A stretch of 64,000 nt of DNA. It comes from Saksenaea vasiformis B4078. Lineage: Eukaryota; Mucoromycota; Mucoromycetes; Mucorales; Saksenaeaceae. Under the pieces are notes generated by a model. The model ran no database searches and had not been told where the DNA came from. It saw only the letters and a program-made list of their open reading frames with translations. Location: NCBI GenBank assembly GCA_000697055.1, contig JNDT01001912.1, positions 124,001-188,000 on the forward strand, read 5' to 3'. This document shows positions 1-64,000 of the stretch, piece by piece. Positions within the stretch are counted from its first letter, which is position 1, and each line of letters starts with the position of its first letter. The position numbers and the translations under genes were made by a program.

Positions 1-407
1 TATGTCAGATTTCGGATATGCTTCATATGAATCTAACGTAGTTAAGATAGACTCGGGGTTATTCTGTCAATCCAGCACAAACTGAACTTAATAAGGTTTG
101 CCGTTTGACCCGACTTTTCTGTCACAAGGTTTCATTGTAACATTTTAGAAACGCATATCGTGTACGAAATATAACATATCGGCACAAAAGACAGGCAATC
201 CCCTAACTAGATCACTCGTAGTTGATTGGACAGAGTTCATTCTACACGAGACATGTGTGCCTAAACAAAGCCCCCCCAAAAAAAAAAAAATCACAGAAAG
301 ACGTCAACTGTAACACAAGGAGGTTTCCGGACAAGTGCGCTTCCCTGCTGCCGTTTCATTTTTTCTTTGTTCCGTACTCTTTTTTTTACTTTTTCCTTTT
401 CTACACT
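1..407. other. Upstream region of Rab7 gene
   Basis: No gene seen. C7A13 homopolymer run near 270-290 and a T-rich leader just before the Rab7 start (TTTTTTTTACTTTTTCC). Confidence 0.4.
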
Positions 408-1394
<987 letters not shown>

Positions 1395-2190
1395 ACAGAC
1401 GATATCACCATAATAAAAGGGTCGCCTTCTTAAGGGTGGCTGTTTGTTGCAAATGCATAGTTTACTACAATGTTTTATTGAACAAATTCTCACGCTACCT
1501 TTATGACTTTTGTGTATCAATGGAGAGCCCAGTCCGCGATAATAAAGACATTAGTATGCATCATCAGTTAAATCGCAGGACCTTGCGTGAATTTGGCCCC
1601 TCAGTCAAGCAAAATTTATATAGAACAGCGTAAAGATTCATTCATGGCTAGTAACATAGAGCAACACCTGGGTGTTGTCTTACTGATCGCTGAAGGGGTG
1701 TAGCCACACAACTGTGACAACCAACCAGCATTTGGCGTGATGAGGACGTTCAGGCAACGCAAAATCAGCAGAAGAATAACAATAACAATAATAATATCAA
1801 CCCTTGAAAACAATCGCTTGGCCAGTTCACGGACACTTTCGAAATCTACCCTTCTCTAAAGTGATAGAGCAGCAAACGTGTTCTGTATCTTATCTAAGGC
1901 GATCTGTTTATATAAAAAAATCGTATTGACCGATCTATCATTTCGAACGTAGAATCCTTGGAGATTCACTCTACGGAGTTTAGCGATACTTTTTTCTTTG
2001 TGACAGAAGTAAATGCATCGTAGGGTATGGTCTATTTTGTACTACTCGTTTCCACAGAGTGGAAACTTCGAAAAGACGAAAGGCCCTAGTCCGATTATGA
2101 TTTGCCTAAATACGTGCAGAAGAAGTCCGCTTAAGTCACTGATTAAGTTCTGCGTCCAGTTTCTGGATCCACATCTCTGTAAACGTTAAA
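1395..2190. other. Intergenic region between Rab7 and Laa2-like gene
   Basis: No convincing coding sequence. It contains a degenerate inverted-repeat element (listed separately) and a short AAT/AAC microsatellite near 1770-1800. The last 100 bases presumably hold the promoter of the downstream gene, but no defined motif was recognised. Confidence 0.5.
1473..1647. repeat. Degenerate MITE-like inverted-repeat element (about 175 bp)
   Basis: The left arm begins TTATTGAACAAATTC and runs through CACGCTACC. The right arm carries GGCCCCTC, then AAATTTATATAGAACAGCG, and ends TTCATGG. Both arms resemble, at reduced identity, the arms of the much better preserved element at 54691-54878, including the GGCCCCTC next to the right arm and similar total length. 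Assignment as an old copy of the same family is an inference from this resemblance. Confidence 0.45.
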
Positions 2191-3712
2191 ATGGCTTCAC
2201 TCGATGAACCTGCGGCAAGTCTTGAACATGAAACGAATGCTGGAAGCAATCAAGACCATGACGCTGTAAAAACCTCTGATGAAGCATTGTCTTTAAACGA
2301 GGAACAAGAGATTTTCGACACCACTATTACTACCACTACCACTACCACTACTAATATTACCACCGATGACAATAATAACGATGAATTTAATGACGACGAG
2401 TTTGGGGATTTCGACGATGAATTTCAAGATGCAGAGAACGGCGATGACGACTTTGGAGATTTCGACGACTTTGAACCGAGTACTGAGCCTGAGATGAGTA
2501 TACCTTCAACACCAACCCCAGCAGACGAGTATGTGCGTATTGCAGCGATCATTTTTGCTCTCTGTTATATGTTTATTGACCAGTGGGTAGATCAAAGCTC
2601 TTGAAGAAGCTTCGGGTCCCGACGAAATTGCCGACCATGTCCATCAATTCCTAAGAAATATATGGCAAGAGGATCAAATCTCTCCACCGTTATCTTCAGA
2701 TGACAGTGAAGCCTCGGATATACTATGTACTGATTGCAGGTAAATGACAGGAAAAGAACGAACTTAAACATGAGTCATCTGATCTGGTGCAGTCATGATC
2801 TATGGGGAAAGCTTTCTTGCGATTCCGTGTTTTACAATCCATTGACAGGCGCAATCGGTCAGTTTCAATGGACACAATCCGAGACGAACCGTGCCTACCT
2901 GAATGCTTTAGGAGTGACCATCAACTACGACGATGTAAGTAATACACGCTTAGAGCAGGCATGATCTGATCGGATATGGTTACTAGAGAGCACGTTTAAA
3001 TGAATCATTATCAACCACAACTTCCCCAGGCACTGTAAAACGACCGCAGTCATCCAACTACCTGGATGTTAAATCACCAACCTCATCTGCTGGGCAGATC
3101 AAGAGGCGGGCCTCTCCCAGTCATGCACGATCAACTTCATTGTCTGGTATGACCGTCTCGACCAACGATAGACTACTAGATGGCGAGGAGGAAGAAGAGC
3201 ATGTCGTTAAGAAACCAGTCGAAAAAGAACCCGAGTTAGACATCGATATCGCCAAAGCATACTGTGAATTGACAGAAGGTAAGACTTGGTAGGGACTGTC
3301 GCATGGACTGAACCTCTTTCCAGAAACCATTCGCGTGTTTCCAAAAGAAAAGCTTCAAGTGATGGTGGGAGAGTTAAGTCGGTTACAGCGACAGGCATCA
3401 GAATACCTCGGTTACCTGCTTGATCAACGGGAACAGCTGATGATGGATGCAGAAACGTACAATGATCTAATTAGTTGTATCGTTGGGCATGCACAACGTT
3501 TGCGAGAGCAAAATGTCGGAAAGGATGCTAGTCCGGCCATGGTTAACAAAAAGAAGAAAACAGGTGGTCTCAACATGCTGCGACGTAAGCCAACTACAGG
3601 AGGACCGGTTGCTCATAGTGCATCCATGGGAGGTGGTGTTGTTGGTGTGAAACAAACAAACACAAGTACTGTGAAAAAGACAAATGTTACTGAAGGTCGA
3701 CGATCAATGTAG
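2191..3712 (+). CDS. Aftiphilin/Laa2-like AP-1 clathrin adaptor accessory protein
   Basis: Predicted cytosolic accessory protein of AP-1 clathrin coats. The N-terminal 110 residues are acidic, with a threonine run and repeated FGDFDD-type motifs (EFGDFDDEF, DDFGDFDDF), the phenylalanine-glycine-acidic type recognised by gamma-ear domains. A later exon has the tryptophan-containing block HDLWGKLSCDSVFYNPLTG, which resembles the clathrin-binding region of aftiphilin. The C-terminal half is helical (LSRLQRQASEYLGYLLDQRE) with a basic tail. Introns separate at least five exons; the first junction is best placed after ADEY at about 2532 to keep the frame of IKALEEASGPDE. Family call rests on motifs and architecture, not on a search. 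Alternative: another acidic trafficking adaptor. Confidence 0.65.
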
Positions 3713-3841
3713 CGTTCTTTCTATCTACTAGCATACAATTAAAAATCCATGACCACAGCCACATCATCAGACGTCAAGAGCGTTGATGTACGAAAACGAA
3801 ACCAAAAACCATACTTTTTCTTTATTTACAACATTGTTTTA
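3713..3841. terminator. Shared 3' region between convergent genes
   Basis: Only about 129 bases separate the convergent stop codons of the Laa2-like gene and YAF9. AATTAAAAA near 3740 and a T-rich stretch near 3815-3841 could serve as polyadenylation signals on the two strands. No experimental-type evidence is possible from sequence alone. Confidence 0.35.
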
Positions 3842-4585
3842 TTATTCCTGTTCCAAAGCTGCCATCCGCTGCTTCAAAGCAAGGACTTGTGAGTTGACTT
3901 CACGTTGTGCATTTTCCAATCGATCAAGCTCTTCTTGTTCCAACTGTAGACTGAACTGAGGTGCAGTACTATCCTTTGTAGATTTCTTCACGGGTAGATT
4001 GGCCGTTAGAGCATGATGATCCGTTAAAAGTTGGTAAAATGCTTCGGTCGGTTCGTTGAATACCTAGACAAAGGTATAAGTTCCTTTTCATCATCTAGGA
4101 AGAACTTACCAGTTCGTCGTAAAAGAAACTGGTTACTGGCTTATCTTTTGGCCATTCACCTCCTGATGGATCATCTTCATAGGGATGAAGACGTAAATGA
4201 TGGTAAAGTGTTACTGGCTTTTCGCATGCAACTGCATGGAAATGGATCTTGATCATGATCTCGAATTCACCCCAGCCGGTCTCATGAAGTTCGAAAGGTG
4301 GCTGTTCGACAGCTTTATCCGTGATTATCTGCGTCTGCTATTCTCAACTCTTTTTTTTTTCTTTGGCTTACTTCTCAAAGGATTGGCATAGGTCTCGTGC
4401 AGTCTGAACACGACTTTTTTCACGTAATAGCTAATGTCTTCATTGTTAAGTCCCCGCACCATAACGGTCCATTTGTGTGTGTGGTCTGATTCGCTCGCCC
4501 TTTTGCCTGTCAGTGGCACAGCAATATTGCCGTAGTAAATAGGCCGAACTGCGCTGATGCCCTTGATGCGTTTGTTACTCGCCAT
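3842..4585 (-). CDS. YAF9: YEATS-domain protein Yaf9/GAS41
   Basis: Histone acetyl/crotonyl-lysine reader shared by the SWR1 chromatin-remodelling and NuA4 acetyltransferase complexes. Reading the minus strand: RPIYYGNIAVPL, then HTHKWTVMVRG, NEDISYYVKKVVF and ETGWGEFEIM. These contain the histidine, the tyrosine pair and the GWGEF tryptophan that build the YEATS aromatic cage. Two or more introns split the domain, one just after HETYANPLR. The C-terminus is the characteristic short coiled coil (SLQLEQEELDRLENAQREV) ending in a TAA at 3842. The start is MASNKRIKG; an upstream in-frame ATG exists but would lie inside the neighbouring DAD1 gene region. It is divergent from DAD1. Confidence 0.93.
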
Positions 4586-4681
4586 TAAGGTGGAAGAGAG
4601 GAAAGGGAACAAAAGAGGGACAAAAAGACACGAAGTCACACGCAGACAAAGAGAACGCCGCCCTCTCTTGCACAACCATAA
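4586..4681. promoter_or_regulatory. Compact bidirectional promoter YAF9/DAD1
   Basis: The two divergent start codons are only 96 bases apart. The interval is purine-rich on the plus strand (AAAGGGAACAAAAGAGGGAC) followed by a CT-rich run (CCGCCCTCTCTTG) next to DAD1, typical of fungal TATA-less initiation regions. Both UTRs and both promoters must fit here, so shared control is likely; this is inferred from spacing. Confidence 0.55.
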
Positions 4682-4921
4682 ATGGAACGCCAACCATTTG
4701 AACTTGAACGGGATGCGTTATTGAGCAAGGTGTCTCAGGGATTAGAATCTGTCATTGCCAACTTGGGTCACTTGAATCATAATCTGGAGACGATGAACAC
4801 CATTGGACGAGAATTTGGTCCACCTTCTAATTTGTGGCATGAAGGACAAAGTCGACTTCGCATACGTAAATTAAACGAATCTTCAGCTGATACCTCTAGA
4901 ACAAAAGCAACGGAGTCGTAG
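4682..4921 (+). CDS. DAD1: DASH/Dam1 complex subunit Dad1
   Basis: Subunit of the fungal-specific DASH ring that couples kinetochores to spindle microtubules. Intronless, 79 residues, close to the usual size. The family core is visible: FELERDALLSKVSQGLESV, then NLGHLNHNLETMNTIGREF and the tryptophan-containing SNLW. The N-terminus is short with only four residues before the helix. The tail after about residue 57 is polar and poorly conserved. The presence of DASH supports a fungal origin of the window. Confidence 0.92.
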   Translation: MERQPFELERDALLSKVSQGLESVIANLGHLNHNLETMNTIGREFGPPSNLWHEGQSRLRIRKLNESSADTSRTKATES

Positions 4922-5799
4922 AGCGTCGGAAGAAAGCATAATTAGGATTCGTTTCATAAGGTAACAAGTGAATTTTTACAGCTGCTACGGAAGAATTCGT
5001 GTCTCACGGTAATGATGTTCAGTCCTTGCCCCACCCCCCACGGAGAAAATGTTTCGGGATAGCGACAACAATGCATGAGAAACATGTCAAGAAGACAAGG
5101 TTTATCCCGAGTTCCACAGGATTCTCAGTAGTTCATATGAATGTCAGGTGCTGGCTCTTTGTTGGGGAGGAGGAGCTAGAACAAACGACCTCAGTCTACA
5201 TCAATTATATGATAATAATTAGAGTATTATTGCTTTGTCATCACATGAAGTAATCGTTTTGTTCAGGGGGGAAGCTCAATACATTATTTCCAGCAATCAA
5301 TGTCGTAACTATTCAAAATTAATGTCGCTGGCCAATCAAAATCGATTTCGTACCTTCAGAAATGAAAAGTCATGTTAGCTGTTTCACCCTCCGTGCCCCT
5401 GGGGGAAAGGTCTCCAGATCTTTGGTATAGAAAGAAAAAGATATGCTGGATAAGGTTCGGCAGTTCCAATGTTATTTGAAATCCAGTTTCATGAAGCGAC
5501 GGCCAGTTACATCGTTGCTGCTATACTGAGCAAAAAAAGATCCTTCGCTGTCGTAGAAATCCCTGAGAAACACTAAGAGTAAGACGTTGCAGAATATACA
5601 ATGGATAAAAATGAACATGCTTGGACAATAAAACGTACAATATGATGCAGTGAAAGATGATACGTCAAAGAGAAATGTATCTCGGTGCAATCCACTACAA
5701 AACGGGCACCATGACAAAGGTGGATATCGCAAGATAAATTTCGAGTGCAAGGATATAATTTGAAACGAGGGGCATTACAAGACTATGTACCGCTAAAAA
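4922..5799. other. Intergenic, no gene recognised
   Basis: Short open frames on both strands show no recognisable domain or consistent splicing pattern. The sequence leads into the 15-bp periodic array. Nothing else supported. Confidence 0.4.
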
Positions 5800-6500
5800 A
5801 TTCATTGTTTAAAGTGGCGCAAAAAACCATGTGCAAGAAATAGGTACTGCTGAAATAAGGCGACTGCAACACATAGCATAGCAAGAATCCATTGTGGAAG
5901 AAAAAAAATCACTGTAAGGGGTAATGTAAAAAGGGACATAAGCAAAACAAGGTCATCGTAAACAAAGATACATCCACATATGAACTCATGGCAAAAGGAA
6001 AAACGAATCCGCAAAAGAAGGATGGCAAGAAAAAGTATTGTAAGAATTGTGCAAGAAGAAATGTATGCATAAAGAGAAATCATAAAGAAATGGCATCGGA
6101 AGAGTACGCATTTCAGAAAAAAGTGTTGAAAGATGATGCCGTACAAGAAAATGTATTTCAGTAAGACACATTTCAAGAAGACGCGCTGCAAGGATGTTGT
6201 ATGTAAAAGGCTTCATTGCAACACACAGAGCGGAAAGACAACGTTGTGGAAAATCATTGCGAAAAACGTCCACCGTGATATATTCGCAAGAAAATCTAAC
6301 AAAAGAAAAGGTATTGTTTGAAGACGTCGCATGAAGAGAAATACCGCAAGAAATATCTTAAAAGAAATTCGTCCCCAAGGACTAGCTGTAAGAAGAATCG
6401 TTCTCAATAAGAAACGTACTTGAGAGGAAACATTCTCGAGAGACGACATCCTCAAGAACATCTTTCGGAAACAAGAAGACATTGCAAGAGGAAGGCAGTC
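5800..6500 (+). repeat. Diverged 15-bp tandem array (pentapeptide periodicity)
   Basis: Aligning the plus strand in steps of 15 bases puts CAAGAA/AAAGAA-like purine blocks in register for roughly 40 units, with a consensus near CAAGAAAAYGTATTG and occasional 1-3 base slips. The clearest run is 6120-6220, where consecutive units start CAAGAAAATG, CAGTAAGACA, CAAGAAGACG, CAAGGATGTT. Translated in register this reads as degenerate Q-E-(N/D)-x-(L/F) pentapeptides (QENVF, QEDAL, KEKVL) interrupted by many stops. It is either a decayed repeat-protein gene or a diverged minisatellite. Confidence 0.6.
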
Positions 6501-7915
6501 CTGGGTGCGCAACTCTGCGTTGGTTATACGGAGTGAAATTAGATGATTTAAGATCGTGGCCTCTTCCTAGAAATACGGAGCGACATACAGCCAAAGCGAG
6601 TATGGCTTGCCTTCCAAAGTTCGCGCTCAACTGACAACATCACAGCACTTCTGTTGACATCTCACACCGCCCCTTTGTCACTGTCACGCTTCTGTCCTCA
6701 TCTTTGACGATGATGCCCTTGTTTTATCACTTTTCAATAGAATAGGTATCCCATTTCCGACTTAGTCAAATAGCTATAATTATATCGAACACAAGAGATA
6801 AACGCGAGAAAGTTAACTACAAAATCCCATCTTGACTAAGTATGTCTACGAAACCCGTCTTCTTTTGTCATCCACTTGCTCTTAGCCTTTGATACATGGC
6901 TCAAAATAAACGTGTCCGTTGCTCACTATCGACCGATTTATCAACCGATTCATTGATAGACAGACTTTCTGCAGTCGACTTATATTTCAAGTTGTGTGTC
7001 CTTCATATATCACTCACCAACTCAACAACAGTTTGGTACCATTTCAGAAACCTTTCTTCGTAATTGGGTGTCTCTGGATGATCCTGAAGCTGATACAATG
7101 CAGTGCTACCTGCAGCAGTCAGTCCATGACACATGTTAAAGTTTATCACTTCGGGCTTCCACCGATATGACGCTGTGAATTGCTAGGGACAGTACTCCTT
7201 TCCTCTTATATTATACATTCAATTTTCCGGTTCCATCCAATTTTCTCTGCCAACTGCCATCTGGTGCTTGTGAATTATTCATTTATCTTCAAAAAAAAAA
7301 GTTTTGTTCACAGGACAAAGTTGTAACACAAGTCGTGCTAAAAATGGCAGACAAAGGAAAAGAGAAAAAAGACGCATCGGTATTTTAAAAAAATTGTCCT
7401 GCCTAAAAAAGATATGCCCGGCAAAGATACCATTCAACTCTGGCTGTTTGAATAAGAAAGATCCTAGGATAGCTATTCAGGCGTTAACAACAATAGTCGC
7501 AAGCTTTTTATAAGTAGAATACATGTTGTTCAGTTGAGTATAATGTTATAATGAAATCTTCAGTTCCACCATATTTTGACTTTCATTTCCTTTTTGGAAT
7601 TTATTGTCAAAAGATATCTAACGGGATCATGCCTACAAAGTAGGCAAACGTCCTGCTGTTTCTCTTTCAACTCTTCTTACCTTTACTTTCTCCAAATCAG
7701 TTCTTTGACATATTTTCAGACAACAACTTTCAACAACTACAACTTCATATTTAAACGTTTTAGTGAGTATATTCTGGCGGTATGAGTGGGTGATGAAATA
7801 ACCAAAACGTACAAGGACACATCTGTATTCCGAACTGCTTACTACCCGTACCGGTTGTGAGTACAATGCGTACAGCTGCTTATTATATATATTGATTCCT
7901 CTTTTTGCTAGCTTC
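6501..7915. other. Intergenic, no gene recognised
   Basis: Low-information, AT-rich sequence with short open frames and poly-A/poly-T runs. It precedes the XPG-Fanzor locus and might include its left end, but no terminal inverted repeat or target-site duplication could be identified by eye. Confidence 0.35.
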
Positions 7916-10423
7916 ATGGGTCTGAAAGGACTCCATGCGTTTCTGAAGCAATCAGGAGCAACGAGTGTGTGTCATATACCTGATCATCTCCGGCAGCAAC
8001 AGATCAGAATCGTATATATCGATTTTTGCTGCGATTTCTTTTGGCTCCTTCAAGACCACGCTGCCGAATTCTTGCGTGTCACCAGGACCACGCGAGAATC
8101 AGGCCAGCAACAGGAACACTACGCTGACGCTGCCAGACGCTTCGTTGTTCGTGCAATAAGCGAACTAAATTCTTTTGCCAACGGAAGTGGAATCACCAAG
8201 ATTTGTCTGGTCTTCGATGGTGCCCGGTTGCAAGCCAAGAGCGCTACCCATGCTGCAAGACAAGCCAAGAGAAATCTAGCTTTTAAGAAGGCACAAAGAC
8301 TAAGCGGAAGCTTGAGTCGAATATATGATGTGGCAAAGCTTCGTCTCCGTGATAAATATGCCAGGCGGTGGGTCAGCTTTACACCTGCTATCAAGAATGC
8401 GATCATCCAGCAGCTGGATAATCGCCAAGACACTCGACGTTACACCAGTGATTTTGCTAACGAAGAGTCTACAGTATTCATACACCAGGATACGTTCGAA
8501 GCTGATCCAGAAATTGTGTATTTATGTAACACTGTTGGAGACGGTGTCCGTCCTGCCATATTGTCCCGAGATGGTGACTTATTTGCCTACCAGGGCGCTC
8601 TGGATGTTCCTGTAAGTTGCAAAGCAAATCCACTACTCTCTTTAGCACATATATGCTAATTGATATTGCTTATGCATTCTAGCGAATAACAAATATGAAC
8701 TGGCAGCAGGGCCCTCAGCGATACAACGGAAAAGTAGCAACTAAACGGTCCCTTTTGACTGTTTTCATGGGGCTATCAACTGCAATAGCGAATGACCAAG
8801 CTATCAATGTAGGTCCTCGATTGCTACATTTGAAATCGTGTTTACTGATATATTGGATCATAGGCTGAGATCCGTTTTGTCGTTTTGGCGGCTACTTGCG
8901 TAAACGATTATGCCAACAACCTGCGCGGCAAATTGTTCAAAAGGGTCAAGGCAGCACTTGAAGAGCTCCAGCCATTTACTCACGCCGACAGCCTCCTACT
9001 GGCGTTGATGAATAATATCGGCGCTTTTGTGTCAGACTTTCAAATGCACAGATTTAACGTTGCACTCCACCAGTTTTGCCGTCCATATGTTTCCGGAATC
9101 CATTCCCAAGGTCCATTTCATTATGGTCGTCTCCCTCTAGAAGGCGCAGACTCACATATTTTGGAAGATCTCGCTCATCCCGTTGTGAGAGCACCTCCAC
9201 AGCGATCAAACCAGAATCCTGGCTATGGAAGTCGTTACAGGTTGCTCACACCGTCACCCGAGCTTGACCAGGAAGTGATGGAAGAGAAATACTTCGGACC
9301 TCTTGGCCGTAAAGATACAGCCTCTTCTACTAGCAGCGGGACGCAGAGCAGGAGCTCGAAAAAGAGCAGGACTAGACGGGCCGTAGGAGCATCAAAGCGC
9401 CAGATACAATTCATCAAGGATACTGAAAGCGGTGAAATCAAGGATACTTTCCCAGAAAGAGTTTCTTATACGGATCCCGGCAATGGCAAGCGTGTTTCAT
9501 TTCATCAAAATTCCCGATATACTGCTACGGCGGACGCTGGACTTTATTCCTCTATACTAGCTGCTGCTGTCAATAGAGCAAGGAAAAACAATAGAGCCGA
9601 AGCTGAAGGAATAGCTGAGGCATCGCTTATTAACAAGGTTATTGGCAAGATCGTCAACGATATGTCTTATGTTCGTTTTGTCGGCTATCACATCGCCAAT
9701 ATTGCCATACGCGAAGCGTACTACTTGGATAACAATGTCATGTTGGCATTCTATAATCTGTTCTTCCGAAATGGCAAGCGTGGGGCTCAGGATATATGGA
9801 GACATATCCTTTATTGCGCAACAAAATATACACCAATGACAGGACGTGGATCAGGCCTTTCAACACGACAGGCAGCCGAAGCAGCTGTCTTTACAACAAA
9901 CTCGGGCATTTTAGAGACAAACGGCTCCCTACTGGAAGGAAATGATAATCAAACAGACCTTTTCAAGGCCTTTGCGACGGATATTGCTTTCTCCTCTCTG
10001 TCCTCAATGTTAAAACATAATCTGGAGCGAAATATTCTCCTGCAGGCAAGAAAAATATGGTATAAGGACTGCCTGACCGAGATGTGCATGGCACCGACTT
10101 CGATGTATATGGGTGAAATGATCACCGAAATTGCAAATGGATGCAGTATCAACTTTCGCCGAAACATTATTTACAATTTCAAAGATCGTTACTGCGAATA
10201 TATTCGGTCGCGTCCCAAGGAATTGGTTCAAGTACCACTTGGATGGCCTGTCCCAAATGAGGCGATATTTGATACATTTATCAAAGATATTGTCAGTTCT
10301 GTTCGTCATAGAATACTGCCTTCAGCTCTGCAGGAAGCATCAAGACAAGGGTTTCACTACATTGGTGATGCTACCGTTCGCACTCAAGTCGACAAGTTTA
10401 TAACAAACATGGTGCGTCTCTAA
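7916..10423 (+). CDS. XPG/FEN1-like flap nuclease, N-terminal half of XPG-Fanzor locus
   Basis: Divergent structure-specific nuclease. Three exons (7916-8611, 8683-8808, 8864-10423) join in phase 0 with GT-AG borders. It starts MGLKGLHAFLKQ, the usual XPG N-terminus in which glycine 2 packs at the active site. Metal-ligand acids fall at the expected places: D36 (YIDF), D101 (LVFDG), E195 and D197 (DTFEAD), D219 and D221 (SRDGDL), and an aspartate in CVNDYANNLRGK, the position of the DY motif before the helix-hairpin turn. Family knowledge says these seven acids bind two magnesium ions. A further region of about 500 residues has no domain I recognise. The frame meets TAA at 10421 and then stays open in the same frame for about 600 bases, so this stop looks secondary. 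It is probably mobile-element cargo or a mobile-element gene. Confidence 0.72.
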
Positions 10424-12623
10424 AAAAACTCCACGGAGCCATTTGATGAAGCAAAGTGCAGACTTGAGGTCGAAAACAACGCGACTGTACCACCAGGATG
10501 GCCGAAAAACAGAAATAAGCTTATAGCAGCGTTATTTCAAAGAATCTGGGGAATGTCACTTAACCTAAGCGAAGCTGATGCCGACCCGGGAGATTTTGAT
10601 GGTCCCGAGGAACAAGAACAAGAAGGTCAAGCATCCGGCAATATACTTGCTGGCTTAGGACATGATGTTCAGGAACAGATCGAATCCTTCATTGACATTG
10701 AGCGTGGTCTCGAAGTAAAGGGTATCCGGGTATCTGACGTAAATCTGTTTGAATGTCTTGGTGAGACCGGCCCTTCTACTACTGGGAAGCGGAGAAGAAG
10801 CGAGATGGATGAAAACGGCGAAGACAGCGAGGATGATGAGGACGATGTGTTCCATAGAGGTTATAAGGGCAAATTTGCCAAAGCAAAAGGTGCGAAATTG
10901 ATCCCGTTCCTGTATCATTTTCTGGAAAGACGTGGTGGAGGTTTTCAGTCTTTCGTGTTGTGCCCACTTCAAGCGCACCATCAGATAGCTGTCCCTTTTA
11001 ACATCTCATTTGCAAAAACTTTGCTCTAAGAGTATCGAGAATTTGGCTCAACCCATAATCCAGCAAGTAGAGGAGCAACTAGCAAGCGCCCAAACTGTTA
11101 AACAAGCTGCTGCGTTGACCACAGGTGAGTCGGAACTAATATCATACGTAGTTGGGCAAATTCACTTATATCACAGCTGTAGAGATAAATGATCTAAAGA
11201 ATGCATGCACAAGACTCAAAAACATTGACACCAGCGATCCATTCCACGTCCTTTTCGATATTCGTCAGCAAGCTACAATAAGAAGAGATGGCAATGTCGA
11301 TATCAAAAATCGGGGGTATATGCAATGGTTAGACCAGCGCATACCAGAGAATGACAACAAGCTTCGTTTTTCAAGGCGCAGAGTGTTTCGGACAGATGGG
11401 ATCCGCTTGTATTGTATATACAACGACTGGCAGAGAGGACAGTACGGAAATAGCACTTGCAAGCATTTAACCAAGCTGAGAAGAACTACAAGAGAAACGT
11501 TGAAAGAAATCTAGGAGCCTGACTCATCTGCTGATCAGTCCAATTTTCTTCAGCATTACGATGGTGTCATAGTACTTGATTTTGGAGAGGTGTGTGTGCG
11601 GCTGCGAGTGTTTTTAAGCCAACGCAACCGGGAGTGGAAAGCTCCCAACTAGTGATCAAGCGCGCTTATCTCTATGGAAGAAGCATCCCAAACCGGGACT
11701 GGCTGGAAGCTCGTAAGGACGTCAGTAACATTGGCGACATTGAAACTGGTTTGAGCGAAGGATCGAGCAGAAGTACCTATAGCAGATATCAAGAATACCT
11801 CCGACAACTCAAGGAGAATAACAACGGTCTTCAGCTGTGGAACTTCTACTCGAACCGATCTGTATGGCGAAAAACCTGGGATAATGCTATCTCACGAAGA
11901 TCGTGTCTGGACAAAGCCTGCTATCTAATCCTGAACCAAGCGAATCGTACCTTTACCATGAGTAGGGAATTACATCCTGACCGAGTACGTGGGGAGTCTC
12001 GCCCTCTTGTATACGCTTTTGGCCTAGATGGAATGAGCAAAAGATCAAGAAGAGGAGCCCTAGCACCCATGGATCACAAGATTGCCAACGCACTGTATCG
12101 GAAAATAAAGCAACGTAGTCGCGGTCGTGAAAACAAGAATATTGATATCTGTACAAGAGTTGATGAGTACCAAACCTCGAAAGTGTGTTGTTACTGTTCT
12201 AAGCGAGGCAGCGAGCAGCATGTCAGGTTTCTCCGGCGACCACCCATGGTACCAGTGCAAGATGAAGCTCGATTAGAAGGTGGCCTTGAAAAGATGATGA
12301 GAGTAGTCTGTTGTCAGAGTTGTAATCGAGCGTTCCACCGGGATGGCAATGCAGCGGACAACCAGGCGACTATCGCCCAATACATGTTGCAGTTTCAGCA
12401 ACGTCCGCGTTGGTTCATCCGGCCGACAAGACGTCAGGAAGAAGGAAGCGAAGAAGAAACCACAGTGACAGCCAGCGAAGTTCAGACCACGGTTGAACCA
12501 CCCTGGTCTCAGCAAAGCATTTTTCAACAAGCACAGGAAGCAGAATCGTCACAAGAACCACTACGACGATCAGCAAGGCTACAACAGAAAAGACAAAAAA
12601 GGATCCACGAGCCAAGTGGATAG
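10424..12623 (+). pseudogene. Fanzor/TnpB-like RuvC nuclease, C-terminal half of XPG-Fanzor locus
   Basis: Continues the upstream frame through an acidic linker (EDSEDDEDDVFHRG) and, after introns near 10950-11030 and 11124-11176, enters a Fanzor-like region. Visible: VFRTDGIRLYC (cf. the TDG block of Fanzor1), VIVLDFGEV with the RuvC-I aspartate codon at 11578, VYAFGLDGMS, the VDEYQTSKVCCYC and VCCQSC zinc ribbon, and HRDGNAADN with the RuvC-III aspartate codon at 12342. These last three blocks are the diagnostic TnpB/Fanzor C-terminus. Lesions: TAG at 11512 in frame with the RuvC-I segment, and a frame change within GTGTGTGTG at about 11590 that a 2-base contraction would cure. The C-terminal tail is Gln/Glu/Arg rich. 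Fanzors are RNA-guided eukaryotic TnpB homologues; guide use here is inferred. Confidence 0.7.
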
Positions 12624-12636
12624 GGCTTCCACGCCC
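12623..12636 (+). other. Short GC hairpin at the Fanzor-like stop codon
   Basis: GGGC-TTCCAC-GCCC forms a 4-bp GC stem directly overlapping the end of the stop codon. TnpB and Fanzor guide RNAs usually derive from the ORF 3' end and adjacent downstream sequence, so this is a candidate part of such an RNA, but a 4-bp stem alone is weak. Confidence 0.25.
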
Positions 12637-13014
12637 GGTACTTGGTAAGCACTATTGAACCTCCTGGGCCGTTTCATTTCATACTCACCAACCAAATTAT
12701 TCACGCGTCTTGCATGAGCTTGGCGAGGGGCTGGGTATTGCGCTGCTGAAGGTCTAAACAGGTTCGTGGATGCGTCAATTCAAACAATTGCAACACGGCA
12801 GCTCACATCATCCATTAGCATCAAGCTTAGCTTCTCAATTCCGCCAAGCAGATTTGCAAGACGCGACTTTATTTTTTGAAAAAACAGTACATTGTACGCA
12901 TAAAGTAGCCATCAATTTGTGACAAATGCCCAAATTTGTTTTGTCGCGCCGATCTGGTCCACGTCGAAATCGGCCCAGCAAAAAAGTTTACAACTTTCCT
13001 TTTGTCGCGGGGCC
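12637..13014. other. Intergenic, promoter region of LAMTOR3
   Basis: No gene seen. Could include the right end of the XPG-Fanzor element and its guide-RNA region as well as the LAMTOR3 promoter. No terminal repeat identified. Confidence 0.35.
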
Positions 13015-13587
13015 ATGTCACTTGAAAAGACATTTGAACAAGTTTGCCATCGGTTATTTCTCGATGGCTTAAAAGCTGCCATGGTTACCGATCGAGATGG
13101 TGTGGTGATTTTAAAATGTAAAAGAGTTCAATGCTTGTCGACTATGTGATTGTCTTAACGTCTAGTTTCTATTTGTTATGTGCTGTTAGGCCTCAGTGAT
13201 GACGTTTCGGATAAGGTGACCGAGCCAGCCATTGCAACGACATTTACAGTGGCAAACAATCAGGTATGGATAAGATGGGAGTATCGGAACGCTCAACTGG
13301 CGGCTATCCCCCCTTCTCTATTTTTATTTTGAGTTAGGCATCCAAATTAGGCCTTAAACGGAACAAGTGTATTGTTAGCATGTATGACATTTATCAACTT
13401 GTTCAAATGGAGCATAATCCACTGGTAATTACCCTTATTGGTGATGCTGCTGCGAATACAGGTACTAGAACAAATGTTGTGTGGTCAAGATGACTAAACT
13501 ATTTGTCAAGGCCATTTTATGAGTCTGGGACAAAAGATTACGGAAGTAATCCAACCTCTTGTGGATACATTAAATGAGCGACAATAA
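13015..13587 (+). CDS. LAMTOR3: Ragulator subunit LAMTOR3 (MP1-like)
   Basis: Roadblock-fold scaffold of the lysosomal/vacuolar Ragulator complex that anchors Rag GTPases for TORC1 signalling. Four exons: MSLEKTFEQVCHRLFLDGLK plus AAMVTDRDGVVILK; then GLSDDVSDKVTEP...VANNQ; then ASKLGLKRNKCIVSMYDIYQ with VQMEHNPLVITLIGDAAANT; and finally GHFMSLGQKITEVIQPLVD. The DRDG turn, the SKLGL motif, the Tyr-x-x-(Tyr/Gln)-Val-Val/Leu-Gln strand and the final amphipathic helix are all family features. About 120 residues, normal length. The start codon is the first ATG of the conserved helix. It is transcribed away from the XPG-Fanzor locus. Confidence 0.88.
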
Positions 13588-14119
13588 AAAAGGCATAAAT
13601 TTGTGCATGATGTAGTCCAGGGTGTGGGGTGATTATTGGGAGTCAAAGTATATGTTTACAGAGAGGACCATTATCTGGGGAACGGGTGTCGGAGAACAAG
13701 AGGGTGAGAAGGAAAAAAAAAAAGGAAGGTCAGCTAAAAAGAAGCGTACAAGATGGGAACAATTGCTAAGCAAACAAATGAACGGTCGAGCCAATCAAGG
13801 AAGAAGGAAGCATTGACCATGTACGAGATTATTTTTGGGGTCTGATCTGCTCACGAAGCGGGAGTGTAAAAAGTGAAACCTAGCTCATAGGTTCTGGATC
13901 ATCCGCTCCCCTTTCTTTTTTACCCCGAAGAAAAAAAAAGGCGCGGGGGGACAGTTTAGGAAAAAAGGAACAAAGATCGAAGGCGGCGGGATGAAATTAC
14001 CAAATCGGTGGTCTTGCCCACGTATTTAAAGTCACCTGCAATGATCCACTTTAGCTGGTTTCTCTTATTTCTTTTACTCATTCTCTTTACCAACTCAAAC
14101 TCTTCTTCTTCTATCAATC
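13588..14119. other. Intergenic, promoter of lectin-like gene
   Basis: Purine-rich tract with A8-A11 runs and a GGCGCGGGGGG block near 13940; a CT-rich leader with TTCTTCTTCTTC lies immediately before the next ATG. No gene seen. Confidence 0.4.
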
Positions 14120-15286
14120 ATGCTCAGCAATTCAAATCAACAACACGACGATTGGTGTTATATTCGATCTGTTTCTACAGGCAATGTCATTTCGGCAATT
14201 GTCAATAACAAAGACGACGCGCTCCGATCACAAGTTTATGTCTACCCACCCAAGCAGATAGATGAAGAACTCTGGCGTTGGGATGGTCAGTTTATTCGTA
14301 ATAAAGCAACCGGATTAGTACTTGATATTCGCAAAGGTAATAGAAAACAACAAAGTCCCATTTTGTCTAACTTAGTTATGCAACACGCATATAGGTCGAC
14401 TTCGGTTAATCGAAGATACTGAGATCTGCCTGTATAACGCAAAGCCTATTGAGGAAGCACATAACCAGTTATGGGGCGTGCGCGACGATGTGGTCGACGC
14501 CCTCGGACGACGTCAAGAGGGTTGCGTGATTTACTCCGTCAGCAACGCCGAATGGGTCCTTGACGTCCAATCCACGGCCGACGGCGGCAAGTTGGTTTTG
14601 TTCCCTTCCCAGTCGATCGATAATGACAGTCAGCGGTGGTCTTTCGTGTCGGAATCCGCAATTAATTCACCAATGATGTCCGCTTCTTTCGTCAACGCCT
14701 CGGAGCTCTTCTCGTCTTCGTCCTCTACCTCGAGCTCATTACCGTCGTCACCACTCTTTGACCTTGCATCACCGCCACCGGGAGCTGAATTTGCCAACGG
14801 CTTATCACCTGCTAAGCGCGGATCCCAAAGCTCCGTAACCATGTTATCAATGGAAGCGTACAAAGAATGCCACCAAATGGTCTATCTCGAACATAATCCT
14901 CATTTAAGGTACGTTGACTAAAATTGTAAATAATTTAAGACCTCTAACATTTTCTTTCTTCATTTCTCTTTAGTGACAAAGCTATTGCTATGGCAGCCGC
15001 ATATCAAAGTTTACAAAATTGGAAGCTCGGCCGCGCGTCACTCCAGGAATTACCGGAGCCGCAGGAAGTACGTACTCAGTTGCAATCGATGGCGCATTCG
15101 GAGGTAAGAACAAAATATAAAATGCTCTTTTAAATCGGAGAGAGAATGCATAATAACGACAACTTTATTCAGGCTACCCACATTTTCGACGAATGTGATC
15201 AGCTAAGCAATCACAAGGAAACCGCGTTGGGTATGGCAAGCCGATTGGTTATCCAGCTGTACGAACAACAACCTTCTTCTCCTTAA
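14120..15286 (+). CDS. Beta-trefoil (ricin-B-type lectin-like) protein
   Basis: Intracellular-type carbohydrate-binding-fold protein; no signal peptide. The N-terminal half reads as beta-trefoil repeats: DDWCYIRSVSTGNVISA, then LWRWDGQFIRNKATGLVLDI, NQLWGVR, GCVIYSVSNAEWVLDVQ and SQRWSF. The LWRW/NQLW/QRWS sites correspond to the Q-x-W repeats of the fold. A serine-rich linker (residues about 190-240) leads to a helical C-terminal region (EAYKECHQMVYLEHNPHLR, then AIAMAAAYQSLQNWK) encoded on three further exons with clear GT-AG junctions. The stop is at 15284. Sugar specificity cannot be judged. The domain is a binding fold only; there is no catalytic or toxic chain. The specific function is unknown. 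Confidence 0.72.
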
Positions 15287-17989
15287 GCCACTACGACCCT
15301 CGCTGCATTAAAAACGTCTGCGCTTTGTGTATCCTTCTCCCTGCGGCGTTTTAAAAAACCGTGTGATATATTTTCCATTTCTATGTTCATTCCCCTCACC
15401 TTACCCTTTCCCCTTTTTTTGCTATCTTGACGGGTACCCAGATCAATTCTTTTTTCTTGTATCAAAACCTTTCCTTCTTGTAACGATATCCACCTTTTGG
15501 CCCCCTACCCGATCCTTTGTAATTTTTTCTATTTCTTGAGAGTGTTTCTTTTTGTATTTCATTGTTGTTATGTATGATGTATTCCCTTTCTTTTTCCTGA
15601 TTTATGCAACTTGTACAGTTTTTTTTCTTCCGCAACAAAAAATATATGGCTTAGCTTCCTTTTTTTCTCTTTTGTCTGCAGTTTACTGGTTGATCAGCAT
15701 CATTTCCGATCATAGTATGAGAATACGGATAGGAAGAATAACGTTATACAAACATAGAAGGAATGATACTTTTCTTTCGTGATGAGGCTTCCGGATCGGG
15801 ACATCGACACATGTGAAAGCGTTCTCGGTTGGTCAGCTCGTTATTTGATCATGGCGTTACTGACGGAGCTTTCGTCGGACCCTAACATGGAACCAGTCAA
15901 AGGCCATGAAACATGTGGAAGAATGAAATTCCTATTCATTAGGTATTTTTCCCTTTGGAACCTCTTGCGAAATTCATGCCGTCAATGTCCAATCGGTTCC
16001 TGAACTGTAAATGAAACACAAAGGGGGGGGTGAGAACCATTGTTGTCAATTTCTGAAAAAAAAAGCTCGGTACAATCTCTCTCCCACAAATCCTTTATCC
16101 GGAAAAGAAAGGAAATCATACGTGCAGCACTAGAACAGCAGACTTTTTGCTACGGAAATCGAGACGAACGGGTACTCCGAATCTTTTTTACCTTTTTCTA
16201 TCTCGACGATCTGAAAACCGTAGAAAATATTCGCGTCATTTTTGGAACGTCGCTATCCCGTCATCCGCCTTCCTTGTTTTGTGGGCCGATCAACTACCTT
16301 AGGGTTGAATAACGACCACAATCCTTTTGTACTCAATTTTGTTGGTGATCGTGTAACACACACGAAGAGCTGACATTTGAAAGATCGTCCCTTCCGTATT
16401 TCCTCGTTGAATGGATTCATACCCCTGCAGAAAATTGTAAAACGCCGAGAATGATTTTCCTTAAATTTGGATCACATGTACCAGGTTCGGCAACGCGCAC
16501 GGAACATCACTCTGGTTTTTAAGTTTTACCGGCTTTTGCTCTTTCTTTTGCTTTTGCCCCCATTTCACAATGTGCTACAACGGACGTCCTGCTAAAGCGG
16601 TCAGTGCACTCTAAAGAATAGAGGAACATTAGTATAAGCTTTAGGATAATTAGAAAAGGATAAATTTCGTGGAAACGCCACTATTCGTCATCAAGCTATC
16701 CCTCCTCTTGTACGAATTTCGTTTGTTTAGTCTCATTCTACGCCTGTTGATTGTCGAAATGAAGCCTGCTGAGATTAAAAGCTTATGCATGCTTTGAGAA
16801 GAAAACACGATCAACGTTTCACTGAGGCGTTCTTCTTCCTTTTTTTGTAGGTGTTGATAGTATGCAAAGAGCAATGTGGGTAAGTGGTATGCGGTCTAGT
16901 AGCCAGGCGGGGAACACAAAATGGGTTACCCACAGTTCCTTCTACGAAAAAGTAGAAGCTTACTGCGCCTGTTACTAAGGAACCCATTACTTCATTGCTA
17001 TATTGTTCATTTACGTAGCTGCAGCTGCTACGTGTTTTGAAATTGATTTGTCATTTTTTTCGACTGCTAGTAACTTTTTTCCCAGATCTCACAGTAAATC
17101 CTGGAAAGTGTAACGTAGCGGAGATAGCGGGGTGTATCATTCCGGAGAATGCCTCTCATTCTGAGACAAGCGCGAAACTCTTTTCGGCGGCACCGGGGGC
17201 CGAATACGGAGGCACGCACCCGGCATGTGTGTGAAGTGGTGAGACCTCTTCTTTGAACAACATTTAATATCTATCTCTGTATGGTTTATATTCCTCGCCT
17301 ACTTTTGGAAAGTTTCTTTCGAATTATACTTTCTCCATTGCAAAACCGGATCGTTGTTAGGCACAAATTTCGATGGCTCGTTTACTTAGTTTGCGCAGTT
17401 TAAAAGAAGTATCACTTGGCAATTCATGTCTGTCATCAAATGACAAATGATAACCTTATCAATAGCCTGCATAGAGTCATGCCACTTGCATTTGTTTGTG
17501 AAGTATAATCTTTTTTCCTTTCTATGCATGCCGAGAAACCCCAGATCATTCTTTCGTTCGTTCGCTGAGAAATCCTTGTTGCATCTATAGTATAAATTTA
17601 GAATCGCTCGATCGCTCCTTCAATTACTGTGTTGCTCAGTCTTACCAATATTTGGAATACTAAAGACTCTATACTCGAAATACAGTACATCTCGGCAGGA
17701 ACGTCTTCTAGTTCATTTGTTTTTCTGAAAATTGCCAATATCCCAGTGCCCGCAGCATTATTACTGGATTGAACCTAAAATAGAACCTCGCCTCAACACA
17801 TTGTAGCGACAGGCATTTTTCCTTCACGAAGCTGCGGTGAGAGCTAAATGAACCGAATACCAAATGGTGAGGTTATGTTTCGACTTTCAATGAATAAAGG
17901 GTATGATAGCGTTGTAACGGCATCTTCTAAGGTTTTATTGCGAGAAACAGTGAGGAGGAGGAGTGGAAGAGTCTGACGGTGCGGTGGCA
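15287..17989. other. Long intergenic region, no gene recognised
   Basis: AT-rich with T-runs and many short unrelated open frames. No domain, no consistent exon series, no tRNA found by eye. The GTTACCC/GGGTTAC motifs near 16920 and the hairpin CTACGAAAAAGTAG near 16950 are short and probably chance. Confidence 0.4.
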
Positions 17990-19440
17990 CCTGAATTCAT
18001 ATGTCCACGCCTTTTCTGCGTGGTCCGGTCGGCTTATCGCCTTGCTCGTGAAGCGCCTCGATGCCGCGCTTGCTGACATTCAGCTGGTGCCTGCTATATT
18101 TATTGAGGTCCTCGATATTTTCCACAGCATTCTGAAAGAGTTGGTAACTACACTTTAATACTAACGTCAACACTCACTCTGAACCCCATGAGAGCTGGCA
18201 AGATCGATGTGCGGGTGTCCGCACCGTTCCTTTTACTGATTAGCAGCTGCAGTGATTTGATATTATGGGCTACATAGAACTCATTCCCCACCAACGTAAG
18301 GTTAACGATCCGGAGCTCCAAAGCTAAAAGATTTTAGACATGAATCCACGCCATACGAAATTACTCACCTGAAATGTGTAACTGGAAGATAGCCATGATA
18401 CCGGACTCAATTATCCTGTTCAGGACGTACTTGCCCTCCATCAGCAGCTTGGTTCAGTCGCTGCTCACTTTTACTGCATCGGGAAGCGTCTTGCAGAACT
18501 CGCCAGCTGAGTATTCGTGTACTCAAGTGGCAAGACGCAGATCTACCTTGAGGATCACAGCTCCGCCTGCCCCGCGGTAAGGCTCCTTGCCCAAACGCAA
18601 TGAGTCTCGCCCCTTAGTTCATGTTAGTGCTCCTGCTAAACTCATAAACACGATCGTCCTACCACGCGCAACGCAGCAAGGAGTTGCGAAACAGCGTCTT
18701 TATCAACGGACCCCAGATCTTTATGATGCAGTCACTCTCGCTGAGATCAGAGCTGTTAGGATCAAGAGCGCAGCTTTGATGGCTCCATGTGCCCAAGCTG
18801 GATCAAAATATCAGTTAGATACACAAGAGAGCAAATGTAAGAAGCTTTACTATGAGCGTATATATTGAAGGTAATTGCATCGTCAGCTTCCCGTGCTTTG
18901 AACTCAGCCTTGTTTGCCATAAAGATCGCCTGTTTCAACTGTTTGCGCCCGAATTTCTATAGTCACTTCGGCTATTACATTGCTATGCTTAATTATGCCT
19001 TACCTCTGCAATCTCAGCTGGTTTGCTGACGAAATGAGGCTTGGAGACGAAGTCATGAGTTCCTCCCATTGATCGTCTGTATATAGCGCACGTTGACCGT
19101 CCTTTTTTGTGTTATCAAGGTCAACAATGCCATTCAGACCTAATCTACGTGCATGTGAGATCGAAACGCAGATTTTAACTCAGTTTCTTGGAGTAGGTAT
19201 TGAGCAACTTACGTGATCATCGTCTTATCAGCAAGGTTGCACGAATGATAAGACCGATATTTGTTGGCTGCTGCCTGCTTAATCATACGGCCTACTGTGC
19301 TTTCGCAACCACTCAGTCGCACGCCATCCGGCGCCTCAACAATTAGAGGAACATCGGCCTGAGGAAAACGTGTTAGCACTATATTGCCGACAGCTACATT
19401 GGAATGCCTGCTGTAACAGTTGGAGCGCACTGTCTTTCGC
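17990..19440 (-). pseudogene. Decayed minus-strand gene of unrecognised family
   Basis: Several stretches of the minus strand read as protein with introns. They are, in order from the 5' side: ADVPLIVEAPDGVRLSG near 19320; GLNGIVDLDNTKKDG plus ALYTDDQWEELM near 19050-19140; SDCIIKIWGPLIKTLFRNS near 18690-18735, followed by in-frame stops; YSAGEFCKTLPDAVK and LLMEGKYVLNRIIESGIMA near 18390-18510; LELRIVNLTLVGNEFYVAHN near 18280; and NAVENIEDLNKYSRHQLNVS ending GPRRKGVDI and TGA near 17998. Stops at several points (for instance before DDRVYEFSR) argue for a pseudogene. I associate this pattern with a multicopy family of uncharacterised Mucoromycota proteins, but that is from memory and unverified. 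Confidence 0.45.
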
Positions 19441-19859
19441 AGGCCGCGGTCGATGATTCCACTTCCAGAGCACTCCTGCTACACGGAGCGCCGACCCCAA
19501 TATCAATTCCTTGGTTCCTTGCAAAATACTTGAATATTGTGGGGTTTAGTTTGTTCAAGATGTGCGAAAGTCGACTCAGTATGAACTAGGGCGCGCTTGT
19601 ACAGACACTACCAAGCGCAGCTCTTACGTACAATAATGAGTGTTTATACAGAGGCTCTTTGTAGTTTTATCAAGATCAGTAGTCAATAGTCATATTTAGA
19701 GATTTTATCAATGAAACAATAAATACTGGAGTGTGATTGAGCATTTACATCAAATAAATATCTCTTCACGTTCAAGTCGATATAAATTTTGCGCTAGACG
19801 GTGATACGTCTTGACGCTGAGAAGTGGTCCATTTTGCGTTAATCCAAAGAATGCTTCAC
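19441..19859. other. Intergenic between decayed gene and repeats
   Basis: No feature supported; AT-rich sequence leading into the degenerate repeats. Confidence 0.35.
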
Positions 19860-20130
19860 GCCTAGGTAAGCTCAGGTTTGCATTAAAGTGCTTCAACGAT
19901 GGGATTTCGATATTCTTCGGAAGCAGTAAAAATGTCTCAAGATAAGGAAAATATCCCATTGAAACAAAAAAATAGTTTTTGCATTAAGTTAGTTCAATGG
20001 TGGTTTCTCAGTATTAAATCGGAAGCAGTAGAAATGTCTCAAGGCCAGAATATTGTTTTGCATTGAGGTACTTCAGTGATGGATTTCCCAATATCATGTC
20101 GGAAGAAGTAAAGGTGTCTCGAGATACGAA
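19860..20130. repeat. Degenerate tandem repeat, units of about 80-105 bp
   Basis: Three diverged units share TTTGCATT(A/G)A, then TTCA(A/G)(C/T)GATGG, and CGGAAG(C/A)AGTA(A/G)A(A/G)(A/G)TGTCTC. The CGGAAG anchors lie near 19917, 20019 and 20099. The same unit occurs in opposite orientation at about 21215-21385 (CTTCCG...CAATGC(A/G)AA), so the two arrays flank roughly 1.1 kb as a loose inverted repeat. Confidence 0.55.
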
Positions 20131-20149
20131 CAGGTTTCATTCGGAATCA

Positions 20150-20740
20150 TCCGTATTTAGAGGAACGCATGAACCATTTTTAAGTTCTTCGGCTCTGTTT
20201 TTCAAAAAGATATCTCCGGTAAGGATGTCAATTTGTATACATACAGGATTATTCATGCTTTTATTTCCATTCTTTAGCCTGCATGACCTCTGTCCCGAAC
20301 CATATGGGCTGTGATGTAGCCCCTTGTTCACCACCAGATAAGTAAATGTTGTCACGCATAGCCTCACTCCAACTTCCACGACAGAACCTCGCCAGACGTT
20401 GCATCGCTGCAAGTCCTCTGCACGGCGTCAAAATCCAAACTGGCAGTATTGTCAGTATAATCTCCACTGCCGCCATTGGGTGGCCATGCCCCTCGGGGAT
20501 AAGTGAAGTGACATCAAAGTATCTTCCATTTACTAACCGTGGATGAATTTTTATGCTGCTCGAAAATTTTGTCTTCATCTGGAGACCAAGTTGATGTAAG
20601 TGGAATATTGTTTTATCGCCAATCTATGTACTGATAACCGTGTATTTCATCCCTTATTTAGCGCAAACCTGGCTCTCGATGGACGCAGAATTTACATAGA
20701 GTAGCATAAAAGTTCATTCAATAAACAGTATATACAGCTG
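20150..20740 (+). repeat. Dispersed repeat, copy A
   Basis: Shares ordered blocks with 26262-26850: GTATTTA(A)GAGGAACGC, CTGCATGAC...CTGTCCCGAACCA, AAGTAAATGTTG, TCATCGCT-CAAGTCCTCTGC, and a 3' end with CTCGA(T/C)GGACGCA and TCAATAAACA. The 3' end resembles the arm of the 54691-54878 inverted-repeat element. No coding sequence survives; it is probably a non-autonomous or decayed transposon. Confidence 0.6.
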
Positions 20741-21199
20741 TCAACAATTTTGGAACAACAGTCCAATGGTCCGCCAGAACCAATAGGCAAGTCTACAAAA
20801 CACCAAGGGATCGTGCTAATCCAGTAAGTATCTGAAACTTCGAAAGAGAGGCCGTATGTTCCACTGCAAAATCAACTTTTTCGTACTGATTTCCTTGCTG
20901 AAGACAAATATGGGAAAGACGCGAATGGGAGAGCAATGCATTATGAGACAAGTGGTTATTACTTCATATTTAGAAAAAACTGATCAGCATAAAACGTTTT
21001 CAGAGCAAAAATGTACCCGCGATAGCAGCTTCGACCTTTGTTATAACCCTGAACTTGATTTTACTGAGGACTTGAAAATCTTAGACTATGTTTTCTGGCC
21101 GTTCGCGGCAAACTTTTTGGAGAAGACGGCACTTTAAATTAGAGGTTTGAAGTTAGAAGGGGAACACTGCTCGGATTATCCTGGCTGAAACCTCTCCCC

Positions 21200-21420
21200 T
21201 TGAAACATTTATACGCCTTCCGGCAGGATACTGAGGAACCACCACTGAACCACCTCAATGCGAAACGATGTTCTTGCTTCAATGGAACATGCTCCTTACA
21301 TCGAGATGATTTTATGCCTTCCGATGGGATGCTGATAAATCCATCAGTAATGCACCAAACTACCCCAATGCAAAGTGCAGTCTATCCATGCGTAAATTAT
21401 TTCTTGGATTAACGCAACAC
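21200..21420. repeat. Inverted copies of the 19860-20130 unit
   Basis: CGCCTTCCGGCAGGATACTG...CCTCAATGCGAAA and GCCTTCCGATGGGATGCTG...CCCCAATGCAAA are reverse-complement relatives of the units at 19860-20130. Confidence 0.5.
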
Positions 21421-22953
21421 GAACTAGTTGTCCACGTAAAGGCGCATCACTTTTCATCATAATATTTATCCCGAAGTGAAGGTGAAATGACATCTAGTTG
21501 ACGCAAATGTTTATTCAAAATGCGATATCTCTTCAAACTGAAGACAAGTATACTACACATGTCGAATATTGATAGGATCCGGTAACGCAGTAGCCCTTCA
21601 GGTGCAGCTGGGTTTTTTGACAGACGCCAGAAGGATTTCTTAGCGACCGACTTAAATTTCTGGGCAGGGAAGGGGAACCGCCTGGCTGGACACAAGAGAA
21701 GCTTAAAAGTTAGATAGCAGCCGTCCCGATTTGTAAAAGTCGCCGTTGAGGATGAGGCGCGGAATTGTGTTTGTAACCCGCCGGGATCCCCGCGTCAATC
21801 ATGTCACTTTTTGTTGAAGTGCCGCATCGAATAAGAATAGCAAAGTGCAAGCATACTTTCGGCATGAAAAGCATAATTGCAAGCGATACTAACCTAACCA
21901 CCAACCGGAGATTTAAGTTTAGAACAGGTACGAATGAAAATTTAATCTCTCCCCACTGCGGCTCATTAGTCCGCAATACACCATTCAGCTAAACAAGATT
22001 TTACATTACCTTGTTTAACCTATGCGTCGGTGAAGAACAGGTTTGTGCTAAGAAAGGTTCGTGCTAAGAAGGGTTTGAGCATGTGGTCATCATGTATAGG
22101 TTGGCAAAAATCCATACTTGCTTACTTCAAGTTGGTCCCTCCGATAAGCGCAAAAGCTGTGGAATAGCATCTAAGTTTACTCATAGTTGTCAATGTACGG
22201 AGTAATCATTGAATGTTAGCTCGCTCGAACCGAAGATAATCCTGTTTATTCGTGAGATCCTACTGCCATGCTTGGTCTGGTGGTGGTGCTTGTGTCTTTA
22301 CGACAGCTTCGATGGAACGAACGCGTTTCAGTTTTGACAACTGCAGAGCACTTGAGGTTATATAGGATGCAGCAACCTATTGTGTAAGGTGAATGACCTT
22401 GAGCGTGACAACGTTTGATCAAGTGATGGGCGGAAAGAACCAAGAGCTTGGGACAGAGATCGTGCAGCCTGAGCAGCGGATAAAAGCAAATGAGGAAATC
22501 TTAAATTGGATTATCGTAATATGCTAAAAAATGAAATCGTTTATAACAATAGTTTCTAAAGAGATATGTCCGTTTGCTTTAGAAAATCTCTATTGCAAGG
22601 AACGACGTGCGGTCTGCAGGTACACAGAATCTGCACTATTTAAGAGGGTTTCAAACTCGGCAATTATCCACCGATCTCTTTGTAGAATAGAAGACACCTT
22701 AGTATGAATGAATACGTTCATAATATAGGAAGAAGTATAGTACATGGCAAAAAAAAAGGGCAGCGACTTTCACAAATAGGCTCGGAATAGGATTTCGGTC
22801 CGAAACGTACAATGACACATTTTTTTTTCCTTTCTCACATGTCTAATCACCATCGATTTTTCAGTTTCTCCACATGAGTGCCGCACTAGAGACCACAAAT
22901 GAATTTCACATTAATTTCTGTATTAGGCACAGTGAAGAGTAATTCATAATAAA
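21421..22953. other. Intergenic, no gene recognised
   Basis: Short open frames only. A local direct repeat (GGTTTGTGCTAAGAAAGGTTC / GTGCTAAGAAGGGTTTG) near 22040-22075. Nothing else supported. Confidence 0.35.
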
Positions 22954-23996
22954 TCAGTTGTACTCGTCCTCGATACGGAGAGAGGGGAGGAGAGGTGAAA
23001 AATCTAGTGGTGCCCAAATTTCCTGCGCTATTAGTGGTTCCACTTCAATATATCCGGCGATGGTTGGAATCGCATGGTGTCCCTCCTTCATAACTAAATG
23101 CAGGCATCTGTCCATCAAGATTCCAATGCTGTCAATGGACAAGTCAACAACGCTGTTGCAAAGAAGGGGCCTACATGTTTTTTCTTTCTCAACTACTTGT
23201 TCCCGCTTGGTGCTTGAATGTTACTAGATAGCACGGCGTGTTACAAGCGCATGGTGGACTCCCCTCCGAGCATGTCTACATTGTTCGGAGATGTCTTCGG
23301 TCACTTACCCGCGTAACTTTGCGAGATTTACCAGTAACCTTTTTGCAGTGGTTCGAAAAATCTCATAAATCTCATGTCTCATATAAATCGCAACTTTTAT
23401 CAAATGCGAATCGGATGACGCTTGTTGCCCAGGAATACATATCTCCTCATATTTGCATTTCACAAGAGCATCTAATCTAGTTATCTCGGAATTTTTCGAG
23501 ACCTAGAATGCAGGAAAATATTTCGTTGTTGAAATAATAGGTGGTATCATTGTTTTTGCCGTCAATTGAATATGTGGTCGTTGTGGAGAGGAGTAGTCGC
23601 CTAAAAGCTGCATTTCTAAAAGACATGGCTTCTACACAGTCTAAGAGATCTATGAGGCTTTTTCGAACCACATCGTCTACAAGTAGACCCATCTCGTATG
23701 CTCCAAAACGCGAAACAAAGCGTTCACCCGGATACGCAGTAAGCTCCTAAATCTCTAGGAATACACACCTCCAATAATACCTACGTTCTGTTTAAATACC
23801 ATAGATTACGACAACTAACGTAAATAACATTAATTGGATGCAGAATCCTTACATTAATATTGATCAGCACAGATTCTTTTACCAAGCCCAAAAGAGTTAA
23901 TACAGCTGTGATGATCTGACTTTGAATTAATAATGATTCCCTTGGCGTAACCTCAGCACATTGCTTAGAACAAACCACAATGTCCAAGTTTTCCAT
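22954..23996 (-). CDS. Hypothetical spliced protein, divergent from YSC84 homologue
   Basis: The minus strand reads MENLDIVVCSKQCAEV and SLLIQSQIITAVLTLLG, then across a clear GT-AG intron (about 23850-23756) into ELTAYPGERFVSRFGAYEMG, LLVDDVVRKSLIDLLDCVEA and MSFRNAAFRRLLLSTTTT. A final stretch near 23180-22954 (CNSVVDLSIDSIGILMDRC, HAIPTIAGYIEVEPLIAQE) ends RIEDEYN. The middle of the gene (23490-23200) could not be spliced with confidence. I do not recognise the family; it is soluble and helical in appearance. The start lies inside the first exon of the plus-strand YSC84 homologue (17-bp overlap), so the true start may be a later methionine. Confidence 0.4.
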
Positions 23997-25552
23997 TAAT
24001 TCGCCTCTTCCGTCTAGCCTTTCATGTATGTTGTGGGTCGACCGAAATTACAGGCTTATAACGAGGCTTATATGTAGCTGAATGTCGCAAGGCTGCGAAA
24101 ATCCTAAATGGTTTTATTGGTGCGCAATGCTTGTAATAGTCTGCATCTCGATTCTGACTGGTTCTAGATCCTGGACACGGTCTCGACAAGGTTATCCCAC
24201 CCGGTATACTTGCGGACGCTAAAGGTCTTGCGGTATTTACGGTGTTAAAGGCTGGATTTTTGTTCTCTGGCCGTGCTGGTTCCGGGCTCGTTATCGCGCG
24301 GTAAGAGCTAGGTTGACCTCGGAGGTTACTTACAAATGAATATAGGTTACCTGACGGAGGTAAATAGAACGTAGAAGGAAATGATAAGACTTATGTGGAT
24401 GGATAGAATGGAGTGCTCCATCTGCAATTATGACCGCGGGCATGTAAGTTTTCTTTTATCCCGTTGAATAGTGTACTGACGATGTATATATTAGGGGTTT
24501 CGGTGGCCAAATAGGTAAACAAAATATACCCTTTTAGGTAGCTAGTGTTAATTTCCTCTCGCATCAGGTGCTGAGTTGACTGATTTTGTCATGGTCCTCA
24601 ACACATGGGCTGCAGTGAAGACATTTATGCACCACGGGACGATTACATTGGGCGGTAAGATATGGTATGAACAACATTCACGCGAACTCACATAAAATCT
24701 GTAAACAGGCAATATTTCAGGTAGGACATGTTGTAGAAACAGAGATTCGTGGGTGACATGACACATAAAAAAATCGTTCATATAGTTGCTGCTGGACCGG
24801 TTGGTCGAAACGCTGAGGCATCAGGCACAGCGTCCTATAAAAACATGGCTGCTGTGTATTCGTACAGCAAGACAAAAGGTCTATTTGCAGGTGTATCTCT
24901 AGAAGGTTCTGTGATTGTTGAGAGATTTGATGCCAATGCGAAGATGTATGGCGGAAAGGTCAGCGCAAAGGATTTACTCAACGGCAGCATTCCACCACCG
25001 CCACAGGCCGATGTGCTGTATCAGGCATTAAGCCTCAAGTTTAATCGAACGAACGATCGATTTTCTTTTATGAATGGTGGCCGTAGCAGTGACTTTGGTG
25101 ACTATCGAACTGCAAGAGGATATGACAACAGCAGGTCTTTTGGTAATCCGTCCGATCAACAAATGTCCTTTAGCCGCGGCGCCATTCGCAGTCAAGTCAC
25201 AGGGAATTATACTGCTTCCAGTAATACACATCTGGATTATACAACTCGAAGTTACAACGAACAACATGCAGTGACACGATCAACACCATCAGCCCCGAAA
25301 ACAGCTAGTAATATCAATACAGAGCCGCGGGCCCGTGCTTTGTTTAATTTTGCTGGTGAACAGGAGGGCGATCTGCCTTTCCGAAAAGGCGATATCGTTG
25401 TTGTTACAAAGAAGTCGGACACGCAGAACGACTGGTGGACAGGGAAAATTGGATCTCGGGAGGGTATTGTAAGTAGGATTGTGACAAGAAAGGAGAGTTA
25501 TTCTAACTAGTTTGTCCATCAGTTCCCTGCCAATTTTGTAGAGTTAGTTTAA
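23980..25552 (+). CDS. YSC84: Ysc84/Lsb3-type SYLF-SH3 protein
   Basis: Actin-patch and lipid-binding protein of endocytosis. Exons join to give MSKFSINSPLPSSLS|SECRKAAKILNGFI, DPGHGLDKVIPPGILADAKG, FTVLKAGFLFSGRAGSGLV, RLPDG, WSAPSAIMTAGM, GFGGQIGAELTDFVMVLN and GTITLGGNISVAAGPVGRNAE: a complete SYLF domain. A low-complexity linker follows. The C-terminal SH3 domain runs from ARALFNFAGEQEGDLPF through NDWWTGKIG to the last short exon FPANFVELV. Three exons are very small: 24346-24359 (14 nt), 24495-24514 (20 nt) and 24709-24720 (12 nt); each is required to restore conserved residues. Architecture and length (about 350 residues) match the family. Confidence 0.92.
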
Positions 25553-26040
25553 ACAATCCGGCTCTTGTCATTTTATTTCGCCTATATGTAGCAAAATGGA
25601 TTGGTATTATTTTATACTCGGGATGAGATGGGGGTGCATTTTATAATTTCGGGCAACTCCTTAGAAAATGACCGTAATCTATTTTCCTGTACGTATTTTA
25701 GTGCATCTCTATGCGTTGCCTCGTCGTCGATTTGTTGATCATAGGCGACTTCAACTGACATACCCATTGTGTACCTGTGCAGTGGCCTATAAGTGAAGAT
25801 GTCGAACGAAAATTTTCATGATGGAGAAAGCAACGTGAGATTGGCCTGTACGTAAACTAAGTAGTCAGGCAAAAGTGTAGATTTGCAATTTTTCTCTAAT
25901 CTCAAGCTCAACGCTATAAAGTGAGTTCGACCTCTTTTGATGCACCTATTCAACTCGATCGTCTCTGTTTCCTGTCCCAATTACTATATGCTTTTTTCCT
26001 ATGATTTCGCGTCCGTTTCAAATTATTTGGCAATTTGAAG
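25553..26040. other. Intergenic, no gene recognised
   Basis: Short open frames without similarity to known domains. It contains the presumptive YSC84 3' UTR. Confidence 0.35.
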
Positions 26041-26240
26041 CATGATTTTTTTTATGTTCATTCAAGAGTCCCTTGTCCCACGCAGAAGACGTGTCAGTAA
26101 TCAAATTCTTTTATTCCATGCAAAGGGCGTATCAGCCATTGGATTCCTCGTTATTTCATGCAAACAGTATTGCAGAAACAGGATACCATTATCTCATGCA
26201 AAAGGCATGGTGAAGATATGCTTGTTTTGTCTCGTACAAA
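26041..26240. repeat. Degenerate tandem repeat of about 40 bp
   Basis: Successive segments end in TTCCATGCAAA, TTTCATGCAAA, TCTCATGCAAA and TCTCGTACAAA at roughly 38-40 base spacing, each with a preceding GT(A)TCAG-like block. The array abuts copy B of the dispersed repeat, as the 19860-20130 array abuts copy A. Confidence 0.5.
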
Positions 26241-26261
26241 AAGGTGTCTCAAATAGCGGTA

Positions 26262-26850
26262 CGTATTTAAGAGGAACGCTTCTTTTACCTTCTCTTTGGT
26301 TTTGTTCCTCTTCTAACATCCCTGGTATGGATCCCAATTCATTACGTATCCAGGATCACTCATGTCCTTTTGTCTGTCATTTAAGCTGCATGACGGCTGT
26401 CCCGAACCACCTTAGCCGTACTGGTACGTTATGCCCTTCACTCAAGTAAGTAAATGTTGCCATACGCTCAGTGTGGCACATATTTCGCAATATATCGCTA
26501 GATGTTTCATCGCTTCAAGTCCTCTGCGGTCATCAAACCAAAAAGTGGCCGCTCACCGAAGCCAACATCCGGCAACGACCACACTTGCAGAGTCAGACGG
26601 GTGGCAGGACGCCACAGAAGCGTGGGAATAACCCTCGGATATAACATGACACCAAAGTGATCCATCTACTAATTGCAAGTTAATTTTTTTCATGCTACTC
26701 GAATCAAATGTGTCCATTGGAGAGTCCAGGTTGATGTTAAGTTAATCGATGCTCTGACGGATGTTCAATCTTCTCTTAGCGCAAAATGAACCCTCGACGG
26801 ACGCAACATTTATTGATTAGCGTAACTCAATAAACACAATTGCCTGAGCA
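26262..26850 (+). repeat. Dispersed repeat, copy B
   Basis: Second copy of the family described at 20150-20740, with the same block order: GTATTTAAGAGGAACGC, CTGCATGACGGCTGTCCCG, AAGTAAATGTTGCC, ATCGCTTCAAGTCCTCTGC, CATGCTACTCGAA, CCTCGACGGACGCA, CTCAATAAACA. Confidence 0.6.
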
Positions 26851-27174
26851 AACACCTGTAAAATATCGGGAACAACACATCAGACTGCGCTTTACCCAAA
26901 GAGGACTGCTCTTTGTCTGCCCGAAAGAAATCCCTGTCGGTCTTTCAATGCAAAAGTTGGGGGTGTGGCTTTGAAGATGACATAGAGAAAGTTGAAGGAA
27001 GATATGGGGTTTTTTTTTTGGAAATAAGTTACTCTAAGGAGGTACTGGTGATAAAATAAGTATATATAATGAAAGCGAATAAAAAAAAGGAATATTTTGA
27101 TGTAAAAATGAAGAAAAAATAATTTTGAATTTTGTTCTTTTCCATCACCTGCTGCTTTACGCTGCTGTCGACCC

Positions 27175-27860
27175 ATGGAACCCCTTGCTGAGGAAGGTCC
27201 GCCGAGGCAACGGCAACGACAGCGATATCGCCAATCACTTCTACCGCGAACCGATGGCAAGATAGGAAGAGTTACCAGAAAACTAAAGCTGTCCGGTTTT
27301 CTAAACAATGACTATAAATACTTACGAGTGAGTATTCATTCCAACAAGCAATATCTTGTTAACACGCTATTGACAGGAGCAATTGCGGCTTGTTGCCGAA
27401 GAATACCACGTCATGAAACGTGATGCAGTTAACCTTGTGAACCTTCATTTGCGTCGTTGGGTCGAAGGACTCGGCACAGAGAACGCTTTTGAATTCCCAC
27501 CCGTCACGACTAAGATATTTTGGAGCAAGGCCTACAGGTTGGCCAACAACCGAGTGTGCACAGTGACCCGTGGCGTAGATGTAAGTACAGTATAGTTCTA
27601 TCAAGCTGTCTAACGCAAAGCTACGTCGTTTAGCCTGAATGGCAGATCGATCTGCTCGAAACGTTCATGTCGCACTTCCATCCTCTGCGTAGGAACGTCG
27701 ATGCTAATGAACGTAAGACATATATGCTACTCCCAGCTGTTCGTATGCACTGATTTGTTCCTAAACGTATATAATAGCCTTTTATGAGATCGGAGAAGTC
27801 CGGGGAGTATACACCGCATTTGCAGATGCTTTTCCCCCTCAAATAATTCAAAGTACTTTG
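27175..27860 (+). pseudogene. Possible Fanzor-like N-terminal fragment, spliced
   Basis: Exons 27175-27327, 27377 to about 27581, about 27634-27710 and about 27779-27860 splice at GT-AG borders into an open reading: MEPLAEEGPPRQRQRQ, RKLKLSGFLNNDYKYLR, EQLRLVAEEYHVMKRDAV, NLHLRRWVEGLGTENAFEFP, TTKIFWSKAYRLANN, EWQIDLLETFMSHFHPLRRN. The pattern of a hydrophobic helix, Asn/Arg-Asp, a helix and then Pro resembles the N-terminal region of the Fanzor1 relic at 40190-43806 (NFNREVVIKAHLFIDFFI...LPPN). The resemblance is weak and judged by eye. The reading ends just before the CACTA insertion at 27943. It may instead be an unrelated hypothetical gene. Confidence 0.3.
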
Positions 27861-27942
27861 ATGATCATATTATCAATACCCGACGATCATTCATAATTTG
27901 CACCAATAGACGTAAAACGACATTTGATTGTAAATGTCCCTA

Positions 27943-28130
27943 CACTACGGGAAAAGTTACACTTGAATTCAAGTACCGGTACTTGAAAAGTACAGGAAAC
28001 TATACGTGAAAAAGGTCAGAATGGCGCCTAAGACAGTACCGTTCCGGTATAGTTTCCAAGTATAAAATAGCAGGTTATACGTGGATCCACGTATTACTAA
28101 AGTATTATTTTAAAGGATAAATCACTTTTT
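27943..28130. repeat. CACTA left TIR and subterminal repeats
   Basis: CACTACGGGAAAA followed by AAGTACCGGTACTTGAA (itself palindromic), CAGTACCGTTCCGGTA and further GTAC-centred motifs. Mirrored by the right end. Confidence 0.85.
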
Positions 28131-28216
28131 ATCAATGAATTCAGGTTTAATTCTAGCAGCGTATCTGTCGCTGCTCATCAATTTTGTTTATTGGAACTCT
28201 GCTGGATTTCACTAGT

Positions 28217-31063
28217 CTATACATAACGGAGAACACCTAGATCGCTAGCGTTGGTCAGGAACACCATTCCTGGCCATATGCAATGATATGCCAAAGGAAC
28301 TCCTGAAGCGCTTTCAGTTAGCAGACCAGCAAATCCCTCTATAGCTGTGCAATCCACAACGACGAGCTTGTCCTTGGCCCTGGAGGATGGCGGGATATAC
28401 AGGCCAGTTGTGGTCTTGTCCCTGCTGACTTTATACAGACCAACAACAGCCAGCGTACGTGTTTCATTGTCATGCGTATGCTGTATATAAAAATATACTT
28501 GCCCAAAATACTGCTTTGGTTCCAGCTGTGTCTCGCGCCCAGAGGTAGCGTACCTATTTGTTCAAGTGGTATAGCTACAGACTGCATGAGTCCCTTACCT
28601 ATCTACGTCGATGATAAATCTAACAATATAGGCAGCTCGATTGGATTACTGGTGCTGTAGAAGACTTCCATACACTTGATGGTTGTGCCAAAGACTATCA
28701 AAGTATTGAAAACCTCTGGCGATACCTTTTGAACATCCAATACGATGGTAAAATGCTTCCAGGGCTCGTTTCAATGCTGAGGAATTTATACTGGCTATGG
28801 CATCTGCATAGTCTAATGACGCAGTTCTCATTTTTCCTCGAGGTTCGGCATCCATTATCTGATCCTCAGACAGCTGTGCTTCTTGCTTGTTTCCGTCTTC
28901 GTCCTTCAGGCCTATATACCGGAACATTGCAAGCTTTTTCATAACGTTTGCTGCATTTGTTCCTGGTTTGCTGTTGGACCTGATGAGTTGGCTATATAGG
29001 CCGATCGTTCTTTCCAATGATCGGACACTATAATAGCGCATCGGACCAAGCTTGCGGATCATTTCAGGAACGTGGGACAGGTAGTGCTGAACAGGAGTAA
29101 AGACAAAAACACATAGGGTCCCATTATCGACGAGTTTCGTCAGGTGGCTGTGCCAGATTCTGATGTTCCTGCACAAAAGCCTTGTCATAGCAAATGTTGC
29201 ATATTGCAGAACGAATACTTACCTTTCCATCTCTCTGACATCAGTCTCACTGAGTTCATACTGTAGTGCTACTTGGGAGGCGCGCACTAACGCCATTGTG
29301 GCATCTTTCGAGTCGTTATCTCGTAGCTTCTTCACAACCAGAGCTGGAACGGTGTACAACATGAAGTCTAGCCATTCCACTGCTTTGATTTTTCCTCCAG
29401 CAAGAAGGCTCCTCCAGGCTCCCTGAAATGCTGTTGGAATGTCTTTTCGGGATGGCTCGATGTCTGACATGATTTCAGAAAGCACGTTCTTGCCTATTTC
29501 AAACGGGCCATCATCTTTTGTGGAATATTTACCCTGCAAAAGCAGGAAGAACTGGTGGCTAATTCCATGTCCTAGGAGATGCATTTCGTCAAGTCCCCAG
29601 AATTCCAGACCTTGGAAGGACTGAAGGAAGGCAAAAGGTGTTGGACCTGTAAGACCATCCTAGAGATTCAGCTGTATTAGAAGGACATGTACAGAGATAT
29701 CAACTTACTTCGTTTCCTAGTTGGAACCCGTCAACAGAACGCTATTCAGAGGGAGTACTCGTCTCTGGGAAATATATACCACCGCTTCCATCGCGTTTCT
29801 TCTGCCCAACCACTTTGCAAATTCTACAGCCATTATATGACTGGTGGCCGGAATGATTGGCGAGAGTCTTCACCGCTGGGATATCACCGGTAACGAACAT
29901 CAAGTGTACTCTGGCACTGATGGTGGTCGTCCCAATATTCACGCTCAATCCGTGCTTCTGCAATATCTCCGGTTCAGCCAATATTAGTTGTAGAAATGAC
30001 AGAAGACCACGGGGTTGTCTTGGTCCTGGAATAACGCACAGCTGTAGCATGTACCTGTTCTCGTATCTAGCACAAAACAGCCTTGCTTAGCATCTAGCAA
30101 AGTACAGATGCAAAAACTTTACCGCAAAGATGGGTCAATATTCAAAATAATAAGGTGAACCATAGTCATGCTATACATTCTGCCTATAAATGGCTGAAAG
30201 CCATCGATAAACAGACCAAGGGCGATGTCGTATTTACGGCGGAAGAGTTCATTCGCAATCTTGCGGTAGGTTTGACCGTCGAATACATCTGCGTACACAC
30301 CATCTTCCTGTCTTCTTTTATGACGATATTCGAGCAATTCTCTTGTTTCAGGATCATATAGCATAAACGCAATCTGTTCTCCAGGAGAAAATATGTGGGT
30401 GGTGGTATGCGGGCGTGTGTCATCGTTATCCGCGTATTTGCTTTGGCCACAGTGCTCACAAATGGTGGCGCTATTATCGTCAGTGAACAACGTACATCCA
30501 TTCCTGCAAGCAGTATAGGACTTTAGTTGCACTGGATAAATCTCGGCTGCGGCCTTGTAAGACTGATGCGGGGACAACATCTTCTCAAAATCTATATAAT
30601 TGTTACTAATAAGTGCGTCACGAATTTGACACGAACCAGGATTCGCCAACGTGATAGCTGCGTTAGTCACTTTCAGGACCGCTTCGTACGCAGCTCTTGA
30701 AATGCCAAATCCTGTCATGACTTGAAGCATATTAACGCTCAAATACTTCATGCTTCCCTTAGAAATATCGTCATCGGGGTCGAAGTCATATTTCAGCGGT
30801 TCTTGATCTTTGAAAGTAGGTATTCGTATAAGGTCAATGATAAAATTGGATGAAAGCATGATACCTAAATCGCTGGCCAGATTGTCACCAGTACTCTCAG
30901 CGGTATGATCGAACCACTCGGCATCATCAAACCGCTCGGCATCACCATAATCCTCGGTCACACGATCAAACGCTTCACCGTCATCATGCTCTTCAGCAGC
31001 CGGACCTGATATATCAGCGTCCTGTTCAACGGTGTCATCCACTGTCTCAGGATTAGCCTCCAT
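28217..31063 (-). CDS. CACTA transposase, tnp2 (Transposase_21) type
   Basis: DDE-type transposase mobilising the surrounding element. The first long exon (31063 to about 30122) has an acidic N-terminus. It then has ACRNGCTLFTDD and CEHCGQSKYAD (the C-x-x-x-C...C-x-x-C cluster of tnp2 proteins), the YRKIANELFRRKYDIALG block and LGLFIDGFQPF, whose aspartate is the first catalytic acid in this family. Later exons give LMFVTGDIPAVKTLANHSGH with NGCRICK, then HLLGHGISHQF, AFQGAWRSLLAGGKIKA, and the DUF4218-like block MRYYSVRSLERTIGLYSQLI. The final exon reads LAVVGLYKVSRDKTTTGLY and ends GVLRYV, TAG at 28217. At least five exons; no internal stop was noted in the chosen exons. Exon limits are approximate. 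Confidence 0.82.
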
Positions 31064-31119
31064 TTGCTCCAGATGATTACGTCTATTTCTCGAGAAATTA
31101 GTTTACTGCATCAGCTTTT

Positions 31120-31327
31120 CTACACGTACAGTGATGGCGAGCTCCAACGACATTCTTCACCTAAAAGACTCGAACTCGATGAATTAGCGCGAACTCGTCT
31201 TAAGCATATCACAGTGTGATCATGAAGTTTCTTTTGAGAAACGGATTCCTTGCACAAAGCGCATGTGATGCGATTCGTGGAGAGAAAGCGTCGGATTCTT
31301 TTACTGGGGCGAGTGTTTTCCATGAAC
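31120..31327 (-). CDS. Zinc-finger reading upstream of CACTA transposase, possible first exon
   Basis: MENTRPSKRIRRFLSTN is followed by ITCALCKESVSQKKLHDH and a cysteine (C-x2-C-x10-H-x4-C), a compact zinc-finger pattern plausible for DNA binding. It lies 57 bases upstream of the transposase start codon on the same strand. Splicing in phase to the main exon could not be demonstrated, so it may be a separate exon, an alternative N-terminus or a small gene. Confidence 0.4.
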
Positions 31328-31511
31328 AAGGTACCAGGGCTGTCTTCGGAAATTAATTAAATTGCTCAATCACAGCCCATTTTTGGTTTCCCGCCCTCTG
31401 AAATTGTCGTTGATTGGATTGGATTATTTTAAGCTAACTACGACTAATAACAGTTCTCTGTTCTTTTCACACTTTAAATCATAAGAAACTTCCAACACCC
31501 GAATTTACAAC

Positions 31512-32105
31512 ATGTCTTATATGAAACCGATATTTGCAACTCTTGAGCGTCTCGAGAAGAAAATGGACGAGCAAAGGGATATGATCGAAAAGACCATTGA
31601 TTCGCAGGCTAACATAGACCAGTGGTTGAGCAAGCTTGAGGAGAGACTGGACTTGTTGGAGCAAGATAGAGGAGTGTCAAATACCCGTGACGATGCGGAG
31701 GAAGAAGTGCAGACAGTGCGTAGAACCAGGAAACGGCCTACGTGCATCGTGCGCAACAAGAAGAAAGTTATCCATCTGACGATGGAAATCTTGGAGTCAT
31801 ACGTCTGCCGGGAGTTCTGTGGTGGGGACGAGGTGGCCTCGACTAGCATCATGATCCAGACTCGGACGATTCTGACTGACGTCGTAACCAACTTACGGAT
31901 GGTCATGGGACTCCACGACTTCACCATCCCTTGGAGTAGAGTTCCGGCAGTGCAGCAAGAACTTGCTGTCCGTGAGTTCGAACACTTCGCTGCGGGGTAC
32001 CACATCCCGTTCAATGAGTGCAAGAAGTCGTGGGCAGCGAAGTGGTTATTGCAGTATAAATGGTGCAACTGTCAGCAGTATTACAAACGGCGTGTGCAGG
32101 TATAG
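31512..32105 (+). CDS. CACTA accessory protein (coiled coil), TnpA-like candidate
   Basis: An intronless 197-residue ORF inside the CACTA element, on the strand opposite the transposase. The N-terminal 55 residues form a heptad-rich coiled coil (LERLEKKMDEQRDMIEK, WLSKLEERLDLLEQD). A basic stretch RRTRKRPTCIVRNKKK precedes a mixed C-terminal domain (ILESYVCREFCGG, TNLRMVMGLHDFTIPWSRVP, KKSWAAKWLLQYKWC). I do not recognise the C-terminal domain. Position and size suit a DNA-binding accessory protein like the second gene of plant CACTA elements; that role is inferred. Confidence 0.55.
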   Translation: MSYMKPIFATLERLEKKMDEQRDMIEKTIDSQANIDQWLSKLEERLDLLEQDRGVSNTRDDAEEEVQTVRRTRKRPTCIVRNKKKVIHLTMEILESYVCREFCGGDEVASTSIMIQTRTILTDVVTNLRMVMGLHDFTIPWSRVPAVQQELAVREFEHFAAGYHIPFNECKKSWAAKWLLQYKWCNCQQYYKRRVQV

Positions 32106-32439
32106 TATATTGATATTTGAAAAAACTGACGTAAATCGTATTAGGCAAATCGTGGAGATGATGAAGAGATTGGAAGGTAATATTTCCAATTGTAGTACAA
32201 CATATAAGGTACGAACTGAATAAGAGTATGTAGCCCAGCCAGTACGCTGGAAGAAGATGATAGTGAACGTGGAGAGAGCCAGGTTCCAGCTGTGAAGAGA
32301 CACAGAATTAGTTATTGAGGATTAAGAAAATATACGTTACTTCTGTCTATGATATTTTTCTGCCTTGGGATAATAAATTAAAACGAATGGTTAATATCCA
32401 GAGGTGTTAACGGGTATTGTATTGTAACAAAGTTGAGAA

Positions 32440-32635
32440 AAAAGTTCTTTCTTGTTATCCTTTGATTCAAGTATCAGTATTGTTTCCAATACTGAGATTT
32501 TATCCTTTAAGTCCAGTACCGTACTAGAACGGTACTGACTGGGTACTTGAATTTCGGTACGGTACCTGAGAAATATTGCAAATACGTGAAAAATACTTTA
32601 ATTCCAGTACCGTCAATATAATTTTTCCCGTAGTG
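32440..32635. repeat. CACTA right subterminal repeats and TIR
   Basis: CAGTACCGTAC, AACGGTACTG, GGGTACTTGAA, CGGTACGGTACC and CCAGTACCGTC lead to TTTTCCCGTAGTG. Same motifs as the left end in inverted arrangement. Confidence 0.85.
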
Positions 32636-32658
32636 TAAGACTAGTATATACATCTATC

Positions 32659-34657
32659 ATGGATCAGTTGCGACCGCTGATAGACAGACAAATGATGCAG
32701 CTAGGTGGACAGATACTAAAAGGCGATCATTCCTTTAAAATCATCAAGCACATGGCGAAAATCGGTAGTGCATCGGTGTTCAATGCATTGTACGGTTTGT
32801 AACGAATACGAGGAGATCCGGATGCAGATTCTAGCTCCCTCGAAATCTTTGGCGCATTTGAGAGGGTCTTTCGAACAAATGGCACATTCCTACACTATGT
32901 ATGGACAAAAGCCGCCTGAACAGTTCTTTACCGATAATGTCCAAGGGGACCGAAAATTTTTACAAGAGGTTCTGCCATCGTTAGTTCCGTCAGAAAGTGC
33001 AGAAACGCGTTCAATGACCCGTACATCTGGAGAGGAATCCGGGAGAACAAGCCATCATTCCTCTACTAGCGGAAGCGTTCTCAAGGTTATTTTCCACCTG
33101 GTGGATATGACTAAGGTTCCCGAGCGGCATGGATTGGCAAAAGAACTTTCGCGCCGCTTGCGAGATGCAATCTTTGTCGCAGACCGGGAAGATCGGCAGC
33201 TGGTAGAGACTTATCTTGCAACGAAAAACATGACATGGAATTACATGCTGAATACCAAGCCATCATGGCTACTCCGTCGCGTCAAGCGGATAGTTCCACC
33301 AGCTGACGAATTGTTTCCAGTCGTGGATAATTTGTTCAGAGAGTATGGCCCGCTTACCTGTTCTAAAACAGGACTTCCGCTCTTCGATTACGAAGCCTGG
33401 AGTCAGGCGGCTCACGTGCTAGAATACATTAGACTTGGACATGTATCAGATCCCCCAGGCTATTCACTGTACTTTAAGATCGGGCACGATAAAAATCAGT
33501 TGCCACTTTACAGGTGTAGCCGTGGAACAAACACGCTAGAAGGAAATGTCCATCAAAACATTATCCGGAAATTCATGTCCTTTGGCGCAGGTCCCCATTT
33601 GGCAGATTCAGCCTTAGCTGACTATCGTCTCCGGCATAACATTGATGTAAGTCTATTCAGATACACACCTAATGTACATGAACTGACTAATGATAAAAAG
33701 GTTGGAACCATCAACCGATATGGACATGTACACAAAGGCCATTATGAGCCGTGGCTGGTTAAAACCATTTTGCGCATGCGCGAAAACTTGGGAATATCCA
33801 ACCATGATTCCAGAGCCAATCAAACCAGCATTTGTTTGTATAATACCGAATCACATTTATCAAACGAAACGTTTGGAATTATACGTTTTGCAAAACAATT
33901 GGCGGAAGATCTGCATATGGATCTCAGCGATAGAACCGACCAAAATACCAGCCAAGAAGATACCTCCTTGTCTATCCGGATGAGCACCTACTTGATCCTT
34001 CAGTCTGTCTCAACAAACAACCCTAAAGGTCAACTGTACAAGTATCTTGCGGAAAAACAAGGAACGAAATGCGCTGTAGTCCCTGTGCACACTGCAGAAG
34101 AATTTTCTCGATTCAAACGCACAATGGACCGATACCATGGCGCACAGCTCCATATAGACTGGACAGAAATGGCCAGATCGTGGAACAAGGATCATGCTGA
34201 TAGTGTAGCCATCTTCTACAAGACCCCAGAACACTTGAAAGCTCACTGCAGTGTCTGGGATGAACGAAGAGTGGCAAGTGACAGTATCATTGCGAGTTCT
34301 AGCATATGTGAAACTATGCGCGAACATTTACAGTCACCTGAACGTGCTCGGGACATTATGCCAGCTCAAATACCATCATCCCTTCAGATACCTGTGGCAA
34401 CCTCAGGACCATCTAGATCGCCTTCTTCCTCCCTAGCAGAGACTCCAGAATCGATGCCGAGACAGACAACGGGTTCAAATTCAAGAACCCCTAGGACTAT
34501 TGTCCCTAGATTCAGTGCCCCATGTTCAAGTTCGTCTCAGACAGCTTTCAGTTTGGTAGATCTTCCCAAGAAATCAACTCGTACGTGCAGTAAATGCAAG
34601 GATCCCTTATGTAAGGGTTTTTCACTTATAACCCGCTGCCAACTGTATAGACAGTAG
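32659..34657 (+). pseudogene. Transposase-like protein, frameshifted and N-terminally truncated
   Basis: The reading begins MDQLRPLIDRQMMQLGGQ and DHSFKIIKHMAKIGSASVFN, then a one-base frameshift at about 32800 leads to TVCNEYEEIRMQILAPSKS and EQFFTDNVQGDRKFLQEVLP. The rest is open to 34657: NMTWNYMLNTKPSWLLRRVK, a conserved-looking YRCSRGTNTLEGNVHQNI, GTINRYGHVHKGHYEPWL, a Ser/Pro-rich linker and a small cysteine cluster TCSKCKDPLCKG. The DHSF and TDN aspartates and the RGTN-x-LEG-x-VH block suggest a DDE-type transposase or domesticated relative. I cannot name the superfamily. It starts only 23 bases after the CACTA right end, so its 5' part may have been separated or lost. Confidence 0.5.
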
Positions 34658-34947
34658 CTGTAGAGAGAATTTTTCAATACCATTAAACCGATTGTTGCAG
34701 GTTCATCTGAACACTTTATTCCTGCTCGCGCCATGCGGCGGTCGCAGTTTAAAAGTCTTAGAAAATGAAAAAATTAAATCAGGTGCCCCCCAGACATATT
34801 ACCGGAGCCTCTCACATCACATCCTAATTTTCTGACTCCACAATTGCAGTCCCACTACAAAATGCCTTCAGCTGTGAGAGACTTCCGCCTTTGCCTTCTT
34901 TTTTTTTTCCAAATCCCTTTGCACATACACATTTAAACATTGACAGC

Positions 34948-37024
34948 ATGGCCACAGACAGTGAGGACGATTTTATGGTAAGCCCTGAGCCCCTTGGGTG
35001 TCGGTGGCTCACTCCAAACTGATTTCATTCGTGCTTTCCCCCCTTTGGACCTGTTCACCTTTTTAGCTTGAAGATACCATGGACGAATACAGTGATGTCG
35101 AATCTGGTTTTGACAGTTCCATGAGTGGTAATGGTATAATTTCCGTCCGACAGTTTATTTCTTTATTAGTAGCATTCACACTCAGTTCTTAATAATCCAG
35201 TCATTGCAGTTTTCTAACTTGCAATCTGTAGACGAAGGCTACCTTGACAATGAGGGTGATGATACTGCTTTTGACGGGGTCTTTGAAGAAAAGCAACGCA
35301 AGAAGGCATATCAAGTTGATTACACTATACACAGCGGCAATAATCTGGAGATGATACAAGACAAAGAAATCGTTCAGGTGGCTACCATATTAGGTGAGCG
35401 CCAAGGGCGGGTGTTATTCAGGAGGTAAAGAGCACGTTCTGATTCCCCTGACAAAGGTCTTGCCAAAGAAGACGCAGCAACGCTGCTGCGGTATTTTCGG
35501 TGGAACAAGGAGAAGTTGTTTGAACGTTATATGGACGCGCCAGAAGACGTATTACGATCGGCAGGCATGACGACAGACCATGGTGCAAAGACTATCATTT
35601 TAGCCAAAGATATTTCTCCTGCTGGAAGCTTTATGTGTGAAATTTGTTGTGATGATGATCCAGAAATGCGGACAGTTGGTGCATCCTGTGGTCACCGATT
35701 CTGTAGCAGATGCTATGAACATTATCTTCGGCAAAAGATCCGGGAAGAAGGAGAAAGCCGACGAATCCAGTGCCCTCAAGATAGGTGTTCGGTCATTGTC
35801 GACGAGAAAATCGTGGAATTGTTAGTCGATCCGGAGACGAATGCAAAGTAAGGCAATTTGTTTTCAATTATTTCTTGTTTGATCAACCGTGTGGCACCCA
35901 GATATCGAGAGTTGATTAATCGGACATTTGTGGACGACAACGATTTCTTACGTTGGTGTCCTGCGCCTGACTGTGAATATGCAGTGGAATGCCATATACC
36001 AAATACATCCTTGACCACAGTAGTCCCTACTATACAGTGCGCGTGCCAATACAGATTCTGCTTTGGTTGTGGTTTACCAGACCATCAGGTAAAAGTTCCT
36101 TGCAGCAGTTTCTGGTTTTAACAGAGAGCAGCCTTCTATCTGTGCCTTGGTGAAGAAATGGTTAAAAAAATGTGAAGATGACTCAGAAACCGCCAACTGG
36201 ATTTCTGCACACACAAAGGAATGCCCAAACGAAAAGTGCCATTCGACGATTGAGAAGAACGGAGGGTGTAACCACATGACTTGCCGAAAATGCAGGCATG
36301 AGTTTTGCTGGGTTTGCATGGGTAAAGTTTCCACAGCATGGCTGGGTTTTGCTTAAGATTAGTTTTCTTTATGCGCAGGCCCTTGGTCTGAACATGGCAC
36401 AGCGTGGTACACGTGTAATCGCTTCGACGAAAAAAGCAGCGCTGAGGCGCGTGACAGTCAAACACAATCACGGGCAAGCCTGGAAAGATATTTACATGTA
36501 TGATACTTTCTCTGTACAAGTAGATATACTAATATCGTATTTCAGTATTACAACCGATATGCCAATCATGAACAGTCGGCCAAGTTGGATCAGGAATTGT
36601 ATCAGAGAACTGAAAAAAAGATGGAGGAAATGCAACAAACAAGTGATCTATCTTGGATCGAGGTGCAGTTTTTGAAGAAGGCTGTGGATGTCAATGTAGA
36701 ATGCAGAACAACGTTGAAATGGACATATGCGTTCGCGTTTTTCTTGGAGAAAACAAACGAGACTGTCCTGTTTGAAGTAAGAATGAGGATCAGGAAAACA
36801 CGATCTGATCTCTTCGTTAGGATAATCAACGCGATCTGGAAATGGCTACTGAACAGCTTTCCGAGCTTCTGGAGAAGCCAATCGAAAGAGAAAAAATTGG
36901 TGAACTACGACAAGCAGTGCTGGACAAAACGGTATACGTCAAGCTACGACGGGAAATACTACTGGAAGATACAGCAAAAGGTTTACTAGACGCAAGATGG
37001 AGTTTCAATGTCGAGTTGAAATAA
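34948..37024 (+). CDS. Ariadne-type RBR E3 ubiquitin-protein ligase
   Basis: RING-between-RING ligase that passes ubiquitin through a cysteine on RING2. Spliced reading: acidic N-terminus [10 protein letters not shown] and [20 protein letters not shown]-like segment [24 protein letters not shown]1 [11 protein letters not shown] with [42 protein letters not shown]2 [19 protein letters not shown], in which the cysteine of GGCNHMTC is the family's catalytic residue; and a C-terminal Ariadne domain ([40 protein letters not shown]). It ends [11 protein letters not shown]. About eight exons. Complete by all family landmarks; yeast and fungal homologues are of the Hel1/ARIH1 type. Confidence 0.9.
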
Positions 37025-38108
37025 AAAAGAGAAAAAAGAAAAAAAAAGGAAAAAGGTCAACAATAACACAACAAATGACCCGAGGCAATCTACTTTTGGT
37101 TTAGACTACATTCTTGAAGTATACACACATCATGCATTAATGAACCCAACAGCATATATGCGCATGATATTGATTTCACGAATACAGCAATGTCTTTGTT
37201 GGATACTACGTGGTGAGCTAATAAAGTTGAAATAAAAGGGAAGAAGCTTGTAAGTATTTAAGATGAAACGAGAGCACCATAGAAGATGAAAGAAAAATCT
37301 TACGTCGATGCATGAAAACTGAGCTTGTGTTTGCTGTTGTGTATATGAATAAACAAGCACCCATTCTTTCATAGAGGTTCTAGATATACATATAAAACGT
37401 GCACTCGACATCGAAACGAGGACACATAGATCAAACTCCTTGGTTAGGACAATCATCGTTAGCGATGACCTAGCAAATGACTTCAGTTATGTCGACTATG
37501 CACATACATGCGCCCCGCTAAACGTATTTCGACTTTACCTGGGAACACCAAGATTAAGAAGCCCAGGAGATTCGTGAGTCTATCAAAATTTAGCCATGAT
37601 TAACGTGTTTAGATCATGTGCGCATCATTTCATTTAATGATGCAGAGCGTGGTCTTCATGTGTGTTTATAGACCACGGGTGTGGCACTAGGTCGCAGCCG
37701 ACGAATTGTTTACCTGCGCCTCTATTTATCAGTTTCCTCTATTGGAATTCATAACGACATTCCGGCCGGTTGACAGATTGCAGTCGTAATATTTACAAAC
37801 GTTGGAGGAGACATAATGAGCAACCTATTAGAAGGATAGTTTGAATTGCGTTTTTCCAAAGAAGAATTAAGGGTCTGAATCGCTCGACAATTGCTGTCCT
37901 TTATCAAAGGTGCAACCATGTAGATGATAGTAGCTGAACCACAGATTCATCACCCTTGTTTTTTGCGGCTTTATCTCATCGCTTTAGTTGCCACTGTGGG
38001 AAAGGCGTTTCCGATAATTCATCTGTTATTGTCATTTTCAGGTAGATAGTTGTTGCAGTGTAGCACACTATTGCCAGATATGTCTTGAAACTGACGCAAT
38101 GATTCCGA
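37025..38108. other. Intergenic, no gene recognised
   Basis: A purine-rich tail directly follows the RBR gene stop. Otherwise only short frames; no domain recognised. Confidence 0.35.
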
Positions 38109-38621
38109 CTATTTATTTGCCTGAGAATGACAAAATAGGTGAATTGTCGGTATCTTCTCCCCATAGTGTGCCCACAAATAGCAAGCGTCACGGAGCAAAG
38201 GATCCGAGATATTACTGGGTACATTGACCCTTTGATATAAGTGGATAAGCATGTCCAGTAAAACTGTGTTTTTGTTCACGGTTACCCTGCCGGTTATTCC
38301 TTTTCGGGGAAGGGTTGTGAAGAAGAAGAGATTTATTGCAGATGCTACTATTTCCGGTAAGTGATTCTGTCTTTGGGTGGAAATATTCCTCAAAATAGAT
38401 TCCACGTGCTGACAATTCAGCTCTCGCACCAGTTGCACATAGTTTTGACGCTTCAAAGATCTACCAAGCGTCAAGGCGTTTTCGGTCTCCGTATTATCCT
38501 TTCCATGCCATACGAGCTGTACATTTAACATCGTCGATAAACCATCAGTACAATACGCCTCTAATAAGGTCTCATGGATAGTAAATAGATCTTGGCCCTG
38601 AGAAGCAGTAGAATCTTGCAT
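38109..38621 (-). CDS. Hypothetical protein, 170 residues
   Basis: An uninterrupted minus-strand frame from MQDSTASQGQDLF to HLFCHSQANK. The composition is ordinary protein-like (few rare residues, alternating hydrophobic and polar segments such as LPEIVASAINLFFFTTLPRK and VLLDMLIHLYQRVNVP). I recognise no domain. No convincing upstream or downstream exon was found. It may be a real small gene or a fragment of a decayed element in this transposon-rich interval. Confidence 0.35.
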   Translation of the reverse strand: MQDSTASQGQDLFTIHETLLEAYCTDGLSTMLNVQLVWHGKDNTETENALTLGRSLKRQNYVQLVRELNCQHVESILRNISTQRQNHLPEIVASAINLFFFTTLPRKGITGRVTVNKNTVLLDMLIHLYQRVNVPSNISDPLLRDACYLWAHYGEKIPTIHLFCHSQANK

Positions 38622-39169
38622 ATAGGGGAGTATATTTTACATCGAATTAAAGGTGTACTGCGCTGGTTTATTGTGATATGTTCCCCAGTGTACCAATTTG
38701 GAATGCGCAAAGTAATAGTATTTAAAGAGGTGCATGGATTATTCTTCCTTAGGCCCTGTTATCTCAATAAGATCTCCCGCTAAGTACCAGGACTAACGGC
38801 GCCGATCTCTTTTCCAGGCTGAGTGGACGTTTTCCTCAAAGGTACTGTATCATCGACCTTTGCGTTGGACAGAAGACGTTTTTTCGTCATTGCCTTTTGA
38901 GTATTTTTCTTCCGGATATCATCTCCCTCAGCTTGCTGAATTCCTGCATGGGTATTCAGTGACGGACCTTTTTTCGCCTTTCTGGTACATACGTGGCTGC
39001 CGGATTAATTTCCGCTTTTGTCCGTGCAAGTAACTCCGACGCAAAAACTTAACTTTCAACCAAGTATAAAAATCACGTAAAAGAGCAATGAAAACCCTTT
39101 GGAAGATACAGAAGACATCAAAGAATACGCTTAATTTTGATATTTACTAGTAACTTGTATGTCATCCTT
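38622..39169. other. Intergenic, no gene recognised
   Basis: No supported feature. The sequence precedes the Tc1/mariner relic. Confidence 0.35.
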
Positions 39170-39228
39170 GGATTTAATGACGGCCTCGATTCTCCGAGTC
39201 ATGCTCGCCACGGGCAACTCCAACCCTT

Positions 39229-39640
39229 TCAACCGTAATTCTTTGTCATTCTTCGTGAAGAACAGCAATCAATTGTCGTTTGTAACGAATATACTATCAA
39301 CGGTCTTTGATATACCTCTTTGAGAGCATGCAACAGATGCTCAACAGGATCGAAATCACGGCTTTGTGCAGGCCACTTCATTCCTTGGATGCCATTGTCT
39401 TCTTTCCACTTTCCAGCTATTTTACCTGTATGAGAACTAGAGCTATCTTCCTGTAGAAGGAAGCTAGTATCCTCTTCTTCTGCTATTTGTTTCACTCAGG
39501 GAAGGAAGTGGTCGCCTAAGCACTGGATATACTTACTTTGATTGACGAACTCATGTAAAAGGATCAAGGGTCCACGCCCTCCTGCCCAAAAATAACCCCA
39601 AGCCATGGCAGAGTCCACGCTAGACTTCTTTGTCTGCACG
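39229..39640 (-). pseudogene. Tc1/mariner-like transposase relic
   Basis: The minus strand reads SVDSAMAWGYFWAGGRGPL and ILLHEFVNQ near 39545-39620. After a stop it continues EEEDTSFLLQEDSSSSHTGK, IAGKWKEDNGIQGMKWPAQS and RDFDPVEHLLHALKEVYQ near 39310-39495. These correspond to the mariner/Tc1 blocks normally written W-G-x-F, QQDNAPxHT, WPxQSPDLNPIE. The second catalytic aspartate is kept (LLQED) and the last acid lies in FDPVEHL. The 5' part is eroded (AT-rich with stops). It lies about 550 bases from, and opposite in orientation to, the Fanzor1 relic. Confidence 0.75.
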
Positions 39641-40189
39641 ATATGACGTCCTTGATAACGATATAAAAAAAATTCGCAAAATTTTGAAAATTAATCTGTA
39701 TCGTATACGATGACTGTCGTAGTGCCCACTCGATTCGAGACTAACCACAACAGCAACTGTGATGAGTTGAAATTTCCATCCAATCAGATGGGGACCAGTT
39801 TGCAATCATGGAAAATGAAATTCGTCGCATAGAGCTCGAATGATTGACGCAATAATTCTAGCTGAAAGTCGTAATTTGAAGCATGAAAGAAAAGTATCAC
39901 AAAAGCCTGATACAACGTCACCGAGTTACTCATTTTTCGCAAGAAATAATTCGTGTTTATCAGTCAATCCAAGTCTTCCTATTGCACATGAAGCTCTCTC
40001 TCTAAGGAAGCATGCATATTTGAACGGTTATGGTTAAAGATCTTTTCCGTTATCATTTATGTGAAATTAACGTTTTAGCTCAGGCCACCTGATCAACACA
40101 GAAAAGAAAGTACACAAAGTTTTGGCAGTCTTATCCCGTAAAACAAATGACAACTCGTTCTGATCCATTGTTCTTTCACTCCTTTCATC

Positions 40190-43100
40190 ATGGATTTACC
40201 TCACCTAACCAGCTACGAAGGCATGTCGCGCCGCGTCATTATCCTGTACAAAAAACGCCGGAAACGTCAAAGACAAGAAGAATTGGCTGCGCAGGGTAAA
40301 GATAGGCAAACGTTGATATTTGCATTCTTAACTGTTTTGAATTCCCAGACCAGAGCAGTGGTGACGAAGCAGCCTTCATCGTCATCATCAAACCAACAAC
40401 GTAGGCAAAAGCCTGGTGCGAAAAGGACACGGAAAAGGAAACAGAGCGCGAATGAGAAGGAAAAGGGAAAGTACGAAAAAATCGCAGACACCGTGTCCTA
40501 CTTGCCTAAAAAACAACAATGAAGAGGCATCAAAATCGCACAGCAGAAGTTCTTCTCACCTGTGCCCGTATATGAAACCACGCAAAATAGCACAGTTAAA
40601 ACAGCGATTCGGAAAAATGCGTAGAACCGTGCGCAAAACGAGTATGGGATCCTTGGTTCGTCTGCCAAATAATGAAAAGGAACGTTTCCTGACCACCGTG
40701 GGCGATATCGTCAATTTCAACAGAGAAGTAGTCATTAAAGCACATCTTTTCATCGACTTCTTTATATATCAAGAACTCAACGCACACAACTATTTGCCAC
40801 CCAACATCTTCAGCTCTCATTTTTTTACGCAGTTTTCCAAACAATTGTGAGTAGACCTGTTATGAATACAAATGCCATAGACAACCATCTACATACTCTC
40901 CAGCTGCAACTTACAAACGGTTCTCTGCAACGTTTCCAGAAACCCATGTCCACAGAATTCACGGGAACCAGAACTATGGCCACATGTTGACTTCCACAGC
41001 AGAACAGTACAGCACTTTCTTCACAAACAGGAATGTTGAAGATTTTGATGCGTGGTTAAAATCGTCGTTGCAAATGCGTCTACGAGAGCTTGTCCTAGTG
41101 AGTGATTAACTTATTAACATTATGGAGCTCTGTGTTATTGAAGTGATTTATTTTTTTAGAAACTACAGAAAAGTGATGCATATAAAATAGCCACCTTCAT
41201 CTACCAATCATGTGCCGAAGACGAAAATTTCCCTCCGATCTGGCCCATCAATACTGATTTTGATGAAGACATTGCTGACGAGGTGAACGCTGCAGTTGTA
41301 CAGCTGATGGATGAAACCGCCACAGACTTTGACATGATATTTGCTATAATCGATGCCAATGCAGCAACAGCTACATCCCTTTCTGCAGCCGATGCTGCAA
41401 GATCCTCCTTGAAGGCAACACTGGCCTTGATAGCATCAGAAATCTTACAGATCAGCAAATAAATCCCAGGACTGGTTCGTAATGTCGTGGAGGGCCTTGA
41501 CAATTTATCGCATCTCGGCTACGTTGCTCCCGTAATAGATGTCGCAAACTCTATTTTGAGAGCGGTCGGTGTAGTCGATAACGTTTTGAATCTATCAGGA
41601 GATGACAACTTTGATTCCTAGGATATTCGTGAAGCAGTAGAAGTTATTGAACGACAAATGGCTGATATGGAACCATTGATCAAATCTATAGCAATGGGTA
41701 TCGACGATGAAATGGTCGCGAGTCCATTATCGCTTTCGGCCCGTTTTAATGCGTTACATCAATCGATAGCAGATACGGTAGTTTCCTTTAATGATGCTCG
41801 CAATCGATCAAATAGGTCCCGACAACACTCTGAATCTGCGACAAAATTGTATAACTCAACAACTGAATGCGGTAACGTCAGCGTGTTGCGCGAGATCAGA
41901 GATCATGTCTTTGCAGCAGGAAATTCAGCATACGAAAATGGTCGGAGACCGCCCGGGAAAGCAGTGACAACAGCCTTACTATCCCAGTTTCCGCATCTCT
42001 TCTTGCGAATTGGCTTCAGAATCCAGAAGCAAATCGAAGATTACAATCGGGGAGAGACACTTCTGACATGTGACGTACAGACCGAAGCCCCTATTGATTG
42101 GGCAAGAAATATATTGAAATCACTTCCAGAATACAAGAGGATGGGACGTTGTAGAAGATCATCTTTATCCCGCTTGCTTGTCCGACTAGTGAACGAGGGA
42201 CAGTCCTTCGATGCCGGTCGCATCTCGTATCTATCGCCCGAATCTGTGCGACTTATTCCAGATGCCGTCCATGAAGCTCAGACACAGATCGAAGTTTCTG
42301 ATGTATATCTGGAAGATCGTATAGCAAACTATACACTGGAACCATTTGCCTTTCGTCCCGAGTTGCATGAGATAACTAAGATGGAGCGTACTTTTTCGTT
42401 GGTTCTGAAACCAAGTTTTACCCGAAAACGCATTCCCGTGGATGAGCAAACATTGAAACAACTGTTACGTGCGGCATGCCTCCGCCATCGCATACCACGA
42501 GCAAACACGTCGACCGAGTTAGGAGCTATATCACCTACTTTCAGCAATGTCTTTGACCTGTCACTAGTAGGAGCCAGCGCGAATAGGTAAGAAAATGGGG
42601 GATATGAATGATAAGTGTTAAGTTGATACGGAATAGGGATAATGGCAATCAGCTTCTTTTTAACAACACGATCATGACTGATGGATGCGCAGTTTCGGTG
42701 CTGTTCAACAAGCCTGTTCCGGAAACTCAAACTCTACCAGACTTGGATCTTGACGATTTCGAATACTGGGAATTACAGTATTTCAAACTCTGGAGACTTA
42801 ATTCTGGAGTCACAGACGTTTTGTCGCAAGCAACGGAAGCAGCTTGCTGGCCTATGATGATGTTGCAGATGTGCTCCCGATTTCCGCTGCGGAGGATGAT
42901 GAAGAAGCTGACTCTCATGAAATCTGCCACCTATCTTCCGCAGAGTATTATGTACGGGCTGGTTTTCACAAGACTGTGGTAAATATATAAGAAATGAAAG
43001 AAAATAGTGCAATACAGCCAATAGAATCATCCATCAGCACGTCAAAGGTGTCAGACATGGAGTCGGTCGAACGATATGTTCAGACGACTTTGGCCGCTTT

Positions 43101-43806
43101 ACCGATCTTGTGCGATTTTTATGGCGAAGACGTCCAGAAACTAAAATTTCATAATTATCGTGGGTCCAATGGCGGAATAAAGTACAGAGAAGTCCGAGAC
43201 GGCAGACAAGCCAGCCAAACACTTCGGCCGCTACTTACGAACAATCAATGCGAAGAGACGTTACAAGGCGCGCAAGACGATGGAGACGACGACAGCAACC
43301 TCCGAGTCCACCTGCATCACAGGAAGCAAAATTACAGCAAGTATCCTTTCACTATTACGCATTGATACTGTCGGTCTCACTGCCATTTACGCTGTAGCAA
43401 ATGGAAAAAGGCTCCTACCGACCACGACACCAGCAAGGTGCCTCTCATCGCGTTCGGAGATGCCCAATTTGGGCGTAACCGGTATGGCTCAAAACCCGTT
43501 GGTTTGGCCGATCGTTGCAAACGCCTGATGAAAGAAGCTGAACGAGAAGGGCGGCTGGTGCTAATCAACGTTGACGAATATTGCACTTCACAAGTTTGTT
43601 CAAGCTGCGGTCAACGGGAATTGGAGAACATCAATATTGATGCAAATCAACATTTGCATAGTGTTCTGAACTGTACCAGTTGCGGAACAGTGTGGCAAAG
43701 GGATATAAACGCATCAAGGAACATCCATAGAATTTCATTATTGCACATAATTTCTGGTGAGCGGCTATCCGCATTCAGAAGACCCCCACTGCCACCACAA
43801 CCATGA
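40190..43806 (+). pseudogene. Fanzor1 (eukaryotic TnpB homologue), degenerate
   Basis: Relic of an RNA-guided RuvC nuclease of the Fanzor1 type. In order: basic N-terminus; zinc-binding CPTCLKNNN...SSSHLCPY; TVGDIVNFNREVVIKAHLF with LPPNIFSSHFFTQF; a central region (41156-42590) with in-frame stops near 41461 and 41621; IMTDGCAVSVLFNKPVPE; LWRLNSGVTDV (RuvC-I); SSAEYYVRAGFHKT; LPILCDFYGEDVQKLKFHNY; VPLIAFGDAQFG; VDEYCTSQVCSSC and LNCTSCGTVWQRDINASRNI. The usual RuvC-I aspartate is asparagine (AAT at 42800). A one-base loss after GVTDV, further frame changes at 43150-43440 and the stops show that it is broken. A Tc1 relic lies just upstream. The family assignment is firm; activity is very unlikely. 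Confidence 0.85.
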
Positions 43807-43808
43807 TC

Positions 43809-43825
43809 CGCGTATCAAAGACGCG
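43809..43825 (+). other. Hairpin just downstream of Fanzor1 relic stop
   Basis: CGCGT-ATCAAAG-ACGCG gives a 5-bp stem beginning three bases after the stop codon. The position matches where TnpB/Fanzor guide-RNA scaffolds lie, and parallels the GGGC/GCCC hairpin after the other Fanzor-like gene. Confidence 0.3.
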
Positions 43826-44238
43826 TAGATGTTTACACTGCTTAGGTAAATGCTATAGATATGTCTACTCTATTTGCTAATCCTATGTCTGTTTTTAATC
43901 CCGATACTTTTTCAGGAGTAGTGTAAAGTCTTACTACAACATCAACTTCCTTACTCTTTTTTTTTTATATGGGCGTGGTTAGCGCCAATTTATTGAAAAA
44001 TAAACGGCCACACGTGTAAGACAGTGGTATGCCGTGAATGGATCGAGGGGAGAGAGTTGCAACTTCCTTACTCAAGGCGTGCGGTGCATCCATCATTATT
44101 AACATCGCGCGGGCCGGACTTTGGTTCCCGAAACCATTGAACAATCACGCTCAGAACTCAACCGTGAAAATTATTAAAAAAGCTACAACGCCCAGACGGC
44201 TTTGTTGCTTTGATTCCCCCTTTTGTTACTGCCATACG
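43826..44238. other. Intergenic, promoter of exonuclease gene
   Basis: T9 run near 43960; otherwise no supported feature. Confidence 0.35.
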
Positions 44239-45534
44239 ATGAATTTTGTTCGCAACGGAGGACAAAGGCTCAACACAACACTTGTTAAATGCAATAGAAA
44301 TGAAGCAGTATCTAGACTACGGTACAGTGCGACCGCCGCCGCTGTTTCGTGAGTTATCCGTGAGATTCCAGACTTGAACTTTAACAGCACTGTGAAAAGG
44401 ACTACCACACGTATAACGGATCTGATCGTCCCGAAAGATCCACAGCTAAAGAAAAGAGCTCCACGAAAAGCCAAACCACAGAGTGGCCTCCCCTTTCAAC
44501 ATCCACCGACCTTCAAGGAGTACGTCGAGACGTTGCCGGAAATGGTGTACCCTGTGCATTATCGAGTCGAATGTATTGATTCACCTACAGAAGCCGATAG
44601 AGCGCTTCGTTTAATGAGGAAGTAAGCGCTAGTATGCCACTAACGGCTGATGCTGATCGTCTGATAGAAGCGCCGATGAGCCGTTCGGCCTAGATATAGA
44701 ATGGAGGCCCAACTTCCGCAAGGGTGGCAAAGAGCATAAAACAGCACTTATACAAATTTGCAACAAAGATACAATTCTTCTTTTACAGGTGCTACGAATG
44801 AAACGTACGTGCTATGTCAAACTATCATCTCTTATATCAACCCGCTGTTCTTAGATCTCCCTTCGGAATTACGCAGATTCTTACAGGATCGAAAAATTTA
44901 CAAGACAGGCGTTAATATCCGAGCAGATGGATTGAAGCTCTTCCGTGATTTTGGGATTCCTACCAATGGTATGGTTGAACTGATGACTTTGGCGGATACT
45001 TGCGGCTCCGAAAAGCTGGGATATACTCATTTGCGCTCTTTGCGAATGCTATCTGCTTTATTCGTAAGATGAAAAACGGAAAAAGAAGGAAACATATCTG
45101 ATGGATTTTCTTAGCTCGAGCAAAACATGCCCAAAGGACCAGTGCGCCTAAGCGATTGGGGCAGAGCCAAGTTGACAGCTCCTCAAAAGCAGTATGCGGC
45201 AACAGATGCTTATGTATGTGCTCTTGATCAATTTTGAAAGATTACTTATCCGCATCTACAGGGTTCGTATAAACTATGCCAGATATTTATCAGATTGCGA
45301 ACAGAGCTTGGGAATGCGGAACTGCCTGCATTAATTCATTTAGGCGACGATAAAGAAATCGCGACAAAGGCAGAAAAACACGAAAAGAAAAAGGTATCTG
45401 ATTAGTAAAAAAAAAAAAAAGAAAAGAAGAAGATTTCCTTAACTGTTCTCTATTAGGAGCATTCACATGTTAAAGAGAGCTTAGCTGATTTTCCTCATTC
45501 CACCAAAAAAGTAGTACGAAAAGCAGACTCATAA
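44239..45534 (+). CDS. WRN-type 3'-5' exonuclease (DEDDy family)
   Basis: Single-domain nucleic-acid 3'-5' exonuclease. The first exon encodes MNFVRNGGQRLNTTLVKCN plus RNEAVSRLRYSATAAAV, an Arg/Ser-rich, acid-free leader resembling a mitochondrial presequence. Then YVETLPEMVYPVHYRVECID, ADEPFGLDIEWRPNF (DEDD motif I, D-x-E), ALIQICNKDTILLLQV, LQDRKIYKTGVNIRADGLKL and FGIPTNGMVELMTLAD (motif II region), SDWGRAKLTAPQKQYAATDA with tyrosine (motif III, Y-x3-D) and YKLCQIFIRLRTELG. The tail is basic (KAEKHEKKK) and ends VVRKADS. Six or more exons; the first intron appears very short (about 39 nt). Splicing in the middle, around 44790-44850, is uncertain. Confidence 0.8.
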
Positions 45535-47064
45535 TTGCATTCACCTCCGTAGACTAGAGCGTGTACAGGGTATGTGTGTGATACCAGAAAACACCACTTT
45601 TAGCCACACGAAATAAAAAAAAATAAGCTCTGGTAGCAAGAGACAGCTACTGCCATACGGGTTTTGTTGGATGTAGAGCATCTATAAGTCTGGTAGACAC
45701 GAGCAAAAATACTTCGTTGATCAGTGTGCAGACAGCGAATAAGTTATATCCTATCCATGTGCTATACAGGATACCGATATCAATAGGTGCCGATTTTCCC
45801 AGCAGTTAAACGAAGGGAATCTTTGCCTGTACACGCGAATTAGAGAGTATGCAGACATATGTTGTTCCAACGACGTTGTTTTCTCGGTTGGAGTGTGCTT
45901 AAGTGTGCGTTATAGCATATATATATATGATAGCATTGGTGGCCAGGTAGAGATAGCTTGGGTAATTGCATCTCTGAATAAAGATAGCACATTTGTAGGA
46001 CAGGGTTTACTGGATTTATCCGATAATTATGCATTGCTTTTAAACTATTTGATGTTAACTCCAAATAAAACTTGATATTGGATGTATTTCATCTGCCTGC
46101 TGTACTCTTAAATCTTGCTTAGGGAGTAGATCTTTATGCATCAACTCACAGTTGTTCTGCTGGTATATTATTGATCCATTGTTCTGATTTATCGGTTTCA
46201 GTGTCTAACCGCAACGTTTGTTTTCGATAATAAGATGCTACACGTACTTGAAGGAACGCGTAAATTCTCCGGCTCTCTTTTTCTTTTTCAACATCCCCAG
46301 TATGCGCTTTTGATGGAACGCGCATCCAGGTTTACTCATGTCTATTTGCCTGTCATTTAGCCTGCAAGTCATCTGTCCTGAACAATCTTAGCTGTGATGA
46401 TACTTTTCGTCCATCATCTCAGCAAGTATATGCGGCACACACTCTCAACATCATTCATGCATGTTCTGCAATAGAACACCAGGGTACTATCTCTGGTGCG
46501 CTGTGAGTTTCTCTTTGACTGACAGATAATAGAGTATCTCGAAAGTGCCAAAAACACATCCTTCCTCACAATGCTTTTGGAGATTTGTGCTAGATCGTCC
46601 TTGTAGCTTTCGTTGTTGTCATACAGATCATCTTCCAAATTGGTGCTCGGACGCACTGGAGTCATACGATTAGACGACGTTTGTATTTCTTCCAGGGCTA
46701 CGTGTGTTTGTTTATTAGATAATTTTACCTACGTTGGATTGATAAAGAAGGCGAATAAAATGTATAAATAGAAAGAAGAAGCCGGGCTTCTATTACCGAC
46801 ACGTCTTTTGTGAGAGACTATAACCCTATCTCTAACAGGAGACAACGAAACCCTGGTCTCCGAGAAAGCTTTTGCATCAAATACTAGGAGCCATCGATAT
46901 CAGAAACTTAACATGGAAGAGTATGACAGGCAAATCTTAATCAATGAACAAACGTAGGAAGGTACACCTCAACGCGCAGAATTGTGAAACCACAGGAAAA
47001 ATCACTGTCACACAAGTTAAAAAGGTCTCTGAACTGCTCCTCTGAGAGAGTCCAAGGAAAGAGT
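45535..47064. other. Intergenic, repeat-bearing
   Basis: Contains copy C of the dispersed repeat, an (AT)n stretch near 45915 and no recognised gene. The final 150 bases hold the ARP5 promoter and leader. Confidence 0.4.
46232..46460 (+). repeat. Dispersed repeat, partial copy C
   Basis: Shares GAAGGAACGCG, CCGGCTCTCTTTTTC, TGTCATTTAGCCTGCA, CATCTGTCCTGAACAATCTTA and GCTGTGATGA with copies A (20150-20740) and B (26262-26850). The 3' end with the GGACGC arm is missing. Confidence 0.5.
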
Positions 47065-49962
47065 ATGGCCCAACCCGATGTGTATACGCTCGATGAAGCT
47101 GAATATGATGCGCCCTATTATTCAATCCGCAACGACTACTCGAATTTCAGAGACCAGCATACACCTATTGTGATCGATAATGGTAAAACTAAGAAAAGCG
47201 AGGGACCTGAGAATTATTAAGGCAAAGTGTGCAGGATCGTATCAATGTCGAGCTGGCTGGGCAACAGAGAAAAAGCCTTCATGTAAGATGGTAATGGTAT
47301 CGATGCTGATATTCATGACTTTTGCTTTAGTAATATTCGATAATACCGTATCAAGGTACAAGGATCGCAAAGCCAATGTCAATATACTTGCTGTTGGCAT
47401 GGATGTCTACGCGGATCCTGCAGGACGTTCGAACGCGCGTTCGCCTTTCGATAGCAATGTCGTATGTGATTTCGATCGCATGGTACGGTCATTGATTCCC
47501 GACTACGTTATATTTAATTGATTCTCTTATGCAGGAAAGCGTGCTGGATTACGTGTTTATTACGCTTGGCATTAACACATCCGAAATTAATCACCCTATC
47601 ATAATGACAGAGCCTGTTTGTGTACCTCACCATAGTCGAAAACGTAGGAAGAATTGTTACCAGGAGATATGGACAGCTGATGGTTATTGAGCTAGAAATG
47701 TCGGAGCTACTGTTTGAATGCTACAATGTGCCGTCAGTGACCTATGGTATCGATTCTCTTTTCAGTTTTTATGCCAATGGTGGTTCAAGCGAGGACGGTG
47801 GAATCGCTATATCAGCTGGTCATACAGCCACGCATATCATTCCGACACTACATGGGAAGGGACTGCTGGAGAGAACGAAGAGGTAAATGCGCTGGTGTTT
47901 GCATAAAGCAGTACTTTTTAAGCAGAGTATAACGTAGGATATCCTATGGCGGCACGCAATCAACCGAGTACATGTTAAAACTTATGCAGCTCAAATATCC
48001 CACGTTCCCTACAAAGATGAGCAGCAGTCAAGCACAGGTACAAAGAGCAATGCGTGATGAAATGAAGAGTGAGGATAATTTAGCTTATACGTTCTGTTAG
48101 GAACTAGTTCACAACCATTGCTACGTTGCAGAGGACTACCAGGAGACTTTACGACAGATCGAAGACAGGGAGACATTTTCGAATATTGATCGCATCATCC
48201 AGTTTCCTTTCACAGCACCGGTATACTGCAGTTGCGAGATAAAACCAAAATTAAACAGATTTTACAATAGGTTATTGAAGAGAAAACAGAAGAAGAATTA
48301 GCTAGGCAGGCGGCCAAGCGTGAAGAAAATGCTAGACGTTTGCGGGAAGCAGCAGCTAAATCTCGATTAGAAAAGGTAAATCGGGTTTATTTATTGCTGT
48401 CATTAACATCGTCCGTGTAGCTGGTCAGACGTGAACAAGAATTTGAGGCATTTACACGGCTGAAAAACGCAAAGGGTTCATTGAAGAAATCAGAATGGAT
48501 TGTATGTTCTTTCGCCGCTAACGGAAAAGTATACTCATTTCTTTTTGAAATGAACAGGCACAGTTGAAGGAAGCAGGTTTCAAGGATGAGGCTGATCTGG
48601 ACGATACTCTCAAACAATTGGACGTCCAGATTCAGCGTGCGCGGAATAAAGAACTCGGTATCGACGAGAGCGAAGAGAAGGTAGATAATAAATGGCGATA
48701 TTATTCATATAAGCTCACTTCGGCGCTTACCAGGAACCTCCATTAACTCACCTTGTGGATATACTTGACGAGGAGCTGACGGAAGCAGAAAGAAAAGAAA
48801 AACGGAAGCAGAAGCTGATGAAGGCCAATTACGATGCTCGTCTACGAGCAAAGAAAGCCAAAGAGGAGGCAAAGGCGAAAGAAGAGGATCAAGCGCGCTT
48901 GGAACAAGAGAAACGGTTAAAAGATCCCGAGAAATGGGTGGAGGAAATCAAACAGAAAAGACAGGTCGGTTCGATGTTACAATATCAACGTCACTTACAT
49001 TATTTGCGTAGACCGTTGTGGACAGGATAAAAAAGAGGAAGCGTTTGGCTGCAGAACTGGCTGACCGAAGAAGTCGGGCGTCACAGATGCGCATGCGTTC
49101 GATTGCTAATTTAGCAAGCGACAATCCTACACCTAAACGGCGACGAAAGGGACAGGAAGGTATGTGGCGTGATATATTTAAATACAATCCTAATGGGTGG
49201 TTTTAGAGGATACATTTGGCGCAGATGACGAGGACTGGATGATCTACCGTGAAATCGTAAGCTTTATTACGTAGTTATTAGAAAATAACCATGAACTGTA
49301 ATAACAGAGTCGAGAAGACGAGTCAGACGAAGAGGAAGAAGATTTATCGCTACTTAATCAGTACGAATCTTTACTGCTTCAATATGATCCTGAGTTTCTG
49401 CCAGAGCATTCTTACGAGGCCAGCGCATCACCCACAAATACACTACTTCATCTGCTTTCGCGTGGTCTTTATCCAGCGTACGATCCTACTGACATCGGTC
49501 AGATGCATCAACTACACGTCAACGTAGAACGTGTCCGTGTCGCCGAAGTATTTTTCCAGCCTAGCATTATCGGCCTCGATCAAGCTGGACTTGTGGAAAC
49601 AGTGAACGATGTTGTCAAAACATTTGAGCCTGATCAACGAAGCAAAGTGATGAAGGTAACCTTCCCTTATAGTAAGCTGAACTATCCTCACACCATGGTA
49701 GAATGTTTTCATTACAGGAGGCATGAGTAAACTACCAGGACTTCCTGAGCGTGTTCTGAACACAATGCGTTCGATTTTCCCTGTCGGTACCCAGCTGAAA
49801 GTTCAACATGCGAAGGATCCATTGCTGGACGCATGGCGCGGTGCGGCGATGTTTGCTCTAGATCCTGCTTCTAAGCAGCATAGAGTTAGCAAACAGGAAT
49901 ACGAGGAATTTGGAGGAGAATACATCAAAGAACACGGTTTTGGCAACTTGTCCCGAGCATAA
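47065..49962 (+). CDS. ARP5: Actin-related protein Arp5 (INO80 complex)
   Basis: Nuclear actin-fold subunit of the INO80 chromatin remodeller. More than a dozen exons read as: TPIVIDNG then SYQCRAGWATEKKPS (phosphate-1 loop), FDSNVVCDFDRM, LLFECYNVPSVTYGIDSLFS, DGGIAISAGHTATHIIP (phosphate-2), ISYGGTQSTEYMLKLMQLKY, the long charged Arp5 insertion (EEKTEEELARQAAKREENAR, RKEKRKQKLMKANYDARLRA, RIKKRKRLAAELADR), EVFFQPSIIGLDQAGLVET, NVFITGGMSKLPGLPERVLN (adenosine motif) and DPLLDAWRGAAMFALD. The large coiled-coil insertion distinguishes Arp5 from other Arps. The start MAQPDVYTLDE is the first ATG of the exon encoding the first strand. Complete. The next gene begins 87 bases downstream. Confidence 0.93.
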
Positions 49963-50048
49963 TGCATAATACGTACATAATCAAATAAAGGGTGTTTTCT
50001 TCCAACATCATTGCATTGTATAGCCATGTATTCCAAACTCAGGGTCAG

Positions 50049-51282
50049 ATGTTACGCAAAAGCATCTTGGGTCTACACACCTACCACTTCAACCGACTTC
50101 CCTCTACGCTATCACAACAATTAAATCCGATAACCCCGCCAATCTTCACAAAATATAGCAGAAATGAAAGGGAAACGGTTGGTCTAAATATTATCCTAAT
50201 ACTTCTCGAAACTTCGATAGCCTATCTTTCTCTTGTTGGCAATGACCGGCTGCAGTTCGATCCATTCAGAATTGGAAAGCAGTCGCGTAGAAATGGCCCG
50301 CCAACTGGAAGTCCAGATCGGATGGGAATCGCTTTGTATTTTGAAATGTCGTATTCCCGATCGCATGCTTTTGATACCATATTTTGCTGGGTGCATCAGC
50401 AAGAATGTGACAAGCTCATACCATCGTCATGCCGTAAGCAGCAATCCATTCTTGGCATCTATCGCTGATTACAAAAAGGTATCAGCATTTACCTACCTGA
50501 TCCACGAGAGCCCGTGCAGTACGTATATCCAGTAGATCAAGACAAGTCCTACGGTGTGATCCGTTGTCGAGACTACCAAACGATGGAGGCCATCAAGGCA
50601 CGAATCATTTCGCAGAACACAGCGCAACGTATGCTATTGGGCGGCTGTCTCCGGGCGGGTCCTGGAAAGGTCAACCTTAATGGGCAAATTGCATTATATA
50701 TCCGACTGCATAAGGATTATGTTGAACGCGCCTGCGTCTTGCGTAGTTTATCGTGGTAAACGTAAGCTATGTGCTGAGCAAAGAGTTGTCTAAATGAATG
50801 TGAAAGGTACCGTCGTATGTGGTCCTTAGCCTCGCGGGCAGACGCGTTGGCATTCACTGGTGTTTATTTCTCAGTGCTTGGAGGGGCATATTGCTCGCTC
50901 GGGAAATCAAATAGCACATTTGTAAAGTATTTCTGGCTGGTTTCCGCTGTCTGAGCTCAATCGTTTTGCAGGCAGAAAAAGCTGGATCTTTAGCGCTACG
51001 CCAGGTCCAGTTAGCGCAATGGCTACGAGATCCGATTTGGGAAAGCAAGTGTTGGCTGTACTATGCAGAGGATTTAATCCAGTTAAAACGGTTCAAGCGA
51101 GCTCGTAAAATCATTCAACGCGAGACCATGTCTGCCACCATTCATCAACATAGTGTGGTAAGTCCATAGTGATCACAACTCGACGCAACTTACGTCAATT
51201 CCTACCATTGTTATTCCAGCTCCTCAAGATGTGTCAATCTGTGCAAGCAAAACTGGAGACAGCTTTACATGCCATGAAATAA
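50049..51282 (+). CDS. Conserved eukaryotic protein of unknown function
   Basis: Five or so exons: MLRKSILGLHTYHFNRLPST; RMGIALYFEMSYSRSHAFDT with ECDKLIPSSC; after a 45-nt intron, ISIYLPDPREPVQYVYPVDQ, RCRDYQTMEAIKARIISQNT and KDYVERACVLRSLS; W-YRRMWSLASRADALAFTG with YFSVLGGAYCSLG; AEKAGSLALRQVQLAQWLRD, SKCWLYYAEDLIQLKRFKRA; and a last exon MCQSVQAKLETALHAMK. The clean splicing and conserved-looking blocks mark a real gene. The helical repeats with Gly-Ala-Tyr-Ser-Leu-Gly and Trp-Leu-Tyr-Tyr-Ala resemble TPR-like packing. I have an uncertain memory of an uncharacterised domain family (DUF4807) with such blocks. It is only 87 bases after ARP5 and converges on DUS4. Confidence 0.6.
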
Positions 51283-51315
51283 TTTATTCGATGATGATTA
51301 TGATTACAAACACGT

Positions 51316-52499
51316 CTACACTAGACGGCTAACATCTAGACCCCAATGATCTTCCAGATGATCTAGGATGGCAGGGATACTTGATAATGTATTAAATGTT
51401 TTTCTTTCGGCGTTGCTCATGATGTCTTCAAACATGAACATCAGATGGTGATGAAAAATAAAGGTATTTGTGCCATAGCCGAGGGCCAGACGAACGTAAT
51501 CCTGGCACCGTCCCATGTTAGTCATCGGTCACACCTGTTGAACTTTTTTATACCTCTATGCATTCCCATGGTGTTGACTCGTAACCGGCAAATAAGGCAG
51601 GGTTTTGTAATAATCCTCTTGCAGACATGACGCCTATTCGCGCTTATGAGATTAAGGTCGATCTTTATCATCTTTTTTTCTTTACCGTCGACACCCGTCC
51701 TCTCATACATTTCGTCGGCGTCTTTATAAGAAAAGATGCTTCCATTTGCAATAACAGGGACAGCAACCGATTCCTTCACCAACTTGATACCTTCGAAATT
51801 TACAGGCTCAGTTGATTTTTGCCACCGAGTGCGACCATGAACTGTCAGAAAATCAACGCCGACACTCTCAGCGCGCTTCACAAATTCATATGTGGTTCTA
51901 GTCAAATCAGTTAACAAACGGCAAACTACTCAAGATTGAATTACTGAAGATTCGGATGAACTCGGATCTTGATGCTACAGGGAATATCTACGCGTGCTTT
52001 TACGGTTCTTATCATATCTCGTACAGTTTCTGGATCAGACATAAGATGGGCACCAATTTTTTCCTGCACAGCCCATCGTTGTGGGCATCCACAATTAATA
52101 TCTTGAAAGAAATAAATCAGTACTTCTATACGTTTTCGGTTGTGTTGTCTCTTTACCTATACCGCCAACGTAGGGAGCTACTAACTCCGCAGCTGCAGCA
52201 AGATCTACACCATTGTTTGCTGCAAATTGGACAACGACCGGATCGTCATTGGCATTAGTGGTAAAATCCGATTCTCGAGCAAATTCCGAATTTTTGAATA
52301 CATCGGCAAGGATCATGGGCGTATAGGCAAGATCGACGCCGTACCTGTAGACAGATCAGGACTCATCGTTCATCGACAATAAAATGTACTTTAAAACAAG
52401 TTCTCGGAAAGGTAGTTTACTGTATCGCACCATAGGTGCGCATACATTGATCCTTGATTTACTCTCAAGTACCTCTAATGCCGTAGTTTTTTTGGACAT
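51316..52499 (-). CDS. DUS4: tRNA-dihydrouridine(20a/20b) synthase Dus4
   Basis: FMN-dependent reductase that makes dihydrouridine in the tRNA D-loop. Minus-strand exons give INVCAPMVRYSKLPFRELVL (FMN-binding N-terminus), YGVDLAYTPMILADVFKNSE, DDPVVVQFAANNGVDLAAAA, DINCGCPQRWAVQEKIGAHL (the second cysteine is the family's catalytic acid), SIKIRVHPN, GVDFLTVHGRTRWQKSTEPV, VPVIANGSIFSYKDADEMYE and VMSARGLLQNPALF, which are the phosphate-binding elements of the TIM barrel. The C-terminus is DHLEDHWGLDVSRLV. The APMVRYSKLPFR start and NCGCPQRW motif point to Dus4 rather than Dus1-3. The stop is 33 bases from the convergent neighbour. Confidence 0.88.
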
Positions 52500-54690
52500 T
52501 GGGGAAAAGACACAAGAGCAGTGTGTTTTGTCGAATCGTTTGCGCTGCTCGGAGCCCTTATTTTGAACCAATGGGAGTCCAAGTTTGTGCTAGATATGAC
52601 ACCCAGTGGTCGCAAAAGACTCCAGGCAGTAGGAAACGAATTCTCCAGGTAATAATTGTTGGACAACCTGATGCGAAGACTTTCTACAAGTATAACTATC
52701 TAAAACTTCTAGGAGAGGACCCACTTTCGTAGTGAGAGTATTTGCTTCGTTTTGATGATCTGTTGACAGACGGAATACGGCAGATCTACTTCCACCATGC
52801 CATACAGTCATGGATATTCGTAAAGATTCTTCGACGCATCCACATCGCAATCCCACATGGTAACACGATATCTATGTTTGAGGACGCCATGGTGGGTGAA
52901 GTTGTCTAAAATCGCCATTTTACTTACGCGGATATTCAGAACTTTTGTAAATACGAAATTGTGCCCCGATTTGAATAGATATGCAATGTCCGAGCAATCG
53001 CACTGTTCTAAGAAATACAGTCGATTGAAATTCTTATTGCTGTACAATAGTGCAAACGTTTTTAAAGAGAACATATATCTTTTATTTAGAGAAAACCTTT
53101 TGAAAGAGAGGATGCGTGACGCGGGAACACGCAGCATCCACTCAACTTTTAGACGTTGCGGAAAACTTGATCATCCCCCTTAAATATCTTTGATGGCAGC
53201 AGTGACAACTCTAACAAGATGTAGATATTCCTTATTCACATATGCGAAAAAAAAAAGATTATCGCTGAGGTGCTTACCTGTGGCAATAGGTACTAGTCTA
53301 TAATGGCAACCAGTACTTGCCGTTGTCATTCCGTCTATTAGAGGGCGGTCCAGAGCTTTTGCTCTCTGTCACCGTATCCATAAGAGGCAGACAAAGTTAC
53401 AGGATTGCAAGGACGAGGAACCACATCTTCGAACTTGTCAATGGTCTCATGCACCGCGTCCGGAGTTGGCATGGATAGCAAGCGCATGAAGTGTATTGGC
53501 CAAACAGGATTTGCCGCTAGTGATAACTTCAGTGAGATAACGTCGACCGATTTCTCAACGGCCCTTGAGAAAGGGCCCGTAACGAATATTGTAAGTAGCG
53601 TTGATGATTTTCCTCTTGAACACGCATTCATAGCGGGACAGTGTGTGGCCCAATCTGTACTGGCTGTAAGTGGCAATTCTGTTATCGAGATTTTCAACGA
53701 TGTGATTGGAATATATGGTTCCAATGCTATGGAAAAAATAATTCGGGACTTGCATGATGTATCATGGAATGATCCTTTAGATAATCACGGAACTGTTGGC
53801 TTTTGGAAAATTTTCCACGATAGCATGTCCCGCGACAACTCTAGAACAGACACCAAAATCCATAAGGGATAAAGGATTAATTCAAGGACAATCGTGCAAT
53901 TCCAGGATCCCATAGGTAGCCCGGAATTAAGGCATCAACTTACAATCTATCATGGGAATCTGTGACTTTCTGATGACAAACGCATTAATGAATAACCGAG
54001 TTCGGACCACAACTTCTCGAACAAAGCTGATAAGTTGGACGATGCCATTGTAAATGTGTTCGCGATATTCTGCTCGAACGATGGAGTCAAACGGGACGAC
54101 CCGCGTAACAAGATTTCGGGGCTGGACTGCAGAATTTCTCTGACATTAGGCTTGTAGTTTGGGGGTTCTAGTGGTAGCGTGTCCTTTGATTGCGAGAGGA
54201 GCATGGCCCAGAAATGGGAAATCCAGTGAGATGAGTATAGCTGAAATTAACCAGAACAGATCCATTTTGAGAGAGTCTTTAGGAAAAGAAAAAAGAAGAG
54301 AAGAGGGAGGATGACGTTTTGACAACTTCGCATAAACAATTTAGCAGCCAATTTCTTTATTCGCAAGATTTGGGTAGCTGTGATAAATACGGGCGACTGT
54401 TATCCTGTCATTATAACGCAATGGATAATCTAGTTTGATTGAGCACACCCTGGCTTGTTTCAGCTTTTTTGCTGAAGAATAATTGTCGATATGACTCTAC
54501 TATTACGGCTTCTTTACATTTACACCAGGGCATGATGAGAGGCCCCCCTTAAACTTGCTCAACCTGCTCCAGTGGGTCTACAGCCATTAAGGTACGCTTG
54601 CTAGGTCAATTGGTGTTGATTCCGTTCTCGCTTTTGATATGTTATCAACTCTGTGGACCGTGCGTCATTTTATGTGATACATATACTATT
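52500..54690. other. Intergenic with unassigned open frames
   Basis: Two opposing frames of moderate length occupy 53338-53872 (minus 128 residues, plus 155 residues), and a minus frame lies at 53950-54204 (SPEILLRGSSRLTPSFEQN). The latter looks protein-like and may be an exon of an eroded gene, but no consistent splice series, domain or start could be established. 52600-53170 shows nothing recognisable. Confidence 0.3.
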
Positions 54691-54878
54691 TATTGAACAA
54701 ATTGTTATGCTGTCTATATGAATTTTGCGTCCATGAGGAACCACTTTTACGCTAAGAAAAGAATCAAGCATGCGTTCGTTAATCCATAAGTTGGCAACAA
54801 ATTCATACATTACTTACATCAACGTGGCCCCTCGATGGACGCGAAATTCATATAGACAGCATAACAATTTGTTCATGG
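54691..54878. repeat. MITE-like element with 47-bp inverted arms (188 bp)
   Basis: Left arm TATTGAACAAATTGTTATGC continues TGTCTATATGAATTTTGCG and TCCATGAGG. The right arm is its reverse complement with about four differences: CTCGATGGACGCGAAATTC, then ATATAGACAGCATAACAA and TTTGTTCAT. The arms are separated by about 92 bases. Related sequences occur at 1473-1647 and at the 3' ends of the repeats near 20680 and 26790. Confidence 0.75.
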
Positions 54879-55278
54879 TTAGTAAATGGGACGATATTTG
54901 GATGTCATTTTACTTACCCCGAAGGTATTCCCACGCATTCGCGGGTGCCACAGCCCGCACCATTTCGGTGGGGGTGGGAGTAATTGTTCATGGCTTCCAT
55001 GGAGCAGTCAGTGTCATGCTTTTACGACCAAAGGTCTAAACAATCGATCAAAAGACATGAGTTTCTGTGTATAATCAGCCCCAGTACGTACCGGGGACGT
55101 TTCATGTAGAAAAGAATTCATGTATCCCTTTCAAATACTGACATTTTAAGGGTTCCCGATTGCTGCGTTGGGGAACCTATTACAATGGTCCAGTACAATA
55201 CACATTTGATTTAGAAGTGAAGATAATCGCTTCTCTGCGCAAAGATCCATTGCTCCTCACCGCAGGATTGAGGCAGTG
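54879..55278. other. Transposon-derived flank, no intact gene
   Basis: Lies between the inverted-repeat element and the IS630/Tc1 relic; the minus strand may hold further eroded transposase 3' sequence, but no block was firm enough to call. Confidence 0.3.
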
Positions 55279-55536
55279 TCAACGCAAAGTAGTATTTAGA
55301 TTACGTAAATGTGTATTCAAAATCCATATATACATTTTTGTTTTTAACAGGAGCACAAGTACAGACAGGCATTTGTTGCTTCTGCTCTCGGTCAGATTAC
55401 CAACTACTTCTGGAGTGTATATTGCTTCATTGTCCATCATCATAAAACAACGTTCTATACCGTACTTATTCAACACGTCCATTACGTGTGACATGTTAAG
55501 ACGGATGGTGCCCCATTCGTGTACCAATTCGTCCAT
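55279..55536 (-). pseudogene. IS630/Tc1-type DDE transposase fragment
   Basis: MDELVHEWGTIRLNMSHVMD, then YGIERCFMMMDNEAIYTPEV and NLTESRSNKCLSVLV correspond to the IS630-family block usually read as hydrophobic-MDN-x-P-I-H-T, followed by an R-G-Y-K-C-x-x-L-P strand. The downstream LPPYSPxLNPIE block is missing or disrupted, so the gene is truncated. It may belong to the same family as the nearby 54691-54878 inverted repeats. Confidence 0.6.
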
Positions 55537-56111
55537 TGATTTTCCTTGTTTCTTTTCCCATCAAAACGACATTTACCTTGCAAGCATATGTAATTACGTA
55601 ATATGTATAGTCATGAGCTCATATTTCGTGGAGGTAGGTTATTATAGCCGACGTGAAGGCTATCAGTATGTACGCACCTTAATGGTTGCACCTTAAAATT
55701 TCGCTGACATGATCATGTCATTTGAAACCCCTTTGGTTTTGCCCATTTCTCTTTCGTTTCTGCCTCAAACGTAGCTGCTTCTATTCTCTTTTGTCATATA
55801 CATTTTGCTTTTCGCTATAACGTTTCACTATGAACTAAATTATAAATATAAAATCATCAACAGTGGTAGGATTTTTGACTACCCATTTTTTCTTAATGAT
55901 CAAAGGCGGATGCCTTTGATTTTAAAACGATTATGTCATTGGCTGAAAATACAGTCTTTTCCTTTTTTTCAGTTCTCTTTCTCCATCTCCCATTTCTTCT
56001 TGACTTGTGCGCCAACCTTTCTATTGAGACGCTTAATTCAAGCCACTGTAAGCCTCCCTATCGCGGTGTTTGTACTTTTTTTCCAGTTAGTTTGACACTC
56101 CAGTTAGAACG
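55537..56111. other. Promoter region of G3BP-like gene
   Basis: CT/T-rich leader (TTTCCTTTTTTTCAG, TCTCTTTCTCCATC) before the start codon at 56112. No additional gene seen. Confidence 0.4.
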
Positions 56112-57652
56112 ATGACGACTGTAAATCAATTGGCTACAGGGATTGCGAAAACCGACAGTGACGCGGTTCCTGACCTTCAACCTCAGGATGTGGGCCTCAT
56201 TTTTGTTCGTGAATACTATACATTTTTGAACAAGAAACCGCAGCGATTGCATGCTTTCTACAGCAAGGATTCGAAGTTCGTCAGAGGAACAGAGGCTGTA
56301 ATGGCGGAAACCTGTGTTGGTCCTGAGGTGAGGTTTCAGTAAGCAGTGCTAAACTTCTCTTTCTCTTGGGGGTACAATTTTTGCTGAACAGGAAGTCATT
56401 TTTTAGGCGATCCGCCAAAAGGTTGATGAGTTGGATTATGAAGATTGCAAGGTTCATATCACGCAAGTGGACAGTCAGGAGTCCGCCGGCAACGGAATCA
56501 TTTTGCAGGTGCTTGGCGAAATGTGCAGCCGTGATGGTCCAGCACAAAAATTTAGTCAGACGTTCTTTCTGGCACCACAACCCAATGGATATTTTGTTCT
56601 CAATGATATCTTTCGGTTTTTGAGAGATGAATCGCATGAGACTGAGGAAGACGAAGAGGAGAGAGAAGAAGAGAGCACTGAGAAAGAGAGAGAAACTGAA
56701 CAACAGCAGCTTGAGCAGATACCGCAGGAGCCATCTCCTGTACCGAAACAAGCTGAAATCGTTGTATCCGAGACAGAGGGTCCAAAAGAGGCGGCTGAGC
56801 CTGAGAATGACGTTGCTGCTTCCGTAACTCCTGCTACTGAGCAACCTACTACAGTTGCAGAAAAGGGTGACAAGATTGAAAATGTGTCCGAGGAAACGCC
56901 AGCTGCAGCCACGACAAATGGCGTTAAAACCGAGCACACAAAATCGATTTCTCAGGGAACTCCCAAGGTTGCCGACATAAAGCAAGAAGATTCGACTCCG
57001 AAGACATGGGCAAAGTTGGCAGCAGCCAGTCCCTCCGAGAAACGAAACATCCAGGCGACGGATGCAAAATCCAGTACCACAACGCCGGTCGCCCCCGTCG
57101 CTGTACAAAATAAGGCGCCTGTGCAATCCACTCGCCCTACAGAGTCTCAGCCACGACAATTACACCCGCAGACAAACAAGGAGTCTCGTAAAGGTAAACA
57201 AAGAGAACAACAAATGGATTGTGGCATTAGGAAGGGACTTACACGTTGGTTACTCCGTAGAAGATATGACAGAAATCTTTTTGAAGAACGTCGTCCCAAG
57301 CCTCACAGAAGATCAAATTCGCGAGACCTTCTCGCAATTTGGCGAAATCAAATCGTTAAATGTGTTAGTCGGCAAAAAATGCGCGATCCTAGAATTTACT
57401 ACAACTGAAGCGGTTCAGAAAGCTTTGACTCAACGTAAAGTGGAAATTGATGATGTGGTGGTCTTTGCAGAGGAACGTCATATGAAAAAACGGCCATTCA
57501 CTCGACAGCAGCAAAATGGTGCACCGTTAGAGTCGCGCCGTACTGATGGTAATCGTCGCCGTGGCGGAAGTGGTCCGCGTGGTGGAGGCAGCAGATATCG
57601 TGGTAGTAGTGGCGGTGGCGGTGGCGGCAGCAGCAGTGGCGAACAAAAGTAA
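56112..57652 (+). CDS. G3BP/Nxt3-like NTF2-RRM RNA-binding protein
   Basis: Cytoplasmic RNA-binding protein of stress granules and Ubp3-type deubiquitinase regulation. The N-terminal NTF2-like domain covers about residues 20-150 (VGLIFVREYYTFLNKKPQRL, FYSKDSKFVRG, then IILQVLGEMCSRDGP, FFLAPQPNGYFVLNDIFRFL). An acidic, low-complexity linker (EEDEEEREEESTEKE) with the KTWAKLAA motif follows. The RRM has RNP2 IFLKNVVPSLTEDQI and FSQFGEIKSLNV, with KKCAILEFTT as RNP1. The tail is RGG-rich (GGSGPRGGGSRYRGSSGG). Two introns: one after VGPE, one at 57194-57272 that fuses ESRK to EIFLKN in the correct frame. All four G3BP landmarks are present. Yeast counterpart: Bre5; fission yeast: Nxt3. Confidence 0.9.
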
Positions 57653-58824
57653 ATTCGATATCGAATACATACAAAATGACCTTCAAAACGACACATTTTT
57701 TTTGTAAAACCATTTGCATTTTTCACGATCAAAATAAGACAAAAAGGCATTATAATGATCTTTTTACATAGGTTACAAAGAAATGGAAACTATACGCCGG
57801 AAAAGAAAAATCGGATCAAAAACCAATATATTGTTTGCTTACTGCATTAGCAACGGTGGCAGAAAAGAGATTCAATATCTCAAGAAAAGAATGTGGCGAG
57901 CATTCGTAAAATTAAAACATTGGATAGTCAGTTGTGGTCTCATGCGGGCGATCTCGTTTAAATTTCGTTCTGCCACAGTTCGAATACATGATAGGATGGA
58001 TATCCTCTCTAGCGCACGTTTTCAATCGCTAATTCATGTTTAAATAATTGAGAAACGTTAGCTTGAATTGTATGTTGCCTTGAAAACGATCGTAACTACA
58101 ACCGAGCTAAATGCTTCCAGAAGAATGACGGGTACTCGTCTTTCATTTGATTAAGTGGAGACTTCTGCGTAACACTACCATTTTCGGTGTGACCACCTTT
58201 ACACAAGTGTAACCCACTTTTAGCATGGTCCATGCCCAGTGTGAGTGCAGCTGGGGTCTTCATCACAGAGTTAAGAGTACCGTCGGTTCAAAAAGCATAT
58301 CGTTGAGCGTCATCGGCGATGCTTGCGTTGCGTTATTATGCTACGAAATGGATCTGGGTCAACTTGTCCATCAGCTATGTGGTTGTGTGGTTTCTGACGC
58401 ATTGATAATGGAAGTTTAATTATTTTTTGATGTCACCTTCTACTCTTACTCAGCTTAAACGTTTCTTCACACAACGCGCTGATATTCAAATCCCCCCAAA
58501 AAAATTCGCGTAACACGAGTATAACTTCAAGAGAAGTAGCACAATTTTACTTTTCAAGTTCCAGTCCACGCTGATAAAACCTTGTCATGATTAGATGAAA
58601 TAGTTATTTACGTAACGCGTTGTTCACAGAATAGTAAGGAATAAAGGTGCAGTGCTCTTTTTATGAGAAGTGAAAAAAAAGGAAAAAAAACACAGTGCCG
58701 TATAAACTTACCCTTATCGGAAAGAAGCAAGGAAAGTGTAGGAGTAGGGAGAATAGGTCTGAAGGGTAATACAAAACAGCGCATAGATCAAGATAGGTTT
58801 TAGATACACGGGTAGATATAGGCG
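57653..58824. other. Intergenic, no gene recognised
   Basis: 3' UTR of the G3BP-like gene, short open frames, A-runs near 58670-58690. No supported gene. Confidence 0.4.
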
Positions 58825-60493
58825 TTAGAGCATTTCCACATCCTGCTGTTGATCCATCTTTTCCGCCATCATAGCGACAATGGTAGCACCGACAATGCGT
58901 GAATGTTCGACAATTCCCACCGACAACTTTGTTGCCACCTCTTCGGAAATGAGTGCCTTCAGCGTTTCACACATACGTGGATGGAAGGACGGATAATCCT
59001 TGTAGACGTCTCCGCTGATCGCTGATTATATCACAGAATATTAGTGTCACCTTTTTTTTTCTTTTTGCTGCAATTTACCTATTGCAAACCCTTCCTTCTG
59101 CTCCAAGCCAATGCCTGATTCAACCATGTACTGCACTACACTTGCGGTGCCAGCACCCAGCAACACCGCCGCACGATGTCCCACCAATTCACATACTTTC
59201 TTCACAATCTCTCGATCCGCCAAGGTGGTTTCTTCAACCTTGCACATTTCCTCCAGCACGACCCGCGTTTTCTCGAGGTTTTCCCAATCATCATCTGCCT
59301 CACAGACATACATGTAGCTCGTATCAAAGTGGTATGGAATACGGAGTAAACATTCATCGCTCATATCGAAAGACAGAATTTGACGATCGTCGACCAGATG
59401 AACCAGTACTTGGCGCACAATCTCACCAATGTACATGCCCGTCGTCATTTTTTCAAAGATATGAATACCGTGGTTGTTAGATTCTGAATCAACAAGCTTA
59501 TCAAAGTGTGTCATTGGCAAGGATCGGGAAAAACTGCACCATTCCGTATTGATGATCATATCTGTGTTTGGTAGCAGCTCATCTTGCTGACGCTGTTGTG
59601 CCATAAACTTGCTCATATTTGAGATTTTATCGTAGAATGCGCAATTGGTTCCTGCGCTGTGAACAATGCCAAGTCGAGTTGAAGGGTGCTGATAAGCATG
59701 AGCCAATAACGTACAAACGCCATCTAAAAAAAAAAAAGATATTCAGTCATCACAAGCTTGAATGGAACAGAATTATACCATTCGCAATGGCAACAATTTT
59801 AACGCCAAGGCCTTTTGCTTGAAATCGTTTGTCGAATAAATCAACGGCATCGCATCCAATGACATTAGGAAATTCAAAACCGTGCTCAAGCGCGACAATG
59901 TTACCGCGATCAAGGCCTGTCTGACGTACAGCAAAACCAATGCTGATGGCCATAGAGTACACTTGTTTTCCTGCACCAATCCGCCGCTGGAAATCCGCAA
60001 CACAGTCCGCCACATAATCAACAAGGATAACAATATCATCGCCGGCTGTCAGATGGTCGGGGATCTTGTACTGGTATTGGTTGATAGCTAATTTCCCACC
60101 CTCGCCTTTCAGTGTTACTTGACATACATAAATATCCACTCCACTGATCTCCAACGCTAAATAGGTGCCTTTTTCGTAACCAGTGGGATAACCTATCTCA
60201 TTGTTAATTCCTACTACGGAAAGCCGTCTCTTACCAGTAACGTAAGACGGAATCATCTTCAGATCAAGTTTAGGAGACGAATTCTGAGGGTGTTCAGCCG
60301 CGAGACCCTCTTTCATTTCTTCACCGAATCCTCGGACAATAGCTTCCAGCTGGTCATCAGACACATGAAATAATTCCTGAATTTCTTCGAGGACTGATTG
60401 TTGTTGAGGTGAACCGTGCATGAGATGGGTTGGGCGAGCCATCGGACGTCTGTTTCTTCCAGTGCTCCTGCTACCTGACTCCCGGTCTGGCAT
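58825..60493 (-). CDS. Hexokinase-like protein with degenerate active-site motifs
   Basis: Hexokinase-fold protein of about 500 residues in three exons. The order of family blocks is kept but several are altered. The ATP-phosphate loop normally LDLGGTN is LALEISGVD. The SFP-x2-Q and TKGF sugar segment is SIGFAVRQTGLDRGNIVALE-HGF, losing the lysine. The catalytic NDT-x-GT block is IAND-GVCTLLAHAYQHP, formed across the first intron, so the aspartate survives. The GTGTN loop is SAGTN. The DGS block is AISGDVYKDYP. Other structural features are normal: C-terminus CETLKALISEEVATKL and VGATIVAMMAEK. It is probably a regulatory, catalytically weak or inactive relative, like fungal hexokinase-like regulators such as Aspergillus XprF/HxkC. 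This role is inferred. The start MPDRESGSRST precedes a basic leader. Confidence 0.85.
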
Positions 60494-62432
60494 CGTATGT
60501 GTTTAGCTTTTTCGGCTCTGAAAGGAAAAAGATGAAGAAAAGGAATGAAAGGATAAGAAGGAAACTTCTATCTTTTCTGTTGCGTGTCTTTTTTTTTAAC
60601 AACCTCTGCTCGCTTCAAGCGGGGATTGGAATGGAATGGTATCACTCACGTGCAACGAAGCACTTTTCCTTTATCAACACCTCATGATTTTACTGTGCCG
60701 CAGACACGGCCTGAATTTCGACTGTATAGCAGCTAGCTATTTACAAAGGTTCAATGTGAAATGTTTTCAATTCTGGTGTATCTGGGTGGAAGGAAAATCG
60801 GCTATGAGTAGAGAAAGGTGAAAGGTAAGTCCGTTAGAACCAGCGGTATGGCGAAAATTGTAAGGAGGTCGCCATGTCTGAGAGGCTGAATGGAACTAGG
60901 ACGAATGCTGGTGGAAAGACTATACGAAGACGAGAGTCTGGCTTTACTATATAAAGGCGAGCCGACTGAATCCTCACGGACCGTTCGAGTGGGCAGGAAA
61001 AGGACATAAAAGACAATTGGCTATAACGAAATTGATTATGAGATAGAGCGAGTAGCTCCAAGTGGTAAGGCAAGATGTGATGGTATGCGCTACAGAGGAT
61101 AGTTAACACTTCATGATACTGACGAGTATCCTGAGACAAATGTGATGTAAGGCTTATCAACGCAAGCAACTATGAAAGAAGTAGCTTCGGCAGTGTAAAA
61201 ACAGAATATGTTGGTCGCCCCCGATAGCTTCAACTGTCGGGGAGAATCGGCTGAGGATTGAAAATGAACAAGGGCGACTCAACGTCGATTGTATAGTTTT
61301 AGCCTAGGGAAGAGCGCATGATAAAGGTTGAACTATCTGAGGTTTAGTACATTTAACTTTCTAACTTTCTTTCAAAGTTCTCTCTGTTGCTACCGACTAT
61401 GATATATGGATTTAGCAAGTATATATATAAATCAGTGCAGAACTTTAATTACACTACTTTTTGTACTGGAAATGACCTTAAACGTCAGTTTTGAAGCGCC
61501 GTACCACTATAATCATCAGGAACCGTTGCAGATCATGTATATCACGACTGCAAAATCCTCCAATTTGGGAAATCTTAGATATCCTACGGCTTTTTCTATC
61601 CTGCCTCATCCTTTGTCTTGTTCACACAATTTCAAGCATTTTTACATACATTAATACATGTAATGTGCTGAAATGTTAAAAACTCTGCGGGTAATATATA
61701 AACGAGTAAACCCTCAAGCAACGCCATGGCCTTGGAAAATGAGAGAGGAAGCAGAAATTGCCGCTGTAGTTTTTCCATCCCCAATGCGTAAGAAGATACA
61801 CGCTTCGCCAATAGAATTGACTGATCCAGATAACACGGTGGTGCTGAAATACTTGATCTTTCGTGCCAAAAGATCTCCGCACGTGGACATAAGCATTCCC
61901 GAAATCTATATTCTTTTGCAAACTATTTTCCTGAAATAGGATTTACCACCTCACTGACATACGTACATCATATTGTAAACAAAGTGTACTTGTCATTTAG
62001 GTGCACGCTTCCAGCTTTCTCGTAATACTATAAAATAGAGCAATCGTAACGCCCACCATGCACCAGTACTGTGCTGAGCAAAACCTTGATCAAACCTATG
62101 AAATATAGTCGGGATATGGCAATCCAATCTATGGTGCATACGAGGCCACACAAGGAAGTCGATAGCCTACTTGTTTTTGAGATGAGCTTGTTAAAGGTCA
62201 CTGCAAGAAATTCGCTGTAAGAATCGCAGAACGGTCAACGTCTCTGTGGTAAGCCGCTACGGTACATAAAGCCGACCATAACGGATAACTAGCGTAAGCA
62301 GTAGAACAAAGGAGGACGGTTCACTCAATGGAACAGCGATAGCCGCTGGCGAGATTCACGAATTTATATCAAGCAAGAGGCTAGTGATTCTTCTTAGTGG
62401 ATGTCACTAAAGCTAACTATTTCATAATCAAA
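60494..62432. other. Intergenic, contains one strong hairpin
   Basis: No coding region recognised. Holds the hexokinase-like gene promoter, with T9 and CT tracts on the coding strand, and the hairpin at 61219-61242. Many short frames without domains. Confidence 0.4.
61219..61242. other. 9-bp perfect-pairing hairpin, 6-nt loop
   Basis: CCCCGATAG-CTTCAA-CTGTCGGGG pairs at all nine positions, one of them a T-G wobble. It is isolated in gene-free sequence. Not part of a recognised tRNA or snoRNA. Confidence 0.5.
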
Positions 62433-64000
62433 CTAGAAACGCTGCAAGCGTAGAGCACTATTTGGAAGATGATTGTAGGCTAAAGGAACGGCGTACTCTG
62501 ACGGCTGTAAGACTTGATAGTGGCGTATGTCGGATGGTGATCCTCTATGCAGAATATTTGCAGCCCTATGCAATGTTTGATTGCTAGAAGGTCGCATGAC
62601 CAGCATGGACGAGGAGGGACTTGAAGATGTTGTTTGCCTTCGCTGCCGGCAGTATCTATTCGGAGTCAACTTCACACGTAATGCACTCAAACGGCGTCGG
62701 AATGCAAGCATCCAGAGACGTGGCTTCGAAGCTAGTACAAGTAACCATGAGTAACCGCAACTCTGGAAAGAAAGAAAGAAAAAGAGGTTTACCTCCCCGA
62801 CGTGGAGAATTTTGCGTAGAGCGTTCTGGAAGCATAACGCTTGCAGAAACGTCGTCGTTTTGACTTGCCACCGTGGTCTCTTCTGCTATCTGTTCATTGA
62901 ACACAGTCCCAGGGGGCGTCGCTGCTGCTGCATCATCAGCATGACTTGCTTGGCATCGCTGTCTTGCGACGCTTATTCGCAGCATAGAATGAAGCGCACA
63001 GTCAGTTGAGCACACCGTTGCTCGGATAGGGACTACTGTTCGATTCTCACAAATCCGGGAGAGATAGCCGACCTTGACAGGGGAGTAAGTGTACCAATAT
63101 CCACAAGCGGCACATTGTTGCGCTCCTTTGTAAATATCCTCTCGAAGAAGAATCGGCATCGTCTCTGGGATGATATCGTCCAAGAATTGTTGCCGGAGAT
63201 CACAGTGTGAGTTCAATTGTTGACAATCGCACCATTCACCTATGCGGTTCCGTGCAGATCCCGACGTCCATGTTATGAATTTTTTGTTTAAAAAATCTCG
63301 CGCCGCAAGCTCTCTCAAAGACGGTATCTGAATGAGCACATCACATGCTATTCGCTGTAGACTCGCGCTACTTCTTTTACTAGTGCCTCTCTGTGACTGA
63401 TAGAGTGTCTGTCTCAGCAAGAGCTTTCTTTGTATGTATGACGTTTCCATGCGCCAGAAAAGCCTATTGATGTCGATGACCTGGATATCCATGCATTTCT
63501 CGCCTATCTTCACTTCGCAATAGATACCATCCGTGTATTCCAAGTGTTTGTTGTTGCATAGCATAAGAGTATGTAGAGATCCGCCGCAATCAAAGCATCC
63601 AGGGTCATCACGACATGAAGGGAAGTATGCCGGAAAAACGCTTCTCGCAATAGCCAAATCATCTGCCCTATCAACTTCCTGCGAAGATGCCAGCGAAAGA
63701 ATGGACGGTGGCAGGTACTGTAACTTGTTACATCGAAGATCCACCTTGTCCACCTTACGGAGGTGGCAAAACATGTAGGGCGGTAGTTTCTGGAGATTAT
63801 TCTCTACCACGCCCAATTTTACCAGATTCGTTAACTTCGAGAATGTTGCAGGTAATGTTCTTAAGCGGTTGTCGTTTAAGTTGAGCCACTGTACGCTCTG
63901 TAATTCACCAATTTCGGACGGGAGCTCTGTCAATGCATTGATTGCTAGGTTAAGGCGTTTTAGCTTCTGGCAGCGAGTGGCGAGGGCGTTAAAAAAGGAT
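62433..64000 (-). CDS. Leucine-rich-repeat protein, 5' end outside window
   Basis: Open through the right edge of the window on the minus strand, so the N-terminus is missing. Four to five LRR units are visible: LAINALTELPSEIGELQSVQ, WLNLNDNRLRTLPATFSKLT, LVKLGVVENNLQKLPPYMF, KVDLRCNKLQYLPPSILSL. A cysteine-containing region (CRDDPGCFDCGG), a helical stretch and a second cysteine group CAACGYWYTYSPVKVGYLSR follow. The frame without splicing ends at 62656; a GT-AG intron of about 57 nt (near 62788-62732) would instead join PRRG to SKPRLWMLAFRRRLSALRVK and extend to 62433. The basic C-terminus favours the spliced form. Short-type LRRs suggest a cytoplasmic signalling or scaffold role; the partner is unknown. 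Confidence 0.65.

Follow-up and report, generated by a model that had tools for sequence, protein, structure and literature searches.

A mobile element of Saksenaea vasiformis predicted to encode an XPG-type nuclease fused to a Fanzor-like nuclease

Do an XPG/FEN1-like nuclease and a Fanzor-like nuclease lying in line on one strand of Saksenaea vasiformis DNA belong to a single gene, and what might their joint product do? The question arises at positions 7916–12623 of the window, the 64,000-nucleotide stretch analysed here, where a sequence-only reading had proposed a fusion or tight pairing of the two. Its start (ATG at 7916) and stop codon (12621–12623) are correct. It had also placed both parts in the same strand and largely the same frame; one gene on one strand is indeed found, but it is spliced from four plus-strand exons rather than being a single ORF, and it is decayed in the window (Table 1).

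Table 1. Coordinates of the gene, its motifs and the surrounding element in the window.
Feature	Position	Strand	Description
Repeated mobile element holding the gene	5280–12890	+	7.6 kb; homology to other copies
Element termini			left end TACAGTATTTCC-like; right end ...AACAGTAC
Exon 1	7916–8611	+	XPG N-region and most of I-region; open in window copy
Exon 1 acidic motifs	8015; 8213; 8495; 8567	+	YIDFCC; FDG; FEADPE; RDGDLF
Exon 2	8683–8808	+	XPG I-region continued; matches P0001 and P0002
Exon 3	8864–11124	+	XPG helical region, then conserved middle region, in one frame
XPG helical motif (exon 3)	8900–8929		VNDYANNLRG
Exon 4	11183–12623	+	WED-type TDG, RuvC, zinc ribbon
WED-type motif	11392–11400	+	TDG
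RuvC first aspartate	11578–11580	+	
RuvC alternative glutamate	12159–12182	+	VDEYQTSK
Zinc ribbon	12186–12197	+	CCYC
RuvC RD aspartate	12336–12362	+	HRDGNAADN
Candidate omega RNA (right-end RNA) scaffold	12594–12890	+	about 290 nt, to element right end
Double hairpin at stop codon	12603–12636	+	ATCCAC/GTGGAT, then GGGC/GCCC
Long hairpin within scaffold	12704–12865	+	

The introns flanking exon 2 (GTAAGT...TAG and GTAGGT...TAG) are both in phase 0. In the window copy, exon 3 is broken by an in-frame stop near 10.42 kb and a small frame-shifting change near 11.03 kb, exon 4 by a stop near 11.51 kb and a frame-shifting change near 11.59 kb. The four aligned sister copies lack these lesions but carry different ones. 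Exon 3 runs uninterrupted for 745–761 aa in sister copies C376, C238 and C232, not in C395, while exon 4 of C238 is open for 481 codons from 11179, its final few codons being frame-shifted past the zinc ribbon. Judged by its reading frames, the window copy is dead, and no intact copy of the gene was found in this genome. The acidic linker previously placed between the two nucleases is present, but as a minor piece of the long middle region of exon 3, which is shared with the Lichtheimia protein P0002.

Exon 1 aligned with Pfam XPG_N over positions 1–99 of 101 (E = 0.0016; 19.3 bits, below the cut-off of 22), a value that by itself is unconvincing because short spurious ORFs in the element likewise give partial Pfam matches, with E-values down to 0.0056. 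XPG_I was matched, again below cut-off, by the Apophysomyces relative (2.1e-4), the Lichtheimia relative (0.018) and a diverged paralogue (0.0059), and XPG_N/XPG_I matches in four relatives all fell under the curated cut-off. When a four-sequence XPG profile was compared with the PDB, Exonuclease 1 was the sole strong match (E = 1.9e-7), with the DG, EAD and D-x-D acids coinciding. Together with the XPG_I matches in relatives and paralogue, this match raises the XPG assignment above chance and supports the divergent XPG/FEN-type N-terminus described earlier; a chance match was rejected since independent relatives agree. Single-sequence phmmer searches of the PDB with exon 1, the C-terminal ORF or P0002 returned nothing significant, Exonuclease 1 ranking third for exon 1 (0.18).

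FEN1 binds its metals through D34, D86, E158, E160, D179, D181 and D233. In our XPG alignment the VD/ID, DG, EAD, DGD and NDY acids align wherever rows cover them, and the family order known from Exonuclease 1, FEN1 and XPG is kept from the MGxKGL start through VDFC, DG, (A)PFEAD and RDGDLF to NDY. Unlike those enzymes, the present proteins are sub-threshold in Pfam, joined to a RuvC nuclease and borne by a mobile element. An ordinary host XPG gene adjoining the element was rejected, as the five Pfam-positive XPG loci of this genome lie elsewhere.

The C-terminal ORF matched PF07282, the TNB/OrfB zinc-ribbon family, just below the cut-off (E = 1.3e-5; 25.7 versus 26.3 bits), which two paralogues exceeded (30.3 and 30.4 bits); C238 and P0002 fell below it (25.6 and 22.7 bits). 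A C-terminal profile search ranked SpuFz1 first (5.6e-4), followed by TranC (0.045) and PpFz1 (0.32). The sections of PMC10711439 drawn on here describe a RuvC D-E-D site whose glutamate is relocated to just ahead of the zinc finger (Ealt), a TDG motif belonging to the Fanzor WED domain, and a DPG RuvC1 motif near-exclusive to Fanzors. All five C-terminal rows, spanning four lineages, have in common the glutamate of VDEY.TS and the aspartate of HRD, and the first RuvC aspartate is present in the window and in all three rows long enough to cover it. By alignment, the catalytic acids of both the XPG and the RuvC parts are thus shown to be conserved. The second cysteine pair of the zinc ribbon is incomplete in P0002, and the TDG motif varies: RTDG in the window and in the Apophysomyces protein P0001, QTDG in L070, TNG in P0002, RTDS in L071 and QMDG in L072. 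The claim of a TnpB/Fanzor-type RuvC with zinc ribbon therefore stands for the alternative glutamate, the zinc ribbon and TDG, but the DPG motif is absent, with DFG or DLG in all three rows covering the site, DFG in the window and P0001, and DFV in C401.

Several observations place both ends in one gene. In C238, one open frame covers the XPG helical region and the middle part and, after a single short intron, continues through the zinc ribbon. The apparently intact Lichtheimia protein P0002 (1416 aa) aligns at 35% identity over 97% of the query, both parts included, so an expectation that relatives always encode the parts separately fails; the gene model of P0001 (1036 aa; 55% identity over 76% of the query) is incomplete and lacks the zinc ribbon. 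Among the 24 XPG-like loci away from contig ends, 17 have a Fanzor-like end 1–4 kb downstream on the same strand, against an expected ~0.003 per locus, and diverged paralogues of this genome keep the XPG-then-Fanzor-like order. No C-terminal part was detected at the other seven of these loci, nor an XPG part at six C-terminal loci with upstream room and three where the room is unknown; among these, C391 has an internal deletion. From the C238 frame, the same-strand pairing and the Lichtheimia protein, the two parts are shown to form one gene, with one fusion protein as its predicted product. That two neighbouring genes in one transposon were merged by gene prediction alone is very improbable: these genes do contain introns, but the frame of C238 and the Lichtheimia model both span the joints. 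Between the two paralogue groups compared, dN was 0.30–0.43 for the XPG exons and 0.26 for RuvC, with dS at 2.3 or not computable. A protein search with P0002 matched only itself, and the diverged C401 protein matched nothing, which suggests that public protein sets contain few members of the family or that its copies have been masked as repeats.

On the left, homology among copies sets in at 5279/5280; on the right, it runs out at 12888–12890 in 14 of 15 aligned copies, the window copy included, and the fifteenth, C391, stops at 12832. The termini form short, imperfect inverted repeats at best, and no target-site duplication was seen apart from a possible TAC. RTAC occurs at 8/10 left junctions and is a candidate adjacent motif. 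The element is known so far from S. vasiformis and two further Mucorales (Lichtheimia and Apophysomyces). Its one recognisable gene is the predicted XPG–Fanzor-like fusion: none of the 16 stop-to-stop ORFs of at least 60 aa in the 5′ 2.6 kb matched a Pfam family above cut-off (partial matches only, 0.0056 to 0.099), and Rfam gave no match over 5000–13500.

At the gene end lies a conserved, folded stretch, which in the window's lineage opens with the hairpins at the stop codon and extends to the right terminus of the element. In an alignment of ten diverged paralogues, a counterpart of this double hairpin follows the stop codon, and ten cells are changed on both sides of a pair (shuffle mean 3.6, 0/500 reaching this value; slid controls at most 1). 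Identity to the C666 copy is 84–96% in the right-end stretch versus 56–80% in coding DNA, and the stretch folds with z = −3.66, none of 100 shuffles being equally stable. Pairing is kept in 96.9% of cells, against 36–41% when the alignment is slid, a comparison biased towards a structure that comes from one of the aligned sequences. Two-sided changes in the A-lineage right-end alignment are limited to two cells, a value that 60/500 shuffles reach, so pairing there is strong and covariation weak; many one-sided changes preserve G-U pairs. Such a stretch is as expected of an omega RNA (reRNA), for which it is a candidate.

We consider that the fusion may be an RNA-guided nuclease of Fanzor1 type that carries an EXO1-type nuclease within the same protein, and whose XPG part would resect the guided cut to favour recombination (probability roughly 0.4). 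The right-end stretch would be transcribed as omega RNA with a guide taken from the flank, the Fanzor-like part would cut the matching empty site, and the EXO1-like part, acting in cis, would resect or trim the cut ends, a step proposed from the EXO1 resemblance. Repair by homologous recombination, not end joining, would then copy the element back. A bolder generalization, of which we are doubtful, would make this a third kind of eukaryotic OMEGA element. In such a self-contained "cut-and-resect" transposon, an RNA-guided RuvC nuclease would bring along its own EXO1-like nuclease and thereby commit every guided cut to homologous recombination, the element being copied back without a transposase.

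It is unlikely that the fusion, though RNA-guided, uses its XPG part not on DNA ends but to produce or trim either the guide RNA or a strand of the R-loop. The putative RNA overlaps the mRNA end, so some nuclease must release it, and structured, RNA-containing 5′ ends are substrates of FEN/XPG enzymes; yet TnpB RuvC processes its own RNA, which makes a second nuclease unneeded. The present evidence fits this proposal and resection alike.

We also think it improbable that the XPG part substitutes for a transposase by acting on terminal hairpins or inverted repeats, the right end being a DNA hairpin and not a guide RNA. The 7.6-kb element yielded no further transposase in the Pfam search of its 5′ ORFs, and its ends are short repeats that match imperfectly, with a long hairpin on the right. 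However, the one-sided changes that keep G-U pairs suit RNA over DNA, the hairpins start at the ORF end like some omega RNAs, and transposase-free Fanzor elements exist, as described in parts of PMC3627910 and PMC10432273. Poorer still are the prospects of a non-catalytic XPG part serving as a structural or DNA-binding passenger: the XPG model matches are weak and an acid is lost in some decayed copies (L072), but the acidic motifs are retained across diverged lineages at only 35–40% identity.

The element can be compared with known systems. It shares with Fanzor1 (SpuFz1, PpFz1) the RuvC aspartate, alternative glutamate and aspartate, the TNB zinc ribbon, the WED-type TDG, a eukaryotic mobile element as carrier, and a conserved structured right end overlapping or adjoining the stop codon. 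It differs in its N-terminal EXO1/FEN-type nuclease, in DFG/DLG for DPG, in being known here from sequence alone, and in its length of ~1400 aa versus the ~600–800 given for Fanzor1 in the same sections of PMC10711439. The accessory part of PpFz1 in Mucorales, described in the pertinent section of PMC11423790 as a cyclophilin-binding RuvC insertion, is a different kind of addition. Compared by description, the MCi-2 Fanzor elements of Mucor circinelloides are likewise multicopy, with a long (6-kb) Fanzor-bearing 3′ region and no recognisable terminal inverted repeats, but are described as having target duplications of 11–12 bp and 5′ ends that vary; the abstract and parts of the Results mention no XPG domain (PMC3627910). 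Our literature search for an XPG–Fanzor fusion found no published precedent.

Fanzors are under development as eukaryotic genome editors, and it is not settled why transposons benefit from them. An EXO1/FEN-type fusion occurring in nature suggests that some elements steer the repair of a guided cut and, if true, would be a natural precedent for coupling programmable cutters to end-processing enzymes. Finding DFG together with Ealt in a protein of Fanzor1 type is also relevant to the proposal that Fanzors arose only once; at the eight other Fanzor-type loci of this genome, with RuvC1 judged by eye, five carry DPG, one DLG and two neither.

The fusion gene lies on contig C428 of a 38.7-Mb genome in 666 contigs, and its splice sites were predicted by reading the DNA sequence. 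Exon 1 translates as MGLKGLHAFL..., ...YIDFCCDFF..., ...LVFDGARLQAK..., ...FEADPEIVYL..., ...LSRDGDLFAYQG, which is the motif order of the XPG/FEN/EXO1 nucleases.

Coordinates of the gene, the element ends and other features in the window
Feature	Position	Description
Left boundary of inter-copy homology	5279/5280	TAC junction in 8 of 10 copies
Left-end pieces	5295-5376	short pieces (~55 bp) recur alone
Exon 1	from 7916	starts with ATG (sequence reading)
Exon 2	8683-8808	consensus splice sites
Exon 3	from 8864	consensus splice sites; opens with helical-region motif NDYANNLRG, then in frame into long middle region
Third intron (predicted)	11125-11182	leads to exon 4
Exon 4		WED-type TDG motif, RuvC aspartate (DFG), VDEYQTSK and zinc ribbon, HRDGNAADN
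Double hairpin	12623	single hit in a simple pattern scan of the 64-kb window
Right boundary of inter-copy homology	12888-12890	in 14 of 15 aligned copies; AGTAC end in 12
Second Fanzor-type zinc-ribbon match	43525-43725	E=5.5e-13; 146-aa open frame

Pfam matches of the XPG part stayed below threshold, both for XPG_N (window, 0.0016) and for XPG_I (Apophysomyces protein, 2.1e-4; diverged C401 paralogue lineage, 0.0059; Lichtheimia protein, 0.018). Since noise ORFs of the same element reach 0.0056-0.099 in partial Pfam matches, no single one of these proves membership of the XPG family; their agreement weighs more than any one of them. A four-sequence XPG profile matched five human Exonuclease 1 sequences in the PDB at 1.9e-7 to 4e-6, and all further matches were at chance level (0.85 upward), including two FEN1s (1.2 and 1.5). 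The acids of VD/ID, DG, EAD, DGD and NDY are conserved in every alignment row covering them, and some decayed copies (locus L072) have lost one acid. The Exonuclease 1 match and the agreeing XPG_I matches support the XPG-like N-terminus proposed in the sequence-only reading.

The Fanzor/TnpB-like C-terminus is likewise supported by the exon 4 motifs and by a five-row C-terminal profile, which matched SpuFz1 best (5.6e-4), followed by TranC (0.045) and PpFz1 (0.32). Compared with Fanzor1 as described in PMC10711439, this end shares the alternative glutamate, zinc ribbon, RD and TDG motif, but the DPG motif is replaced by DFG or DLG, once by DFV. Eight other Fanzor-type loci in the genome carry DPG (five), DLG (one, L008) or neither (two), so the fusion is not alone in departing from DPG. 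With at least 137 PF07282 matches in its 38.7 Mb, the genome is Fanzor-rich; XPG-like matches were absent from the contigs of the eight best. The second zinc-ribbon match in the window has equal-scoring copies on contigs C29, C33 and C74, and no XPG-like match was found near it.

The window copy is dead, with two stops and two frame-shifting changes, none of them found in its sister copies on C376, C238, C395 and C232 (96.5-97.2% identical). Each sister has its own lesions: exon 1 is broken in all four, C395 is broken throughout and C238 has an additional stop in exon 2. The window copy keeps exon 1 open, as do those on C637 and C226, which both run into contig ends; among the copies read, none was fully intact. 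Exon 3 is open in C238 (753 aa), C376 (761 aa) and C232 (745 aa), and C238 also keeps exon 4 open for 481 codons starting at 11179, its last few residues being shifted by a length change that follows the zinc ribbon. Because C238 is open through exons 3 and 4, and C376 and C232 through exon 3, one frame with a single intron runs from the XPG helical region by way of the middle part to the Fanzor-like end. The two parts had been described as lying on the same strand in largely the same frame; this holds from helical region to zinc ribbon, but the gene as a whole is spliced.

The nearest protein relatives found were from Mucorales, which makes a Mucorales-like fungus the likely source of the window. 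A search of 5.8 billion proteins, which scored only the 7997 candidates with the most shared words, returned two: an Apophysomyces ossiformis protein (P0001; 1036 aa, 55% identical to the query and covering 76% of it), whose gene model is missing roughly the first 105 residues of the XPG part as well as the zinc ribbon, and a Lichtheimia hyalospora protein (P0002; 1416 aa, 35% identical over 97% of the query), which holds both parts in one open protein, the architecture for which a proteome search had been proposed. As queries, P0002 matched only itself and the C401 paralogue found no relative. The fusion family is not a product of chance.

Merging two genome searches by hand gave 28 XPG-like loci, four of which end at contig ends. 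Of the 24 taken as not doing so (including that on C562, a contig of unknown extent), 17 are followed, 1.0-3.9 kb downstream, by a C-terminal match on the same strand, against a chance expectation of ~0.003 per locus; these loci are not independent, because near-identical copies were counted one by one, and represent about ten lineages. One paired locus (C289) has only a helical piece, and one of the seven unpaired (C580) has a C-terminal match nearby on the opposite strand. Conversely, six C-terminal loci have room upstream and no XPG match (C666, C391, two on C441, C580 and C419), three have upstream room of unknown extent (C439, C95 and C628), and the remainder touch or lie close to contig ends; weak C-terminal matches (e.g. 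on C600, C589, C281, C431 and C124) were excluded. Both parts rank the lineages alike by identity to the C401 lineage: 34-36% (XPG, longest matches; up to 40% in shorter pieces) and 40-42% (C-terminus) for the window lineage, ~39-60% by exon piece and 52-64% for other two-part lineages. L022 and L023 (on C57 and C567) have XPG-like matches with identical scores and are likely a recent duplication or an assembly duplicate.

EXO1 is a resection nuclease of homologous recombination, and the alignment of the XPG part to it suggests, by analogy, a role in end processing. The fused domain would process ends left by the guided cut, which would favor sister-chromatid-templated copying of the element over end joining. 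Such processing would be consistent with the cut-and-copy proposal for Fanzors discussed in PMC10432273. Alternatively, the XPG part may act in RNA processing or in a transposase-like role. A literature search of openly accessible full texts, outside Repbase and with the returned papers judged by title, found no fusion of an XPG or flap nuclease with Fanzor/TnpB. Because the Fanzor elements that PMC3627910 describes from Mucor, Rhizopus and Phycomyces have highly diverged N-terminal halves, a member may sit unrecognised among them.

Judged by eye, the inverted repeat at the element ends is short and imperfect at best, and no target duplication is evident beyond TAC; the first 2.6 kb contain no recognisable gene. 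As usual for repeats, many copies break off at contig ends. The lone left-end pieces, e.g. a pair on C662 at 54.7-54.9 kb, are possibly remnants or non-autonomous derivatives.

DNA identity to the C666 copy, in fifty-base steps, is 56-80% at 11840-12589 and 84-96% at 12590-12889; the rise recurs with C391 (58-88% before, 82-92% after), as far as 12789. The conserved stretch starts at two hairpins straddling the stop codon, and diverged lineages have similar post-stop hairpins with paired changes (ATCCAC/GTGGAT, GTCCAC/GTGGAC, GTCCAG/CTGGAC, ATCTAC/GTAGAT). Across ten sequences, 89.8% of double-hairpin cells pair (26-49% in slid controls), ten cells are changed on both sides (shuffle mean 3.6, reached by 0/500) and no shuffle attains the covariation score. 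Stricter counts were weaker, with five pairs showing two-sided change (shuffle 3.0; 48/500 reach) and eight further pair types (shuffle 7.6; 275/500 reach). The structure is damaged in two other lineages (C501 lacks part, C280 aligns poorly), and the same pattern scan hit the eight other Fanzor loci once, apparently by chance. The 301-nt right end of the window folds with z=-3.66. As described in PMC10432273 and PMC10711439, the right end of the transposon is transcribed into TnpB/Fanzor RNAs, which may overlap the stop codon and have their guide read from the flank. From its sequence, the right end of the element looks like a candidate omega RNA; a DNA hairpin would show covariation equally. 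At L064 (C441:82644-86333), the right-end stretch is 73% identical in DNA over 188 bases, and the C-terminal protein is only ~35% identical to that of the window.
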